From: Kordiimonas sp.
Lineage (GTDB): Bacteria; Pseudomonadota; Alphaproteobacteria; Sphingomonadales; Emcibacteraceae
Direction of reading: 5' to 3'
Length of the DNA stretch: 64,000 nt
Assembly: GCA_002700365.1 (NCBI GenBank)
Contig: PADB01000010.1
Span: 792,504 to 856,503 of the forward strand
Shown here: in pieces, positions 1 to 64,000 of the stretch
Position numbering within the stretch: position 1 is the stretch's first letter
Layout: every line of letters starts with the position of its first letter
Notes under the pieces: model-generated
What the model was told of the DNA's origin: nothing
Database searches by the model: none
The model's input: only the letters and a program-made list of their open reading frames with translations
Program-made: the position numbers and the translations under genes

Positions 1-1
1 C

Positions 2-340
2 CATTTACGTCAATATGCACAATCTGAAGATGCGTCCTTTATGCTAGGGCCCTATATCTTCAAACCAGCAGAAAAAATCTTGTATACGCGCGATGAAGGA
101 CAAAAAATTCGCCTCACGGAAAAAGAAACTGCTATTCTTAAATTTCTTATCAAAGCTGGCGGCGCGCCTGTTGGACGGGATATTCTTCTCCATGATGTCT
201 GGGGTTATAACGATACCGTAACAACCCATACTTTAGAGACACACATATACCGGTTACGGCAGAAAATAGAGCAAGATCCCTCAAACGCGCAATTGTTGTT
301 AACAGATGCTGGCGGCTACCGTCTGGCCGGGCTTGATTAA
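2..340 (+). CDS. Response regulator, C-terminal DNA-binding part (5' end outside window)
   Basis: The frame is open from the first bases of the window, so this is the 3' part of a longer gene. The visible ~112 residues form an OmpR/PhoB-type winged-helix effector domain: a short beta strand (GPYIFKPAEK), a helix (LTEKETAILKFLIKAGG), and the recognition helix and wing (TVTTHTLETHIYRLRQKIE, then LLTDAGGYRL). The receiver domain with the phospho-acceptor Asp must lie upstream of the window, so the partner kinase and regulon cannot be inferred. The gene ends 68 bases before the 3' end of the convergent xthA gene. The family call is secure; the identity of the two-component system is unknown. Confidence 0.85.
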   Translation, partial: HLRQYAQSEDASFMLGPYIFKPAEKILYTRDEGQKIRLTEKETAILKFLIKAGGAPVGRDILLHDVWGYNDTVTTHTLETHIYRLRQKIEQDPSNAQLLLTDAGGYRLAGLD

Positions 341-408
341 TATCCGATAAGAAATCTATCCTTAAACCATAACCGCATACAAACACACTGCTCTTTTATC
401 AGGTAAAA

Positions 409-1206
409 TCACAACTCTAATGTTGTGACCACCGGGGCATGGTCCGATGGCTTTTCCCAACTACGGGCAGGCAGAAAAACATCCATATCCACCAAAGATG
501 ATTTTAATGACGGACTGACCCACACATGATCCAGCCTTCGCCCACGGTTAGCCGCCTGCCAATCGCGGGCGCGATAGCTCCACCAACTAAATAGAGGCTC
601 AGTTGCCGGTACAAAATGGCGCATGACATCTACCCAGTCATGGGCCTGCAGAATTTCGTCCAATTTATCCGTTTCTACGGGGGTATGGGTAATCACTTTT
701 CGTAATTGTTTGTGGGACCACACATCTTCCGGCAATGGTGCCACGTTTAAATCACCCACTAATATTGTTTTGCTATCCTGTGCCAATCCCGCTGACCAAT
801 GCAGCATTTCCTCCAGAAATTGCATTTTATGGGCAAATTTATCATTTAGATCCACATCCGGCACTTCACCGCCAGCCGGTACATAAAAATTATGTAATGC
901 CACATCACCGGCAAACACAACACTGATATGACGGGCATCACCCTTGTCACACCAATTAATCCGCTCCGTTGTGGTAAATGGTAGGCGGGATAATATTGCA
1001 ACACCATGATAGCCTTTCTGTCCGGCAATTGCCCGGTGGCTATATCCACGCTGTTCAAACCATCCATGTGGAAACATATAATCCTGAATTTTTGTTTCCT
1101 GAAGGCACAAAATATCCGGTGAGTGTTCCGCTATCACCCGGTCCACGTGTTCGATACGGGCCCGTATCGAATTCACATTCCAGCTCACCAACCGCCGCAC
1201 TGGCAT
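409..1206 (-). CDS. xthA: Exodeoxyribonuclease III
   Basis: Cytoplasmic Mg-dependent AP endonuclease and 3'-5' exonuclease of base excision repair. The 265 residues are full length for the ExoIII branch of the endonuclease/exonuclease/phosphatase fold. Visible motifs in order are the N-terminal SWNVNSIRAR, the metal-binding Glu in LQETKIQD near residue 37, the DLNVAP motif near the middle, and the C-terminal SDHAPV containing the catalytic His. The start codon overlaps the stop of the upstream YbjQ-like gene by one base (TAATG), so the two are probably translated in a coupled way. It could be named xth; the assignment to ExoIII rather than another EEP nuclease rests on length and the motif set. 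Confidence 0.93.
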   Translation of the reverse strand: MPVRRLVSWNVNSIRARIEHVDRVIAEHSPDILCLQETKIQDYMFPHGWFEQRGYSHRAIAGQKGYHGVAILSRLPFTTTERINWCDKGDARHISVVFAGDVALHNFYVPAGGEVPDVDLNDKFAHKMQFLEEMLHWSAGLAQDSKTILVGDLNVAPLPEDVWSHKQLRKVITHTPVETDKLDEILQAHDWVDVMRHFVPATEPLFSWWSYRARDWQAANRGRRLDHVWVSPSLKSSLVDMDVFLPARSWEKPSDHAPVVTTLEL

Positions 1207-1565
1207 TAAACGGACCGCCCTGCAGACAGCTTCACCGCCGTTCCCGAGGCCACGATCATCAGCATACCGTTCTTATTCCCCCCGGACATTTCATGATAAT
1301 CCAGATCTATGGCAATAACGGCGTCTGCCCCCAAACTCGCCGCTTCATTGCGTAATTCCTGCAATGCGGTTTTGCGTGCATCCCGCAACACATCCTGTGT
1401 TGACCCACTCCGGCCACCGAGAATATCTCGTACCGAATTGAAGAAATCCCGGATGATATTCATACCGAATACACATTCCGCCGTGATAACTTCTATTTCT
1501 CTCTCTATTTCGCGGCCTGCCACGACATAAGACGTTGTCAGGATAACTTCATCTGCCACACTCAT
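1206..1565 (-). CDS. YbjQ/UPF0145 family protein
   Basis: A 119-residue protein of the YbjQ family (annotated elsewhere as a putative heavy-metal-binding domain), which is thought to form compact oligomers of unknown role. The sequence shows the family's strand pattern: an N-terminal ILTTSYVVAG, the central GMNIIRDFFNSVRDILGGRS, then a long helix RKTALQELRNEAASLGADAV followed by IAIDLDYHEM and the hydrophobic LMIVASGTAVKL. There is no signal peptide. It lies directly upstream of xthA with a one-base overlap, and 16 bases separate it from the unknown gene before it, so the three probably form one transcript. No function in repair can be claimed from this adjacency. Confidence 0.85.
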   Translation of the reverse strand: MSVADEVILTTSYVVAGREIEREIEVITAECVFGMNIIRDFFNSVRDILGGRSGSTQDVLRDARKTALQELRNEAASLGADAVIAIDLDYHEMSGGNKNGMLMIVASGTAVKLSAGRSV

Positions 1566-1581
1566 CTCTTTCCCTTACACT

Positions 1582-2226
1582 TTAAAAAATATTCAGGCTA
1601 TTACCGGAAATGGCAATCGGCCATTGGCCAGTTTCATAAATCTGGAATTTACGCGCAAGGGGATGCGCCTCATCTTCCCCCGCAGCCAAAGCCATCGCCA
1701 CCTGATAGCAACATTGGATAGCAGACCCCGCCGCCGCGTTGATTAATGCCTCATCTTCAATGCCCCACCGCCGCGCAGCATCCCAGGCCGCATCGCCGAT
1801 AATTTCTCCGGCCTTTTGTTGCACATAAGACATCACCATGGACAAGAGATCCTCTTCAACAAACTCCAATGCCGTGGCGGTCACACCTGCAAAAAGCTGC
1901 TCTTCCGCTTCCCACGCCGGATTATTAAAATCATTGGCTTCCAGCACAGACGCCGCCTCGGCCCAATCTTCGACCTCTGCGGGCCACACGTCAGGAAAAC
2001 CCAGTAAGTCCGTATACAGGCGCGCCTTCGATACAACCTCTTCATCCAATGGCTCCCCCAGGTAACGAAACCATGGCGTTCGTTCGATTAATCGTAAAAA
2101 ACCACTGATACCTTGCAGGCTCGGGTAATCTTCCAGCGATATGTCCATATCCGCCATGTCATCATTGGCACTGGATTTTGTTATGGAGGGGCTCTCTTGT
2201 GCGACTTTAATAATATCTGACGTCAT
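1582..2226 (-). CDS. Uncharacterised acidic protein, 214 aa
   Basis: I do not recognise this family with certainty. The protein is strongly acidic, has no signal peptide or membrane segment, and is rich in Ala, Glu and Trp. After a low-complexity Ser/Asp-rich N-terminus (about residues 1-35) it appears all-helical, with segments such as AEVEDWAEAASVLEAN, MSYVQQKAGEIIGDAAWDAARRWG and CCYQVAMALAAGEDEAHPLA. The first 40 residues are likely disordered. It is followed by the ybjQ-like gene and xthA, and preceded by 324 bases containing three hairpins. Coding potential is good from length, composition and spacing; the function is unknown. Confidence 0.75.
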   Translation of the reverse strand: MTSDIIKVAQESPSITKSSANDDMADMDISLEDYPSLQGISGFLRLIERTPWFRYLGEPLDEEVVSKARLYTDLLGFPDVWPAEVEDWAEAASVLEANDFNNPAWEAEEQLFAGVTATALEFVEEDLLSMVMSYVQQKAGEIIGDAAWDAARRWGIEDEALINAAAGSAIQCCYQVAMALAAGEDEAHPLARKFQIYETGQWPIAISGNSLNIF

Positions 2227-2338
2227 GACGGCATCCTAACCATTCTTTTCTCGTGCACCGCCGCCAATCAGCGGCGCACAAACATAACAAAGGTCAGGTT
2301 AAGATGTAAGACTTCGCCATAGGGGAAAAATACAAAAA

Positions 2339-2420
2339 GGCGCCCGGCTATGGGCTGGCTAACCGGACGCCCCTACGTATTGCTACGTAGCGCAAGGGGT
2401 AAGGGGGGGTAACCCCTTGC
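2339..2420. repeat. Three back-to-back hairpins downstream of the LolA-like gene
   Basis: Three different inverted repeats follow each other almost without gaps. The first is GGCGCCCGG (2339-2347) against CCGGACGCC (2363-2371), with one mismatch. The second is CTACGTA (2373-2379) against TACGTAG (2384-2390). The third is GCAAGGGGT (2392-2400) against ACCCCTTGC (2412-2420). They sit 130-210 bases beyond the stop of the minus-strand lolA gene and 113 bases before the next minus-strand start. None has a clear T-run, so a classical intrinsic terminator is not obvious; a processing or mRNA-stability element is possible. The rest of the 324-base gap shows nothing else. Confidence 0.6.
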
Positions 2421-2550
2421 ATACGATCAGGCCAACCGAACAGTTTGGGGAAGAATTATCCAGTGATAATCTCCTGATCGCCTCTTACAAGTAATTTCAT
2501 TTTTTCATATTTCAAGGGGTGAAGGGCCTGCAACGCCGCACCAGATAACT

Positions 2551-3249
2551 TTAAAATCGCCGTGGACCATGCTTCACATTCATGCCTGGTCGTGGGTCTT
2601 CAAAGTCAAATCTGGCTTTGTCAACATCCCCGTCATACACAGGATTCATAATCGTCACTCGCGTTTGCAACCCCTGTGCATCAATGACTTCCCAGGCGCG
2701 TAAATTCAATGCGCCTTGTTCAAACACCAATGTAATTGACCCCTGTTCCTCACGTTGCGGGTCAACCACCGACACTTTTACATAGCCGTGTTCGCGCACA
2801 ATAGGCCCAATCCGTAACCCTTCTGTCAGGGAAATATTTTGCGCGACCAGGACCCAGAGAGGCGTGTCTTTAATAGGCCAGCGCGTGACCTGTGAGACAT
2901 CATAATCGACAAAGGTCAACATATGGCCATCGCTGACCACTAATAGCGGCTCGCCGGTTGTATATTCAAACCGAATTTTGCCGGGACGTTTAAGGACAAA
3001 CTTTCCCTCACTAATACGGCCATCCGGCCCTAATTGTAGAAAGTCCCCGCTCAGGCTCTGAAAACTGTTCAGTTTTACTTCTACCCGACGGATAATATCA
3101 TCCGGATCCTGAAAAGTCGTGGCGGCGGCAGACAAAGAAACCGTGGAATCTGCTGCAACGACCGTGGTTATCGGCGACATTGGCAGCATACAAAACGCTG
3201 AAAAGACAATATAAATCAGCAGTCTATTTATTTTTGTTAATTGGATCAT
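2551..3249 (-). CDS. lolA: Outer-membrane lipoprotein carrier protein LolA-like
   Basis: Predicted periplasmic chaperone that carries lipoproteins from the LolCDE complex to the outer membrane. The N-terminus (about 33 residues, MIQLTKINRL followed by a hydrophobic run ending in VVAA) is a signal peptide. The mature part begins with a LolA-type helix (RRVEVKLNSFQSLSGDF), then the half-barrel strands with FLQLGPDGRISEGKF, VLKRPGKIRFEY and PLLVVSDGHMLTFVDYDVSQ, typical of the alphaproteobacterial LolA branch. At 232 residues it has the usual length. It follows ftsK by 113 bases on the same strand, the ftsK-lolA order seen in many proteobacteria. Function is by homology only. Confidence 0.9.
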   Translation of the reverse strand: MIQLTKINRLLIYIVFSAFCMLPMSPITTVVAADSTVSLSAAATTFQDPDDIIRRVEVKLNSFQSLSGDFLQLGPDGRISEGKFVLKRPGKIRFEYTTGEPLLVVSDGHMLTFVDYDVSQVTRWPIKDTPLWVLVAQNISLTEGLRIGPIVREHGYVKVSVVDPQREEQGSITLVFEQGALNLRAWEVIDAQGLQTRVTIMNPVYDGDVDKARFDFEDPRPGMNVKHGPRRF

Positions 3250-3362
3250 AACACGTCTTTCTTACACTCCCCACCGTGCCATGCCGTCTGAAATTCGACA
3301 CAAGCATATAGTTCTTTCAAGACCCTTTATATCAAGAAAATACGTTATAATCTGGGCGGCAA

Positions 3363-5846
3363 TTAGAAATTATTCTCACCACCACTATGGTCCCCCACCA
3401 GAACATCTCGCTTGCCGGCGTGATTTGCTGTACTCACCACGCCTTCGCGCTCCATGCGTTCAATGATATTTGCGGCCCGATTATACCCGATTTGCAACTG
3501 CCGCTGGATATAGCTAGTCGATGCCTTCCGGTCACGCGCCACAATCGCCACTGCCCTGTCATACATTTCATCACCGGATGACTTATCCCCCCCCGATAAT
3601 GAAGAATGTTCCAAAAACGTACTGTCAAACCCGTCTTCCGGTTCTTCCGTCACGTCCTCCAAATAGTCAGGCTGGCCATTCTTTTTCAGCTCGGCCACGA
3701 CCTCTTCCACATTTTCATCACTGACAAAGGGCGCATGCACCCGGGTAATGCGCCCGCCGCCTGCCATATATAACATATCCCCTTTGCCCAATAATTGCTC
3801 TGCGCCCTGTTCGCCCAATATTGTGCGACTGTCAATTTTAGACGTCACCTGGAAACTCATACGGGTCGGAAAGTTCGCCTTAATCGTCCCGGTAATCACA
3901 TCAACAGACGGACGTTGTGTAGCCATAATCAGATGCAACCCCGCCGCACGTGCCATTTGCGCCAACCGCTGCACCAAGGCTTCGATATCCTTACCCGCCA
4001 CCAGCATAAGGTCCGCCATCTCATCGACAATAATCACGATCATGGGAAGCGGCTTTAGATCCAGTCTTTCTTCTTCGTAAAGGGGTTCTCCGGTCTCTTT
4101 ATCAAAGCCCACCTGCACCTTGCGCGTTAACGGCTCCCCTTTTTTTTGTGCCTGCTCCACCCGTTTGTTGTAAGCCGTGATATTCCGCACCCCCAGTTTC
4201 GACATTTTGCTATAGCGGTCTTCCATTTCCCGCACCGCCCATTTCAACGCAACAACCGCTTTCTTCGGGTCCGTTACCACCGGTGTCAATAAATGCGGAA
4301 TACCGTCATAAACCGATAATTCCAACATTTTTGGATCCACCATGATGAAACGGCATTGCGCCGGGCTCAAACGATAGACAAGGGATAATATCATCGTATT
4401 AATAGCAACCGATTTACCTGACCCGGTTGTCCCCGCCACCAGTAAATGGGGCATCGTTGCCAGATCTGCATAGACCGGTTGCCCGCCAATATCTTTTCCT
4501 AAGGCCAAGGCGAGCTTGTTGTTGGTATTTTCATATTCCGGTGTCGATAACACCTCACGCAGAGCAACCATTTCCCGTTTGCTATTCGGCAATTCAATCC
4601 CGATGGCATTCCGCCCCGGCACAACCGCCACACGTGCAGAAACCGCGCTCATGGACCGGGCAATATCATCCGCCAAACCAATTACCCGCGATGACTTTGT
4701 CCCCGGGGCAGGCTCTAATTCATACAAAGTGACCACAGGCCCCGGTCTGACCTGAACAATGTCACCCTGCACCCCGAAATCATCCAAAACAGATTCGAGC
4801 ATTCGGGCATTTTGCTCCAGGGCATCTTCAGTGATCCGGCCTTGTTTATCTGTCTTTTCTGGCTTGGCCAGTAATCCCAGCGGCGGTAATTTATATTCTC
4901 CATCGATCCCCATATCTAACAACGGCTGACGTTCGCGTTCTTCCCGTCGGGACGCCTTGACCTTTGCGTTGGCCTCGACAACCCGTGACGATTTTTTATT
5001 TTTACGACCTGTCGCCGGCCGCGCCGTACGGGGGGGGGAAAGACGATCTTCCTTACGGGCCCGTAATTTGCCTAACAACGGTTCTTTCTTTGCACCCGCA
5101 GACGGGGCGGGGGTGGCAACAGGGGCCTTCGCCTTCTCATCCTTGTTGGGATGAATAATCTTCATATACAGAAAAACAGCCGCGCCTGACACGCCCTGCC
5201 AGATTTTCCGGCAGCACCAGAGAATGCCCTTCCCGATTATCTGCCATTCCACACGGCTAAGGCCCAGAATGTGAACCATCAAAAATAACGTCATCACCGC
5301 GAATAACGGTGCTATGGCCCAGGGATAAAACCCAAGGCCCCAGTCTACCAGTAACGATTTCAGATTGGCCAGCAGAGTCAGGCCCAAATAACCGCCCAGT
5401 CCCGATTCCACCGGCCAGATCGCCGGTGATGGCAGATGTGCAGCAAAAATCACCGCCGTTGTGACCGCTAACGGCAAACAAACCACATGACGCCATATCC
5501 ATGGCAAACCCTGATGGCTGAAAATACGCCACCCCCAGCTTGCCAAAGGCAACACCAGAACCGCACTGGCCGCCCCCAGGGTTTGCAATAAAAGGTCAGC
5601 CGCATATGCCCCTGATAGACCCAGCCAATTTACCGGGGTCACGGTCGTTGCGTGCTGCCAACTGGGGTCATTCTGGTTATAGCTGAGCAGAGACAGTACC
5701 GTCGCCACAAACAACGCCCAAAAGACTAACCCCACCGCCTCAACTGTGCGCTTCTTCAAAAAGCTTTGCACGGCTTCCGGCAGAAATGTTGTTTTATGTC
5801 TTTTTTGCAACGCATTGCGTCGGCCTGGCACAGCGTTCTCCCTCAT
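3363..5846 (-). CDS. ftsK: DNA translocase FtsK
   Basis: Septum-anchored dsDNA pump that segregates the terminus region and activates XerCD at dif. The 827 residues comprise four membrane segments in the first ~200 residues, a short basic and low-complexity linker (about 230-320), then the alpha/beta motor. The Walker A motif GTTGSGKS is near residues 471-479 and the Walker B region IVIIVDEMADLM near 602-614. The winged-helix gamma domain that reads KOPS lies at the end (YDRAVAIVARD through GYNRAANIIERMEREG, about 755-815). The linker is much shorter than in E. coli, as is usual in alphaproteobacteria. It reads toward lolA. Confidence 0.96.
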   Translation of the reverse strand: MRENAVPGRRNALQKRHKTTFLPEAVQSFLKKRTVEAVGLVFWALFVATVLSLLSYNQNDPSWQHATTVTPVNWLGLSGAYAADLLLQTLGAASAVLVLPLASWGWRIFSHQGLPWIWRHVVCLPLAVTTAVIFAAHLPSPAIWPVESGLGGYLGLTLLANLKSLLVDWGLGFYPWAIAPLFAVMTLFLMVHILGLSRVEWQIIGKGILWCCRKIWQGVSGAAVFLYMKIIHPNKDEKAKAPVATPAPSAGAKKEPLLGKLRARKEDRLSPPRTARPATGRKNKKSSRVVEANAKVKASRREERERQPLLDMGIDGEYKLPPLGLLAKPEKTDKQGRITEDALEQNARMLESVLDDFGVQGDIVQVRPGPVVTLYELEPAPGTKSSRVIGLADDIARSMSAVSARVAVVPGRNAIGIELPNSKREMVALREVLSTPEYENTNNKLALALGKDIGGQPVYADLATMPHLLVAGTTGSGKSVAINTMILSLVYRLSPAQCRFIMVDPKMLELSVYDGIPHLLTPVVTDPKKAVVALKWAVREMEDRYSKMSKLGVRNITAYNKRVEQAQKKGEPLTRKVQVGFDKETGEPLYEEERLDLKPLPMIVIIVDEMADLMLVAGKDIEALVQRLAQMARAAGLHLIMATQRPSVDVITGTIKANFPTRMSFQVTSKIDSRTILGEQGAEQLLGKGDMLYMAGGGRITRVHAPFVSDENVEEVVAELKKNGQPDYLEDVTEEPEDGFDSTFLEHSSLSGGDKSSGDEMYDRAVAIVARDRKASTSYIQRQLQIGYNRAANIIERMEREGVVSTANHAGKRDVLVGDHSGGENNF

Positions 5847-5943
5847 GACTGACCTATTGCGTATGGCTATCGCCTGTCTCGTTCATTCTTATAACCACAT
5901 TCTAGGCCACAGCTTATGGCAATTATATGGTCCTGATCAATTT

Positions 5944-7158
5944 TTACAGAATATCTGCCATCTTCTCAAGAGCCGGGGCCAGCACCGGGGCCGAATGGAC
6001 CAGGGCCACACGGATATAAGCGTCTCCCGGGTTAATCCCCTTTGCATCGGGTCTGGCCAAATAAGCCCCCGGCAACACTTTAATCCCTGCCCTGTGCCAT
6101 AACTGCCGACAGGCCTCCTCTCCGTCCCCCACATTTAGCCAGAGGCAAAAACCCCCAGCAGGCCGATAAAACCCAAAACGCCCGCCCAAATACTGTTCCG
6201 CAAGATCAAATTTTTGTTGATATAAGGCACGGCTGGCCGTCACATGACCCTCATCCGCCCATGCCGCAGCCGAAGCCGCATAAACAGGCTTTGGCAAAGG
6301 GGCCCCGCCATAACTACGCAGCCTCTGGAAGGCCGCAATCAATTTCGGGTCACCCGCAACAAAGCCAGACCGCAGTCCCGCCAGATTTGATCGTTTTGAC
6401 AGCGAATTAAAAACCACCACATTCGCAAAAGGATCTGCGGAATCGGCCGCTCCCTCCTCTACCAGGGCCAAACAGGCCTGCAACATACCAACGGGGGGGT
6501 GTTTATCATATATTTCTGAATAACATTCATCGCCCACCAGCACAAAGTCATACTGCCGCGCCAATAAAATGGACTGCTTTAGATAAGCCATATCCGCGCA
6601 AGTCCCTTGCGGATTAGCCGGGGAGCAAATAAAGGCCATGGCCGCCGCGGCCAGCACCTCTTTAGGCAAAGCCTGAAAGTCAGGCTGAAAATTATTTTCT
6701 TTCGGCGAATTCACATAAACAGGCTGCCCGCCTGCCATCGTCGCCGCCCCGGCATAGGGCTGGTACAATGGATTTGGTAAGAGAGCCAGTGGTCGCGTGC
6801 TCGCCGCCCCCTCAATCACGACCAACCCTAATGAAAAAAGGCCTTCGCGACTGCCGCAAAGGGGCAGAATATGGCCCTCATCCATCATATCCGCCGGGAT
6901 ACTATATCGTCGCCCTAACCACCCTAACACGGCCTCTTGCCATTCTGCAGTACCGTTAATTGGCGGATAATCACTATATTGCTGCATGTCGCGCACAAGG
7001 ATCTCACCGATAAAGTCCGGTACCGGGTGTTGTGGCTCACCAATAGACAGATTTTGTGCCGCCGGGCCTATGGCGGGGGTGATGTCTTCTAATAACGCCC
7101 GCATCCGCGGAAACGGATAGTCAGGCAATTCATGTAAGCGAGAGTTCGTCAATGACAT
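5944..7158 (-). CDS. dapC: Aminotransferase class I/II, succinyldiaminopimelate transaminase-like
   Basis: PLP-dependent fold-type I aminotransferase of 404 residues. The PLP lysine is in SLSKRSNLAGLRSGFVAGD, the pattern typical of DapC (N-succinyl-LL-2,6-diaminopimelate aminotransferase), which acts in lysine and peptidoglycan precursor synthesis. Other visible markers are PNPLYQPYAGAA (substrate pocket), CSPANPQGT (the Asn that contacts PLP) and VGDECYSEIY (the Asp that contacts the pyridine nitrogen). The C-terminal RVALVH supplies the carboxylate-binding Arg. It is a single gene upstream of ftsK, separated by 97 bases. An alternative is another class I aminotransferase of similar shape; no dap gene is adjacent to help decide. 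Confidence 0.78.
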   Translation of the reverse strand: MSLTNSRLHELPDYPFPRMRALLEDITPAIGPAAQNLSIGEPQHPVPDFIGEILVRDMQQYSDYPPINGTAEWQEAVLGWLGRRYSIPADMMDEGHILPLCGSREGLFSLGLVVIEGAASTRPLALLPNPLYQPYAGAATMAGGQPVYVNSPKENNFQPDFQALPKEVLAAAAMAFICSPANPQGTCADMAYLKQSILLARQYDFVLVGDECYSEIYDKHPPVGMLQACLALVEEGAADSADPFANVVVFNSLSKRSNLAGLRSGFVAGDPKLIAAFQRLRSYGGAPLPKPVYAASAAAWADEGHVTASRALYQQKFDLAEQYLGGRFGFYRPAGGFCLWLNVGDGEEACRQLWHRAGIKVLPGAYLARPDAKGINPGDAYIRVALVHSAPVLAPALEKMADIL

Positions 7159-7276
7159 ACTGGCATATTATCCACTCATAAAGGTATATCTTACCTCTTC
7201 GAAAGACCGCGTAACATGTTCGGCATCCCGATAAATTGTGTGCCACTCTACCCTTGGCCTTATCAATCAGGCAAAT

Positions 7277-7304
7277 AAAAAGGGACGGCAAACCGTCCCT
7301 TTTT
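7277..7304. terminator. Bidirectional intrinsic terminator after the second amtB
   Basis: AAAAAGGGACGG (7277-7288), loop CAAA, CCGTCCCTTTTT (7293-7304). The perfect 12-bp stem is flanked by A- and T-runs, so it can stop transcription in both directions. It lies 19 bases beyond the minus-strand amtB stop codon. Confidence 0.88.
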
Positions 7305-7323
7305 TCATCACATACAGAAAATA

Positions 7324-8568
7324 TTAGCGCGCTGAACGGCCAAGATCTTCTTCCGGATAGGCCGAAATTTTATGAATAGCCAGATCCGCACCGATATATT
7401 CTTCTTCTGCATCCAGACGGATACCGCTGGTCGCTTTAAGGACGCCATACACCACAAAGCCCATGACACCACCAATCGCAACCCCGACAAAGGAACCGAC
7501 AAGCTGGGACATAAATGTGACCCCGCCCAGTCCCCATAAGGCTTCCTGGCCGAAAATACCGCACGCAATGCCACCCCATAGGCCACATAAACCGTGCAGA
7601 GGCCAGACGCCGAGGACGTCATCAATCTTCCATTTGTTTTGGCAGATCGTAAACAGATAAACAAATAATGCACCCGCGACCGCCCCCGTAGCCAATGCAC
7701 CAAGGGGATGCATCAAATCAGACCCGGCACATACGGCGACCAGCCCTGCCAAAGCCCCATTGTGAATGAAACCGGGGTCGTTACGACCGGCAAACAAGGC
7801 CGCCAGCAAACCACCCGCCATCGCCAATAACGAATTGACCGCGACAAGACCACTGGCCCCTTCCACAGATTGCGCACTCATGACATTAAATCCAAACCAG
7901 CCAATGCATAGAATCCACGACCCCAATGCAAGGAAAGGAATACTAGACGGCGGAATACCTAGAACAGCCCCATCTTTACTATAGCGGCCACGGCGTGCGC
8001 CTAACAGAATAACTGCACCTAAAGCTAACCAACCGCCCATGCCATGCACGACGATCGAGCCTGCAAAATCATGAAATTCCGCGCCGAACGTATCGCTCAT
8101 AAATGTCTGAAAACCAAAATTGCCGTTCCAGACCATACCTTCGAAAAACGGATAGATCAGGCCCACCAGCACTGCCGTCGCCATCACCTGCGGCCAGAAA
8201 CGGGCCCGTTCGGCAATGCCGCCGGAAATAATCGCCGGAATGGCGGCGGCAAAGGTCAATAAGAAGAAAAACTTAACCAGGTCATAGCCATTCGGGGCGA
8301 AAACCGGGGCCCCGCCATCGACGGCACCCCCGACCAGAACAGATGCATCCATGAGGAAATTCACGCCGTATGCAACGCCGTAACCCACAAAGAAATACAT
8401 AATTGTTGAAACACCGAAATCGGCCAGAATTTTTACCAGCGCATTTACCTGGCTTTTCCGGCGGACTGTCCCTACCTCTAAAAAGGCAAAGCCTGAATGC
8501 ATTGCAAAAACCAGAATTGCCCCAATTAGGACAAAAAAGACATCTGCTCCCGTTTGAAAACTATCCAT
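7324..8568 (-). CDS. amt: Ammonium transporter (second Amt)
   Basis: Inner-membrane ammonium channel of the Amt/Mep/Rh family, about 414 residues with eleven predicted membrane segments. It carries the family signature around HDFAGSIVVHGMGGW (phenylalanine gate and pore His region), the second pore His segment near VLGVWPLHGLCGLWGG, and AHSGFAFLEVGTVRRKS near the N-terminus. There is no cleavable signal peptide, unlike the neighbouring AmtB. I chose the ATG at 8568 because GAGGGA lies 9 bases before it; the ATG at 8577 would be only two bases from that motif. It has its own sigma-54-type promoter and is not co-transcribed with glnK, since a set of terminator-like hairpins intervenes. It may differ from the other Amt in affinity. 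Confidence 0.93.
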   Translation of the reverse strand: MDSFQTGADVFFVLIGAILVFAMHSGFAFLEVGTVRRKSQVNALVKILADFGVSTIMYFFVGYGVAYGVNFLMDASVLVGGAVDGGAPVFAPNGYDLVKFFFLLTFAAAIPAIISGGIAERARFWPQVMATAVLVGLIYPFFEGMVWNGNFGFQTFMSDTFGAEFHDFAGSIVVHGMGGWLALGAVILLGARRGRYSKDGAVLGIPPSSIPFLALGSWILCIGWFGFNVMSAQSVEGASGLVAVNSLLAMAGGLLAALFAGRNDPGFIHNGALAGLVAVCAGSDLMHPLGALATGAVAGALFVYLFTICQNKWKIDDVLGVWPLHGLCGLWGGIACGIFGQEALWGLGGVTFMSQLVGSFVGVAIGGVMGFVVYGVLKATSGIRLDAEEEYIGADLAIHKISAYPEEDLGRSAR

Positions 8569-8653
8569 TGTTTTCATTCCCTCATCGTCATTGACATGGT
8601 CATATTACAACTGCCCGCTCACCGGGTCTGCGTTGCTGTGGCGGCTCTGACAA

Positions 8654-8669
8654 AACAAGATTCGTGCCA
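8654..8669 (-). promoter_or_regulatory. Sigma-54-type promoter of the second amt gene
   Basis: On the minus strand TGGCACG-AATC-TTGTT, matching TGGCAC-N5-TTGCW except in the -12 C. The conserved GG and the TTG have the correct spacing. The predicted transcript would begin near 8643 and give a leader of about 70 bases. It closely resembles the promoter upstream of glnK. Confidence 0.7.
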
Positions 8670-8751
8670 GACAGTGATTTATGCCTTCTGAAGTAAGCAT
8701 TTTACCAACCAAGCCTATATCTGGCCCCAAAACAGGCTTGCTGGCCAAAAA

Positions 8752-8776
8752 ACAGCCCGCCAAATAGGCGGGCTGT
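8752..8776 (-). terminator. Intrinsic terminator distal to glnK-amtB
   Basis: Perfect 10-bp stem ACAGCCCGCC (8752-8761) and GGCGGGCTGT (8767-8776) with a 5-base loop. Read on the minus strand it is followed directly by a run of T (TGTTTTTTGG). It is the most terminator-like of three successive hairpins between the two amt genes. Confidence 0.75.
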
Positions 8777-8809
8777 GCGGCTGTTCAAAAAATAGGCATT
8801 TAATGCATA

Positions 8810-8852
8810 AATATTGCCCAGGTGATCAAAAAATAACCACCTGGGCAATATT
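8810..8852. repeat. Long hairpin between the amt genes
   Basis: Perfect 15-bp inverted repeat, AATATTGCCCAGGTG (8810-8824) and CACCTGGGCAATATT (8838-8852), with a 13-base A-rich loop. There is no T-run after the stem on the minus strand. The role is unknown; it could stabilise the 3' end of the glnK-amtB message or slow the polymerase. Confidence 0.7.
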
Positions 8853-8867
8853 GTTATTTTGGAAAAG

Positions 8868-8898
8868 GCGGGCACCCCTGAGGGACTGGGGTGCCCGC
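8868..8898 (-). terminator. GC-rich hairpin just after amtB
   Basis: Perfect 11-bp stem GCGGGCACCCC (8868-8878) and GGGGTGCCCGC (8888-8898), loop of 9. On the minus strand it is followed by CTTTTCC, a weak T-run. It lies 72 bases beyond the amtB stop, so it is the first 3' structure of the glnK-amtB transcript. Confidence 0.65.
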
Positions 8899-8969
8899 TA
8901 GTCTGGAAGAAAGCCGCCACTTCAATGACCACGTCACGCTTTCTTCCTCGTTAGCGCACGGGAACGCTG

Positions 8970-10307
8970 TTAGAGTTTTTGCGAACCGTGACCGAATTCA
9001 GGATATGCTTCCATACCCAGTTCGGACAGGTCACCGCCTTTTTCTTCTTCTTCCTCGCTGATACGAATGCCCACTGTAACTTTCAGGATCATCCAGGCGA
9101 TGAAGCTTAAGACAACAACAAAGGCACCAATTGAGGCAACACCGATAAACTGTGTCACAAAGCTTGTGCCGTCATTTGTCAACGGTACAGCCATTGTGCC
9201 CCAGATACCGCACACCAGGTGTACAGAGATGGCACCGACAACATCATCAATTTTCAGTTTGTCGAAGAACGGTACGGCAAACACAACCAGCACACCACCG
9301 ATCGCACCGATGATAATTGCTTCACCGATCGTAGGCGTCAAAGGCTCAGCCGTAATAGACACCAGACCAGCCAGGGCACCGTTCAGGGCCATTGTCAGGT
9401 CGACTTTCTTGTAGATCAGTTTTGTCGCGGCGATAGCTGCAACAACACCACCGGCTGCCGCCATATTTGTATTGGCAAAGATCTGTGAAACAGCAACCGC
9501 ATCGATTGCAGAACCCAGTGCCAACTGTGACGCGCCGTTAAAGCCGAACCAACCCAACCACAGGATGAAAGTCCCTAATGTAGCGAGAGGCATAGATGAA
9601 CCCGGAATTGGGCGTACGGAACCGTCAGCGGCATATTTACCTTTACGGGCACCCAGCAGAACCGCACCTACTAAAGCAGCCCAGCCACCTGTAGAGTGAA
9701 CAATTGTAGAACCGGCAAAATCAGAAAAGCCCATTTCGCTTAACCAGCCGCCGCCCCACTGCCATGCGCCTTGAATTGGGTAAATCAGACCCGTCAGGAC
9801 AATAACAAACAGGAAGAAGGGGAACAATTTAATACGTTCCGCAACTGTACCGGATACGATAGAGGCCGCTGTTGCAACAAAGACCATCTGGAAGAACCAG
9901 TCAGAAGCTGATGCATAACCGCCTTCAACGTCAATCGCGTCTTGTGCTGCTGTCTCACCAGGTCCCCACAATGTGAAAGACCCGATCCAGCCAGCGTCAA
10001 CGCCGTCATACATCAGGTTATAACCCACAAGGTAATACAGAATACCAGCAATGGAATAGAGGCCGATATTTTTCAGACACATCGTTGATACGTTTTTCGT
10101 ACGGACAAGGCCTGCTTCCAGCATACAGAAACCTGCTGCCATCCACATCACCATGAACCCACCGATCAGGAACAACAGTGTATTGAATATATATTGTGTT
10201 TCGCTAGAGACCTCAGCAAAAGCCGGGGTCGACGCCCCCAGCGCAAGTGCCGTACCGCCAAGCAGCAGACCGCCGGGTTTTGCAATTTTATTTAACATCG
10301 TTTTCAT
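8970..10307 (-). CDS. amtB: Ammonium transporter AmtB with signal peptide
   Basis: Trimeric inner-membrane ammonium channel, 445 residues from the chosen start. The N-terminus (MKTMLNKIAKPGG, then a hydrophobic Gly/Leu/Ala run ending in TPAFA) is a cleavable signal peptide, as in E. coli AmtB. Eleven membrane segments follow, with FSDFAGSTIVHSTGGWAALV and the pore segment VVGAISVHLVCGIWG carrying the twin-His positions. The ATG at 10307 is preferred: AGGGTTAAGG lies just upstream and the encoded signal peptide is complete, whereas an upstream in-frame start at 10457 would run through glnK. It is 16 bases downstream of glnK. PII binding probably gates it when nitrogen is plentiful. Confidence 0.95.
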   Translation of the reverse strand: MKTMLNKIAKPGGLLLGGTALALGASTPAFAEVSSETQYIFNTLLFLIGGFMVMWMAAGFCMLEAGLVRTKNVSTMCLKNIGLYSIAGILYYLVGYNLMYDGVDAGWIGSFTLWGPGETAAQDAIDVEGGYASASDWFFQMVFVATAASIVSGTVAERIKLFPFFLFVIVLTGLIYPIQGAWQWGGGWLSEMGFSDFAGSTIVHSTGGWAALVGAVLLGARKGKYAADGSVRPIPGSSMPLATLGTFILWLGWFGFNGASQLALGSAIDAVAVSQIFANTNMAAAGGVVAAIAATKLIYKKVDLTMALNGALAGLVSITAEPLTPTIGEAIIIGAIGGVLVVFAVPFFDKLKIDDVVGAISVHLVCGIWGTMAVPLTNDGTSFVTQFIGVASIGAFVVVLSFIAWMILKVTVGIRISEEEEEKGGDLSELGMEAYPEFGHGSQKL

Positions 10308-10323
10308 TTTCCTTAACCCTTTC

Positions 10324-10662
10324 TTACAACGCTTCTGCGCCAGCTTCACCAGTACGAATACGCACGGCCTGCTGAACATCCAGTACAAAGATTTTCCCAT
10401 CACCGATTTGTCCGGTATGGGCGGCACTTTGTATTGCTTCAACAGCTTTATCCACAACAGAGTCCTCTGTTGCGAGTTCGATTTTTACCTTTGGCAGGAA
10501 ATGCACTTCATACTCTGCACCGCGATAAATCTCGGTCTGGCCTTTCTGTCGACCAAAGCCTTTGACTTCTGATACGGTAACCCCCTGCACACCAATGGCA
10601 GTTAAGGCTTCCCGAACGGCTTCAAGCTTGAATGGCTTAATTACGGCCGTAATCATTTTCAT
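10324..10662 (-). CDS. glnK: Nitrogen regulatory protein P-II
   Basis: Trimeric PII signal protein of 112 residues that senses ATP/ADP and 2-oxoglutarate and plugs AmtB. It begins with the canonical MKMITAVIKPFKLEAVREAL. The T-loop holds the uridylylation Tyr in IYRGAEYEV (about residue 51), and the C-terminal signature is GQIGDGKIFVLDVQQAVRIRTGE. GGAGG lies 9 bases before the ATG. Linkage to amtB favours the GlnK paralogue over GlnB. A sigma-54-type promoter lies 71-86 bases upstream, consistent with NtrC control under nitrogen limitation. Confidence 0.96.
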   Translation of the reverse strand: MKMITAVIKPFKLEAVREALTAIGVQGVTVSEVKGFGRQKGQTEIYRGAEYEVHFLPKVKIELATEDSVVDKAVEAIQSAAHTGQIGDGKIFVLDVQQAVRIRTGEAGAEAL

Positions 10663-10732
10663 GGGACTGTCCCTCCGTCAATTAAGTTACGGATGCCCGC
10701 CAGAGCGGCAGGCGATCTCCGACCCATAAGAC

Positions 10733-10748
10733 ATCAAGAACCGTGCCA
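10733..10748 (-). promoter_or_regulatory. Sigma-54-type promoter of glnK-amtB
   Basis: On the minus strand TGGCACG-GTTC-TTGAT. This fits TGGCAC-N5-TTGCW with one deviation at the -12 C. The expected transcription start is about 60 bases before the glnK ATG. A perfect inverted repeat about 100 bases further upstream could be the activator site. Confidence 0.75.
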
Positions 10749-10850
10749 GACTCCCAAAATACTCCTTAACCTATTGTTAATACTTGCCTAAATAACATTC
10801 AGATGGTTATTTGCAGCTACCTTAATCACGCCATATTGTTGATTAAAAAA

Positions 10851-10886
10851 TGTGCATAAATAAAAATTGTCTATTTTTTATGCACA
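10851..10886. promoter_or_regulatory. Inverted repeat upstream of the glnK promoter, candidate activator site
   Basis: TGTGCATAAA (10851-10860) and TTTATGCACA (10877-10886) form a perfect 10-bp inverted repeat separated by 16 A/T-rich bases. It is 103 bases upstream of the sigma-54-type promoter, a usual distance for an NtrC enhancer. The half-sites share TGCA with the NtrC consensus, but the spacing is longer than the standard site, so the assignment is tentative. Confidence 0.45.
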
Positions 10887-11015
10887 AAAACGAGTCATTT
10901 TTAAGCAGGCAGGCCCATATGCCATATCTTAATTAGGTGCTACACATTTCCCCGCCGAACACTATATTATGGATTATGATGAAAGGCGGTCGTCCTCTCC
11001 AAATTGCGGCAGAAA

Positions 11016-12260
11016 ATGACAAAGACACAAAACAGCATATCCGATTGCACACTTTTAATATCAGGGGCCGGCATGGCGGGCATGACGCTGGCTTATACCA
11101 TGGCCCAAGCCGGCCTAGATGTGGTCCTGGTCGACCAGACAGCCATTGCCGATACGCTTGACGATGGCTTTGATGGCCGCTCTTCAGCCATTGCCTATGC
11201 GCCGTATAAAATGTATCAGGCTCTGGGCCTCTGGGATCGTTACTTTGCCAGTACCGCCCAACCCATTAAGGAAATTCGCATTACCGATGGGCACTCGCCG
11301 CTGTTTCTGCATTTTGACCAACACGATGTCGGAGACGGCCCCATGGGGTATATGCTGGAAAACCGGCATATTCGCCGCGGCCTTTATGAGGCCTTAACCA
11401 CAGAAGACGACATCAAAGATAAAGTCAGAATTCTGGCCCCGCTGCATATTACAGACTTAAAGATAGACGGCGGCTATCACCGGGCAACGTTGTCTGATGG
11501 TCGGGCCATACGCGCGCGCCTTATTGTCAGTGCAGAGGGGCGCCGCTCCAGTCTCCGCAATTTACAAAATATCCGTCTGCATCAATGGGATTATAAACAA
11601 ACCGCGATTGTCACCACCGTCAAACACCAAAAATCCCACCATGGCATTGCCTATGAAAGATTTTATCCTGGCGGCCCCTTTGCCATCCTGCCCTTAAAGG
11701 GGCCCTATGCCTCCATTGTTTGGACGGAACCCACCGACCTTGCCGCAACGATTATGGGACTATCTGAAAAAGCCTTTAATGCGGAACTGAAAAAGAAATT
11801 CGGCGATTTTCTGGGACCTGTAAAATCACTGGAAAAACGATGGTCATATCCCCTAAGCCTGCAATTGGCAGAAACATACGTAGATGAACGGTTTTGTCTC
11901 ATTGCGGATGCGGCGCACGGCATACACCCCATTGCAGGGCAGGGTCTTAATCTCGGCTTGCGGGACATTGCGGCATTGGCCGAAGTGCTTATTGACTGTC
12001 ATCGGCGCGGGGGAGACATCGGCAATGCTGCTGTTTTATCGGAATATGCCCGTTGGCGGCGCATGGACAATCACCTCATGAGCCTGATTACAGATGCGCT
12101 CACCCGTCTATTTTCCAATGATGTTGTCCCTGTCCGGCTGGCGCGACAGTGGGGGCTGGGCCTTGTCGAAAAAATTCCCGGCCTAAAGCGGTTTTTTATT
12201 CATCATGCCCGTGGGACGGTCGGGACTTTGCCACGCCTGCTTGACGGGAAGCCCCTCTAA
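11016..12260 (+). CDS. FAD-dependent hydroxylase of the UbiH/COQ6 family
   Basis: Flavoprotein monooxygenase of 414 residues. The dinucleotide motif LISGAGMAGMTLAY lies near residues 14-27, the family's second FAD motif ADAAHGIHPIAGQGLNLGLRD near 295-315, and the central DG motif around SAEGRRSSLRN. Members hydroxylate the aromatic ring of ubiquinone precursors at the membrane. Alphaproteobacteria differ in which positions each homologue hydroxylates (UbiH, UbiF, UbiL, UbiM), so no symbol is given. I chose the ATG at 11016; a TTG at 11004 is in frame but has no better ribosome-binding site. It stands alone, convergent with the DUF971 gene. Confidence 0.88.
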   Translation: MTKTQNSISDCTLLISGAGMAGMTLAYTMAQAGLDVVLVDQTAIADTLDDGFDGRSSAIAYAPYKMYQALGLWDRYFASTAQPIKEIRITDGHSPLFLHFDQHDVGDGPMGYMLENRHIRRGLYEALTTEDDIKDKVRILAPLHITDLKIDGGYHRATLSDGRAIRARLIVSAEGRRSSLRNLQNIRLHQWDYKQTAIVTTVKHQKSHHGIAYERFYPGGPFAILPLKGPYASIVWTEPTDLAATIMGLSEKAFNAELKKKFGDFLGPVKSLEKRWSYPLSLQLAETYVDERFCLIADAAHGIHPIAGQGLNLGLRDIAALAEVLIDCHRRGGDIGNAAVLSEYARWRRMDNHLMSLITDALTRLFSNDVVPVRLARQWGLGLVEKIPGLKRFFIHHARGTVGTLPRLLDGKPL

Positions 12261-12347
12261 AGTACCACACTTGTCCGCTATGGCCAGAGGCCACAAATCC
12301 GGTAGATTCATGACCGCCCCGCAAACATCAGCGCCTGAAGGCGTTAC

Positions 12348-12725
12348 TTAGAACGCAAAATCGCGGCTTAATCCTTTTTCTTCCAGTGCCGCCAAATAAT
12401 CGGGCCAAATGCTGTCATAGCTGAGAGCCAAACGCTGTAGATTTTCCCACGTATAAAACCCGGTATCGTGACCATCGCTGAAGATAATCTGAATAGCATA
12501 ATTGCCAACAGGTTTTATGTCTGTAATCGTCACCATAGACTTGCCGCCCACAGTGACTTTTTCTTCTGCCCCATGACCCTGCACTTCCGCGCTGGGGCTT
12601 TCCACACGTAAATATTCTGCGGGATATTCAAAAATCAGCCCGCTTTTAAAGGTCACGGTTAAATTCTTCTTATCTTTCGACAAACGAATTTCTAACGGCG
12701 TTGGGTTTTTCGTTTCAAGTAGCAT
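12348..12725 (-). CDS. DUF971 family protein
   Basis: A 125-residue protein of the DUF971 family, the domain also found at the N-terminus of gamma-butyrobetaine hydroxylases. Markers are PLEIRLSKDKKNLTVTF, FEYPAEYLRVESPSAE, a VGNYAIQIIFSDGHDTGFYTWE core and a conserved Asp/His/Tyr-rich end. Related short proteins occur near Fe-S assembly genes in other bacteria, but the role is unsettled. The start codon overlaps the stop of the upstream Trm112-like gene by one base (TAATG), so translation is probably coupled. Confidence 0.88.
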   Translation of the reverse strand: MLLETKNPTPLEIRLSKDKKNLTVTFKSGLIFEYPAEYLRVESPSAEVQGHGAEEKVTVGGKSMVTITDIKPVGNYAIQIIFSDGHDTGFYTWENLQRLALSYDSIWPDYLAALEEKGLSRDFAF

Positions 12726-12955
12726 TAGTCTTTACCTTCCTGATCTTCCAAAGACCGCGCCTCTTCCACCAACATAATTGGAATACCGTCACGTATTGGG
12801 AACGCTAAACGCGCCTTATCGCTAATCAACTCCTGGGCGGCGGCATCATAGCGTAAAGTGGTTTTCGTCACCGGGCAGGCCAAAATGTCCAGCAAGCGCG
12901 CATCAATAGGTGTCACTGACGTTTCACGTCCTGCGTCTTGTTCTTTATCTGTCAT
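12725..12955 (-). CDS. Trm112/YcaR family small protein
   Basis: A 76-residue protein of the Trm112 family. It carries [17 protein letters not shown] and the C-terminal [18 protein letters not shown], with one Cys in place of the multi-Cys zinc site of eukaryotic relatives. In eukaryotes Trm112 activates methyltransferases; the bacterial short form is less well understood and often lies beside lpxK or kdsB, which are absent here. The first ~16 residues (acidic, Asp/Glu-rich) are likely flexible. It is cotranscribed with DUF971 and the upstream LON-domain gene, with a gap of 50 bases to the latter. Confidence 0.88.
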
Positions 12956-13005
12956 GTTCTTTATCCTCTCGGGAATAACTCTCCATAGCGGGACTTTTAT
13001 TTTCT

Positions 13006-13710
13006 CTAGTGAACAGGGGGCGTTGTCTGGTCATGATAATGCTGTCCCGCAATCGTCAGTTCCATAATTTTCATCAATAGGGAAAAGCGTTCTTCCAGAA
13101 CCGGCGCCTCTATAACCATTTGCTTTTCCGCCGGGGAAAGCGGACTGACCATGGCCACCACATTCAATAATTCTTCATCACCCGCATCGTCCAGCCCTTT
13201 CCAGTCTGCCCGCAGCCCGCTTTGTTCCAGAAAAACCTCTAACACGGACATTAACCGGGAACGGTCAAGCCGTTTATCGTCGTGTCCCCCCATACAATCA
13301 CCAGAAAAACGACTATAATCAACCTCGGCCAGCCTGAAGGAGGTATCAACTGTCACCTCTTTGACCACATCAAATCGCGATAATCCTGTCAGCACGATCA
13401 ACACACTATTATCCGGTCCCTGCGCCTGCTCTGTAATCATCCCAACGCAACCCGTCTTATATAATGGCCGCCCCCTTGTCGCGGTACCCAGGTTATCATC
13501 GCCTTCCGTTGCTTCTATTGGGGAGACATGTGGCTGGATCATACCGATTACGCCTTGATGCGCCCGTGCATAGTCCAGCATCTCCAGATAGCGCGGCTCA
13601 AAAATATTTAACGGCATCGTGCCCCGCGGCAACAGGAGTGCCCCCGTCAATGGAAAGAGCGGTAATGTCTGTGGCAATTGCCCCATAAAGACATCATTAA
13701 GTGTGGCCAT
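13006..13710 (-). CDS. LON peptidase substrate-binding domain protein
   Basis: A stand-alone Lon N-terminal (LAN) domain protein of 234 residues with no ATPase or protease part. The domain signature runs [30 protein letters not shown] (quoted in pieces: [15 protein letters not shown], then [14 protein letters not shown]), with [15 protein letters not shown] and a helical C-terminus ([22 protein letters not shown]). Such proteins are widespread in alphaproteobacteria and are presumed to bind misfolded or specific proteins. It follows the CnoX-like thioredoxin by 33 bases, which suggests a shared proteostasis role, though only by context. Confidence 0.9.
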
Positions 13711-13743
13711 CGGTCTTTCACAATCCTTAAAGTCTTGCGGTGT

Positions 13744-14691
13744 CTAGGAAAATAACATGCTCGAAAGTTGACGCCGGGCAGATACCGTAAACGGATCCAT
13801 TGGACCGGCCACCTCAAAGAACTGTAATAACTGTTTGCGGGCCTTGTCGTCTTCCCAACTGCGATCACGTCGTATGATTTCCAATAAATGGGTTGCGGCC
13901 TCTTCGCGCTGGTCCCCCGCCCACAGTACCAAAGCTAACTCAAATCGTGTTGCATGGTCATCTGCATCACGGGCCAGTTTTTCCAACATAGGCCCCGTCT
14001 CTCCCAACTGGCTGGCTTGTGTAGCCAGGTCCAGTGCAGCTTTCGCCCCGACTATTTCTGTGTGTTTGGCATGTTCTTCTGTAACGGCGTCCAGGATCTG
14101 CGCTGCCTGCTCAAGCTCGCCTAACTTAATAAAGCAATGAGCAACCCCCGCCATGGCGACCGCATTTTCTGCGCCTGACTGCACGACTTGGGCAAAGATT
14201 TGCAAGGCCTGTTGATATTCCCCCGCCTCAAATAATGTTTCTGCCTGTTCCAGTGCCGCAGAGATGGCCAGCCCCCCTTCGTCAGGTCCCGCAAGTTTGT
14301 CAATAAACGCCTGTAATTCAGTCTCGCTTATAGAACCGGTAAAACCGTCCACGGGTCGACCATCCACAAACGCAATAACCGTAGGTACGGAACGAACCTG
14401 CATTTGCGTCGCAAGCTGCTGATTCTCATCAACATTTATCTTCACAAGACAGACCCGTCCCGCCGCTTCAGTCACGACTTTCTCAAGAAGAGGCACCAAT
14501 GTTTTACAGGGCTCACACCACGTTGCCCAAAAATCAACAAGCACCGGCATCGTTTTCGACCGCTCGATGACATCTGCCATAAATGTTTCTATGGACCCAT
14601 CCTTGACCATAGGCAATTGTCCGCCCGCGCCGGCCATATCTGGTGATGGCGCAGGGTTACCTCCCTGCCCGACAATACCTATCTCATCCAT
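13744..14691 (-). CDS. cnoX: Thioredoxin-TPR protein, CnoX/YbbN-like
   Basis: A 315-residue cytoplasmic protein with a thioredoxin domain in residues ~25-135, then TPR-like helices. The active site reads WATWCEPCKTL near residue 57, so both Cys are present (CEPC). E. coli YbbN has lost redox activity at this site, so the protein here may act as both holdase and thioredoxin, as in Caulobacter CnoX. The cis-Pro is in VRSVPTVIAF. The TPR part includes EAGEYQQALQIFAQVV and KLGELEQAAQILDAV. The first 25 residues are Gly/Pro-rich and probably disordered. Family members hand oxidised clients to GroEL and DnaK. Confidence 0.88.
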   Translation of the reverse strand: MDEIGIVGQGGNPAPSPDMAGAGGQLPMVKDGSIETFMADVIERSKTMPVLVDFWATWCEPCKTLVPLLEKVVTEAAGRVCLVKINVDENQQLATQMQVRSVPTVIAFVDGRPVDGFTGSISETELQAFIDKLAGPDEGGLAISAALEQAETLFEAGEYQQALQIFAQVVQSGAENAVAMAGVAHCFIKLGELEQAAQILDAVTEEHAKHTEIVGAKAALDLATQASQLGETGPMLEKLARDADDHATRFELALVLWAGDQREEAATHLLEIIRRDRSWEDDKARKQLLQFFEVAGPMDPFTVSARRQLSSMLFS

Positions 14692-14949
14692 TAAACTATT
14701 GTCCTCATATTCTAAATCGCGTTACTTAAACTTTATTATTCAGCCTGTAGCGGTGCAGATAACACACAAATATTTTTCGGCCCTGCAGTCTGTTATGTAA
14801 TGTGGGGATGACAGCCTTAAAGTCAAAGTATTTCCCTCGTCATTTTTATACAATAGCACAAAGGCCCAATATGATTGACGTCGAAGATGTCTAAACAACA
14901 AACAGAAAACAGGATTTTATCATCTCTGCCATTTTTTAAAAAATTACAC

Positions 14950-14977
14950 TTGCATTGCCACATGTTTTAGCTAATAT
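14950..14977 (+). promoter_or_regulatory. Sigma-70-type promoter of tRNA-Gly
   Basis: TTGCAT (14950-14955), a 16-base spacer, then TAATAT (14972-14977), with the tRNA starting 36 bases later. The rest of the 321-base gap between the thioredoxin gene and the tRNA is A/T-rich and shows no other feature. Confidence 0.55.
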
Positions 14978-15012
14978 CCGCCGCAGCCATAACAGATGGC
15001 CTACCCTAGGAT

Positions 15013-15087
15013 GCGGGCGTAGCTCAGGGGTAGAGCACAACCTTGCCAAGGTTGGGGTCGTGAGTTCGAATCTCATCGCCCGCTCCA
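15013..15087 (+). tRNA. tRNA-Gly (anticodon GCC)
   Basis: Complete cloverleaf. The acceptor stem GCGGGCG (15013-15019) pairs with CGCCCGC (15077-15083). The anticodon stem CAACC (15038-15042) pairs with GGTTG (15050-15054) around loop TTGCCAA, giving anticodon GCC. The T-arm carries GTTCGAATC. The discriminator T is followed by an encoded CCA (15085-15087). GCC decodes GGC and GGU. Confidence 0.98.
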
Positions 15088-15126
15088 ATAAATAAGCCGC
15101 CGAATGATATTCGGCGGCTTATTTAT
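15088..15126 (+). terminator. Strong intrinsic terminator after tRNA-Gly
   Basis: A perfect 18-bp stem (15088-15105 with 15109-15126) with a 3-base loop GAT. The core is AAGCCGCCGAAT and its complement, followed by a T-rich tail (TTATTTATTTTC). It begins immediately after the encoded CCA. Confidence 0.92.
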
Positions 15127-15250
15127 TTTCTGAACATCCTGTAATCTTAATTCCCTTCCATATTTTCACTGGCCGCATAAGATAGGGGTCAGAACGAACG
15201 TAGAATTTCCATCAGGACACAAAGATCACAGACCGCAGGAGTTTCACCAT

Positions 15251-15628
15251 ATGCAAAAAGGTGCGCGTGCGCTTTGGTTGGCTTGCGGCATATTATCATT
15301 AGTTTGCGGTATAATCGGCATCGTCCTGCCGTTATTGCCAACAGTGCCTTTCATGATTCTTGCGGCTTATGCCTTTGCCCGGTCTTCGCCGCGGTTACAT
15401 AACTGGCTGATAAATCACCCCAGGTTCGGCCCACTGATATATAATTGGCAGCGTTATGGCGCGATCAGCCGGCGGACCAAAATCATTGCCGTCAGCGTAA
15501 TGGTCGCCATGTCCTGCTTGTCTTGGTGGCTTGATATCCCCTTATGGGCTTTGTTGATACAAACTGCCGTACTCTTCACCGTTGCCGTTTTCATCATCAC
15601 TCGCCCGGAACACGGCGCCGTTCCTTAA
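15251..15628 (+). CDS. YbaN/DUF454 family membrane protein
   Basis: A 125-residue inner-membrane protein of the DUF454 family. A first hairpin of membrane segments covers about residues 7-42, with the conserved GIIGIVLPLLPTVPFMILAA. A cytoplasmic loop then carries the family motif FARSSPRLHNWLINHPRFGP, followed by a second pair of segments (about 75-118). The function is unknown. It is monocistronic, downstream of tRNA-Gly and its terminator and upstream of the TetR-controlled accessory region. The 240 bases after it hold only the operator region described separately. Confidence 0.9.
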   Translation: MQKGARALWLACGILSLVCGIIGIVLPLLPTVPFMILAAYAFARSSPRLHNWLINHPRFGPLIYNWQRYGAISRRTKIIAVSVMVAMSCLSWWLDIPLWALLIQTAVLFTVAVFIITRPEHGAVP

Positions 15629-15813
15629 TTCCACCCTGCGGTATAATGTCCCTCACAAAAGGCCACAAAACCGTTTTTTAAATGACGGGCAGAGCACAAC
15701 CAGTGCCATAAACTTGTTCAACTATCATGAACAAAAGCCGCCCACCACATCCCATACTGCCGCAGCATGGAACCATACCTGCCATATAACGCCCTTGTGG
15801 AATCAGATTAGTC

Positions 15814-15861
15814 TTGACTGAACGTTCGGTCAGTGTTATTCCTGACCAATCGTTCAGTCAG
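15814..15861 (+). promoter_or_regulatory. Promoter with two TetR-type operators before TetR-1
   Basis: TTGACT (15814-15819), 17-base spacer, TATTCC (15837-15842). A near-perfect palindrome TGACTGAACGTTCGGTCA (15815-15832) overlaps the -35 and the spacer. A second one, CTGACCAATCGTTCAGTCAG (15842-15861), covers the likely start point and ends 8 bases before the TetR-1 ATG. The arrangement implies autorepression of the tetR-rdhA-like operon. Confidence 0.75.
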
Positions 15862-15869
15862 GGAAAGTC

Positions 15870-16490
15870 ATGACAACAGCAAACACAGCGACCACACCAC
15901 AAAACAATCGGGATGCGATTCTCACCGCAGCACTGGAACTTTTTTCACAAAAGGGTGTTGCTGGCAGTTCAATACGGCAAATTGCCCAACGTGCCGGCGT
16001 CTCATCAGCGCTAATCTTTCACCACTTTGAATCTAAAGAAGACCTGCTGCGAGAAGTCCTACAAAATAAGAATACCCTCTTGGACAATATTTTTACCCTG
16101 CTGCACGAGCCGAATCTCAATTCCACCGCTTTTGCTAATCGTTTTATTACTATTTATGTTGATGTCTTTAGGCCAGGAACGACAACGCACCAATTCTTCC
16201 GTCTCAGCATGGACATGAACAACACCACCTCTGACGTCGACCAGCTATTTTCGGAAATGAACAGCACCCTATCCCAGGCTATTGCAGACTTTCTTGAGCA
16301 ACAAAAAGATAAGGGGGCCCTGGCCGACAATATAAATACCTTACAAGCGGCGCAAAATTTCTTGGGCGGTTTTTTGTGGATACTCATCAATCATATGCAC
16401 TGCCGGGATGACTGGGCAACCGTTGTCAGGCCCTTAGCTGAAAGCCATGTTGCTTTCTGGCTCCATAGTATTAGTGCGCACACAGCCTAA
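15870..16490 (+). CDS. TetR-family regulator 1
   Basis: A 206-residue TetR/AcrR repressor. The HTH is residues ~14-60: DAILTAALELFSQKGVAGSS, IRQIAQRAGVSSALIFHHFE and SKEDLLREV. The all-helical ligand domain ends in GGFLWILINHMHC and an FWLHSI tail. It closely resembles TetR-2 and TetR-3 nearby in both the HTH (the FHHF/FHYY recognition segment) and the C-terminal motif, so the three are paralogues. It is preceded by two palindromes overlapping its own promoter and followed 10 bases later by an RdhA-like gene, which it most likely controls. The ligand is unknown; a hydrophobic small molecule is usual for the family. Confidence 0.92.
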   Translation: MTTANTATTPQNNRDAILTAALELFSQKGVAGSSIRQIAQRAGVSSALIFHHFESKEDLLREVLQNKNTLLDNIFTLLHEPNLNSTAFANRFITIYVDVFRPGTTTHQFFRLSMDMNNTTSDVDQLFSEMNSTLSQAIADFLEQQKDKGALADNINTLQAAQNFLGGFLWILINHMHCRDDWATVVRPLAESHVAFWLHSISAHTA

Positions 16491-16500
16491 GGAACCTCTT

Positions 16501-17553
16501 ATGCAGAATATACTTACCGCCCCTTTACGTGGCATTGGACGCCTCATCACAGCATCGCTGAAAAATTTTGATCCGGGAAAAATGCTCGACTCTGAGCTGG
16601 TCAAGGCCGAAGCTCGTAAACCGGTGGGCACCCAGCGTGTGCCCGCAGGCGAAGGCGCGACAAAACGCCGCCCTTTTACCAGCGGCGTCTATTGGCCGCA
16701 GACAGGGTTTAGCAAGCTAAGCTTCAAACAATTCACAGGGTTACTGCACACCGGCGTACCCATGATGGTCCGCCTGCGCCTAAGCCGCCGCTATTACAGC
16801 AAGACCATTGTCCCGACACAGCACATTGCCACTGACGCCATGTTCGAAGAACTGGAAAAGCTTGCCCGTGAAATGGGGGCGGTCGATATTGGCTATATTA
16901 GCAACATTGACCCCAATCTGGTGTTTAAGGGAAAAGAACTGCCTCACCCTCACGCTATCGTCTTTACCGTGGAAATGGATAAAGATGAAATGAAAACCGC
17001 CCCTTCTTTCGAAAGCTTTGTGGAGGTCAAAAAAGCCTACCTTAAGTTAGGAAAAACCTCACAGGTCTTGACGCAATACCTCCGTGACAAGGGCTTTGCC
17101 GCCTATCCTGGTACAAACCTTGGCGGTATTTCCGATTATACCGCTGTTGCCGAGCAAGCCGGCCTTGGGGCCATTGGCTATCATGGCCTCCTGATCGGCC
17201 CCGACGGTGGGGCACGTCTGCGCATCAATACCATTTATACGAATATTGCAAATTTGCCTGCCCGTAAAAATCCGCACCTCTGGATCCGGGATTTTTGCGC
17301 TGAATGTCTGAATTGTGTACGCAAATGCCCGCCGCAAGCCATCTATTCAAAACCCCGGCCGAAATCAAATGGCGGTGCCGGCATAGAATGCATTTCTTAC
17401 CAAAGCTGCCTGCAGTATTTCTCTGAAAACTTCAGCTGCGCGATTTGCGTGAAAGTCTGTCCGTTCAGCGTTTCCGGTTATGACAAAATTAAAAACGGCT
17501 TTGAACAATCAAAACAACGCAACCTGACAGCCACAAAGCAGCCCGCCGCTTAG
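16501..17553 (+). CDS. Reductive dehalogenase (RdhA)-like iron-sulfur protein
   Basis: A 350-residue protein starting at the ATG at 16501, with AAGGA 8 bases upstream. The C-terminal part has two [4Fe-4S] motifs: C266-x2-C-x2-C-x3-CP, then C303, C313-x2-C-x3-CP. Spacing and flanks (YFSENFSCAICVKVCPF) match reductive dehalogenases and the related epoxyqueuosine reductases. Upstream it has the family's GGISDYTAVAEQAGLGAIGYHG and GGARLRINTIYTNI segments. There is no Tat signal, so it should be cytoplasmic, like the aerobic RdhA enzymes. Corrinoid binding cannot be proved from sequence alone. It lies in an operon with TetR-1. Its N-terminal half aligns without gaps to the RdhA-FprA locus at 18.8-21.3 kb. 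Confidence 0.8.
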   Translation: MQNILTAPLRGIGRLITASLKNFDPGKMLDSELVKAEARKPVGTQRVPAGEGATKRRPFTSGVYWPQTGFSKLSFKQFTGLLHTGVPMMVRLRLSRRYYSKTIVPTQHIATDAMFEELEKLAREMGAVDIGYISNIDPNLVFKGKELPHPHAIVFTVEMDKDEMKTAPSFESFVEVKKAYLKLGKTSQVLTQYLRDKGFAAYPGTNLGGISDYTAVAEQAGLGAIGYHGLLIGPDGGARLRINTIYTNIANLPARKNPHLWIRDFCAECLNCVRKCPPQAIYSKPRPKSNGGAGIECISYQSCLQYFSENFSCAICVKVCPFSVSGYDKIKNGFEQSKQRNLTATKQPAA

Positions 17554-17652
17554 GCCCAAACACTCATTACTCTCTTCACGAACACCTATAGCTTATCCCC
17601 TAAACGCGCGTATCTGTTCACAGCAATAACGCGATAGGGGGATTCTTTGTCA

Positions 17653-17681
17653 TTGACTGACCAGGCGGTTAGTGTTAACTT
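17653..17681 (+). promoter_or_regulatory. Promoter with TetR-type operator before TetR-2
   Basis: TTGACT (17653-17658), 17-base spacer, TAACTT (17676-17681). The operator ACTGACCAGGCGGTTAGT (17656-17673) fills the spacer. Position by position it strongly resembles the TetR-1 promoter (TTGACTGA, then GGT, then AGTGTTA), so the regulators probably share sites. Confidence 0.65.
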
Positions 17682-17719
17682 ATCATTTAATAAGTTATAA
17701 AAGTTATTGAGGAGTGATC

Positions 17720-18376
17720 ATGTTTGAACCCGAATATATCCCCGAAGAATCGATCGACAATCTTTCAGAAAAGCATAAAGAAGAAGGCCGGGACCTCATC
17801 TTAGAAATAGCCCGCCGTCTTTTTGCAAAGCGCGGTTATGCTGCCACCTCAACCCGCCTGATCGCTGAAGAGGCCGGAGTCTCATCTGGCCTTATTTTTC
17901 ATCACTTCAAAACCAAAAGCGAACTACTACAAGCCATTTTGCTGTCTGAGAATGAAATCGTCAAAGCCCTGACAGCAGCCCTGCAAGAACCTGACCTCAC
18001 GGTTGAAGGCTTGCTGCAACTCTGCCGCAATTTCTTTATTGACCTTCTCAAACCTGAAAGTTCCCTGGCGCAGCATCTGTTAATTCGCGTTGAAGCCCGC
18101 AGCATCACCCCAAGCATTGATGCCTTCGCCGCCTCTATCTCTGAACAGTTCCCTGTTATTATTGCAAAATTCCTGCAAAACCGAATAGAGGCCGGGGAAT
18201 TGCCCGATGGCCTTGATACACTCACAGCCGCCCGCGCCTTACAAAGTGCTGCGGTCTGCACACTACTAAGTAACCTTCATCATACCGAAGGGTGGGAAGA
18301 TAAGGTCATTCCGCTTATTGATGCCCATCTCGCCTATTGGCAACAGAGCCTTTATGCATCAAGCTTAAGCTCTTAA
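17720..18376 (+). CDS. TetR-family regulator 2
   Basis: A 218-residue TetR/AcrR regulator. The N-terminal extension (FEPEYIPEESIDNLSEKHKEE) is acidic and precedes the HTH: DLILEIARRLFAKRGYAATS, TRLIAEEAGVSSGLIFHHFK and TKSELLQAI. The ATG at 17720 is preferred over the GTG at 17714 because TTGAGGAG lies 5 bases before it. The ligand domain ends in the same type of motif as TetR-1 (LIDAHLAYWQQSL). Its promoter contains the same operator type. It is transcribed toward the ferredoxin gene and separated from it by a strong hairpin. The target is likely the divergent ferredoxin / RdhA-FprA promoter, its own promoter, or both. Confidence 0.92.
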   Translation: MFEPEYIPEESIDNLSEKHKEEGRDLILEIARRLFAKRGYAATSTRLIAEEAGVSSGLIFHHFKTKSELLQAILLSENEIVKALTAALQEPDLTVEGLLQLCRNFFIDLLKPESSLAQHLLIRVEARSITPSIDAFAASISEQFPVIIAKFLQNRIEAGELPDGLDTLTAARALQSAAVCTLLSNLHHTEGWEDKVIPLIDAHLAYWQQSLYASSLSS

Positions 18377-18393
18377 AGGGTAATTTTTTAGCA

Positions 18394-18430
18394 CAAAGGC
18401 TTGCCGGGAAGAGGGCCCGGCAAGCCTTTG
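18394..18430. terminator. Bidirectional hairpin between TetR-2 and ferredoxin
   Basis: Perfect 15-bp inverted repeat CAAAGGCTTGCCGGG (18394-18408) and CCCGGCAAGCCTTTG (18416-18430), loop of 7. It lies between two convergent genes and is preceded on the plus strand by AATTTTTTAG. On the minus strand the hairpin is followed by TGCTAAAAAATT rather than a T-run, so termination toward the left is less certain. Confidence 0.7.
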
Positions 18431-18485
18431 GCGCGTTTAAGACTCGTCAAATGGCCCTGAGCTTAAACGTCTTTTTCTCAGAACG

Positions 18486-18704
18486 TCACGCAGACAGTTT
18501 AAAATCCGCCCATTCTTCAGGCACCTTATGGGCCGGATAAATCGCGCTCACAGGACAGGCCGCTATGCACGCCCCACAATCCACGCAGGCCTTCGCATCG
18601 ATGACATACTGGTCCGGCTGTTCGAAGATACAATTCACCGGACACACCTGTGCGCAGGCACTGTCTTTCGTCCCAATACACGGTTGGCATATGACATGGG
18701 TCAT
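18486..18704 (-). CDS. 7Fe-type ferredoxin (FdxA/FdxC-like)
   Basis: A 72-residue soluble ferredoxin. The first cluster region, CIGTKDSACAQVCPVNC, has the C-x7-C-x3-CP pattern of a [3Fe-4S] site and resembles actinobacterial 7Fe ferredoxins. The second, CVDCGACIAACPVSAIY, is a classical [4Fe-4S] motif. The C-terminal VPEEWADF also resembles those proteins. In actinobacteria such ferredoxins are reduced by FprA-type reductases, or fused to them (FprB). Here it is transcribed divergently from a gene whose C-terminal half is FprA-like, from one shared operator. A role as electron carrier to the RdhA-like or Rieske protein is inferred. Confidence 0.92.
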   Translation of the reverse strand: MTHVICQPCIGTKDSACAQVCPVNCIFEQPDQYVIDAKACVDCGACIAACPVSAIYPAHKVPEEWADFKLSA

Positions 18705-18751
18705 TTTTCTTCCACTTCATTAATGAGTGCTACAGGCGTCATTTGATTTTT

Positions 18752-18789
18752 AATTTATCATTGACCGGACGCTCAATCAATAGTAAATT
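18752..18789. promoter_or_regulatory. Divergent promoters sharing one TetR-type operator
   Basis: Rightward: TTGACC (18761-18766), 17 bases, TAAATT (18784-18789). Leftward, on the minus strand: TTGATT (18780-18775), 17 bases, TAAATT (18757-18752). The imperfect palindrome TGACCGGACGCTCAATCA (18762-18779) lies within both spacers. One bound repressor could therefore shut off both the ferredoxin and the RdhA-FprA gene. Confidence 0.65.
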
Positions 18790-18826
18790 GAAGAAAATGA
18801 TATCCCCCGCAACAGGACCGGAAGAT

Positions 18827-18961
18827 ATGCCTAACAACTTGAAAAAAGCGCTGAAAAAATTTGGTCGGGCCTTACTCACCCCGATGGAGAATTTTGACCC
18901 CGGCGCCAATCTGGACGCGATGATCGCCGGTGCAGAACCCAAAACACCGCCTGGCACCTAA
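18827..18961 (+). pseudogene. 5' fragment of the RdhA-FprA gene, cut by an in-frame TAA
   Basis: The ATG at 18827 opens 44 codons (MPNNLKKALKKFGRAL ... ENFDPGANLD ... PPGT) ending at TAA 18959-18961. They align without a gap to residues 1-44 of the RdhA-like protein at 16501 (MQNIL ... GR ... NFDPG ... LD ... GT). At the position of the TAA the paralogue has Gln45 (CAG). The same frame stays open after the stop and remains similar (R-x-P-A, then RR, F, TG, QF) for 38 codons up to the next usable start at 19076. This is either a nonsense mutation, a sequencing error, or a stop that is read through. Confidence 0.7.
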
Positions 18962-19075
18962 CGTCTTCCTGCCAGCCCCACGGCATCACCACGCCGTCTA
19001 TTCGCCGGGGGACCGACAATCTTCAATACAGGAATCGCCGATATAACCTGGGACCAATTTAAAAGGCTGCCGCCA

Positions 19076-21331
19076 GTGGTCTTTCCCATGCAGCAAAAAA
19101 TGAACCGCAGCAAAAAATATTATAAGAAGACCTTTAAGCCGACACAGGATATTGCCGACCCTGCCCTTTTTGATGAAATTGAGGCTATGGCCAAAGAAAT
19201 GGGCGCCGTTGATTTTGGTTATGTCAGCAACATTGACCCCGGACTGGTGTTTAAAGGAAAAGAGCTTCCCCATCCCCATGCCATTGTTTTTTCCGTTGAA
19301 ATGGAAAAAGAAGAAATGGGTAAGGCGCCGTCTTTCGACACATTTCTGGAAGTCAGCCGCGGCTATACTAATCTGGGGCGTATTTCACAAGCAATCGCCG
19401 ATTTGTTGCGCTCACGCGGGTTTGCGGCCTATCCCGGCATGAACCTTGGCGGGAGTTCTGATTACCCTCCCATTGCCGAGGCGGCCGGACTTGGGGCCGT
19501 AGGATATCACGGTCTGCTCATTACACCTGGCGGCGGCGCGCGCCTGCGTATAAACACCATTTACACCAATATTGCAAATCTGCCAGAACGGGAAAACCCT
19601 CATCTATGGATCCGGGATTTTTGTGCAAGTTGCCGGAATTGCGTGCGTAGCTGTCCGCCTGCCGCCATTCACCATGACCCACAACCAAAACCCAATGGGG
19701 CTATGGAATGCATAGACGTGGTCCCGTGTCGTGATTATTTTTCTGCAAATTGGGGATGTGCCGTTTGCGTGAAAGTCTGCCCGTTCAGCACAGCAGGCTA
19801 TGACCTCGTTAAACAAGGCTTTGACGCTGCCCAAAATGCACAACCTTTGCCACAACAGGATATTGCGGCCGAACAGAGCGATGTTGCCGCACTTAAGAAT
19901 GGGCCCGACAGCCCAGCCAACCTCCCCACCCAACCCGTTGCATCCGCACCAGCCATACAGATTGCTGTAATTGGTGCAGGTGCAGCGGGCGCATATGTCA
20001 CCCAAAGCCTGTTGCAAAAGCACACCACGGCCAACATAGATATCATCGAACGCCTGCCTTTCCCGCATGGGCTTGTGCGTTACGGGGTTGCGCCGGATCA
20101 TCCTATGGTAAAGACAAAATCATGGGCTTTCGACCGCATCATGGATGATGAAAGGGTCAGATTCTTTGGCAATGTCGCATTGGACCGGGACATTACCCGA
20201 CAGGATCTCAAAGATCATTATGACATCATTGTTTATGCCAATGGGGCTCCCGGCAATCGCAAACTCGGGATTCCTGGCGAAGACAAAGCTAACGTCATCG
20301 CCGCCGCAGATTTGGTGGCGTGGTACAATAGCCACCCTGACTACGTGGATTTCACACCGCCTCTTGATGGTCGCCATGCCACATTAATTGGCCATGGAAA
20401 CGTGGCATTGGATGTCGCCCGCATGATGCTGGCCCCGGAAGACCACCTGAAATCTACAGATATTCGCAGTGAAGCCTTGAAGCATTTAATCCAGTCTTCC
20501 ATCACAGAAATTGATATGGTCAGCCGCCGCGGCCCCTCGCAATCAAGCTTTACACCGCGGGAATTGGCCGACCTTATCGAGCTTCCCGGCGTCCGCGTAC
20601 TTGTCGACCCCAAAGACCTGGAACGCGACCAGCCTGATAACATTACCGACCCATTAGAAGCCGCCCGCAGACAACGTCAGTTAGACATTTTCCAGGACCT
20701 GGCTACTGCGGAAAATCATGCTGTCTCCGCCAGCGACAAGATTGTCCGCCTGCGCTTCTTTGAACGTCCCGCAAAAATTGACGGGGGCGAAAAGGTCACG
20801 GCCATTACGATGGAAGCCATGCAATTAAAAGAAACGCATCCCGGACAATATAGCCCTGTCCCCACGGGGGAAATGCGCCAACAAAAAACAGACTTGGTCA
20901 TGCGGGCCATTGGTTATCATGCCGTACCGGTCGAAGGGCTGACCTTTGATGAAAAACGGCAGATTCTCCAAAATGATGACGGTCGTCTTTTAGATAAGAA
21001 TGGTAATCCACTTCCCGGCGAATATATATCCGGCTGGGCACGCCGCGGACCGAAAGGTATTGTGGGCACCAATAAAATTGATGCCGAACAAATTGTCGAG
21101 CATATCATTGACGACTTGCCAACACTTCCTGTGCGCAATGGCGAAGACAGTGGCCGAAATATTACCGACCTCAGCGCATTATTAAGTAGCAAGGGCGTAT
21201 CCTATATCTCCAAAGCAGACTGGACAAAACTAGCCAAGGCAGAAAGACACCGCGGCAGTATGCGTCATAAATATGCGGAGAAGTTTGAAACGATGGAAGA
21301 AGCCCTAACCTATTTATCTAAAACGGGGTGA
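19076..21331 (+). CDS. RdhA-like iron-sulfur domain fused to FprA-type NADPH-ferredoxin reductase
   Basis: 751 residues from the GTG at 19076; the ATGs at 19088 and 19100 are alternatives, and none has a good ribosome-binding site. Residues ~1-265 are RdhA-like, with [4Fe-4S] motifs C183/C186/C189/C193-P and C218/C228/C231/C235-P. An Ala/Pro/Gln-rich linker (about 265-293) follows. Residues ~294-750 are an adrenodoxin-reductase/FprA module: FAD motif GAGAAG at 300-305, GLVRYGVAPDHP, NADPH motif GHGNVALDVAR near 440, and C-terminal SGWARRGPKGIVGTNKID. The design suggests NADPH to FAD to Fe-S transfer in one chain. The true gene probably began at 18827 in the same frame (834 codons plus stop) but is broken by TAA at 18959. 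Confidence 0.85.
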   Translation: MVFPMQQKMNRSKKYYKKTFKPTQDIADPALFDEIEAMAKEMGAVDFGYVSNIDPGLVFKGKELPHPHAIVFSVEMEKEEMGKAPSFDTFLEVSRGYTNLGRISQAIADLLRSRGFAAYPGMNLGGSSDYPPIAEAAGLGAVGYHGLLITPGGGARLRINTIYTNIANLPERENPHLWIRDFCASCRNCVRSCPPAAIHHDPQPKPNGAMECIDVVPCRDYFSANWGCAVCVKVCPFSTAGYDLVKQGFDAAQNAQPLPQQDIAAEQSDVAALKNGPDSPANLPTQPVASAPAIQIAVIGAGAAGAYVTQSLLQKHTTANIDIIERLPFPHGLVRYGVAPDHPMVKTKSWAFDRIMDDERVRFFGNVALDRDITRQDLKDHYDIIVYANGAPGNRKLGIPGEDKANVIAAADLVAWYNSHPDYVDFTPPLDGRHATLIGHGNVALDVARMMLAPEDHLKSTDIRSEALKHLIQSSITEIDMVSRRGPSQSSFTPRELADLIELPGVRVLVDPKDLERDQPDNITDPLEAARRQRQLDIFQDLATAENHAVSASDKIVRLRFFERPAKIDGGEKVTAITMEAMQLKETHPGQYSPVPTGEMRQQKTDLVMRAIGYHAVPVEGLTFDEKRQILQNDDGRLLDKNGNPLPGEYISGWARRGPKGIVGTNKIDAEQIVEHIIDDLPTLPVRNGEDSGRNITDLSALLSSKGVSYISKADWTKLAKAERHRGSMRHKYAEKFETMEEALTYLSKTG

Positions 21332-21399
21332 GTGGCAAAAAAAGCATACAACCACAACGACTTTGACATCGTCAGAAGGATCAGTAGGGTATAAAGCGA

Positions 21400-21421
21400 G
21401 TTTACGATTATAACAGTAAAC
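21400..21421. promoter_or_regulatory. Inverted repeat before TetR-3
   Basis: GTTTAC (21400-21405) and GTAAAC (21416-21421) with a 10-base spacer, ending 15 bases before the TetR-3 ATG. TTGACA (21363-21368) is upstream, but the TATAAA behind it is 21 bases away, too far for a standard promoter. The repeat differs from the other TetR operators of this region. A weak candidate operator. Confidence 0.35.
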
Positions 21422-21436
21422 GGATAAGGAATTCAT

Positions 21437-22057
21437 ATGGCAACTGCCCGGCAAAACCGCCAGGACCAAACAATCGAAAGCCGCGATGCCATTTTGGAAG
21501 CAGCAAGCCGCTTATTCGCGGAAAAGGGATTTGCCTCCACCTCTACCCGGGCAATTGCCAAGGCCGCAAATGTTTCCACTGGTCTTGTCTTTCATTATTA
21601 TCCGACAAAACTGGACTTATTCCGCGAAGTGGCCATTGCCGAAAACACACTTTTTGCAAAAACGCTTGAGCTATTGCAATCCAGCCCATCACTTAGCGCA
21701 CACCAATTTGCGCAGCATTTCCAGCAACTTTTCATCGAACTGCTGGCCCCCGGCAATATATCAGCCCGCCTCTTCTGGATCAGCCTGACCGGATCCGGGG
21801 CCTCCAGTGAAATGGACGAATTATTTACCGAAGCAAATAATAATCTGATTACCTCAATTACCTCTTTCCTGGATACCCAAAAAGAGCAAGGGGAATTGGC
21901 CGCATCCGCAGATACCAATGCCGCCGCCTGGAATTTTCTGGGGGGATTTTTATGGATCTTTATGTCTTTGCGTTTTCAGGAAGAAAAATGGATTGAAAAC
22001 GCCACACCCCTAACAGATCGTCACGTTGCCTTTTGGTATAATAGTATACGGGCCTAA
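21437..22057 (+). CDS. TetR-family regulator 3
   Basis: A 206-residue TetR/AcrR regulator, paralogous to TetR-1 and TetR-2. HTH: DAILEAASRLFAEKGFASTS, TRAIAKAANVSTGLVFHYYP and TKLDLFREV. The C-terminal domain carries the shared FLGGFLWIFMSL and the end motif HVAFWYNSI. AAGGA lies upstream of the ATG. It follows the RdhA-FprA gene by 105 bases on the same strand, so it may be the distal gene of that transcript or have its own promoter. It converges on the Rieske oxygenase gene. Same size as TetR-1, consistent with duplication of a TetR-RdhA unit. Confidence 0.92.
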   Translation: MATARQNRQDQTIESRDAILEAASRLFAEKGFASTSTRAIAKAANVSTGLVFHYYPTKLDLFREVAIAENTLFAKTLELLQSSPSLSAHQFAQHFQQLFIELLAPGNISARLFWISLTGSGASSEMDELFTEANNNLITSITSFLDTQKEQGELAASADTNAAAWNFLGGFLWIFMSLRFQEEKWIENATPLTDRHVAFWYNSIRA

Positions 22058-22137
22058 AACACGCGGTCCTGACCGTGTCAGCACAACGCTCTCAGACAAG
22101 GTTTTGCAAAATTCAGAACGCCCGAAGGCAGTCTGTT

Positions 22138-23259
22138 TTAGACAACAGGCTCCACCCGATCCTGATAGCTGTCATCCTGCAATAACTGATCTAATGCTCG
22201 ATGGCCGGGTTCCGGGACGTTCTGCCCCGAAGCTTCTGCTTCTATCAGATTCTTAAGACAGCGACGGGCGCGCATCGGCCCGACATCTGTTGGTAAATAA
22301 ACCGCCTCCACATCATCCATATCATGACCACCATGAAGCTGTAACATCTTCTGTTGCGCTTCGATCATGGGCTTATCCTGTTGACCAAAAGCCAACTCAA
22401 TTGCCCCGGCCCAAATATCGTCATAGGCCGGATCATCCAGATCATGCGCGCGAGACGCCGCCCAAAAATAATAGGTACTATGTTCATCCTGTGGGGTCAG
22501 AATATCTGTCCCGTACATCCAAACCCCCTCGCCACGGGGCTTCCCGCAAGGGGTCACACCAACATCCAGCAGCATATGTGCAGGGGCATCCCATCGCATA
22601 TATAACCAATGATCTACAGGCTTACCGTAATCTTTAAACAGCTTATCCCAGGCAGGGGGGGCCATCCCGTCCGGGCACCAACGATTTGACCAGATTGTTG
22701 TCCCCACCTGTTCTACATTTTGTTCACCCCGGGAAATGGCGTCACTGCCCAAAATGCCATCGTGTAGATATTCCACATGGGTCAAATCCATAAGGTTATC
22801 TGTGATTAATTCATAATAACCATCCATTTTAATAACCCCCTTTACCATTTTGAACCGCTCGTCCGTATGGCAAGAGAAATCGGGAATACGCGTCGGATCA
22901 GCAAGATCCGGATCTCCCATCCACACCCATAACATCAGATGCTTTTCTTCCACCGGATATGCAGGGGTCATCATTTTTTCCGGGATGCGGCCATCACCAT
23001 GGGGATTGTGCACACAACTGCCTGACTTATCAAAACGCAGGCCATGATAAGGACATTCAATGACATCGCCGCGTCGCTTGCCCATCTGCAGCGGCGCAGA
23101 TCGATGGGGGCACCGGTTATTTAAAACCACTGCCTGCCCCTGTGCATCGCGGTAAAATAACAAAGACTGGCCGATAATCGTTCTTTCAAACAGGTCTTCT
23201 GTAACTTCATCACTCCATGCCGCTGCATACCAGGCATTTTTAAGGAATGCTTTTGTCAT
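22138..23259 (-). CDS. Rieske non-haem iron oxygenase, DdmC/VanA-like alpha subunit
   Basis: 373 residues. The Rieske [2Fe-2S] ligands are C50-P-H52 and C69-x2-H72 (RCPHRSAPL and ECPYHGL). The mononuclear iron site is NLMDLTHVEYLH, with D158, H161 and H166. The sequence around GSCVHNPHGDG and DILTPQDEH resembles three-component O-demethylases such as dicamba monooxygenase DdmC and vanillate demethylase VanA. Those are fed by a ferredoxin and a reductase, both of which are available nearby. The substrate cannot be read from the sequence. It is transcribed divergently from TetR-4, with a palindromic operator between them. Confidence 0.9.
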   Translation of the reverse strand: MTKAFLKNAWYAAAWSDEVTEDLFERTIIGQSLLFYRDAQGQAVVLNNRCPHRSAPLQMGKRRGDVIECPYHGLRFDKSGSCVHNPHGDGRIPEKMMTPAYPVEEKHLMLWVWMGDPDLADPTRIPDFSCHTDERFKMVKGVIKMDGYYELITDNLMDLTHVEYLHDGILGSDAISRGEQNVEQVGTTIWSNRWCPDGMAPPAWDKLFKDYGKPVDHWLYMRWDAPAHMLLDVGVTPCGKPRGEGVWMYGTDILTPQDEHSTYYFWAASRAHDLDDPAYDDIWAGAIELAFGQQDKPMIEAQQKMLQLHGGHDMDDVEAVYLPTDVGPMRARRCLKNLIEAEASGQNVPEPGHRALDQLLQDDSYQDRVEPVV

Positions 23260-23321
23260 TGTTTACTCCGCTGATATTTTCAATTTTTAATCGGGCTTTG
23301 TTATTCCACCCACCGGAGAAA

Positions 23322-23337
23322 TGTACCAAACGGTACA
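23322..23337. promoter_or_regulatory. Palindromic operator between the Rieske gene and TetR-4
   Basis: TGTACC-AAAC-GGTACA (23322-23337), perfect 6-bp arms. It lies 62 bases upstream of the Rieske oxygenase ATG on the minus strand and 132 bases upstream of TetR-4, and touches a TATAAT (23339-23344) on the plus strand. It is distinct from the operators of TetR-1 and TetR-2, so it is probably bound by TetR-4. Confidence 0.6.
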
Positions 23338-23469
23338 CTATAATTCAACGATCATAGCAGAAACGGACTGTTTCCTAGCCAGGCGCAAATCGACGTGCCC
23401 TGCCTTACAGTCTTCTTGGCCGCGCGCGCTCTGTATGCTAGGGTCATACGATAAAAATGGAGAAAAATA

Positions 23470-23970
23470 ATGCCCGCCCCGTCGAAAATACAGCACCGCC
23501 GCAGCACCCGAGAAGTCAGAGAAACCATTCTGAAAGAAGCCACACGTCTTTTTTTGGAAAAAGGGTATGTCGGCGCAAGCATGAATGAACTGACAGAGCG
23601 TGTCGGGGGCTCTAAAAGCACTTTATACAAACAATTCGGTAACAAAGAGGCATTGTTCACTGCGGTGCTGAACTATGTCTTAGACCAGCATATGCAGCAA
23701 TTGAATAAAGTGGCACTCAATGGCTTGCGGGCTGCCGATAAAAAAACGCCTAACGGCGAAGCCCCGGTCCGCAAGCGTCTGGAAGAAATCGGCATACTCA
23801 TGCTGACCACAGTCTCCTCGGAGGCGGCGGTGGGCATGTGGCGTCTCCTGTATAGTGAAGGACCACACCACCCTGAAATTGCCAATACATTCGTTCAAAA
23901 CGGACCGGAAAAATCCCTCGCCAAGGCAGCCGGCATCATTGACAATGCCTTGGCAAAGGGTCCCGGGTAA
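23470..23970 (+). CDS. TetR-family regulator 4, 3' end apparently truncated
   Basis: 166 residues, shorter than the usual ~190-210. HTH: RETILKEATRLFLEKGYVGAS, MNELTERVGGSKSTLYKQF and GNKEALFTAV, of the AefR-like branch, different from TetR-1 to TetR-3. The C-terminal ligand domain is normal through MWRLLYSEGPHHPEIANTFVQNGPEKSLA and then runs into residues that make no family sense (AGIIDNALAKGPG). From about 23920 on, this DNA encodes, on the other strand, the conserved part of the RdhA-like remnant. A deletion joining the 3' parts of two convergent genes explains this. Whether the shortened repressor still folds is open. Confidence 0.8.
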   Translation: MPAPSKIQHRRSTREVRETILKEATRLFLEKGYVGASMNELTERVGGSKSTLYKQFGNKEALFTAVLNYVLDQHMQQLNKVALNGLRAADKKTPNGEAPVRKRLEEIGILMLTTVSSEAAVGMWRLLYSEGPHHPEIANTFVQNGPEKSLAKAAGIIDNALAKGPG

Positions 23971-24566
23971 TCCACCGCAGGATAGCCAAGGCCACGCACA
24001 AAGTTACCCAGCTTTGCGCTGGCCACAGAGGCCCGTTCATATTGTTTCGCCACTTCAACAGCGGCCCGATTATTTCCCGAATTCGGCACGGACGGGGCAT
24101 GTTTTATTTCTTCATAGTCATGGGCTACACCCACGACAATGACGTATTTTTCTTTAATTTCAAACCCCTCATAGACCATATCCGGCGTTAGTGCCGCAAC
24201 ACCAACAATGTCAGCATCATTGTTTAAGGCAAATTCTTTCACTGCGGCGGTAAATTCTGCCGCGGTTTTATCCACCTTTTCCGTTGCCACATCCACCGGT
24301 GGTGGATTTGTATCTGGTTCCGGCTTGCCCGGCTCATACCGAAAGGCCTTCATAATAGGGCCTGAATCTTCTGGCCCAAAAAAATTCTGAAATACGTAAC
24401 CTTGTAAAACTCCAAACGGATGCAGGTCCGGCGTATGCCAGAAAAACGGCGATGGCCGCCGCATTTCTTCTTCACCCAAACCATTTACATCATTACCAGA
24501 GATCCCTTCCGGCATTACCTTCCAGAATTCCTCTTCCGGCTCCCATGTCTCAATCTTTCTTGGCAT
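23895..24566 (-). pseudogene. Third RdhA-like protein, C-terminal Fe-S half deleted
   Basis: 223 residues from the chosen ATG at 24566 (an in-frame start 24 bases upstream is less likely). The N-terminal part (WEPEEEFWKVMPEG ... FFWHTPDLHPFG) and the core (EFALNNDADIVGVAALTPDMVYEG, YVIVVGVAHDYEEIKHAPS, ASAKLGNFVRGLGYPAVDYPGP) match the first half of RdhA/QueG-like proteins. The reading frame ends at MMPAALARDFSGPF, just where the family would continue with the AGLGE-x-G segment and the two [4Fe-4S] motifs. All cluster Cys are missing. Its 3' end overlaps TetR-4 by 76 bases. Probably non-functional. Confidence 0.72.
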
Positions 24567-24730
24567 TCTTTGAACTCCCGGTCCACGCAAAGCGATCCCC
24601 TTGATTATACGGCCAGGAGATCACTTTCGGAACCTTATCTTATTATGAGATAGTGTTATGTCAGCATTTTTGATTGTTTGATAAGAATTACACATTTGCG
24701 CAAGAAGTACAAACCGAGAAACACTGACAT

Positions 24731-24753
24731 TGTGTTTCTGACGCAGAAACACA
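24731..24753. repeat. Perfect palindrome upstream of the flavin oxidoreductase gene
   Basis: TGTGTTTCTG (24731-24740), ACG, CAGAAACACA (24744-24753). Perfect 10-bp arms in the 380-base gap between two divergent genes, about 194 bases before the LLM oxidoreductase ATG. It could be an operator or an RNA hairpin. The rest of the gap shows nothing I can support. Confidence 0.5.
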
Positions 24754-24946
24754 TGAGCGGTTTTGCCCTTTATTGTTAACGTTAAGGTCACACTTCCTGC
24801 GCCGGGGTTACAGCATGATGCGGTAATTTCGCAGGGCCGCATGACTTGAAACTGCCGCATATATCCCGTATATAGCCAGCTTAAATGCGCCCCTTGGCCA
24901 CCCATTGCCGAAAACAGCGCGCCCGAAATAATAAAGAGACAACGAC

Positions 24947-25951
24947 ATGAAACTGAGTGTACTGGATCAATCCCCCATTAGTAGCGGTCAAACCGATCAA
25001 CAAGCCATTGAAAATACACTGGACCTGGCGGTTGCCGCAGAAAAGCAAGGCTATCATCGCTATTGGGTTGCCGAACACCACAGCAGCAACACGTTCGCCA
25101 GTGCCGCACCTGAAATCATGGTTGGAAAGTTAGCCTCTATTACACAGGAAATGCGTATTGGAACCGGCGGTGTGTTGTTGAGCCATTACAGTCCCTTTAA
25201 GGTTGCCGAAACATTCCGGTTATTAGAAAGCTTTTACCCCGGCCGCATCGACTTAGGGATTGGCCGCGCGCCCGGCGGCGGCGGAAATGCCACCATGGCC
25301 TTACAAATGGGGCACCAATATACCCAGGGTGATGATTTCCCGCAAAAAGTTGCCGACCTGGTCGGCTTTATAAAAGGCGAACTTACGGACGATCATCCCT
25401 TGTCATCTATTTACGCCGCGCCGCGCGGAGAGAGCATGCCGGAAATATGGCTGTTGGGTTCAGGGGAGCGCAGTGCCGCACTGGCCGCTCATTTCGGGTT
25501 AGGATTCTCTTCTGCTCATTTTATCAATGAACACGGCGAAGGTGTCGCAAAAGCCTATCAAGAACAGTTCCAGCCATCCTCTATTGCCCCTCAGCCACAA
25601 ACCAGTCTTGGGGTTTTTGCCATTTGCGCTGACACGGAAGAAGAGGCAAAACATCTGGCCGCTACCCGGGATTTATGGCGCCTGCGCCTGGGGCAAGGAA
25701 TTCGCAAGCCCTTCCCAACCCCCCAAGAGGCCCTTGCATATCCTTACACAGCAGAAGAAAAAATCGCCGTAGACGCCAATAATCGTCGCCATATCATAGG
25801 CACCGCCGATCAGGTCAAGGCCAGAATAGATGAATTGGCCGCTGCTTATAATGCTGATGAAGTCTTCGTCGTGTCTATTACCCACGATCATGATGCGCGC
25901 GTCAAAAGTTACGCATTGCTTGCCGAAGCGTACGGCCTGACCCCCCGCTAG
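24947..25951 (+). CDS. LLM-class flavin-dependent oxidoreductase
   Basis: A 334-residue bacterial-luciferase-like protein of the single-subunit LLM group: MKLSVLDQSPI at the start, RYWVAEHHSS, MRIGTGGVLLSHYSPFKVAE and PGRIDLGIGRAPGG, ending with the VFVVSITHDHDARVKSY region. Members use reduced FMN or F420; the length and the first motif match the FMN-type proteins often annotated as alkanal-monooxygenase-like. The natural substrate is unknown. It is a single gene with its own terminator, beside the accessory redox region but not evidently part of it. Confidence 0.9.
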   Translation: MKLSVLDQSPISSGQTDQQAIENTLDLAVAAEKQGYHRYWVAEHHSSNTFASAAPEIMVGKLASITQEMRIGTGGVLLSHYSPFKVAETFRLLESFYPGRIDLGIGRAPGGGGNATMALQMGHQYTQGDDFPQKVADLVGFIKGELTDDHPLSSIYAAPRGESMPEIWLLGSGERSAALAAHFGLGFSSAHFINEHGEGVAKAYQEQFQPSSIAPQPQTSLGVFAICADTEEEAKHLAATRDLWRLRLGQGIRKPFPTPQEALAYPYTAEEKIAVDANNRRHIIGTADQVKARIDELAAAYNADEVFVVSITHDHDARVKSYALLAEAYGLTPR

Positions 25952-25982
25952 CGACGATAATTATAACGGAACCGTAATTAAG

Positions 25983-26009
25983 AAGGGCGGCCTGTATTAG
26001 GTCGCCCTT
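25983..26009 (+). terminator. Intrinsic terminator after the LLM oxidoreductase
   Basis: AAGGGCGGCCT (25983-25993), loop GTATT, AGGTCGCCCTT (25999-26009), one G-T wobble pair, followed by TGATTTTTC. It begins 32 bases after the stop codon. Confidence 0.8.
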
Positions 26010-26045
26010 TGATTTTTCTGCGGCATCGTTATCGCCTGTGGTGCC

Positions 26046-26876
26046 CTAAGCCAGCAGAACAGACGTCATAGATAATCCGGCATATTCCGTCACATCATTA
26101 AAAAAGTAGGGTTTATCATCTGTTTCACGCATACCAAGAACATATAACAACGGCACATAATGATCCGGGGTAGGGATGGCAAACTCTGCCGCCGCACCCA
26201 TTTGCGACCAATTGACCAATCCTTGGTCATCGCCGGAAATAATCTTTTCCCGCACCGTTGCAGAAAACTGTTCTGATAATTCTGATATCGCATCTTTTTG
26301 TCCGCCCCACATATTTGGGCGAATGGCCTGCAAATTATGCACTAATGCCCCACTGCCAATCACCAGCACGCCTTGATGACGCAAAGCTTTTAGTTTTTGA
26401 CCGATGGCATAATGTCCCTCAGGCGACAGATCAACATCAAGACTCAACTGCAAAATAGGAATATTTGCCCCCGGATATATATTCTGCAGCACACACCAGC
26501 AACCGTGATCCAAACCCCAATCATGATCCAAACCCGCCTCAATCGGGGCTAACATAGTGGCAATATCCTCTGCCAGATCCGGGGCACCGGGGGCGGGATA
26601 TTCAATTTCGTAGAAAGGTTCCGGAAAACCATAAAAGTCATGAATGGTACGGGGATGCGCCATCGCCGTAATTTTCGTCCCCCGACTTTCCCAATGGGCC
26701 GATACACAGACAACGGCCTTCACATCGGGCAACATTGCGCCCAACTGTCGCCACGCTGCCTTATGGGGACTATCGGGTTCCCCAATGATAAAAGGACTGC
26801 CATGTCCGGTAAATATCACCGGCAGGCGATCTGCGCGGCCTGTATAATCGTCTAATGTTTGATATCCATCCATCAT
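26046..26876 (-). CDS. Class III extradiol dioxygenase family protein (LigB/DODA-like)
   Basis: 276 residues from the ATG at 26876; a longer reading frame to 27008 adds an implausible Cys/Arg-rich stretch. Family features are PVIFTGHGSPFII (metal His), VVCVSAHWESRG (metal His), FYEIEYPAPGAPDLA and DHGCWCVLQNIYP near the middle, and VLVIGSGALVHNLQAI. It belongs to the YgiD/4,5-DOPA-extradiol-dioxygenase group, which opens catecholic rings using a metal ion in the cytoplasm. The physiological substrate of bacterial members is mostly unknown. It is divergent from the DUF924 gene, with 200 bases between the starts. Confidence 0.88.
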   Translation of the reverse strand: MMDGYQTLDDYTGRADRLPVIFTGHGSPFIIGEPDSPHKAAWRQLGAMLPDVKAVVCVSAHWESRGTKITAMAHPRTIHDFYGFPEPFYEIEYPAPGAPDLAEDIATMLAPIEAGLDHDWGLDHGCWCVLQNIYPGANIPILQLSLDVDLSPEGHYAIGQKLKALRHQGVLVIGSGALVHNLQAIRPNMWGGQKDAISELSEQFSATVREKIISGDDQGLVNWSQMGAAAEFAIPTPDHYVPLLYVLGMRETDDKPYFFNDVTEYAGLSMTSVLLA

Positions 26877-27076
26877 TTTAGTAGTCGCTTTTGGTCTTAT
26901 TGATGAGACTTTTATTTTTAAAGTTATAGAACAACACAATCGCGCCGACCAGAAAAGAATAACAATTTTGCGATCCCCCGAGCTCCATATCACTACAGAA
27001 TGAACCACCCGTCATAGAGGATCGCTTCCGTTTTTAGCTATAATCGGTTACACTGCAGCCGAAAGGTTAAGGCATT

Positions 27077-27679
27077 ATGCACGCTCATAAACGCAAGACC
27101 ACATCGCAATCAGCAGAACCTTCAAAAACCACTTACACGCAACAATACGATCATATTCTGACATTCTGGTTTGCGGAATTAGATGAAAAATGCTGGTGGC
27201 AGCCATCACAATTTCTGGATATGCAGATTGCAACGCGTTATCAAACGCTGTTAGCGCAAGCCCGGCGTGATCTGCTTTCCTCATGGCGTCACGTGCCAGA
27301 AGGCCGTCTTGCGGAAATTATCGTTTTGGACCAATTTTCGCGTAATATCTATCGGGGTTCGCCTGAAAGCTTCGCCGCCGATGCGCAGGCCCTCTCACTT
27401 GCACAGGAGGCCATAGCCCTGAATGCAGATCAGGCCCTCCCAATACGACAGCGCGCTTTTTTCTATTTACCCTTCATGCATAGTGAAAATGCTGAAATCC
27501 ATGAACACGCCATACAGCTTTTTTCTCAACCCGGCCTGGAAGTACAGCTTGATTTTGAAAAACAACACAAAGCCATTATTGACCGTTTTGGTCGCTACCC
27601 CCACCGTAATAAAATCCTCGGGCGGGCCAGCACCCCGGAAGAAAAAGCCTTTCTTCTAAAACCAGGATCGTCTTTCTAA
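27077..27679 (+). CDS. DUF924 family protein
   Basis: A 200-residue helical cytoplasmic protein of the DUF924 family (TPR-like fold). Landmarks are ILTFWFAELDEKCWWQ, LAEIIVLDQFSRNIYRGSPESFAAD, RAFFYLPFMHSEN and RFGRYPHRNKILGR. The molecular role is unknown, although the family is conserved across proteobacteria. The first ~22 residues are basic and Ser/Thr-rich and may be an extension. It is followed after 39 bases by the small membrane protein gene. Confidence 0.9.
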   Translation: MHAHKRKTTSQSAEPSKTTYTQQYDHILTFWFAELDEKCWWQPSQFLDMQIATRYQTLLAQARRDLLSSWRHVPEGRLAEIIVLDQFSRNIYRGSPESFAADAQALSLAQEAIALNADQALPIRQRAFFYLPFMHSENAEIHEHAIQLFSQPGLEVQLDFEKQHKAIIDRFGRYPHRNKILGRASTPEEKAFLLKPGSSF

Positions 27680-27718
27680 CCATATATTCCTCTCTCACCG
27701 CCAAAACTGTACCCATCA

Positions 27719-27838
27719 ATGTCGCATAAACCCGCAACACCCAAATCCCTGCCCCGCGCCCTCAGGCGTGAGATCCTCCTCTTTATCGGCATCAAAGTCG
27801 TCTTTATAGTTGTGCTGATTGTCGTGTTCGTCGTGTAA
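27719..27838 (+). CDS. 39-residue membrane peptide, CydP-like
   Basis: A short frame, ATG 27719 to TAA 27838. The first 18 residues are basic with several Pro (SHKPATPKSLPRALRRE) and are followed by one hydrophobic segment (ILLFIGIKVVFIVVLIVVF). The order RxLxRE followed by a single membrane helix with one Lys resembles CydP, a proposed small subunit of bd-type oxidases. No oxidase genes are visible in the window. It lies in an otherwise empty 222-base gap between the DUF924 and PAS_5 genes, on their strand. Confidence 0.55.
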   Translation: MSHKPATPKSLPRALRREILLFIGIKVVFIVVLIVVFVV

Positions 27839-27901
27839 ACCTTCGCAAAGCCTATTTTTTATGTTGTAGATTAAGTTGTCTTTTTAACGTAAGATCCCTT
27901 T

Positions 27902-29209
27902 ATGACAGAGAATACGGCCATAGAACAACGCATTACCCATATTATGTACCAGTATTGGGAAGAATTGCGCCAAGATCGCCGCATGCCATCATTGCGGGAT
28001 TTCACGCCTGAATTTATCGCACCCTATAAAGATAATATTGCCCTTATTGATCTGCGTGATGCCGACAGCGATGCCATACTACAAATTATCGGCCCTAAAT
28101 TGACAGATGACCTGGACGAAAACCTCGTCATGCAACCGGTCACAACCATTCCCCGACGCACGATGCTCAGCCGCCTGACCGACCATTATTATGAAGTTTT
28201 GGCCAATCATACACCCATTGCTTTTGAAGCCGAATTCCTCAACCGGCAAAAAGAAAAGGCACTTTATAGAGGCATTCTCTTACCGCTCAGTGATGATGGT
28301 GAAAATGTCCATTTTATACTCGGTGCCATTCGTTGGGTTATGGAAAAGGACATTGTAGGCCGCGCCACAACACAAATAGACACCCCCACACCGGCCCACG
28401 AAGACTTAACACCTTCGTCAAACGACACTCTGGCTGTTGACCCCGACTCTGCCCGACAAGACACATTCGGCACGCACGATCACATAACAACGCCACACCC
28501 GGCCGAAGACCCCCCCACTGAATCCATAGCCGCAACTGATGGGGTCAATAACGATCAAAAAGATGACTCTAAAGACAACTTCTTATCCGCGGCCCACTCA
28601 GCCCTGCGCGACCAGCTCGCCGCCTGCCGCGATATGGTCAATGGTCATACCAACAGCGTCGGCGGCTCCCGCCGGATGCTTTACCTTGCTTTAGAGAAAA
28701 TCTATACCTTCCACCTCACAGCAGAAGCTTTCCCTGATGAATATGCTCAACTGCTGCAAGAAAATAATCTTAAACAACAAAAAAGAGCGCCATTCACAAC
28801 AACGCTCAAGCTATGTTTTGGTAAAGATTACGACAAAACCCGTCTGACCGAATATGCCGCTGCCATGGCCCATGCGGTGGAAAACGGCCAGACCGCTGAC
28901 CGTTTCTTGCATTTTATTGAACAACATCCGGGGGGAATAAAAGGTTGTGTTCTCGCCCGCCGTGCCGCACGCCAGCAAAAACGTACAACCCATATGCCCG
29001 TACAAACTCTACCGACCGATATATTAAAACACATCGACAGTCACGGCACTTTACCTCTCCCCCTGGATAAACTTCCAGAAGGGGAATTCTATGCCTTGCT
29101 CGTACGTAAAACCCCGGACGGCATAGAATGGATAGATACGGCAACTGAAACAGACCGTGATGTCAGTCGATTGCTTAAGAAAACTGCAAGAAAGTTCGGG
29201 CAGACTTAA
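27902..29209 (+). CDS. PAS_5 domain protein with an unknown C-terminal domain
   Basis: 435 residues. Residues ~1-160 are a PAS_5 domain (MYQYWEELRQDRRMPSLRDF, PYKDNIALIDLRD, MLSRLTDHYYEVLANHTPIAFEAEF, ALYRGILLPLSDDGENVHFILG), a sensor module typical of alphaproteobacteria. A long Asp/Thr/Pro-rich linker follows (about 160-225). The helical C-terminal region contains RRMLYLALEKIYTFHL, LCFGKDYDKTRLTEYAAAM and FIEQHPGGIKGCVLARRAAR, which I do not recognise. There is no kinase, GGDEF or DNA-binding motif. The NAD-glutamate dehydrogenase gene follows after 165 bases on the same strand. Confidence 0.82.
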   Translation: MTENTAIEQRITHIMYQYWEELRQDRRMPSLRDFTPEFIAPYKDNIALIDLRDADSDAILQIIGPKLTDDLDENLVMQPVTTIPRRTMLSRLTDHYYEVLANHTPIAFEAEFLNRQKEKALYRGILLPLSDDGENVHFILGAIRWVMEKDIVGRATTQIDTPTPAHEDLTPSSNDTLAVDPDSARQDTFGTHDHITTPHPAEDPPTESIAATDGVNNDQKDDSKDNFLSAAHSALRDQLAACRDMVNGHTNSVGGSRRMLYLALEKIYTFHLTAEAFPDEYAQLLQENNLKQQKRAPFTTTLKLCFGKDYDKTRLTEYAAAMAHAVENGQTADRFLHFIEQHPGGIKGCVLARRAARQQKRTTHMPVQTLPTDILKHIDSHGTLPLPLDKLPEGEFYALLVRKTPDGIEWIDTATETDRDVSRLLKKTARKFGQT

Positions 29210-29374
29210 AAAAGGTTATGAAAGCCCCTGTGATAAATCACCACTCAGAAGAGGGCTGCTACGCAGATCAGGATCCGCCCTTACAGCGGATAACTTGATA
29301 AAATGCTGATAAGGTCAGTCTACTGACATAATCTATGCCCGTCGCTGACCCCGAAAATATTAAGGAGTGCCGCT

Positions 29375-32300
29375 GTGACCAATTGGGCTCAGAAAAAACA
29401 ACGCATAGACGATGTAGCGAATTATGCCCTTGAACGCCTTCAGGGGCCGCAACGTGATGCCTTTCCCGACTTTATCCGTCGTTTCTATAAAAATGCCCCT
29501 CCTGAAGATCTGATAAAACGGCCTGTTGACGATCTTTATGCCGCCGCGTTAAGCCTCTGGAAATATAGCCACAAACGCACTCCAGGAACGGCAAAAATAC
29601 GTGTTTTTAACCCCAGCCTTGAAGAACATGGCTGGCAACCAACCCATACGATCATCCAGCTTTGCACCGATGATAGCCCGTTCCTATTAGATTCCCTCAC
29701 GTCCAATTTATTAATGGGCGGCAATGAATTGCATCTGCTTATTCATCCGGTTATGGGCAGCCCCCGCGATGAAAACGGCGAACGCATGTTGGAAAACAAA
29801 AGCGGCGCTAACATGGTACGTGAATCTATTATGTATATCGAAATCAATGCCATGACCGATCCGGATGCGCTTGCAGCATTAAATACACAACTACAGAAAA
29901 TTATTGCCGATGTGCGCGCCGCCGTTGAAGACTGGCAGCCCATGTTAAAAAAACTACGGCGCAGTATTGCCGAACTGGACAAAACAAATGGTAATCTGAA
30001 TGCGGAATCCGTCTCAGACACCATAGATTTCCTAAAATGGCTGGCCGATGACCATTTTACCTTTCTGGGTCATGTGGAATTTGATCACCGCGGCAAAAAA
30101 CCCAAAGTCGTTGGTAAGGCTGGTTTGGGCATTTTACGCGATCCTGATTTTCACGTCATGCGGGGCGCAGAAGGATTTATACCCGTCTCCCCGGAAATTC
30201 AGCATTTCCTTGAAACAGACAACCCCCTGCTGATTACTAAAGCAAACCGAAAATCTACCGTACATCGCGCCGTGCATATGGATTATGTGGGGCTGAAAAA
30301 ATACAACGATAAGGGACAGGTTATTGGCGAACATCGTTTTGTCGGACTGTTCACATCCGTGTCGTATAACCGCCGGCCCCAATCTATTCCGCTGTTAAAA
30401 CATAAAATTGACGCCATCATGAAAAAGTCTGGCTTCGACCCTAGAAGCCACGACAGCAAGGCCCTGTTGCATATTCTGGAAACATTTCCCCGTGATGAAC
30501 TTTTCCAAATGGATGTGGAGAGTTTATTTGAGACCAGCATGGGCGTACTGCACCTACAAGAACGCCCCCATTGTAAGGCGTTTTTGCGGCCCGATCCCTT
30601 TGGGCGGTATGTGTCAGCACTGGTTTTTGTCCCTCGGGAAAAATATAATTCTATCTTACGGACCAAAATCGAAACCATCCTCTGTAATGCTTACAATGGC
30701 GAAGTATCAACCCGTTATGCACAGCTAAGTAATGATCTTATTGCCCGCTGGCATATTATTATCCGCACACAACCCGGCAGTGTCCCCGAACCGGACCACG
30801 ATTTGCTCAATGCACAGATCGAAGCCGTATCACGTCGTTGGGGTGACCACCTGTTAGAAGTCCTTATTGATCGGTGGGGTGAAGAAATTGGCAATAATTT
30901 ACATCGTCGCTATCAACGGGCTTTCTCTAATGCCTATCAGGAAGCCTTTGATCCCCGCTTTGCCGTCACTGATATAGAAAAAATCGAAAATCTTCCCACC
31001 GCCAATAATATACAGTTCAATTTTTACCGTCTGGCCGAAGAACCCGACCATACTTTACGGTTAAAAATTTACACGAATAACCAGATTGTCGCACTTAGTG
31101 ACTGTCTGCCTATGCTGGAAAATATGGGTCTGCGGGTCATCGAGGAATATGCCTATAACGTCAAAGCCGATGGTCCCAACGCCCCGCGCTGCAGCATTCA
31201 TAATTTTTATCTGGAAAACCCTAGCGGTGACGCTTTACCGCTCTCAACGATGAAAATGCCGTTGGAAGAGGCCCTCACCGCAATCTGGACAGGCCATGTA
31301 GAAAATGACGGCTTTAATAAGCTTGTGATGCTGGCCGGCCTCAGCAGCCGCGAAGTCGTCATTCTGCGGGCCTATAGTAAATATCTGCGGCAATTAGGCA
31401 TGTCGTTTTCGGAAACGTATATGCAGGATACCCTGACACAGTTTGCCGATATCACAAATGCACTTGTGCGCTTATTTATGCTGCGCTTTGACCCTCAACA
31501 GACAAAAGAAAAAGCCCGCGAGGTGATCGTTGAAACGCATCGTCAGGAAATACTCAACCATCTGGATCAGGTAGAAAGTCTGGACCAGGACCGGATGATC
31601 CGCAGCTACCTGAATGTCATTATGGCCAGCCTGCGAACCAATTACTTCCAGACAGACGATCATGCCCAACCCAAACCCTATTTAGCCATTAAAATCCGCA
31701 GCCGTGATGTACTGGAAGCGCCCCTGCCTAAACCTTATGCGGAAATATTCGTCTATGCCCCCTGGGTGGAAGGCGTACATTTACGCTCAGGGCCGGTGGC
31801 GCGTGGCGGCCTGCGGTGGTCAGACCGCAAGGAAGACTTCCGCACAGAAGTCTTGGGACTGGTCAAAGCCCAACAGGTAAAAAATGCCTTGATAGTACCC
31901 GTAGGGGCTAAAGGCGGGTTTTTACCAAAAATGCTCCCCAAGACCACAGACCGGGAAGCCTTCATCGCCGAAGGTGTCCGTAGCTATAAAACCTTTATCT
32001 CCGGCCTTTTAGACATCACCGATAATATTCAAGACGACAACACCACCCCGCCCGTTGATGTCGTCCGCCATGATGACGATGACCCTTATCTGGTCGTTGC
32101 GGCGGATAAGGGAACCGCCACTTTTTCCGACACCGCCAATGATGTCGCGCGCGCTTACGGCTTCTGGATGGATGATGCCTTTGCATCTGGTGGCTCTAAT
32201 GGATATGACCATAAGAAAATGGGCATTACCGCCCGAGGCGCATGGGTATCCGTACAACGCCATTTCCGCGAAATGGGTATTAATGTCCAAACAGACCCGA

Positions 32301-34192
32301 TCACCGTTGTCGGCGTTGGCGATATGTCAGGGGATGTATTTGGTAATGGCATGTTATGTTCGCCTGCGTTGCGTCTTGTCGCGGCCTTCGATCATCGCGA
32401 TATCTTTATTGACCCCAACCCTGACCCAAAGGCATCTTACAAAGAACGTAAACGCCTGTTTGATCTGCCGCGATCCAGCTGGCAGGATTATAAATCAGAA
32501 TTAATTAGTGAAGGCGGCGGCATTTTCAGTCGTAAAGCCAAATCTATCACACTCACCCCGCAAATACGCACTGTGCTGGCTTTAGCGGATGATGTAAAGA
32601 ATCTCACCCCCCATGAAGTGATACAGGCAATCTTAAAAGCCTCAGTTGATTTATTATGGTTCGGCGGCATTGGTACATATGTCAAAGCCCGTCGCGAAAC
32701 AAATATGGAAGTCGGTGATCGTGCCAATGATGCCTTACGCGTCAATGCAGATGAATTAAATTGTAAAGTTGTGGGTGAGGGGGCCAATCTTGGCTTTACA
32801 CAACGCGCGCGTATTGAGTTCTCACTAACACGAGATGGCATTCTCAACACAGATGCCGTCGATAATTCCGCGGGCGTTAACTGTTCTGACGCCGAAGTGA
32901 ACATCAAAATTCTACTGGAACGGATTGTAAAAGACGGCAAGCTGACCCAGAAACAGCGTGATACATTACTCAGTAGTATGACAGATGATGTCGCCGCATT
33001 GGTCTTACAAAATAACTACCAGCAAACACAGGCCATAAGCTTAGATCATGCTGCTAGCCTGAAAGAACTGGATAGCTTTAGTCGTTTTATGGATCTGCTG
33101 GTCAAGCGGGACAAGCTCAACCGCGAACTGGAATATCTGCCTAATGACGATGATCTGACCACCCGTGTAGAAAATGATCAGGGCCTCACCCGTTCTGAAG
33201 TCTCTGTCCTGCTCGCTTACGCGAAAATGGAACTGCGCGATACCTTAAAAGAAAGCAGCTTGCTACAAGACCCGTATTTTGAAAAATATCTGGTTGATTA
33301 TTTTCCAGAACGGTTAGGAAAGGATTTCTCTGATGAAATCAAAATGCACCCACTGCGTGAAGAAATTATTTCTACCGTCTTAACCAACAAAGCCATTGAC
33401 CATGGCGGCATATGCAGCATCCATGAAGAAACTGGCGCATCCCCTGTGGAACTGGCCCGTGCCTTTGCCATTGCTTGGGATGTGTTTGATTTGGGCGCTT
33501 TGTGGCAACAAATAGCAGCCCTTGATTACAAGGTGCCCTCTGTTATCCAGAACTTACTGCTTATGGATGTCCGTGATTTTGCCCGCCTGCAAACCATATG
33601 GTTTGTGAACCACGTAGGTAACAAAACCCCTATTCAGGATGTCATTGACCGCTTCAAACCCGGTATAGAAATCCTGAGCAAAATGCCCACCGTCGCACAA
33701 ACCCGTCATCAAGATAGCCTGCAAAATAAAATTGCCATGTATTGTGAGCAATGTGTTGATACAGATTTGGCAACCCATATCGCCAGTCTGGAAATGAGCG
33801 GTGCCATTTGCGATATTGTTGAAGTCGCCGCCTTATCGGCTCTGGATGTAGAAGACGTTGCCAAAACTTATTTCAAAATTGGCGATCTGTTAGGATATGA
33901 CTGGCTACGCGCGCAAACGGAAATTGTTCACACAGCGGACCATTGGGACCGGTTGGCAACAGCCGCCATTATCGGTGACCTGTATGACCAACAACGTATA
34001 GTCACCGCACAGGTTATTGAACAATCCGGCGGTCAGAATGGACTTAAGGCAGTGGATCAATGGATTGCCGACAGCAATAATCATATTAGCACCCGCATAC
34101 ATAACGTTATTCAGGAATTCCAGAAGGGTGGCCAGATCAATGTGACCAAATTGGGTTATGCGACACGGCAAATGCGTAATATGATCCCATAA
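29375..34192 (+). CDS. gdhB: NAD-specific glutamate dehydrogenase, large (L_180) type
   Basis: 1605 residues. Converts glutamate and NAD to 2-oxoglutarate, ammonia and NADH and works mainly in glutamate breakdown. The start is GTG at 29375 with AAGGAG 9 bases upstream. The N-terminal ~700 residues hold ACT-like regulatory segments (SPFLLDSLTSNLL, FTFLGHVEFD). The catalytic core is at GPVARGGLRWSDRKEDFRTE and LIVPVGAKGGFLPK (substrate Lys region), with the dinucleotide region at ITVVGVGDMSGDVFGNG and CKVVGEGANLGFTQRAR. The C-terminal third is helical and conserved in the bacterial 180-kDa class. Intact, with no frameshift. A bidirectional terminator follows. Confidence 0.96.
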   Translation: MTNWAQKKQRIDDVANYALERLQGPQRDAFPDFIRRFYKNAPPEDLIKRPVDDLYAAALSLWKYSHKRTPGTAKIRVFNPSLEEHGWQPTHTIIQLCTDDSPFLLDSLTSNLLMGGNELHLLIHPVMGSPRDENGERMLENKSGANMVRESIMYIEINAMTDPDALAALNTQLQKIIADVRAAVEDWQPMLKKLRRSIAELDKTNGNLNAESVSDTIDFLKWLADDHFTFLGHVEFDHRGKKPKVVGKAGLGILRDPDFHVMRGAEGFIPVSPEIQHFLETDNPLLITKANRKSTVHRAVHMDYVGLKKYNDKGQVIGEHRFVGLFTSVSYNRRPQSIPLLKHKIDAIMKKSGFDPRSHDSKALLHILETFPRDELFQMDVESLFETSMGVLHLQERPHCKAFLRPDPFGRYVSALVFVPREKYNSILRTKIETILCNAYNGEVSTRYAQLSNDLIARWHIIIRTQPGSVPEPDHDLLNAQIEAVSRRWGDHLLEVLIDRWGEEIGNNLHRRYQRAFSNAYQEAFDPRFAVTDIEKIENLPTANNIQFNFYRLAEEPDHTLRLKIYTNNQIVALSDCLPMLENMGLRVIEEYAYNVKADGPNAPRCSIHNFYLENPSGDALPLSTMKMPLEEALTAIWTGHVENDGFNKLVMLAGLSSREVVILRAYSKYLRQLGMSFSETYMQDTLTQFADITNALVRLFMLRFDPQQTKEKAREVIVETHRQEILNHLDQVESLDQDRMIRSYLNVIMASLRTNYFQTDDHAQPKPYLAIKIRSRDVLEAPLPKPYAEIFVYAPWVEGVHLRSGPVARGGLRWSDRKEDFRTEVLGLVKAQQVKNALIVPVGAKGGFLPKMLPKTTDREAFIAEGVRSYKTFISGLLDITDNIQDDNTTPPVDVVRHDDDDPYLVVAADKGTATFSDTANDVARAYGFWMDDAFASGGSNGYDHKKMGITARGAWVSVQRHFREMGINVQTDPITVVGVGDMSGDVFGNGMLCSPALRLVAAFDHRDIFIDPNPDPKASYKERKRLFDLPRSSWQDYKSELISEGGGIFSRKAKSITLTPQIRTVLALADDVKNLTPHEVIQAILKASVDLLWFGGIGTYVKARRETNMEVGDRANDALRVNADELNCKVVGEGANLGFTQRARIEFSLTRDGILNTDAVDNSAGVNCSDAEVNIKILLERIVKDGKLTQKQRDTLLSSMTDDVAALVLQNNYQQTQAISLDHAASLKELDSFSRFMDLLVKRDKLNRELEYLPNDDDLTTRVENDQGLTRSEVSVLLAYAKMELRDTLKESSLLQDPYFEKYLVDYFPERLGKDFSDEIKMHPLREEIISTVLTNKAIDHGGICSIHEETGASPVELARAFAIAWDVFDLGALWQQIAALDYKVPSVIQNLLLMDVRDFARLQTIWFVNHVGNKTPIQDVIDRFKPGIEILSKMPTVAQTRHQDSLQNKIAMYCEQCVDTDLATHIASLEMSGAICDIVEVAALSALDVEDVAKTYFKIGDLLGYDWLRAQTEIVHTADHWDRLATAAIIGDLYDQQRIVTAQVIEQSGGQNGLKAVDQWIADSNNHISTRIHNVIQEFQKGGQINVTKLGYATRQMRNMIP

Positions 34193-34214
34193 ACTGTCAA
34201 ACACGCCTTTCACA

Positions 34215-34245
34215 AAAAAACGGCCCATAAAAAGGGCCGTTTTTT
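34215..34245. terminator. Bidirectional terminator between gdhB and purH
   Basis: AAAAAACGGCCC (34215-34226), loop ATAAAAA, GGGCCGTTTTTT (34234-34245). Perfect 12-bp stem with A- and T-runs on both sides, placed between two convergent genes. Confidence 0.92.
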
Positions 34246-34267
34246 CATATTACAAAACATCATTATC

Positions 34268-35866
34268 TTAATGACGGAAGTGACGCATCCCCGTCATCAC
34301 CATGGCGAGGCCTTTTTCGTCCGCCGCAGCGATAACTTCGTCATCACGGATGGACCCGCCAGGCTGGATAACGGCAGTCACGCCGGCTTCGGCCGCACTC
34401 AGCAAGCCATCAGCAAATGGGAAGAAGGCATCTGACGCCACCACAGACCCTTTGGTCAGCGGCTCACTTAAACCCGCAGCCTCACTGGCATCTTGCGATT
34501 TACGTGCCGCAATGCGCGCGGAATCAACGCGGCTCATCTGCCCCGCACCAATACCCACGGTAGCCCCGTCCTTTGCATAAACAATGGCGTTTGACTTCAC
34601 ATGCTTACAAACATTAAAGGCAAACAACAAATCATTGAGTTCCTGCTCTGTTGGCTGACGCTTGGTCACTACTTTCAGCTCCTGTGCGGTAATCTTACCG
34701 TTATCGCGGCCCTGCAACAGGTAACCGCCAGCCACAGACTTAATAGTCTGTCCAGCCGCAACAGGATCCGCGAGGCCGCCTGTCAACAGAACCCGCAGGT
34801 TTTTCTTTGCCGCAAATAATGCCAGTGCCTCTTCATCCGCCTCCGGTGCAATGACCACTTCAGTAAACAGTTTGGCGATCTCTTCCGCTACCGCTTTATC
34901 CATTTTACGGTTCAGGGCAATAATACCACCAAAGGCACTGACCGGATCACAGGTCAAGGCCTTCTTATAGGCCTCCAGCAAACTGGCCCCGCTGGCCACA
35001 CCGCATGGGTTGGCATGCTTGATAATCGCAACTGCGGCACACTCCGCCGGGTCAAATTCGCTGACTAATTCAAAGGCCGCATCGGTATCATTCAGGTTAT
35101 TATAGCTTAGCTCTTTCCCCTGAACTTGCCGGGCCGTGGCAATGCCCGGGCGCTTCATCTCAGAAGCCACATAAAAAGCCGCTTCCTGATGCGGGTTCTC
35201 ACCATAACGCAGCCCCTGCTGCTTCACGGCTGTCACATTCAATCGGTCCGGATAGGTCTGCCCCAGTTGTTGGGCAAACCAGCCGGAAATAGCCGCATCA
35301 TAACACCCCGTGCGGGCATAGGCCGTTGCCGCCAGACGGCGACGCAATTCTAATGTGGTCGCCCCTTCATTTTCCGTCATGGCTGACTGCACTGCCGTAT
35401 AATCTTCGGGTTCCACCACAACCGTTACAAAGGCATGGTTTTTCGCCGCTGAACGAATCATTGCCGGACCGCCAATATCAATATTTTCAATACAATCCGC
35501 AAAGGCGGCACCCTTTGCCACTGTTTCCTCGAAAGGATATAAATTCACCACCAGCAGATCAATCTGACCAATATTATAGCTTTGCATAGCGGCCTGATGG
35601 TCATCCTTGTCACGTAGACCTAAAAGACCGCCATGAATTTTAGGATGTAAGGTTTTCACCCGGCCATCCATCATTTCTGGAAACCCCGTGTAATTGGCCA
35701 CTTCGATGACCGGAACTCCAGCCTCTGCCAATGTACGGGCCGATCCACCCGTAGATAAGATTTCCACGCCTTTGTCATGCAGGAATTGACCAAATTCAAC
35801 GAGGCCCGCTTTATCGGACACGGAAAGCAAGGCACGCTTGATAGGACGCAAGGTCAGATCTGACAT
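34268..35866 (-). CDS. purH: Bifunctional AICAR formyltransferase / IMP cyclohydrolase
   Basis: Catalyses the last two steps of IMP synthesis. 532 residues from ATG 35866, with GAGGA 7 bases before it; an in-frame start 18 bases upstream lacks a site. The N-terminal MGS-like cyclohydrolase domain has [32 protein letters not shown] and [13 protein letters not shown]. The C-terminal transformylase domain has [22 protein letters not shown] (catalytic Lys-His) and [10 protein letters not shown]. It is the last gene of the htpX ... purH block on this strand, directly after the heparinase-like gene. Confidence 0.97.
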
Positions 35867-36008
35867 AATAATATCCTCAGTCAATCAATAATCTGTCATG
35901 TAATGGTGTCTATGAAGGGCGGTGGTACTGGATCAGCGGGCGAAGTGCAACCCCTTTTACATTTGCCGGGTGCCAATCTTCCTTTACCGTCAGGGCAGGC
36001 CATAGATA

Positions 36009-37730
36009 TTAATCCTGATCTTGTCTCACAAAGGACCATTGAAGCGCGACGTCTTCACCGTCCACATACCCCGTAACCATAATCTGTAACGCCCGTTGAT
36101 AAGGGGCTCCGTCACCAAAATATAGGCTTTCTTCCACGGCCATTTCACCGCCTCGCGCCCGAAACGACCACTCTTGACCAGATGGTAGACGCAGTGTGAC
36201 CATATCTTTTCCTGAGTGTAAGGTCGCCACCACTTCGGGATGCAAATGGAAACGTAAATCATAAGGAAGCCGCGGCTGTCCTGCTGACATTTTTTGTCTT
36301 TCCAGCCGGTCCTCACCACGAATATCATGACCGTCCGCCGACATATAAAGTCGGCGATGATGAATCAGGCCATAACGTCCATCATAACCGTTATGGCTTG
36401 CTTCCACGAGCAGATGACCGTCCTGCTCATGACGGCTTGACGTCACGATTGTTGGCCCTTCCCCAATCAAACCGCTTTCTAACAGTTCGCTGGAATTACG
36501 GTTATTAATCACCAGCGAAGAATGCGCCGCAGTTGAGCGGGACATCCTGTTCAACTCTCCCCGCGGGTCATCCGCAAAAGAGGGAACGGCACCACAATTA
36601 ACAATGATACGCTCCGACGCCGTAGATAATTCAAAAGACAGCGTTCCCGCATGGCTATGCTCGCTAATATCATGAGGTGCCGGCGGGCCACAATCCATAA
36701 TTAATGTCACGCCGCCGCGCTCCAGACGTTGGAACCCGCTTTGTTCCGCAGACATAAGTGGGGCAGCGATTGCATCAGCGACTTTGATAATTTCTTTGAT
36801 TGGCGTCTCATCCAGGACCACGCCACCATTAAATAACGCAAGTCTTCCGTCGCCATGGGTCATGCCCATCAAAAAGGGCAGCATGTCTGTAAGGGTCTGG
36901 GCCAGAAAGGCTGGTGGTTCAAGGCCCCTGTCTTCATAGGCACGTTGCAACGCGACCAGCCCTTTATAAATTTGGTGTTGGTCCAAAGGGCTTCGCGATA
37001 ATACCCCGCCATCTGTAAGAATTTGTTCTTTTAACGCCCGTGCAAGCAGAACTTGCCCACGTTGCAACCATGCCTCCCCATGAGGAAGGAATAATCCTGC
37101 AAAACATAATCCGATCAGCGCAAGCGGTAAAACCGGTGAGGATGGCAACAAATGTACACAACGTGCCAAATGGCGACTTTGTCGGGCCAGGGCATTGATA
37201 ACCGCGCTGCGATAAACCAGATCATTGGTATCGAGGATCAGCGGGGCATGCGATAGCCAGAACGTGATCCGCTGGCCTAAAACATCCGGGCGCCAGGCCT
37301 CTTCATGCCACTGGTCATAGGCACTGAGCCATGATTTCACCAGAGCTTCCGCACATTTACGAACAGCCTTACGATCCCCCACTTCATCCAAATCCCGTAG
37401 CCATGCAAAACTGTGCAGAAACGGCCACCACCGCGCTGGCATATCCGGGCTAGTCCATAACTGATCTGTCGGCCATTGTCCGGTATCGCTTTGCGGATTT
37501 TTCAGTAAATGCCCTGCCGCAAAAAAACGTCCCACCAATATATGCTGCCCGGCGACCACATTACCCGGCCAGGGGTCTTGTAATGTACCCAATAGACGTA
37601 AAGGATGACGGCCCCGCAATTGGTAATCATAAAGGCGGCTCCCGTAACGGGCCCCATGAATGACATCCTTCGCCTTACGCCGCAACTTATGAGACAACGG
37701 CCGCGGCGTCTGCCGGGTAAGTTGGGGCAT
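36009..37730 (-). CDS. Heparinase II/III family protein
   Basis: 573 residues. An alpha/alpha-toroid N-terminal part (about 40-330, with WPTDQLWTSPDMPARWWPFLHSFAWLRDL) is followed by the heparinase II/III beta-sandwich domain (DISEHSHAGTLSFELSTASERIIVNCGA, RSTAAHSSLVINNRNSSE, DGRYGLIHHRRLYMS). There is no signal peptide. In alphaproteobacteria this gene regularly lies between rpe and purH, as here, but its substrate is not known and it may not be a true glycosaminoglycan lyase. The gaps are 164 bases on the rpe side and 142 on the purH side. Confidence 0.9.
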   Translation of the reverse strand: MPQLTRQTPRPLSHKLRRKAKDVIHGARYGSRLYDYQLRGRHPLRLLGTLQDPWPGNVVAGQHILVGRFFAAGHLLKNPQSDTGQWPTDQLWTSPDMPARWWPFLHSFAWLRDLDEVGDRKAVRKCAEALVKSWLSAYDQWHEEAWRPDVLGQRITFWLSHAPLILDTNDLVYRSAVINALARQSRHLARCVHLLPSSPVLPLALIGLCFAGLFLPHGEAWLQRGQVLLARALKEQILTDGGVLSRSPLDQHQIYKGLVALQRAYEDRGLEPPAFLAQTLTDMLPFLMGMTHGDGRLALFNGGVVLDETPIKEIIKVADAIAAPLMSAEQSGFQRLERGGVTLIMDCGPPAPHDISEHSHAGTLSFELSTASERIIVNCGAVPSFADDPRGELNRMSRSTAAHSSLVINNRNSSELLESGLIGEGPTIVTSSRHEQDGHLLVEASHNGYDGRYGLIHHRRLYMSADGHDIRGEDRLERQKMSAGQPRLPYDLRFHLHPEVVATLHSGKDMVTLRLPSGQEWSFRARGGEMAVEESLYFGDGAPYQRALQIMVTGYVDGEDVALQWSFVRQDQD

Positions 37731-37894
37731 AATGGGTCAGGCTCCTATCGCAAAATACAGCCGCCGCCGTCATGATCGGTCAGGCTGGAAATCAGTGGCG
37801 ATGGTAGCACAGGAAAGTCGTAGTGCAGAACTGCTTTTTACTATCCGTTCGCAAAAGAACGTACAAGCAAACCAAGGAACTTGTCAGCAGCTCT

Positions 37895-38554
37895 CTAGAC
37901 CCGCAAAGCTTCTATATTCTGCACATACTGTGTTGGACCACCTTTAAAACTTGCGGTGCCGGCGACCAGCACATCAGCCCCGGCGGCAACTGCTTCTTTC
38001 GCCGTTTGTGCATTAATACCCCCATCCACCTGAAGATCAATATCACGACCGGACGCATCGATCATTTTTCGCAAATGTTTGATTTTAGCCAATTGACTAT
38101 GGATAAATTTCTGGCCACCAAAACCGGGATTAACACTCATCACCAATACAAGGTCAACTAAATCCATCACATTATCCACAACCTCAACAGGTGTACCGGG
38201 ATTCAGGGAAATGCCTGCCTTTTTCCCCAGTGATTTAATAAATTGTAATGTGCGGTGGAAATGCGGTCCGGCTTCGGGATGAATAGTGATGATATCCGCG
38301 CCAGCCTCAGCAAACGCCGTAACATAAGGATCCACCGGTGAAATCATAAGATGAACATCAAAAATTTTATTGGAATGGGGACGAAGTGCCTTTACCACAG
38401 CTGGCCCGATCGTCAAATTTGGCACAAAGTGCCCATCCATCACATCCACATGGATATAGTCTGCGCCCGCCGCACTGATCGCTGCAACTTCTTCACCCAG
38501 ACAGGCAAAATCAGCAGATAAAATAGACGGGGCTATTTTGGTCGGTTGTTGCAT
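37895..38554 (-). CDS. rpe: Ribulose-phosphate 3-epimerase
   Basis: 219-residue TIM-barrel enzyme of the pentose phosphate pathway that interconverts ribulose-5-P and xylulose-5-P. Characteristic segments are [34 protein letters not shown] (metal His and Asp), [30 protein letters not shown], and [13 protein letters not shown] with the second catalytic Asp. Full length. It lies between rsmB (gap 71) and the heparinase-like gene. Confidence 0.96.
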
Positions 38555-38625
38555 CTTTTTTATCCTTCACATTACAGTGCCGTGATGGCCTAGACTTTTA
38601 CGGAGACAACCACCGTCATTACACA

Positions 38626-39966
38626 TCACACATCCGTTTTGACCAAACGCGCCATATAAAACCCATCCATTCCACCGCTTGCCACGTCAGAAGGATTATA
38701 ATGGGGCAACGTCATCACATCCCCCTCCGCCGTTATGGCATGCGGCATGTCAAATAGCTCATCAGCCGTGATTTCTTTTCGTTTTACCTCTGAGGTCCGA
38801 TCAAGTAAAGCCTCCACTTGATAAAGACCTTCTGTATGTTGCAGAGAACAGACACAATAAATCAACACGCCGCCCGGCGCCAACATTTCCACCGCTGCCG
38901 CCAGTAAACGTGCCTGTACTTCTGCTAAATATTCCACATCATCATAACTTTTGGTCCAGGCCACATCCGGATGCCGGCGCAATGTACCTGTAGTAGAACA
39001 GGGGGCATCCAGCAAAATATAAGGGTAAGGAGATGCGGGGACATATTCTTCTGCATTTGACGTCACAACGTCAGCACTCAGGCCCAAACGTTCTAAATTC
39101 TGGCGTAATCGGCGCAAACGTTTAGGGGATACATCAACCGCTGTTACCTGATGGCCCATGGCAGCGGCCTGTGCCGTTTTCCCCCCGGGGGCCGCACATA
39201 AATCCAAAACCCGCGCCCGCGGCGGTGCCGCCATTAAACGGACTGGCAAAGAAGCAGCGAAATCCTGTACCCACCAACTGCCATAATCATAGCCCGGCAT
39301 ATCTTCAATGCGCCCACGCGCCTGTAATATTCGCACCCCACCACCTGGCAAAGCGATGCCATCCAATGCGCTAACCCATTGTGTGGTCTGTTCTTCTGGC
39401 TTAAGACTGATATCCAGGGGCGGATCCCGCAGAATGGCCATGGCCATGTCATGACACTGTTCCGTCCCAAACTGTTCCTGCCAACTTTCACAAAGCCAAT
39501 CAGGGAGATTGAAAAGTGGACTGGCAAATCGCCCTAATAAATCTTCTCGTTCCCGGTCAATCCGGCGCAGTACACCATTAACCAGCCCCGTCATCCCGCG
39601 GCCTTCTGTGCGGCCCAATTGCCCGGTCATTTCAACAGCCGCATTCACCGCCGCATGGGCTGGAGTATCCATAAATAGCAGCTGCGCGATGGCCAAACGT
39701 AAAATATGCCTTAACCGGCGTTGCGCCGGAGGAAGGCCCTTCTTAAGGCGATACTCTAAAATAGCATCAATCTGACCTAAATGACGCAGACACGTTGTCC
39801 CTAACTGCCGCACAAAGGCACGATCACGATGTGAGGTCGGGTCCTCTAATTGCTGACACGCCATATCAAATGCATCTACCAGCACCCGGCGGCGATCCAG
39901 TACATTTTCAAGCATCTGAACAGCAACTCCGCGGGCGGATAAAGTCTTCACCCTGCCTTTAGCCAT
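38626..39966 (-). CDS. rsmB: 16S rRNA m5C967 methyltransferase RsmB
   Basis: 446 residues. An N-terminal NusB-like RNA-binding domain (about 10-140) is followed by a Rossmann methyltransferase. The SAM site is LDLCAAPGGKTAQAAAMG, and the two catalytic Cys are in ILLDAPCSTTGTLRRHPD and YCVCSLQHTEG. The C-terminal FYMARLVKTD is as in the family. It methylates C967 of 16S rRNA (E. coli numbering). It follows htpX by 172 bases. Confidence 0.95.
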   Translation of the reverse strand: MAKGRVKTLSARGVAVQMLENVLDRRRVLVDAFDMACQQLEDPTSHRDRAFVRQLGTTCLRHLGQIDAILEYRLKKGLPPAQRRLRHILRLAIAQLLFMDTPAHAAVNAAVEMTGQLGRTEGRGMTGLVNGVLRRIDREREDLLGRFASPLFNLPDWLCESWQEQFGTEQCHDMAMAILRDPPLDISLKPEEQTTQWVSALDGIALPGGGVRILQARGRIEDMPGYDYGSWWVQDFAASLPVRLMAAPPRARVLDLCAAPGGKTAQAAAMGHQVTAVDVSPKRLRRLRQNLERLGLSADVVTSNAEEYVPASPYPYILLDAPCSTTGTLRRHPDVAWTKSYDDVEYLAEVQARLLAAAVEMLAPGGVLIYCVCSLQHTEGLYQVEALLDRTSEVKRKEITADELFDMPHAITAEGDVMTLPHYNPSDVASGGMDGFYMARLVKTDV

Positions 39967-40138
39967 ATCGCTATATCCTATACACGATCATCCCGCAGAC
40001 ATCCGGTCAATGATCCAATATTTGTTTCCTGAAATTGGCAGTAACATAGCTTCTGCATGTAAACCAGTTTAATTCGTTCTCACCACAACGATCCATAGGC
40101 CTTATTTTTCGGCGGATCAATCGCTGGCATTCGTCCGG

Positions 40139-41122
40139 TCATTCAAATGAGGCGTCCGAATTTCGCCTGGAGCCACTATTCGGCACAGATCCTTTTGACG
40201 CACGCGCCTTACTGGTCTGGTCTTTCCCCAAAGTTGTATGAGACGATTTTGTTGAGAACAGGTCTTTTTCGTCTGGCCTAACGCCCATGAGATCCTGCAT
40301 CGCCATAAGGCGCGCAATACGATTATCCATATTCGGATGGGTTGAGAAAAGATGATCTACCCCACCCTTGTGCAAAGGATTGACAATAAACAAATGCGCT
40401 GTGGCCGGGTTATTTTCCGCCGCCTGATTATCTATCGTCATTGCCCCCTGTTGTAATTTCTGCAGAGCCGACGCCAACGGCCGGGGATCACGGCAAATCT
40501 CTGCGCCAACACGATCCGCTTCATATTCACGGCTGCGGCTAATGGCCATCTGGACCAACATCGCGGCAACAGGCGCCAGAAGCATCACCAGCAATGTCCC
40601 TATAATACCTAAGGGATTATTGCGGTTATTACCGAAAAACAATGCAAAATTGGCCAGCATTCCAATGGCCCCTGCTATGGTTGCGGTGATGGTCATTATT
40701 AATGTGTCACGATTTTTGATATGGGCCAGCTCATGCGCCGTCACGCCTGCGACTTCTGTACTGGATAATTGTGCCAACAGTCCCGTCGTAGCCGCCACGG
40801 CGGCATTGTCTGGATTACGCCCTGTAGCAAAAGCATTCGGCTGGGGATTGTCCATAATATAAACTTTTGGCATCGGTAGGTCAGCCTGCTGTGCTAAACG
40901 CTGTACCATCTTATACAATTCCGGGGCCTGCTCTGGCCCCACTTCACGCGCCCCATACATGGACAATACCAACCTGTCAGACTGCCAGTAGGTAAACAAA
41001 TTCATAGCCCCGGCCACCACCAAAGCCAGCAACAGGCCCCCTTCGCCCCCTAACAGATATCCGATAGCCAGAAATAATCCTGTCATTGCCGCCAATAACA
41101 ATGCCGTTCTCATATATCCCAT
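40139..41122 (-). CDS. htpX: Membrane zinc metalloprotease HtpX
   Basis: 327 residues. Inner-membrane quality-control protease of family M48. Two N-terminal membrane segments cover residues ~4-50, the zinc motif [10 protein letters not shown] is near residue 130, two further hydrophobic segments follow ([31 protein letters not shown]), and the third zinc ligand lies in [13 protein letters not shown]. The C-terminal tail (about 280-327) is polar and Ser/Lys-rich, slightly longer than in E. coli. The ATG at 41122 or the one three codons later could be the start. Confidence 0.95.
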
Positions 41123-41310
41123 GACCGTTAATTCCTATGTTCGTTTACATGTGTTTGCATGGCGTCCTCAAAACGCGCTAATTGCAACCCATGACCAAAA
41201 GCACTAATTTATAAGTATTGCCAGCCCACAATCCTGTTTATATCCATGTTTATAACATGTAGCGCAACGATGGCGTACCTCAAGTAAAATAAGGAACGAG
41301 TGATAAAAGA

Positions 41311-41493
41311 ATGACCCCCTCAATAAACAATGATACGGAGACTTCTGCGAAGGATACAGAGCTCAAAGACAATGAGCGTGATGTTGCCAACAAAGCACCT
41401 GAAACACAAAAAAAAGAAATAGGCGGGCGTGAAGGGCCAGAACCCACCCGTTATGGTGATTGGGAAAACAACGGCATCGCATCAGATTTTTAA
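41311..41493 (+). CDS. DUF1674 / succinate dehydrogenase assembly factor 4-like
   Basis: 60 residues. Only the C-terminal third is conserved: GGREGPEPTRYGDWENNGIASDF, the hallmark of DUF1674 (SdhAF4 in mitochondria, which protects flavinylated SdhA). The N-terminal half is a charged, disordered Lys/Glu/Asp-rich stretch. The same small protein occurs beside htpX or rsmB in many alphaproteobacteria. It reads toward the fatty-acid-hydroxylase family gene, 61 bases downstream. Confidence 0.85.
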   Translation: MTPSINNDTETSAKDTELKDNERDVANKAPETQKKEIGGREGPEPTRYGDWENNGIASDF

Positions 41494-41554
41494 CCCCAAT
41501 GGTGGAGACGAAAATCCTTCTTCCATGGAACAATAGAGCAAAAATAGCACAGGC

Positions 41555-42364
41555 ATGAATATCCTTGTGGCATATGAAACATATCTGCGACTGGGTATTT
41601 TCTTTGGGCTTTTGTTGCTCCTCACAATCATGGAAGCTCTTTGGCCACAACACCAGCGTCATGAAAGCCGTGCAAAACGGTGGACAGCTAATCTGGGTCT
41701 CTCCCTCACCAATAGCGCCTCTCTTGTCGCCCTGCCCGTACTCGCTAGTGGGGCGGCCTTGTGGGCGCAACAAGTGCATATCGGCATTTTTCATGTCTAT
41801 CCCCTGCCACAGTGGCTTGAATTCTGTCTCACTCTTTTACTTTTGGATCTCGCCATATTCTTACAACATATGGCCTTCCATTATGTCCCGTGGCTTTGGC
41901 GTATACACAAAGTACACCATAGTGATCTGGATCTGGACGCAACCAGTGGTGTTCGCTTCCATCCCGTAGAAATCATCATCTCTATGTTGTATAAGATAAC
42001 TATTGTCATCGCCTTAGGAGCGGATCCGATTATCGTTATCCTCTTTGAAATCCTCCTTAACGGGTTCAGTCTATTCACCCACAGCAATCTTTTTCTACCG
42101 GTACGCTGCGATAAGGTCCTACAATGGGTACTGGTGACACCACATATGCACCGTATTCATCATTCCCCCCACCAGCACAAAACCAACAGCAATTTTGGTT
42201 TCACTCTTTCCTTGTGGGACCGCCTTTTTCATCAATATCACCGCACGGATTATGACAGTGCACAAAAACCCAAAATCACTCTAGGGCTTGCGGAATATCG
42301 CGAAGCCCCTAGACTAGGTATTTTACAGCTCTTATTTATGCCTTTTAGAACCACGTCCCGATGA
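41555..42364 (+). CDS. Fatty-acid hydroxylase / sterol desaturase family protein
   Basis: 269 residues, integral membrane di-iron enzyme. The His clusters are HMAFH (about residue 109), HKVHH (about 127) and HMHRIHH (about 200), the three-box arrangement of the superfamily. There are about five membrane segments. Bacterial members act on lipids such as carotenoids or fatty acids; the substrate here is unknown. Its stop overlaps the start of the next gene (ATGA), so they are co-translated. Confidence 0.9.
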   Translation: MNILVAYETYLRLGIFFGLLLLLTIMEALWPQHQRHESRAKRWTANLGLSLTNSASLVALPVLASGAALWAQQVHIGIFHVYPLPQWLEFCLTLLLLDLAIFLQHMAFHYVPWLWRIHKVHHSDLDLDATSGVRFHPVEIIISMLYKITIVIALGADPIIVILFEILLNGFSLFTHSNLFLPVRCDKVLQWVLVTPHMHRIHHSPHQHKTNSNFGFTLSLWDRLFHQYHRTDYDSAQKPKITLGLAEYREAPRLGILQLLFMPFRTTSR

Positions 42365-42873
42365 AAACGCTTTACCTGCTGCGCCATGCAAAATCTAGCT
42401 GGGATATTGAGAACCAGCCCGACCTTGAACGCCCCTTGAACAAGCGCGGCCGGAAAAATGCAATTTCGATCGGCAAGTATATGCGTTTTCATGATTTACA
42501 ACCGCAACTCATATTGTGTTCGCCCGCCCAGCGTTGTCGTGAAACCGTAGATCTCATCCACGCCCATTTAGGAACCCCACCTATTCTGCAAGAGCCGTAT
42601 CTCTATTCAGAAGGCAAAAACGAGGTTCTACAACATATTATGCAAACAAAATCTGAGATCGACCACCTCATGGTCGTTGGACATAATCCCACTACTGCCG
42701 ATCTGGCCTTAATGCTGACCAATGGTGCCAACCCGGTACTGCGTGAAGAAATGATGGCGAAATACCCCACTGGTACGCTTGCCGTCATTAAATATGACTG
42801 CCCCCACTGGGACGAGCTTCAACCTTATGAAGGCTATCTCCAACGGTTGATAAAGCCACGGCTACTTCCCTGA
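42361..42873 (+). CDS. SixA-type histidine phosphatase
   Basis: 170 residues of the histidine phosphatase superfamily. The catalytic motif LRHAKSSW at residues ~6-13 and the second His in MVVGHNPTTADLA (about 102) match phosphohistidine phosphatase SixA. Other markers are LNKRGRKNA and LILCSPAQRCRET. It could dephosphorylate a phosphotransfer protein, but related family members act on small molecules. Start and stop of the pair overlap by four bases with the preceding gene. Confidence 0.88.
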   Translation: MKTLYLLRHAKSSWDIENQPDLERPLNKRGRKNAISIGKYMRFHDLQPQLILCSPAQRCRETVDLIHAHLGTPPILQEPYLYSEGKNEVLQHIMQTKSEIDHLMVVGHNPTTADLALMLTNGANPVLREEMMAKYPTGTLAVIKYDCPHWDELQPYEGYLQRLIKPRLLP

Positions 42874-43000
42874 TGTTCTTTTACACCGGCTTTAAGATCG
42901 TATTTAAACATCATAAAATACAAACAAGCAGATTTAGAAGATTGATAACCTTATTCATGCTAAACTTTCTTCCAGATTAGCAATAAACCTGACGGGGCCT

Positions 43001-45508
43001 ATGCAGGAAAAAGAAATACGTCTGGCATTAGTCTGTTTTGGCGGGGTATCGCTAGCCGTCTATATGCACGGCGTCACAAAAGAAATCCTTAAACTTGCTC
43101 GCGCCTCAAAGTCATTTCATGCCCATAACGATCTTCGCGCGCGGCTGAACTGCAAATATAATGAGGGCACGCGTGAGGGCATCACAGATACCGCCGACAC
43201 GGAAACGCTCTATTTTGAGATACTGCAACGACTAGGTGATGAACTATCCCTAAAAGTTATTACGGATGTCATCGCAGGGGCGTCTGCGGGGGGCATGAAC
43301 TCTATCTTTCTGGGACGAGCATTAGCCCATGATTTGAACTATGACCATCTCACCACGCTTTGGTTAGAGCAGGCCGATGTCAGCCGCCTGATCGGTGATA
43401 CGTCCCCCACTAGCCGCTGGGAACGTTTTGTCACCCGCCCTTTAGTCAATATACTCTCCAATCGATATTTAGCGCAGGCCCAACTTCGTCAAAGCGTTAA
43501 AGAAAAACTTCCCGGCCTTTTAAGCCTCAGAAAACTCGCCCCCCCCTTTGATGGCAAACATGTCTCAAAACTGGTTTATCAGGGGCTGGCACAAATGGGG
43601 CACCACGACCCGACCCATTCCCTGCTGCCGCGTGGACACCGCCTAGACCTATTTGTTACGGTGACAGACTACTATGGTTTTCTGCGCCGCATACCCATAC
43701 ATGACCCCGCAGTAATTGAAGAGCGCGAGCATCGCCATAACCTGAAATTTAGCTATCTCACCCCATCCGGACCACAGACAGACGAACACTATATAAGCGG
43801 CAACTACAGTGATTTTAGTCGTGATCACATACCCGGCCTTACATTTGCCGCACGGGCAACATCTTCCATTCCTGGGGCATTTCCCCCCGTACAAATTCGC
43901 GAAATTGACGAATTACTACATGACCTTGGGCATCATTGGACAACACGCGAACATTTCATCCAGAATAATTTCCAGGACTATCTGCAGTCCGGACTGAACC
44001 CGGAACTCACCTCTTTTCTGGATGGTAGTATATTGAATAACAAACCCTTCGATCAGGCAATTAAAGCCATCATGGACCGCCCTGCCTACCGCGCCGTTGA
44101 TCGTCGTTTGATTTATATTGAACCGAACCCCAAAGACAGGCCACCGCCCCCATCCGGACAAGCACCAAGCCTTTGGGCAACATTACGCGGCGCCATGACG
44201 GATCTTCCCCTAAATGAGCCCATGTATGATGATATGGCTGATGTACAGGCCTTAAATCAAAGAGTCCGCACGATCAAAGCTGTCATTGAATCAATTAAAC
44301 CCAGAGTCCGTTCACTCGTAACCGAAGTATCACCCGGCCATAATAGCAATACCAGCCACGAGGATATTCGTAACTGGCGCGAAATCGCAAGTGCCCGTGC
44401 CACACGTGAGGCAGGTTTTTCTTATGAAGCCTATGCCCGCTTAAAAATCCGAACCGTTTTGTCATATCTGACACGGCTACTCAGTCAATTGGGAATCACA
44501 CCAGCCCAAAAGAGAGTCTTATTTTCCGCATTGCAACTTTGGGCATATCGTGATGGCCTGTCCCAGGCAACGCTTTACAGCGGCCTGCCCGATCCCTCCA
44601 CCAGTGCCGAAGGCTTGCTACAGTGGGCTAAAAATTTAATGCGTAGTCCGTCATCACAGCCATTACCAGCTTGGGCGATGTTCTTACATCATTTTGATAT
44701 TTTATTTTTGCGACGCCGCGTACATTTTTTAATTCAGTCTATCAACGATCATTACGATCATGACAATCATGATACAGACCGTCTCGATCGCCTGAAAACT
44801 GCGCTATATCAACAAATATCACAGCTGGAGGAACGCAATAAGATTGCCTGCCTCAACCCGTCCCAAAAACAAAAAATACAGCATGCTTTAAAAGATGTGC
44901 TAAGCCTACCTTTTGACGATCAAGATCACCCCGATTGCCCCCATTTTCACAAAGCCCATGATGCTCTGCAAATTATTATGACTGAATTAAGCGCGGCCTT
45001 GCAATTGGATCAATCGCGCCAGGCAACCGACAAACTGATGGCGAATCTCTATAAAGAAGAATGGAATCCAAAAATTCGCGAAAACTTACTGACCAGCTAT
45101 TTGGGTTTCGCCTTCTGGGATGTCATTACTTTCGCTATTATGGGCAGTAAAGAGCAAGGTGAGTTTAATGAAATTCGCATAAACCGCATCAGCCCAAAAG
45201 ATAGCTGTCTACTAGGAAGTGACCCTAATGCCAGTTTACCGCTAAAAGGCGTCGCGATGAAAAACTTCGGGGCATTTTTCAATCGTCGTGATCGTGAAAA
45301 TGATTATCTCTGGGGGCGATTAAACGGGGCTGAACGTCTGATTGATATTATATATTCCGAGGCCCAAGCGGCCAAATTAGATCATCGGTTCAATCTGATG
45401 GCCTTAAAGAAAAAAGCTTTTCACCTTATTCTCGATACCGAAGAAGACAATATGGACCGAAGTGATAACCTGATCTCGCGCCTGCGTCAGCGTATCCAGA
45501 CACTCTGA
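43001..45508 (+). CDS. Patatin-like protein (large, TIGR03607-type)
   Basis: 835 residues. A serine lipase-type hydrolase with the oxyanion region LVCFGGVSLAVYMHGV at the N-terminus, the nucleophile in ITDVIAGASAGGMNSIFLG (about residues 88-106), and the dyad Asp in FLDGSILNNKPF (about 340). The N-terminal part after LARASK and the long C-terminal ~450 residues are typical of the bacterial patatin-related group whose substrate is unknown. There is no signal peptide. It is preceded by 127 bases with no clear promoter and ends one base before the convergent sufA stop. Confidence 0.9.
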   Translation: MQEKEIRLALVCFGGVSLAVYMHGVTKEILKLARASKSFHAHNDLRARLNCKYNEGTREGITDTADTETLYFEILQRLGDELSLKVITDVIAGASAGGMNSIFLGRALAHDLNYDHLTTLWLEQADVSRLIGDTSPTSRWERFVTRPLVNILSNRYLAQAQLRQSVKEKLPGLLSLRKLAPPFDGKHVSKLVYQGLAQMGHHDPTHSLLPRGHRLDLFVTVTDYYGFLRRIPIHDPAVIEEREHRHNLKFSYLTPSGPQTDEHYISGNYSDFSRDHIPGLTFAARATSSIPGAFPPVQIREIDELLHDLGHHWTTREHFIQNNFQDYLQSGLNPELTSFLDGSILNNKPFDQAIKAIMDRPAYRAVDRRLIYIEPNPKDRPPPPSGQAPSLWATLRGAMTDLPLNEPMYDDMADVQALNQRVRTIKAVIESIKPRVRSLVTEVSPGHNSNTSHEDIRNWREIASARATREAGFSYEAYARLKIRTVLSYLTRLLSQLGITPAQKRVLFSALQLWAYRDGLSQATLYSGLPDPSTSAEGLLQWAKNLMRSPSSQPLPAWAMFLHHFDILFLRRRVHFLIQSINDHYDHDNHDTDRLDRLKTALYQQISQLEERNKIACLNPSQKQKIQHALKDVLSLPFDDQDHPDCPHFHKAHDALQIIMTELSAALQLDQSRQATDKLMANLYKEEWNPKIRENLLTSYLGFAFWDVITFAIMGSKEQGEFNEIRINRISPKDSCLLGSDPNASLPLKGVAMKNFGAFFNRRDRENDYLWGRLNGAERLIDIIYSEAQAAKLDHRFNLMALKKKAFHLILDTEEDNMDRSDNLISRLRQRIQTL

Positions 45509-45509
45509 T

Positions 45510-45845
45510 CTATACAGAAAAAGATTCTCCACACCCGCAAAGGCTTTTGGCATTGGGATTCGTGAAGGTAAAACCTGTCTGAAACTGGTCTTCAACAAAG
45601 TCCATTCGTGTCCCCAACAGATAGAGCAAGGACTGCCCATCCACATAAAGACGCACACCCTTGTCTTCAACCATTTCATCGCCTGGCTGTGGTTCATCGA
45701 CATAGTCAACGGTATATGCCAATCCGGAACATCCCCGCGTCGACGTCCCTAAACGCACACCCAATGATGGCTGACCGCGCTTCTCCAGCAGTTCCTTAAT
45801 CCGCTCTGCTGCCGCCTCTGTGATTTCAACAACCTGTTGCGCCAT
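45510..45845 (-). CDS. sufA: A-type iron-sulfur carrier, SufA/IscA family
   Basis: 111 residues from the ATG at 45845 (GTGAGG upstream; the GTG 12 bases earlier is a weaker start). Carries Fe-S clusters from the SufBCD scaffold to client proteins. The three ligand Cys are visible: one in STRGCSGLAY (about residue 44) and the pair in LCGCGESF near the end. It is the last gene of the suf cluster, 53 bases after sufT. Confidence 0.93.
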   Translation of the reverse strand: MAQQVVEITEAAAERIKELLEKRGQPSLGVRLGTSTRGCSGLAYTVDYVDEPQPGDEMVEDKGVRLYVDGQSLLYLLGTRMDFVEDQFQTGFTFTNPNAKSLCGCGESFSV

Positions 45846-45910
45846 TTTTAACCTCACGTCCCTTATCGTCTTACCCGCCAGACTTACGCTGGCAATAAAC
45901 TACGTGGCTT

Positions 45911-46426
45911 CTACATAAAGCCCATTTCCAAACGGGCAGCTTCGCTCATCATGGTCATATCCCATGGTGGGCTCCAAACCAAATTGACCTTCACATCATT
46001 GACCCCTGCGGCATCCCTGACCCGCATCTCTACTTCCCCGGGCATGGTTTCAGCCACAGGACAATGCGGCGTGGTGAGTGTCATCGTGATATCAACATTC
46101 GCATCATCATCTACATCAACCGCATAAATCAGCCCCAATTCATAAATATTAACCGGTATTTCCGGATCATAAATTTCCTGAAGAATATCTATGGCCCGCA
46201 TTTTCACTGTTTGCCGTTCATCTTCCGACAATGGGCCCGCCGAACTACGTGTTGGTGCTACTGATGACGCAGAAGTCGTTTCTGCAGAGAACGTAGCGGT
46301 CTCCTGCGCCGTATTGCGATCCTGATGTACAGGTGATGGAGTTATGTTGTTTTCCACCTCATCATCCTTATTTTCTGCGCTCTTATCCGCTTTTGACGAT
46401 GACAAAAAAGACTCTAAAAATTTCAT
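45911..46426 (-). CDS. sufT: SUF accessory protein SufT (DUF59/MIP18)
   Basis: 171 residues. A low-complexity, acidic N-terminal extension (about 65 residues, Ser/Asp/Thr-rich) is followed by the MIP18-like domain: RAIDILQEIYDPEIPVNIYELGLIY, MTLTTPHCPVAETMPGEV with its conserved Cys, and VNLVWSPPWDMTMMSE. SufT helps Fe-S protein maturation. It follows sufS by 11 bases. Confidence 0.92.
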   Translation of the reverse strand: MKFLESFLSSSKADKSAENKDDEVENNITPSPVHQDRNTAQETATFSAETTSASSVAPTRSSAGPLSEDERQTVKMRAIDILQEIYDPEIPVNIYELGLIYAVDVDDDANVDITMTLTTPHCPVAETMPGEVEMRVRDAAGVNDVKVNLVWSPPWDMTMMSEAARLEMGFM

Positions 46427-46437
46427 TGTTCTGCTCT

Positions 46438-47700
46438 TTATGCAAAAATATTTTTCACCTTTTGCAGCCCGGCTACAAGGTTATCCACATCGGTTTTTGT
46501 ATTATAAAGCCCGAAAGACGCCCGCGCAGTTGCCGGTACATCATAAAAATCCATCAACGGCTGTGCACAATGGTGACCGGCACGAATAGCGATGCCATTT
46601 TGATCCAAAATCGTTCCGATATCATGCGGATGCGCGCAGTCCATTGTAAAAGAAACAATGCCCGACTTTTCCTGCGCCGTCCCTACAAGTTTCAATCCCT
46701 CTATTTCAGACATGGCCTGTTGCGCATACGACAGTAAGTCGGCCTCATGACGCGCAATCCGGTCTATCCCCACACCACTTACATAGTCCAATGCTGTTGC
46801 CAGTCCAATACCACCTGCAATATTCGGTGTCCCGGCCTCAAATTTGAAAGGTAAAGTATTATATTCCGTTTTCTCAAAAGTCACCGAACGGATCATTTCC
46901 CCGCCGCCATGGTAAGGGGGCATAGCATCAAGCAACTCTTGCTTACCATATAAAATGCCGACACCTGTCGGGCCGTATATCTTATGCCCTGAGAAAACAT
47001 AAAAATCCGCATCCAGATCCTGAACATCGACGCGCGTATGCGGCAAAGCCTGGCAACCATCGACCAGAACCTTTGCCCCCACCTTATGGGCCGCGGCGAT
47101 AATTTTCTTGATCGGCGTTATCGTCCCCAGCGCATTAGATACATGGGTAATCGCCACAAGCTTTGTTTTCTCAGACAACAATTTTTCGTATTCGTCAAAA
47201 AGAAAATTACCTTCGCGATCAATGGGACTGACCCGCAAGATTAGCCCTTTTTCATCCCTCAACATCTGCCACGGCACGATATTGGAATGGTGTTCCATTT
47301 GTGACAACACAACCTCATCACCTGCAGTCAGATACTGCCGACCATAAGTCTGTGCCACTAAATTAATGGCCTCCGTTGCGCCGCGAACAAAAATCACTTC
47401 ATTGCTGTGCGCTGCATTTATAAAGTCACGTATCGTTTCCCGCGCATGTTCATATTTTTCGGTTGCAAGTTGGCTTAGATAATAAACGCCACGGTGAATA
47501 TTCGCATATTCATGACTATAGAATTGTTGCAACGTATCAATAACCGCTTGGGGTTTCTGGGCACTGGCCGCACTATCCAGAAATGTCAGTGTTTTGCCAT
47601 AGACATCTGTATCAAAAATAGGGAAGTCTTTGCGCAAAGCAGACATTTCTTCTGGCGAGAAGATCACATCACGGCCGCTCTGCATAGCCTGGAAGGTCAT
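46438..47700 (-). CDS. sufS: Cysteine desulfurase SufS
   Basis: 420 residues. PLP enzyme that supplies persulfide for cluster assembly. FLDSAASAQKPQAV near the N-terminus, the PLP Lys in YVFSGHKIYGPTG (about residue 240), and the persulfide Cys in IAIRAGHHCAQPLMD (about 375) mark it as a group II desulfurase. It overlaps the stop of sufD by four bases. No sufE-like gene is visible in the window. Confidence 0.96.
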   Translation of the reverse strand: MTFQAMQSGRDVIFSPEEMSALRKDFPIFDTDVYGKTLTFLDSAASAQKPQAVIDTLQQFYSHEYANIHRGVYYLSQLATEKYEHARETIRDFINAAHSNEVIFVRGATEAINLVAQTYGRQYLTAGDEVVLSQMEHHSNIVPWQMLRDEKGLILRVSPIDREGNFLFDEYEKLLSEKTKLVAITHVSNALGTITPIKKIIAAAHKVGAKVLVDGCQALPHTRVDVQDLDADFYVFSGHKIYGPTGVGILYGKQELLDAMPPYHGGGEMIRSVTFEKTEYNTLPFKFEAGTPNIAGGIGLATALDYVSGVGIDRIARHEADLLSYAQQAMSEIEGLKLVGTAQEKSGIVSFTMDCAHPHDIGTILDQNGIAIRAGHHCAQPLMDFYDVPATARASFGLYNTKTDVDNLVAGLQKVKNIFA

Positions 47701-49052
47701 GTTCTTTCCTTCCCATCAGCCTCTGCCGTCAGCGGTGAGGCCGTATGCGATGCCATCCATGATCTTACGCGTAGCTGCATAAAATCTAACAATTCTGCAT
47801 CCAGTCCTTCTTCCAGAACCTCTGCAATAAATGCTTCTACCAACAGCTGTTCCGCTGCGTCTGCGTCCAAACCGCGTGAACGCAGATAAAACAGCATATC
47901 TTTATCTAATTCACCGACTGTGGATCCGTGACTACATTTCACATCATCCGCATAGATTTTTAGCTCAGGCTTGCTATTCACTTCGGCTGAACGGTCTAAT
48001 AGCATGTTATTGTTAGCTTGGTTTGCATTTGTCAGCTGTGCATCCGGAGCCACAATCACACGCCCCTGAAAGGCAGCTTTCGCCCCTTTATCTAGGACAC
48101 CACGAAAGATTTGGTCGCTATTACAGTGCCCTACCTTATGGTCCATCACCGTCAACATATCATGACTTTGGCCTTCCGCTCCTAGATAGGCACCATACAA
48201 TGCCACTTCCGCTTCCATGCCATTAAACGTTAAGAACTGACTCTGCCGCGATAATTGCCCACCCAACGTCAACCAAAAAGCTTTTAATGACGCGCGTGCG
48301 GCTAATTGGACGTCGCCTTCTGCCACATAAACGGCCTTTGCCCCTTCTTCCTGAAGGACCGTCCGCTCCAGAACGGCATCTTCTCCCAAGGTGCAATCCG
48401 TTACAAAATTGCTCCAATAGGTCCCAGTGTCCACGCCTATATGCTGCTCTAGGAGCCTTAACTGGCTGTTCTTTCCTAATGAAATCACATTACGTAATTG
48501 TGTTGAATGACCCACAACCGCAGACGTAGAAATATATGTGACTTGTATAGGCCGGGAAACTGTTGTGTCCGCTGCGACCTCCAAAACAAAGCCGTCCGTC
48601 ATCAGCGCTGCATTGACGCTTCGCAAGCCGCGTCCTTGTGCCTGTTCATTGGTTTTCAGCCGCCCTTCTAGACGGTTATCGCCTGCGGCCAAGGCTGAAG
48701 CCAGAGACGTTAACGTCACCCCGTCTTCCAAATCTCCTGCCTGCGACAAAGCCGTATTAAAGTGACCATCCACAAAGACCAACTGCACCGCCCCCTCTAG
48801 CGGAACGGACTGTGCCAAAAAGGACTCTGCTTCAGCATGTCGATCTGTCGTCTTCACCGGAACGAAGACCGCATTCGCTAAGGCGGAAAGGCCGGAGTAT
48901 TTCCATTCTTCAACTTTTTGTGTCGGAAATCCCGTTGCCATAAAATCGGCAAAGGCTCGCGCCCGAAGTTCCGGCACGCCCGGCAGCCCATCCGCCAGCG
49001 AGGCAAAAGCCTGCTGATAACCGTCATTCTGGTAATAAATCTGTTTTGCCAT
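47697..49052 (-). CDS. sufD: Fe-S assembly scaffold protein SufD
   Basis: 451 residues, partner of SufB in the SufBC2D scaffold complex. The beta-helix core contains LRNVISLGKNSQLRLLEQHI, and GMEAEVALYGAYLGAEGQSHD. The C-terminal helical domain has LKIYADDVKCSHGSTVGELD, the His/Cys segment shared by SufB and SufD. It is preceded by sufC at an 18-base gap and overlaps sufS by four bases. Confidence 0.95.
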   Translation of the reverse strand: MAKQIYYQNDGYQQAFASLADGLPGVPELRARAFADFMATGFPTQKVEEWKYSGLSALANAVFVPVKTTDRHAEAESFLAQSVPLEGAVQLVFVDGHFNTALSQAGDLEDGVTLTSLASALAAGDNRLEGRLKTNEQAQGRGLRSVNAALMTDGFVLEVAADTTVSRPIQVTYISTSAVVGHSTQLRNVISLGKNSQLRLLEQHIGVDTGTYWSNFVTDCTLGEDAVLERTVLQEEGAKAVYVAEGDVQLAARASLKAFWLTLGGQLSRQSQFLTFNGMEAEVALYGAYLGAEGQSHDMLTVMDHKVGHCNSDQIFRGVLDKGAKAAFQGRVIVAPDAQLTNANQANNNMLLDRSAEVNSKPELKIYADDVKCSHGSTVGELDKDMLFYLRSRGLDADAAEQLLVEAFIAEVLEEGLDAELLDFMQLRVRSWMASHTASPLTAEADGKERT

Positions 49053-49070
49053 TTTTATTCACCAATACCC

Positions 49071-49826
49071 CTAGGCCGCATCGTCGGCTATACCAAGGCC
49101 TGCATAACCTTCGGCTTCTAGCTGCAAGGCTAATTCTTTGCCCCCAGATTTAACAATACGCCCATCGGCCAGGACATGCACATGATCCGGGACAACATAA
49201 TCCAATAATCGCTGATAATGAGTAATGACCAAAATCGCTTTATCGGGCGCCCGCAGACGATTGATCCCATCAGCAACAATTTTCAGCGCATCAATATCCA
49301 GGCCAGAATCTGTTTCATCCAAAATTGCCAGACACGGGTCCAATACTGCCATCTGCACCATTTCATTACGCTTTTTCTCACCGCCGGAGAAGCCTACGTT
49401 AACTGGCCGCTTTAGCATTTCGGGATCCATTTTCAATTCAGCAGCTTTCGACCTAACCAATTTTAAGAGATCCACCGCCGTCATTTCATCTTCACCACGG
49501 TATTTACGAATTGAATTCACCGCTGTTTTCAGGAAATTCATGTTTGAAACGCCCGGAATTTCGACAGGATATTGAAACCCCAGGAAGACGCCTTCGCCCG
49601 CACGCTCATCCGCTTCCAGGTCCAACAAGTCTTTACCGTTTAAGGTGGCTGTTCCTTCAGTCACTTCATATCCTTCGCGCCCGGAAAGCGCATAAGACAA
49701 TGTGCTTTTTCCTGCACCGTTCGGTCCCATAATCGCATGTACCTCGCCGGCCCTCAGGGACAAGTCCAATCCTTTCAGGATCTCTTTATCCCCGACATTT
49801 ACATGAAGATTTTTAATTTCTAACAT
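49071..49826 (-). CDS. sufC: Fe-S assembly ATPase SufC
   Basis: 251-residue ABC-type ATPase without membrane partner that powers the SufBCD scaffold. Walker A GPNGAGKSTLSYAL (about residues 34-47), a Q-loop region at FLGFQYPVEIPG, signature FSGGEKKRNEM, Walker B CLAILDETDSGLD. 14 bases downstream of sufB. Confidence 0.97.
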   Translation of the reverse strand: MLEIKNLHVNVGDKEILKGLDLSLRAGEVHAIMGPNGAGKSTLSYALSGREGYEVTEGTATLNGKDLLDLEADERAGEGVFLGFQYPVEIPGVSNMNFLKTAVNSIRKYRGEDEMTAVDLLKLVRSKAAELKMDPEMLKRPVNVGFSGGEKKRNEMVQMAVLDPCLAILDETDSGLDIDALKIVADGINRLRAPDKAILVITHYQRLLDYVVPDHVHVLADGRIVKSGGKELALQLEAEGYAGLGIADDAA

Positions 49827-49840
49827 TCTACTTCCTTCAC

Positions 49841-51307
49841 TTAACCGACACTGCCTTCAAGGCTAATACCCAAGAGTTTCTGCGCTTCTACCGCAAATTC
49901 CATTGGTAAATGCTGCATCACATCACGACAAAAACCATTCACGATCAATGCGACAGCCTCTTCAGTATTCAAGCCGCGCTGTAAACAATAAAAAAGCTGG
50001 TCTTCACTAATTTTTGAGGTCGTCGCCTCATGTTCAATCTGGGCCGTAGGATTCTTAACTTCGATATAGGGCACCGTATGCGCCCCACATTGGTCACCCA
50101 GTAACAAGCTATCACATTGGGTGAAATTACGCGCATCGTCCGCCCCGCCCAGTACCTTTACCAGGCCGCGGTAAGTATTTTGTCCATGGCCGGCAGAAAT
50201 ACCCTTGGAAATAATCGTACTGCTCGTGTTTTTGCCGATATGGATCATCTTTGTCCCTGTATCGGCCTGCTGGTAATTATTTGATATGGCAACAGAATAA
50301 AACTCACCGACAGAATTATCCCCCTGCAGAATACAGCTTGGATATTTCCAGGTTACAGATGATCCCGTTTCCACCTGTGTCCATGACACTTTGGAATTTA
50401 CACCACGGCAGGCAGCTCTCTTCGTCACGAAGTTATAAATACCGCCTTTCCCGTCCTTATCACCGGGATACCAGTTTTGTACTGTGGAATATTTTATTTC
50501 TGCATCGTCCATAATGACCAGTTCAACTACCGCTGCATGTAACTGGTTTTCATCACGCATCGGCGCCGTACAGCCTTCCAGATAACTTACATAGGACTCG
50601 TCATCCGCAATAATCAATGTACGTTCGAACTGCCCGGTATTTGCTTCATTAATGCGGAAATACGTGCTCAACTCCATAGGACAACGCACCCCTTTGGGAA
50701 TGTAGACAAACGTCCCATCGGAAAAGACCGCACTGTTTAACGCCGCATAAAAGTTATCCTGAACAGGAACAACAGAACCCAAATATTTGCGCATCAAATC
50801 TGGGTATTCGCGTGCGGCTTCCGAAATGGAGCAAAAAATCACCCCGGCTTCTTGGAGCGTCTCCCGGAAGGTCGTGGCCACGGATACGCTATCAAACACC
50901 ACATCAACCGCCACACCAGACAACACCTTTTGTTCATCCAGCGATATCCCTAACTTCTCATAGGTCGCTAATAATTCAGGATCGACTTCATCCAGACTTT
51001 TTGGCCGGTCTTCCTGACTTTTTGGGGCGGCATAATAATAAATATCCTGAAAATCAATTTTTGGATAATTCACCATCGCCCAATCAGGCTCGCCTTCTTC
51101 GGCGGCCAAACTTTGCCAATAGGCGAACGCCTTTAGTCGCCATTCCAACAGCCATTCCGGCTCTTCTTTCTTCGCCGAAATAAAACGAATGGTGTCCTCC
51201 GAAAGACCTTTCGGTGCCTTTTCTGTCTCGATATCGGTGATAAATCCATATTTGTAATCACCTGTGGCCTCTTCGACCTGCCTTTCTGCCTCAATTGTCG
51301 CTGCCAT
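49841..51307 (-). CDS. sufB: Fe-S assembly scaffold protein SufB
   Basis: 488 residues, the subunit on which the cluster forms. AAGGAG lies 8 bases before the ATG. Recognisable segments are [55 protein letters not shown], and the C-terminal [20 protein letters not shown]. First structural gene of the operon, preceded by the regulator iscR with a 93-base gap. Confidence 0.97.
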
Positions 51308-51400
51308 TCACTGGCTCCTTCTGACATAAACGTCACACGCTGACTTTAAATTCTGCGCTGCCCGCAAGCTCTTGTTCATTAACCCACAGGCTCTCTCTCA

Positions 51401-51868
51401 TTAAAATGGTTGTGATTCCTTGCCTTCTGCCTTTTGTGATGCGGCAAAGAAGTCAGGAACAGACGGCACCAGATCCGCCAGAGACACACTATTCAGTGCG
51501 TCTTCCACTGCTGTATTGATTTTATTCCAATGCTGTCGGGCATGGCATCCACTTTCAAGACCACATTCGCCGACCCCGTCTTCCAGACAATTTGTCAATG
51601 CCACCGGCCCATCCACAACCTGTATGATGTCAGAGACGGTCACACTGGCCCGGTCCTGTGCCAGTGTGAAACCACCACGTGTTCCACGGTGTGACATTAA
51701 TAATTGTCCGCGCACCATTGCCCCTAACACCTTACTGACTGTGGGTAAGGGGATATGCGTTTCGTCTGCCAAATCCGCGGCGCTGTGTACAGTCTCAGGG
51801 CGAATGGCAATATGCGTCATTAAAACAACAGCATAATCAGCCATATTAGACAGCTTTATCATCGTCAC
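51401..51868 (-). CDS. iscR: SUF operon Rrf2-family regulator (IscR-like)
   Basis: 155 residues. N-terminal winged helix (MADYAVVLMTHIA, TVSKVLGAMVRGQLLMSHRG, GGFTLA), then the three-Cys cluster-binding loop CLEDGVGECGLESGCHAR. This spacing matches the SUF system regulators related to IscR. It should sense [2Fe-2S] status and control the operon, including itself. A perfect palindrome about 240 bases upstream of the ATG may be its operator. The C-terminus (about 130-155) is variable. Confidence 0.92.
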   Translation of the reverse strand: MTMIKLSNMADYAVVLMTHIAIRPETVHSAADLADETHIPLPTVSKVLGAMVRGQLLMSHRGTRGGFTLAQDRASVTVSDIIQVVDGPVALTNCLEDGVGECGLESGCHARQHWNKINTAVEDALNSVSLADLVPSVPDFFAASQKAEGKESQPF

Positions 51869-52095
51869 CCTTTCTTCGCATCAATCACAAACATATTGTT
51901 AGACACCTGCCACACTCAAAATACGCTCACGCGATGTCATAACTGAACTATGCCCATAAAATTGTAAAATACAGCGTTTATCTCTGTGTCATTTAACCCT
52001 AGACCGCACAAAACCTGATCATATTCATCACACGGCTATGCTCAGTTATTGGGGCTAATAACCATGTATAGACACGGCTTTTTTGCCAGTTAGAT

Positions 52096-52112
52096 TAATT
52101 CAGACTGAATTA
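52096..52112. promoter_or_regulatory. Palindrome in the iscR-suf upstream region
   Basis: TAATTCAG-A-CTGAATTA, perfect 8-bp arms around one base, in the 407-base gap between iscR and parB. A TATACT-like box on the minus strand adjoins it (rightward coordinate). It is a candidate operator for IscR or an iron regulator. The rest of the gap is A/T-rich with no gene. Confidence 0.45.
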
Positions 52113-52275
52113 GTATACTTTACATGGAGATGTCGACGGATTTTGTCAACCGGAATCAGGACAAATATGGTCTTTTATTGCTGAAATGTGCAGAAAGCAC
52201 CCATAACACGTAAAAAAACCAAACACATTGAAAGCTGACTTTTTATATCAGCACCTTAAATAATAGCCCGGACGG

Positions 52276-53229
52276 TCAAAGGCCCCTATGGGACAGCCGG
52301 TGACATAGATCATCTAATTGATCTAGGCTCTGATAATGTATAGTCACAGTACCGCTTTCATCCGGCTGGAAATTCACCGCAACGCGCAAACCTGTTGCTG
52401 CGGATAGGTCCGCTTCCAGCGCAAGAGTATCAGCGTCTTTCTGGGTACCGTCCTGACCAGCTTTTACAGCTTTTTTCACACGTGCCCGGCTCTCATGCTC
52501 TTCTGTATTTGCCGTATTTCTTTTATCCTGACGGGCCGCCAGTTCCGTTTGCCGCACGCTAAGACCCTTTTGCAACACGGTTTCTGCCAGAAGGTCAGGA
52601 TGATCTGCCGTAATCAAGGCCCGGGCATGTCCCATTGTCAATTGACCATCCGCAACAAAATTTTGCACTTTTTCCGGTAAATTTAACAATCGCAAAATAT
52701 TGGCAATATGGCTCCGGCTCTTACCTATAATTTGGGCCAGTTGCTCCTGCGTATGATCAAACTCTTCCATCAAACGATGGTAACCCTTGGCCTCTTCAAT
52801 AGGATTAAGGTCATGGCGTTGAATATTTTCAATCAGCGCGACTTCAAGGGTTTCTTTATCGTCCAGCTCTTTAATTACAATAGGAACCTGATGAAGCTGC
52901 GCCTCTTGTGCCGCCCGCCAACGGCGCTCCCCCGCGATGATTTCATATTGATCGGCATTATTCGCATCTGGACGGACCAAAATAGGTTGGAGGATACCTT
53001 TTTCCCGCACCGAATTGACTAATTCCCGTGCCTTATCATCATTAAAATTTACCCTGGGCTGATAACGATTGGGACGTAACATTTCAATCGGCACGACCTG
53101 CGGCGTAGCGCGTGATGGCGATGTTACGCTTTCATCACCCGTCTGCGCTTCCGCAACGGTGGCGGACACCGCTTTATTCTCACCTAATAATGCTGACAGG
53201 CCTCTGCCTAATCCTTGTTTTTTCGCCAT
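52276..53229 (-). CDS. parB: Chromosome partitioning protein ParB
   Basis: 317 residues. CTP-dependent clamp that loads at parS. The N-terminal ParB/sulfiredoxin-like domain has IEMLRPNRYQPRVNF, EIIAGERRWRAAQ (the CTP-binding box GERRWRA), then the HTH DHTQEQLAQIIGKSRSHIANILRLL (about 160-185), and a C-terminal dimerisation end LDQLDDLCHRL. The N-terminus KKQGLGRGLSALLGEN is the ParA-stimulating segment. It follows parA by 67 bases. Confidence 0.97.
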   Translation of the reverse strand: MAKKQGLGRGLSALLGENKAVSATVAEAQTGDESVTSPSRATPQVVPIEMLRPNRYQPRVNFNDDKARELVNSVREKGILQPILVRPDANNADQYEIIAGERRWRAAQEAQLHQVPIVIKELDDKETLEVALIENIQRHDLNPIEEAKGYHRLMEEFDHTQEQLAQIIGKSRSHIANILRLLNLPEKVQNFVADGQLTMGHARALITADHPDLLAETVLQKGLSVRQTELAARQDKRNTANTEEHESRARVKKAVKAGQDGTQKDADTLALEADLSAATGLRVAVNFQPDESGTVTIHYQSLDQLDDLCHRLSHRGL

Positions 53230-53296
53230 CTTTGGTTCTCTTTAGCTTTCATTTTCCTGTCCAGGTACAAAGCCAACTTTTTGTTGAAAGTTAAAC

Positions 53297-54103
53297 TTAA
53301 GCCACTTTGCGCTCCGAATCCCGCTTCAGCATTTCTGTTGCTAAACGTATATAAGCCTGGCTACCTGGGCATTTATGGTCATATAACAACGCTGGCTTTC
53401 CGTGTGACGGTGCCTCAGAAATCCTGACATTACGGGGAATGACTGTTGTATAAACTTTGTCACCTAAATAGCCGCGGACATCATTAGCAACCTGACCAGA
53501 TAAATTGTTACGGCCATCAAACATTGTTAAAACAATGCCTTCAATAGTTAAGGAAGGATTAAAGTTGGCCTGAACAGTTTCAATGGTTTGCATCAACAGT
53601 GATAAGCCCTCCAAAGCAAAAAATTCGCATTGTAATGGCACCAGCACAGAATCTGCTGCCACCAGGGCATTTAACGTCAATAGATTCAAAGACGGGGGGC
53701 AATCAATTAAGATATAGTCTAATTTCTCAATAAACTCTTCTTCCAAGGCCCTTTTTAGATGGTAACAGCGCGTCTCGCTATTGACCAATTCTACTTCGGC
53801 GCCCGTTAGGTCTACCTTTGACGGGACGAGAAACAAACCCGGCACTAACGTTTCCCTTAACGTGTCCGCGAGCCTTGCTTCACCGATCAACAATTCATAA
53901 GACGATAAATCACGATCTTGCCGATCAATACCAAAGCCGGTCGTCGCATTACCCTGCGGGTCCAAATCAATCAACATTAACTGCTTTCCCGCCGCCGCAA
54001 GAGCCGTTGCAAGGTTAATTGTTGTAGTTGTTTTCCCCACGCCGCCTTTCTGATTGGCGACCGCAATAACAATCGGCTTGTTCTGCATAGTTGTCTCAGA
54101 CAA
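53297..54103 (-). CDS. parA: Chromosome partitioning ATPase ParA
   Basis: 268 residues from the TTG at 54103, chosen because AGAGGA lies 7 bases upstream; an ATG at 54088 and a TTG at 54151 are alternatives. Deviant Walker A VANQKGGVGKTTT, with the conserved GLFLVPSKVDLTGAEVELV. The switch region is DYILIDCPPSLNLLTLNAL and the C-terminal IVLTMFDGRNNLSGQV is typical. Acts with ParB at the parS sites nearby. Confidence 0.94.
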   Translation of the reverse strand: MSETTMQNKPIVIAVANQKGGVGKTTTTINLATALAAAGKQLMLIDLDPQGNATTGFGIDRQDRDLSSYELLIGEARLADTLRETLVPGLFLVPSKVDLTGAEVELVNSETRCYHLKRALEEEFIEKLDYILIDCPPSLNLLTLNALVAADSVLVPLQCEFFALEGLSLLMQTIETVQANFNPSLTIEGIVLTMFDGRNNLSGQVANDVRGYLGDKVYTTVIPRNVRISEAPSHGKPALLYDHKCPGSQAYIRLATEMLKRDSERKVA

Positions 54104-54232
54104 TACTGTTTCCTCTAAACCTTTTTTATTTGTGAAGCCGTCTATTAACAATCACTATAAATGCGGTGCATAAAATCACTACATATTGTCACTCTTCAAA
54201 CGCCAAACCTGAAGTTGCCAACCTTTATTGGT

Positions 54233-54928
54233 CTAGTTTCTATCACCACGGCGACTGATCTGCGTAAGCTTTAGAATAACCCCTTCCGGATCAGTCTGGC
54301 TAGCGATTTTCTCAATGTTAAATTTCCAATTTCGCGCAGCATGTGCGACCTCGTCCTCCGCCGTGCGCCCTTTCGGCAGCAAACATAGGGTGTCTGTTTG
54401 TAAAAAACCCTCTGCGTAAACCAGTAATTGTTCCAAACTTGCGAGCGCCCGTGACGTCATGACGCTAACCGGAAAAGGAGAAATCTGCTCAATCCGGCCA
54501 TGGTGAACCACCGCTTGTAAATCTAAATCACGGATTATCTGACGTAAAAAAGCGGCTTTTTTGCCATTACTTTCGATCATATGCACGTCATTCCACCCCA
54601 TGATCGCCAGCACCAATGCGGGAAAGCCTGCACCAGAGCCTAAATCCAGCAATGGCCTTGACAGCGGCCCTTCTGACGGTGTTGTTGTGACCGCTGACGC
54701 CGTAAGTTTCTCAGGTAACAGGGCATAAAGCTGAGCGGAGTCAAAGATGTGGCGCCACCATATTTCCGGCACTGTTGACGGCGAAATTAAATTAATCTGT
54801 TTCTGCCATTTGAGTAATGTCGCGACATAATGTTCTAATTTTTCACACGTTTCACGTGGAACGTTAAGCTGTTGCCGCAAATCCGCCACACCAAAGGTCG
54901 TGATATTAACAGGAGCCGTCATCGGCAT
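54233..54928 (-). CDS. rsmG: 16S rRNA m7G527 methyltransferase RsmG
   Basis: 231 residues. SAM-binding motif LLDLGSGAGFPALVLA, then MIESNGKKAAFLRQIIRDL and the MTSRALASLEQLLVYA segment that contacts the substrate. The start codon overlaps the mnmG stop by one base (TAATG). A parS-like site lies within the coding sequence. Confidence 0.95.
   Translation of the reverse strand: MPMTAPVNITTFGVADLRQQLNVPRETCEKLEHYVATLLKWQKQINLISPSTVPEIWWRHIFDSAQLYALLPEKLTASAVTTTPSEGPLSRPLLDLGSGAGFPALVLAIMGWNDVHMIESNGKKAAFLRQIIRDLDLQAVVHHGRIEQISPFPVSVMTSRALASLEQLLVYAEGFLQTDTLCLLPKGRTAEDEVAHAARNWKFNIEKIASQTDPEGVILKLTQISRRGDRN
54848..54863. other. parS-like site within rsmG
   Basis: CGTTTCACGTGGAACG, centred on CACGTG. 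It matches the bacterial parS core (TGTTTCACGTGAAACA) with one variant core base and flank differences, inside the coding sequence of rsmG, close to parAB. Confidence 0.7.
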
Positions 54929-56832
54929 TAACTGGCCTTCCGTGACTTTTGCTTCTTCACATGGCGCAAAAGGGCCGTCAACGCCGCAGGAGTAACACCA
55001 GAAAGCCGCGCGGCCGCCCCTAACGTCGCAGGACGTGCTTGTGACAATTTTTCACACAACTCATGAGAAAGTCCACCCACCGCGCTATAATCAAGTGTTG
55101 ATGGCAGTATCAGCCGCTCATCCTTACGAAAGGCGTGAATATCTGCTTCCTGCCGCTCCAGATAACCGCTGTATAAAGCATCTGTCTCAACCTGCGTCAC
55201 AATTGCCGGGGAAAGAGCGGCCAGTTCCGGCCAGATACGCTGCAAATCAGTCAAGCTGATATCAGGATAAGATAACAAGGTTTTTGCCGACCGCATTACC
55301 CCATCTTGATTGATCTTCAATCCGTATTTTTGCTGCGCCTCACTGGGACTAATCAATAGCTGGTCCATTAACTGCCGTGCGGCCGCAAGATCTGACATTT
55401 TCTGCGCAAATACAGCAGCACGGCGAGTGCCCACAACCCCTATCTCAAGCCCTTTCTGGGTCAGACGCTGGTCAGCATTATCCGCCCGCAGCGTTAAGCG
55501 ATACTCCGCACGTGATGTAAACATCCGGTAAGGTTCACGCGTTCCTTTCGTAACCAGGTCATCAATCATGACCCCCATGTAACCATCAGCGCGATCAAGA
55601 ATAAAGTCCCCTCGTCCCAGAACCTGGGCTGCGGCATTGATCCCGGCCCAAAGCCCTTGCGCGCCAGCTTCTTCATAACCTGTCGTTCCATTTATTTGAC
55701 CGGCAAGATAAAGATTATCCGCGCGATGCGTTTCTAGCGTTGGCTTTAATTCTCGTGGATCAATAAAATCATATTCAATAGCATAACCATATTCGAGGAT
55801 CTTAACATCCTCTAGGCCACGGATAGATCGTATATAGCTGTCTTGTACATGACGGGGAAGGGAGGTGGAAATACCATTGGGATAGACCGTATGATCGTCT
55901 AACCCCTCGGGTTCCAGAAAAATTTGATGGCTCTGCTTTTCCGCAAAGCGCACGACCTTATCTTCGATCGAGGGGCAATAGCGCGGGCCTATTCCTTCGA
56001 TATGCCCCGCATACATGGCCGATAAGTGAATATTATCTCTGATAATCTCATGCGTTTTTTCATTAGTATGGGTTATGTGGCAGTTAATCTGCGGAACTGT
56101 CACTTTATTTGTCAGAAAGGAAAATGGCTCTATAGGGTCATCCCCGGGTTGCTCTTCACAAACGGACCAATTAATTGTCCGTCCATCGAGACGCGCTGGT
56201 GTTCCGGTTTTCAACCGCCCCAGATCAAAGCCTATTTTCTCTAATGTTTTAGACAATCCGATGGCCGGGGCTTCACCCACACGCCCTGCTGCCACACGCT
56301 CTTCGCCAATGTGAATAACCCCGCGCAAAAATGTCCCCGTGGTTAAAATCACTTTTTTTGCTTTTATTTCCGTCCCGTCTGCAGTAACAACCCCTTCTAT
56401 CCGAAAACGTTTTTCTACGGATGCCAAGTTGTCATCATTAACATCAGCGATCAGCAGATCCTCCACCGCCCCTGCCTGCAACGTAAGATGATCAACTTTT
56501 GCTAAAGCCGCCTGCATTGCTTCGCGGTATAATTTACGATCTGCCTGCGCACGCGGGCCCCTCACCGCCGGACCTTTGCGACGATTTAGCATGCGGAATT
56601 GTATTCCTGCCTGATCTATGACACGGCCCATCAGGCCATCAAGCGCATCAATTTCCCTGACCAAATGCCCTTTACCTAGTCCACCTATTGCGGGATTACA
56701 GGACATTTGCCCGATTGTTTCTAATTTGTGGGTCAACAATAAAGTAGATGCACCCATACGCGCAGCCGCCGCGGCAGCCTCACAGCCAGCGTGTCCACCC
56801 CCGATTACGATTACATCATATGTCACTGACAT
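54928..56832 (-). CDS. mnmG: tRNA uridine-34 carboxymethylaminomethyl-modifying enzyme MnmG
   Basis: About 634 residues from ATG 56832 ([20 protein letters not shown]); an earlier in-frame start at 56871 adds 13 unlikely residues. FAD motif [17 protein letters not shown], then [21 protein letters not shown], the FAD/folate region [19 protein letters not shown], and [17 protein letters not shown]. The C-terminal helical part ends with [16 protein letters not shown]. Works as a complex with MnmE to modify the wobble uridine of several tRNAs. Genes lie in the usual mnmE-mnmG-rsmG-parA-parB order. Confidence 0.97.
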
Positions 56833-56962
56833 TATATATTGCCCTACGCAGCCCAAACTTTGCTGCAGCATAGAATTGCTTATTTTTTCAAGGTGGCACG
56901 TTCAATAGCAAGATATTGACTTACAGAATAGCCCAAAAATACGAATTATACCGATAATGAAA

Positions 56963-56978
56963 TGTTCCACGTGGAACA
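56963..56978. other. Perfect palindromic parS site
   Basis: TGTTCCACGTGGAACA (56963-56978), a 16-bp perfect palindrome in the 195-base gap between the mnmE stop and the mnmG start. It is the variant of the parS consensus with C in place of T in the arm. It lies about 2.9 kb from parA. Confidence 0.9.
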
Positions 56979-57027
56979 GGAAAGGTTTAAATTATTATTA
57001 CGATAGCCTACGGGCCCGCAGAAAGTC

Positions 57028-58383
57028 TTACTTTCCAATACAGAATTCTGAAAAGATCTTCCCAAGAATATCTTCCACATCCAACAAACCCATAAGCCGC
57101 GATAAACTCCTTGCAGCCATTCTCAGGTCCTCAGCAGCCAGTTCAATATCTTTCCCTGAGTCGGAAATAAATGCCTCTATATAATTTAATGCTTCTTGCA
57201 CATACTGGCGATGGCGATGTCGTGTAATGAGAGGCATTTCACGCCCTTCAAATAAATTCGCCACTTCAGCCTTTAACAGATCAATAAAGACATCTAGCCC
57301 CTCACCAGTTACGACAGATATAAAACAAACTTTATGGCCATCCTCCGTCTTGTTATTAAAAGAGATAAAATCATCTTTAGCCAGGTCGATTTTATTAACA
57401 ACAAAAATTGTTTTTTCATCGCAAAGTGATTTGGTCACGTCGTCCATGGCCGGCCACGTACGACCATCACAAAGCAATAATTTTATATCTGCATTTGCAG
57501 CGCGGGAGAGACTTCGCCTCACCCCTTCCTGCTCAATAACATCGGATGTTTCCCGCAAACCTGCCGTATCCACTAATGTTACAGCATAACCATCTATATC
57601 AAGATGTACCTCGAGATTGTCTCTTGTCGTCCCCGCAATATCAGAAACTATCGCGACATCACGTTGCGATAGTGCATTAAGTAAGCTTGATTTACCGGCA
57701 TTTGGCACCCCTAAAATAACGACAAAAAGACCATCTCTTAGTCTTTCGCCCTGTCGATTATCATTCAAATGCATCAACATATCATCCCGCAACGAAGTGA
57801 TAACCGGCCTTACCCGCTCATATACATCGTCTGGAACTTCTTCATCCGCAAAGTCAATATCCGCTTCCGTAAAAGCCAGCGCCGTCAGCAAAGACTGACG
57901 CCAACCCTCATAAAGGTTCGTTAGCCCTCCTCCCATTTGGCGAATGGCCACTTCACGCTGCTTTTCTGTCTCCGCATGAATTAAATCGGCCAAACCCTCA
58001 ACCGCTGTTAAGTCTAACCGCCCACTATCGTAGGCCCGGCGGGTAAATTCGCCCTCTTCCGCTATACGAAGACCAGGGCATTCTCCCAGTGCCGCAAGAA
58101 ACGCGGCAATGACAGCACGCCCACCATGAATTTGAAACTCCGCGACATCTTCACCCGTAAAGCTTCCCGGCGCCGGAAACCATAATAACAAACCCTGATC
58201 TAATGGCTCGCCTGTTACAGGATGATAAAACCATCTCAAATCGGCCAAACGTGGTAAGGGTATTCCCCGCTTTGGGCTTAAAAGTTCAATAACATGTCTT
58301 GTTTCGGGGCCAGAGACCCGCAGCACAGCTACGCCCGCAGTCCCATGACCTGACGACAAAGCATATATAGTTGTGGCTTGCAT
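57028..58383 (-). CDS. mnmE: tRNA uridine-34 modification GTPase MnmE
   Basis: 451 residues. N-terminal TrmE domain with YALSSGHGTAGVAVLRVSGP and FTGEDVAEFQIHGG, helical domain, and the inserted G domain: GVPNAGKSSLLNAL (G1), DIAGTTRD (G2), DTAGLR (G3) and NKIDLA (G4). The C-terminal FCIGK carries the catalytic Cys. Partner of MnmG. It is the first gene of the minus-strand run toward parB. Confidence 0.97.
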   Translation of the reverse strand: MQATTIYALSSGHGTAGVAVLRVSGPETRHVIELLSPKRGIPLPRLADLRWFYHPVTGEPLDQGLLLWFPAPGSFTGEDVAEFQIHGGRAVIAAFLAALGECPGLRIAEEGEFTRRAYDSGRLDLTAVEGLADLIHAETEKQREVAIRQMGGGLTNLYEGWRQSLLTALAFTEADIDFADEEVPDDVYERVRPVITSLRDDMLMHLNDNRQGERLRDGLFVVILGVPNAGKSSLLNALSQRDVAIVSDIAGTTRDNLEVHLDIDGYAVTLVDTAGLRETSDVIEQEGVRRSLSRAANADIKLLLCDGRTWPAMDDVTKSLCDEKTIFVVNKIDLAKDDFISFNNKTEDGHKVCFISVVTGEGLDVFIDLLKAEVANLFEGREMPLITRHRHRQYVQEALNYIEAFISDSGKDIELAAEDLRMAARSLSRLMGLLDVEDILGKIFSEFCIGK

Positions 58384-58397
58384 AAAAGACGCCTTTG

Positions 58398-58763
58398 TTA
58401 TGCTATAGGCTCTAACCCTGTATCATCAGGTTGCAACATTAATCTTTCTACACGCCCGTCCTTTTTGACATGCGTATTAAGTATTTCATCCACGTCTTCT
58501 TTTGTCTGAATACTGTACCAGATCCCTTCTGGATAAATCACCATTACCGGTCCTAATTCACATCTATTCAGACATTTGGCCCCGTTAATACGCACGCCAT
58601 CTAGCCCTATAGAGCGAGACTGCTGTTTGGCGTATTGGGCCAATTCCCCCATCCCCCGCGATAAGCAGCAGCCCCGCGGATGTCCTTCTTCACGCCCGTT
58701 AACGCACATAAATACGTGTTGTTGGTAATAAAGTTCCGGATCAGTGTCTAATCTTTGGCGCAT
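58398..58763 (-). CDS. Thioredoxin-like [2Fe-2S] ferredoxin
   Basis: 121 residues. A thioredoxin-fold ferredoxin with four Cys: CVNGREEGHPRGCC in the N-terminal half and CLNRCELGPVMVIYPEG in the C-terminal half, the typical C-x(n)-C ... C-x3-C spacing. Small soluble electron carrier of unknown partner, not the same type as the 7Fe ferredoxin at 18.5 kb. Close to the DUF6489 gene (gap 26) and mnmE (gap 14), so probably one operon. Confidence 0.88.
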   Translation of the reverse strand: MRQRLDTDPELYYQQHVFMCVNGREEGHPRGCCLSRGMGELAQYAKQQSRSIGLDGVRINGAKCLNRCELGPVMVIYPEGIWYSIQTKEDVDEILNTHVKKDGRVERLMLQPDDTGLEPIA

Positions 58764-58789
58764 TTAATGTAACCTTTTGTCATATATAT

Positions 58790-59035
58790 TTATTTACTTT
58801 TATTAGTGGTTCCTGTCGCCGCATTCCAAAACAGATTTTGTAATTTATCCCAATTCTGCGTCCCCATTGGCATCCAGCTTTTGAAGAACATCTCAAAATC
58901 TTCCGGCGATAAACCGTTCACCATCCGTTTTTCAAGCTCTTTTAGAAAAAGATCTTGTAAAGGTTCTACGTCTGGAAGCCCTAAAAACTGTCTTGCTTCT
59001 TTTGGTGTGCAATCAATATCAATACTGATCTTCAT
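58790..59035 (-). CDS. DUF6489 family protein
   Basis: 81 residues. Conserved alphaproteobacterial small protein: MKISIDIDCTPKEARQFLGLPD at the start and FFKSWMPMGTQNWDKLQNLFW near the end. No membrane segment. Function unknown. It is the first gene of the DUF6489-ferredoxin-mnmE stretch. The 191 bases upstream to ogt hold no other gene. Confidence 0.85.
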   Translation of the reverse strand: MKISIDIDCTPKEARQFLGLPDVEPLQDLFLKELEKRMVNGLSPEDFEMFFKSWMPMGTQNWDKLQNLFWNAATGTTNKSK

Positions 59036-59226
59036 GATTTCATCCTAATTTACGTCAATCGTCGTATCGACCTGTGTTCAACATAATCTGTAAACATCTT
59101 CTGTCCAATAAGAACCATAATCAATGACAGAGCAAAATTATCATGATGGCTTAACCGCTATAACTTCACCCCTGTTAATGATAGAGTATAGCTGATTATA
59201 ATTATCCTACTTTAAGGGTTTTCCTC

Positions 59227-59691
59227 ATGTCAGGCACAAACGTAGCACAACTTTCTTTTCACAGCCCGATTGGTGATCTGACCGTGACAGAAGTTGATAA
59301 CCATATCGTTTCACTGGATTGGGGCTGGGCTGCTGAAAATAAGGAAACCGCACTGCTGCGGGAAGCACATCGCTGGCTAAATGAATATTTTGATGGTCAC
59401 TGCCCGACAATGACCCTGCCACTTACACCACCTGGTACCGATTTCCAGCAGAAAGTCTGGAAAGCCATTACTGATATACCTATGGGACAAACCCAATCCT
59501 ATCAGCAACTGGCGCAAAAACTAGGTAGTCACCCCCGCGCTATTGGTGCCGCTTGTGGCCGTAATCCTATACCCCTGCTTATACCTTGTCACCGCGTTGT
59601 CGCCAAAGACGGCAAACTCACAGGTTATTCTGGCGAAGGCGGCGTAGAGACTAAAGTCTTCCTGTTAAATCTGGAAAAAACGCTGACGTAA
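59227..59691 (+). CDS. ogt: Methylated-DNA-protein-cysteine methyltransferase
   Basis: 154 residues. Repairs O6-alkylguanine by moving the alkyl group to its own Cys. The active site is LIPCHRVVAKDGKLTGYSGE, with the acceptor Cys in PCHRV near residue 119. The HTH part around FQQKVWKAITDIPMGQTQSY is complete. The short N-terminal domain fits Ogt rather than the longer Ada. Only plus-strand gene between 45.5 kb and the right end. Confidence 0.95.
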   Translation: MSGTNVAQLSFHSPIGDLTVTEVDNHIVSLDWGWAAENKETALLREAHRWLNEYFDGHCPTMTLPLTPPGTDFQQKVWKAITDIPMGQTQSYQQLAQKLGSHPRAIGAACGRNPIPLLIPCHRVVAKDGKLTGYSGEGGVETKVFLLNLEKTLT

Positions 59692-59725
59692 CAGGGTCAT
59701 ATTTTAATAGCAAAACATGGCCCTG
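59692..59725. terminator. Hairpin between convergent ogt and rho
   Basis: CAGGGTCAT (59692-59700) and ATGGCCCTG (59717-59725), a 9-bp stem with one G-T wobble pair, loop of 16. No strong T-run on either side, so an intrinsic terminator is only likely. Confidence 0.45.
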
Positions 59726-59768
59726 ATTACTAGCCTCTACGGTTATTTTTACAAAGGCAACAGAATCA

Positions 59769-61025
59769 CTAATTATTCATGGATTCAAAGAATTCTTCAT
59801 TATTCTTCGTATCCTTAATCTTGCCACGTAGGAATTCAATAGCATCCACGGAACCCATTGGCATCAGGATACGGCGCAGAATCCACATCTTCGACAATGT
59901 CCCCTTACCTACAAGCAGTTCTTCCTTACGGGTACCGGATTTCGTAATATCAATCGCCGGGAAGACACGCTTGTCACTGATTTTACGATCCAGAATAATT
60001 TCAGAGTTACCGGTTCCTTTAAATTCCTCAAAGATAACTTCATCCATACGGCTACCGGTTTCGATAAGGGCCGTGGCAATAATGCTTAAAGAACCGCCCT
60101 CTTCAATATTACGCGCAGCACCAAAAAACCGCTTTGGTCGTTGCAATGCATTTGCATCCACACCACCCGTCAATACCTTACCGGATGACGGCACAACTGT
60201 GTTATAAGCGCGTGCCAAACGGGTAATACTATCCAGCAAAATCACCACATCCCGTTTGTGTTCCACCAAACGTTTGGCTTTTTCGATAACCATTTCTGTT
60301 ACCTGTACGTGCCGGGACGCCGGTTCATCAAACGTCGAGCTAATCACTTCGCCGTTCACAGATCGCTGCATGTCCGTTACTTCTTCCGGACGTTCATCAA
60401 TCAACAATACGATGACATAGACTTCCGGATGATTGCTTGTAATAGCATGGGCAATATTCTGTAATAAGACTGTTTTACCTGTACGAGGTGGCGCAACGAC
60501 CAGACAGCGTTGTCCCTTACCGATAGGTGCAACCAAATCAATAACACGGGTCGATAGGTCTTCGACCGTTGGGTCTGCTTGATCCAGGTTTAGTTTTTCT
60601 TCTGGATAAAGTGGCGTCAGACTGTCGAAATGAACCTTATGACGGGCCTTTTCCGGCTCATCAAAATTAATGGTATTCACTTTCAGCAGTGCAAAATAAC
60701 GCTCACCTTCTTTGGGCGACCGGATCTGGCCTTCGACGGTATCCCCGGTCCGCAGACCAAAACGGCGAATTTGGCTAGGACTGACATAAATGTCATCTGG
60801 GCCAGCCAGATAATTAGCTTCTGGTGAACGTAAAAATCCAAAACCATCAGGCAATACTTCGATGACACCGCCACCAAAAATATCCTGGTTTGTATCCGCA
60901 AGCTTTTTGAGAATAGCAAAGATAATTTCCTGCTTGCGCATATTACTGGCATCATCAACTTCCAGTTCTTCTGCTAACTCTAGCAATTCTGCCGGTGATT
61001 TCTTTTTAAGCTCCAGTAGATTCAT
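59769..61025 (-). CDS. rho: Transcription termination factor Rho
   Basis: 418 residues from ATG 61025 ([21 protein letters not shown]); a start 15 bases upstream is possible. N-terminal helix bundle and cold-shock-like RNA-binding domain ([22 protein letters not shown]), then the hexameric ATPase: Walker [14 protein letters not shown], Walker [16 protein letters not shown], and the Q/R-loop [20 protein letters not shown]. Full length with no insertion. In the usual place next to the haem genes. Confidence 0.97.
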
Positions 61026-61260
61026 AATCCTGAACGCCAATCTTCAATATAGGGGGGATAATTTCGACATTATTTGTCCTGACAGAAAGTCGAACAAATA
61101 AAGAAAGTGAATTCTTTGATGAGGTAATATTGACTCTGAACACAGCCATTGAACGGGCTTACATTACCGCAAAGTTCTAAGAAAGAAAAGCCCCTATGCA
61201 TTAAAGTGGAATTTTTCTATATTCCGTAGGATATATGCACCGCACGGCTTGCAGCATTGC

Positions 61261-61704
61261 TTATGAAAATGGTTTAACCAGAACCATAATCACAATAATA
61301 ATCATCAATACAGTAGGTCCTTCATTAACCCAGCGATAAAACTTTGCGCTGTGTTTATTTTTATCTTCGGCAAAAGCCTTACGCCATTTGGCAAGTAATC
61401 CGTGTACAGCCATCAGCAAGAACAAACATGTTAGTTTCACGTGGAACCATGGAGCTGTCCAGGCTTCGGTCGCAATCATCAAAATGAGACCAAAAATCCA
61501 TGTCGCCCCCATAGCAGGGTTGATAATGGCCCGCAGCAGACGCCGTTCCATAATTTTGAAAATTTCAGCCGTCGCTGATCCTACCTTCGCTTCAGCATGG
61601 TATACATAGAGCCTAGGTAAGTAGAGCATACCAGCCATCCATGCGATTACCGAAATCACATGAAATGCCCGAAACCAGTCAAGGTTTGTATAAATAAAAT
61701 CCAT
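61261..61704 (-). CDS. hemJ: Protoporphyrinogen oxidase HemJ
   Basis: 147 residues, four to five membrane segments. HemJ oxidises protoporphyrinogen IX to protoporphyrin IX. The conserved His near the start (WFRAFHVISVIAWMAGMLYLPRLYVYH) and Lys in HVKLTCLFLLMAVHGL are present. The linkage to hemH and hemE supports the call. A parS-like site lies inside the gene. The 235-base gap before rho shows no gene. Confidence 0.93.
   Translation of the reverse strand: MDFIYTNLDWFRAFHVISVIAWMAGMLYLPRLYVYHAEAKVGSATAEIFKIMERRLLRAIINPAMGATWIFGLILMIATEAWTAPWFHVKLTCLFLLMAVHGLLAKWRKAFAEDKNKHSAKFYRWVNEGPTVLMIIIVIMVLVKPFS
61433..61448. other. parS-like site within hemJ
   Basis: AGTTTCACGTGGAACC (61433-61448), same core GTTTCACGTGGAAC as the site in rsmG, inside hemJ about 2.5 kb from the right end. 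Confidence 0.7.
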
Positions 61705-61742
61705 GCCCTGCCCTCTTTAAAAAATTTAATACAAAAATAGAA

Positions 61743-62777
61743 TTATGATCGCTCTGCTAGGCAACATTTTGTTTGCGGATCGCAAAAAAAGCTTCTTTCG
61801 TTTGTATTATGAAAACGCTTTCTCACTAAGTCCGCTAATCCTTCTATGTAATGCTTTTCTGTTCCTAAAGCTGGTACGCGAATATAAGTTTTCACCCCAT
61901 TTTCCTCTGCTAATTCCTTATATTCTATATCCAGTTCCACCAAAGTTTCCGAATGCTCAGAAACAAAAGCAACTGGCACAATAACGACAGCTTTGTTCTC
62001 GCGGCCAGCACGACATATTTCATCTTCAGTAGAAGGTCCAATCCATTCCAATGGCCCTACTTTACTTTGGTAACAAACAACATGATCAATACCTTCATCC
62101 AACTGGCTGACAATAGCCTTAACCGTTGCTTCCACCTGCTGTTGGTATGGATCGCCTTTGTCGATGACTTTTTTTGGTAATCCATGTGCCGAGAATAATA
62201 TTCTAACATCTGCTCCTTCAGGGACAGTCGCTAAGGCTTCCTGCAATAACGTCAGATGAGATTTAATAAAATTTCTGTGGTCCGGGTAACAACACACTAA
62301 TTTTGTCGACACAGATAAACCCTTTTTACGCGCGACACGATGCCAGTCCTTTACAGATGAACCTGTTGTTGTCGTTGAAAATTGTGGATATAGCGGCAAC
62401 AATATCACCTTGTCTGCTCCCCAATTTTTCACTTCTCGCGCCACATCATCTGCAAAAGGATGCCAATAACGCATAGCGACAAAACATTTCACATCACCTA
62501 ATGTCTTGCCATCATCCGGATTAGATAACTCCTTTTGCAAGTCATGGCCCTGCGCGATTGTCTGCTGTAATAAAGGTGAAGATCCCCCAATATGTTCATA
62601 AATTTCCCGGGCCAAAGGCGCACGGCGTTTTGAAATCATTTTTGCCAGAAACCACCGTAAGGGATTAGGCACAGAAATAATCGCAGGATCCTTGAAAAGA
62701 TTATAAAGAAAACCTTCAACAGCTTCGGGACTATCAGGCCCCCCCAGATTAAATAAAATCACCGCCGTTTTTGTCAT
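61743..62777 (-). CDS. hemH: Ferrochelatase
   Basis: 344 residues from ATG 62777. Inserts iron into protoporphyrin IX. Visible segments are AVILFNLGGPDSPEAVEGF, LLPLYPQFSTTTTGS, the catalytic-His region ILFSAHGLPKKVIDKGD, and VPVAFVSEHSETLVELDIEY. It lies between hemE and hemJ in the usual order. An earlier start at 62801 would add eight residues. Confidence 0.96.
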   Translation of the reverse strand: MTKTAVILFNLGGPDSPEAVEGFLYNLFKDPAIISVPNPLRWFLAKMISKRRAPLAREIYEHIGGSSPLLQQTIAQGHDLQKELSNPDDGKTLGDVKCFVAMRYWHPFADDVAREVKNWGADKVILLPLYPQFSTTTTGSSVKDWHRVARKKGLSVSTKLVCCYPDHRNFIKSHLTLLQEALATVPEGADVRILFSAHGLPKKVIDKGDPYQQQVEATVKAIVSQLDEGIDHVVCYQSKVGPLEWIGPSTEDEICRAGRENKAVVIVPVAFVSEHSETLVELDIEYKELAEENGVKTYIRVPALGTEKHYIEGLADLVRKRFHNTNERSFFCDPQTKCCLAERS

Positions 62778-62819
62778 ACGTCCTCTCGCTTCCGCTTTCA
62801 TAAGCCTTTTTCAGAATGA

Positions 62820-63872
62820 TTAACGTTTCCATTCACGTATAAACGTTGATAATTCGTCCACATGCTCCGGCGGGGTGTGCTGCACGATGCCATGACCTAA
62901 ATTAAAAATAAAAGGTCCATCCTGAAATGTTTCAATAATTCTTCGCGCAACGGATAACATCTCATCACCCCCGCTGACTAATAACAAAGGATCCAGGTTA
63001 CCTTGCACCGGGCCCAGTTTCTGTAAATGATCCCTGGCCCATTCAACTGGGACGCTTGTATCTAATCCGATCGCCTGGACCCCTGTCTCCTTGAAAAAGC
63101 GTATATAATTTTCACCAGCCCCTTTGGGAAACCCAATAATTGGAATGTCTGGATAAACTTGCTTAACTTTTTTAACCACGGCGCGAATAGGCGCGATAGA
63201 CCAACGTGCAAATTCAGTCTCTGGAAGATTACCCGCCCAGCTATCGAAAATTTGTAAAGCCTCTGCGCCACGATTAACCTGCTCAATCAGATATGACGCG
63301 GTTGCATCCACCAGAAGATCGATTAATTTTTGAAAACTATCCGGTGCCCGATACGCCCAAAGACGCGCAGCCGCCTGGTCTGCGGATCCGCGTCCGCCTA
63401 CCATATAAGTCGCCACAGTCCATGGCGCACCAGCAAAGCCGATCAAAGCAGTTGTTGATGGAATATCCTTTGAAAGCCGTTCAACAGTCTCATAAACCGG
63501 GTTTAAATGCTCGTGTATGCCTTCTAGAGACAAAGTCTTTAGTTTTTCTTCATGATCTATCGGCTCTAATACTGGACCTTCCCCTTGTACAAAATCTAAT
63601 GATTGCCCCAATGCATGTGGGATGACCAGAATATCTGAAAACAATATGGCCGCATCCATCTGATAGCGTCTTAAGGGCTGTAGGGTCACTTCAACAGCGA
63701 AGTCAGGTGCATAACACAAAGATAAAAAAGAACCTGCTTCAGCACGTAAAGCCCTGTATTCAGGAAGATATCGGCCTGCCTGACGCATATACCAGAAAGG
63801 TGGACGATCGGTTTTTTGACCTTGTAAAGCCTGCAAAAAACGTTTTTGTGGTCGAGTACTGTCAGATGGCAC
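62820..63872 (-). CDS. hemE: Uroporphyrinogen decarboxylase
   Basis: 350 residues. Decarboxylates uroporphyrinogen III to coproporphyrinogen III. Hallmarks are PPFWYMRQAGRYLPEYRALRAEAGSF (quoted in part: FWYMRQAGRYLPEYRALR), AILFSDILVIPHALGQ with the catalytic Asp, FAGAPWTVATYMVGGRGS and FNLGHGIVQHTPPE. In many alphaproteobacteria hemE borders oriC; here the upstream region carries DnaA boxes. Confidence 0.97.
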   Translation of the reverse strand: MPSDSTRPQKRFLQALQGQKTDRPPFWYMRQAGRYLPEYRALRAEAGSFLSLCYAPDFAVEVTLQPLRRYQMDAAILFSDILVIPHALGQSLDFVQGEGPVLEPIDHEEKLKTLSLEGIHEHLNPVYETVERLSKDIPSTTALIGFAGAPWTVATYMVGGRGSADQAAARLWAYRAPDSFQKLIDLLVDATASYLIEQVNRGAEALQIFDSWAGNLPETEFARWSIAPIRAVVKKVKQVYPDIPIIGFPKGAGENYIRFFKETGVQAIGLDTSVPVEWARDHLQKLGPVQGNLDPLLLVSGGDEMLSVARRIIETFQDGPFIFNLGHGIVQHTPPEHVDELSTFIREWKR

Positions 63873-64000
63873 GATTTATCCCCGTGATAACTTTTCTATT
63901 ACTTACTATTTATAAATATAAAATTTGTTGTGTGTAGAGAATCTCTGTGAAAATTGTGGATTAGTTTTTATTCACATCTTTATACACAGTCCATACGTAA
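63873..64000. other. Left part of the chromosome replication origin (oriC), incomplete
   Basis: Between the hemE start and the window edge the sequence is A/T-rich (e.g. 63897-63927). Two perfect matches to TTATNCACA are present: TTATTCACA (63968-63976) and TTATACACA (63980-63988). TGTGGATTA (63955-63963) is a one-mismatch box on the other strand. The window ends before the rest of the region. Position beside hemE agrees with the oriC location known from Caulobacter and Rickettsia. The extent beyond the window is unknown. Confidence 0.72.

Follow-up and report, generated by a model that had tools for sequence, protein, structure and literature searches.

Within the 64,000-nucleotide stretch of Kordiimonas sp. 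DNA analysed here (the window), a gene that probably encodes a self-sufficient reductive-dehalogenase-like enzyme, with activity and cofactors predicted from sequence, is interrupted by a TAA codon near its 5' end. We consider it likely that a recent, single nonsense mutation at codon 45 inactivates or truncates this gene. The reading frame starts at ATG 18827 and extends over 834 codons to a stop at 21329-21331 on the forward strand, with the TAA at 18959-18961 as its sole internal stop.

An in-frame TAA codon in the RdhA-FprA gene

The initial annotation had described a frame that is open from 18827 to 21331 except for the TAA, with 44 residues before it and 38 codons after it aligning without gaps to a paralogue. 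Both the frame check and the alignment confirmed this. The paralogue is an intact, unfused RdhA-like protein of 350 amino acids (16501-17553, forward strand) that shares 58% identity over the RdhA part and 65% in the core, and the TAA lies opposite its Gln45. Identical residues number 18 of 44 before the stop, 13 of 38 after it and 164 of 251 in the core. Codons 1-44 (18827-18958, forward strand) have a strong coding score (0.366), retain the family leader residue D30 and are preceded by a Shine-Dalgarno (SD) site of -4.9 kcal/mol at 18827, compared with a median of -4.7 kcal/mol for 28 window genes. Codons 46-83 (18962-19075, forward strand) keep P55, R56 and the invariant F59; their codon score is low (-0.054), and they contain none of the usual in-frame start codons. 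A frameshift in place of the stop, or a leader encoded in another frame, was rejected: scores in the two remaining forward frames are lower (-0.213 and -0.096) and the alignment to the paralogue is gap-free.

The annotation had also given the lost codon as CAA (Gln), which exceeds the evidence because the stop column is variable among homologues: threonine occurs 14 times, aspartate four times, asparagine three times, glutamine, glutamate and alanine twice each, and arginine, glycine, histidine and proline once each. Judged from these aligned sequences, the Gln45 column is not a conserved site of the family, and the ancestral residue at codon 45 is not fixed as glutamine.

The stop lies within a conserved leader

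Residues D30, P55, R56 and F59 of the leader are conserved in 29-31 of 31 homologues, and the RdhA-FprA gene keeps all four, on both sides of the stop. Because the leader on either side fits the family-wide leader, the match to the paralogue is not due to chance. In complete homologues, ~65-95 residues precede the position equivalent to 19076; none of them, fusions and ~25 unfused homologues alike, starts at that position, and no aligned homologue has a stop in the codon-45 column. In an AlphaFold model of the read-through protein, for which the TAA was replaced by glutamine for folding only, residues 31-80 have pLDDT values of ~74-93. Since conserved leader residues flank the stop and AlphaFold folds the leader confidently, the stop interrupts genuine protein-coding sequence, in a region that intact homologues translate, as would be expected of a nonsense-interrupted gene.

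The earlier proposal that the break falls within a genuine leader is thus upheld: relatives share this leader, and none was found that begins near 19076 with an unconserved upstream region. The upstream leader of the homologues, together with weak ribosome-binding sites, rules out the 19076 region as the true gene start. We also rejected a long-standing relaxation of the leader, whose residual relative to core identity (-0.062) is like that of the paralogue (-0.048).

Domain architecture of the predicted enzyme

The RdhA-like core (19076-19846, forward strand) contains two [4Fe-4S] cysteine motifs and aligns with PceA and NpRdhA. It matches TIGR02486 with E=1.2e-18 and 68 bits, under the curated cut-off of 160, and is thus homologous to the family while scoring below its cut-off. 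The motif residues C266, C269, C272, C276, C301, C311, C314 and C318 are invariant in 10 aligned homologues. An alignment to 4uqu via the paralogue identifies Y180, N206 and R241 (read-through numbering) as the equivalents of Tyr246, Asn272 and Arg305 of PceA, which we take to be active-site residues. Y180 and R241 are invariant in the same 10 homologues; the Asn272 position is kept in the window proteins and varies in Chloroflexota.

The C-terminal FAD-NADPH domain (19958-21313, forward strand) matches FprA (1lqt, E=2e-83) and adrenodoxin reductase (1cjc, E=5.3e-83) in sequence and fold. The 1lqt match spans residues 295-733 of the 751-residue open reading frame, and the whole reductase domain is covered, with ~37% identity to FprA and adrenodoxin reductase; a phthalate dioxygenase reductase-like C-terminal domain, with FMN and [2Fe-2S], is absent. 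Profile, structure-sequence and fold matches therefore agree with the initial assignment of an RdhA-like and an FprA/adrenodoxin-reductase domain. The intact gene would join a corrinoid/[4Fe-4S] domain to an NADPH reductase in one chain, in which electrons would pass from NADPH via FAD and [4Fe-4S] to cobalamin.

TetR-family genes flank the RdhA-FprA gene on either side (17720-18376, forward strand, PF00440 E=3.6e-19; 21437-22057, forward strand, PF00440 E=1.8e-17). Upstream and divergently oriented lies a gene for a 72-residue FdxA-like ferredoxin (18486-18704, reverse strand), a possible electron carrier.

Uninterrupted fusions and paralogues

A scan of named genomes yielded 43 loci, which include uninterrupted fusions and ~25 unfused homologues. 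The uninterrupted protein that the initial annotation had proposed to seek in relatives is present in another genome from the same order (G207; 826 residues, 44% identity over the window open reading frame), in Jannaschia donghaensis (L036; 823 residues), in an Erythrobacter metagenome-assembled genome (MAG) (L039; up to 870 residues) and in DTSAM18 (L042; 785 residues). Altogether, the fusion of an RdhA-like domain to an FprA-type NADPH reductase was found at no fewer than seven loci (at least 7), mostly in Alphaproteobacteria. The unfused homologues, of ~330-375 residues and with the same leader, come mostly from Chloroflexota and also from Deinococcota and Myxococcota. In the Erythrobacter MAG, a TetR gene (L039:5108-5746) lies directly upstream of the fusion, as it does in the window. 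A plasmid search returned no place covering 80% of the query and mostly reductase-type matches, class-level and phylum-level searches returned the organism's own genome as the sole match, and searches of viral contigs and a single-protein scan of genome contigs gave nothing useful.

Two further fusions are damaged. In a Phyllobacteriaceae MAG (L066:1-160), the leader is replaced by the apparent end of an IS3-like transposase, and in a Rhodobacteraceae genome (L043:7600-8100), the FprA domain is frameshifted inside a short repeat, with the remainder continuing in another frame. Loss of RdhA-FprA genes thus seems to recur, with the reservation that both are uncultured assemblies that could hold errors.

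Within the Kordiimonas genome, 17 stretches match the query, most of which are RdhA-like genes. An RdhA-like remnant (23895-24590, reverse strand) ends after ~210 residues without the Fe-S part; it converges on, and runs into, a TetR-like gene (23470-23970, forward strand) that is apparently shortened too, and the arrangement looks like a deletion junction. A second group of ~13 RdhA-like paralogues, of 340-360 residues, is organized largely in tandem arrays (L021, L022, L023 and L024; contigs C3, C11 and C1 of G000). Many of these begin with MGxFxG, and a TonB-receptor-like gene adjoins the array in L023. Their number is unusually high for one small genome of 2.4 Mb.

Age and origin of the stop

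The terminal branch of the RdhA-FprA gene (0.28) is shorter than that of the intact paralogue (0.52), which argues against a long period of relaxation. The remaining frame is free of decay, with no further stop and no acceleration, in line with the earlier statement that the downstream domains are intact up to 21329-21331. In a simulation of neutral substitution, the chance of observing zero further stops was 0.54 at 1% divergence, 0.27 at 2% and 0.03 at 5%. Because there is no decay, the branch is short and the leader is no more diverged relative to the core than that of the paralogue, the stop is either recent or absent from the living organism.

The initial annotation had offered a recent mutation, a sequencing error or programmed read-through. 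We favour the mutation and find read-through unsupported, with an error in the sequence remaining as the main rival. If codon 45 has recently become nonsense, translation from ATG 18827 would be expected to end as a 44-residue peptide, with little or no dehalogenase made; at most, a low-level product could arise from 19076 or 19088, lacking the leader residues that complete homologues carry. We counted the damage to other RdhA-like copies (L066, L043 and the remnant at 23895-24590) in favour of a nonsense mutation. Against it, an assembly error would yield an identical sequence, a shortened protein might still work and the FprA domain could arise by internal initiation. A sequencing or assembly error, in which case codon 45 would be a sense codon and the enzyme would be whole in the living organism, is unlikely but carries the most weight among the alternatives. 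The perfectly preserved, unaccelerated remainder of the frame would fit such an error, as would the isolation of the event: a codon-score scan of ~198 kb of the genome revealed no clear second gene split by the same type of internal stop, most other hits, judged collectively, resembling normal gene ends. However, the contigs reach 912 kb, the genome is rated 100% complete, and isolated substitution errors are less usual than indel errors in modern assemblies.

A functional leaderless protein initiated at GTG 19076 or ATG 19088, with the stop tolerated, appears improbable. Although the frame is open for 751 codons from 19076 and the segment 18962-19075 scores low for coding, the SD energies at the two starts (-2.6 and -2.7 kcal/mol, respectively) are at random background, being equalled at 33-35% of random sites. 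This bears out the earlier view that these starts lack good ribosome-binding sites. Moreover, complete homologues do not begin there, and the leader that would be dispensed with holds the family-invariant F59 and belongs to the modelled fold. We regard programmed or efficient read-through of the TAA, giving the full-length fusion, as very improbable, even though the sequence remains under coding constraint before and after the stop. None of its marks was found, be it conservation of the stop in relatives, a suppressor tRNA or an RNA structure for recoding: homologues lack a stop in this column, no ochre-suppressor anticodon occurs among the 36 tRNA genes found in the genome, and the RNA downstream of the TAA folds no better than shuffled sequences (z=0.50). 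In addition, matches to RF1 and a second, RF2-like factor are present, and UAA as a rule permits less read-through than the other stop codons. Slightly more improbable still is efficient read-through by some unrecognised means that would supply full-length dehalogenase at a controlled level.

Comparison with known reductive dehalogenases

Self-sufficient catabolic RdhA-PDOR enzymes include BhbA of Comamonas sp. 7D-2 and JtRdhA of Jhaorihella thermophila, and the one-chain reductive dehalogenases described bear a phthalate-dioxygenase-reductase-like domain (PMC10463259). Like these, the window protein has a two-[4Fe-4S] RdhA part, without a visible Tat signal, and on the same polypeptide an NAD(P)H reductase domain at the C-terminus, and both types occur in marine Alphaproteobacteria (PMC10463259). 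In contrast, the reductase of the window protein is FprA/adrenodoxin-reductase-like, with FAD and without a [2Fe-2S] domain, and its gene is interrupted. Its RdhA part (~340 residues) also seems not long enough to accommodate the duplicated cobalamin-binding domain that NpRdhA and JtRdhA possess. The catalytic core can be aligned with that of respiratory PceA from Sulfurospirillum multivorans (4uqu), including matching positions of the active-site Tyr, Asn and Arg, whereas PceA differs in its Tat signal, longer N-terminus and lack of a fused reductase. Similarly, the entire reductase domain resembles FprA of Mycobacterium tuberculosis and adrenodoxin reductase, but is fused behind an RdhA-like domain.

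We found no description of an RdhA-FprA architecture in the open-access papers searched. The stop is most likely an ordinary gene loss, and the architecture of the enzyme deserves more attention than the stop codon: RdhA-FprA enzymes would be soluble dehalogenases made of one chain, and their wiring would differ from that of the RdhA-PDOR enzymes in the literature.
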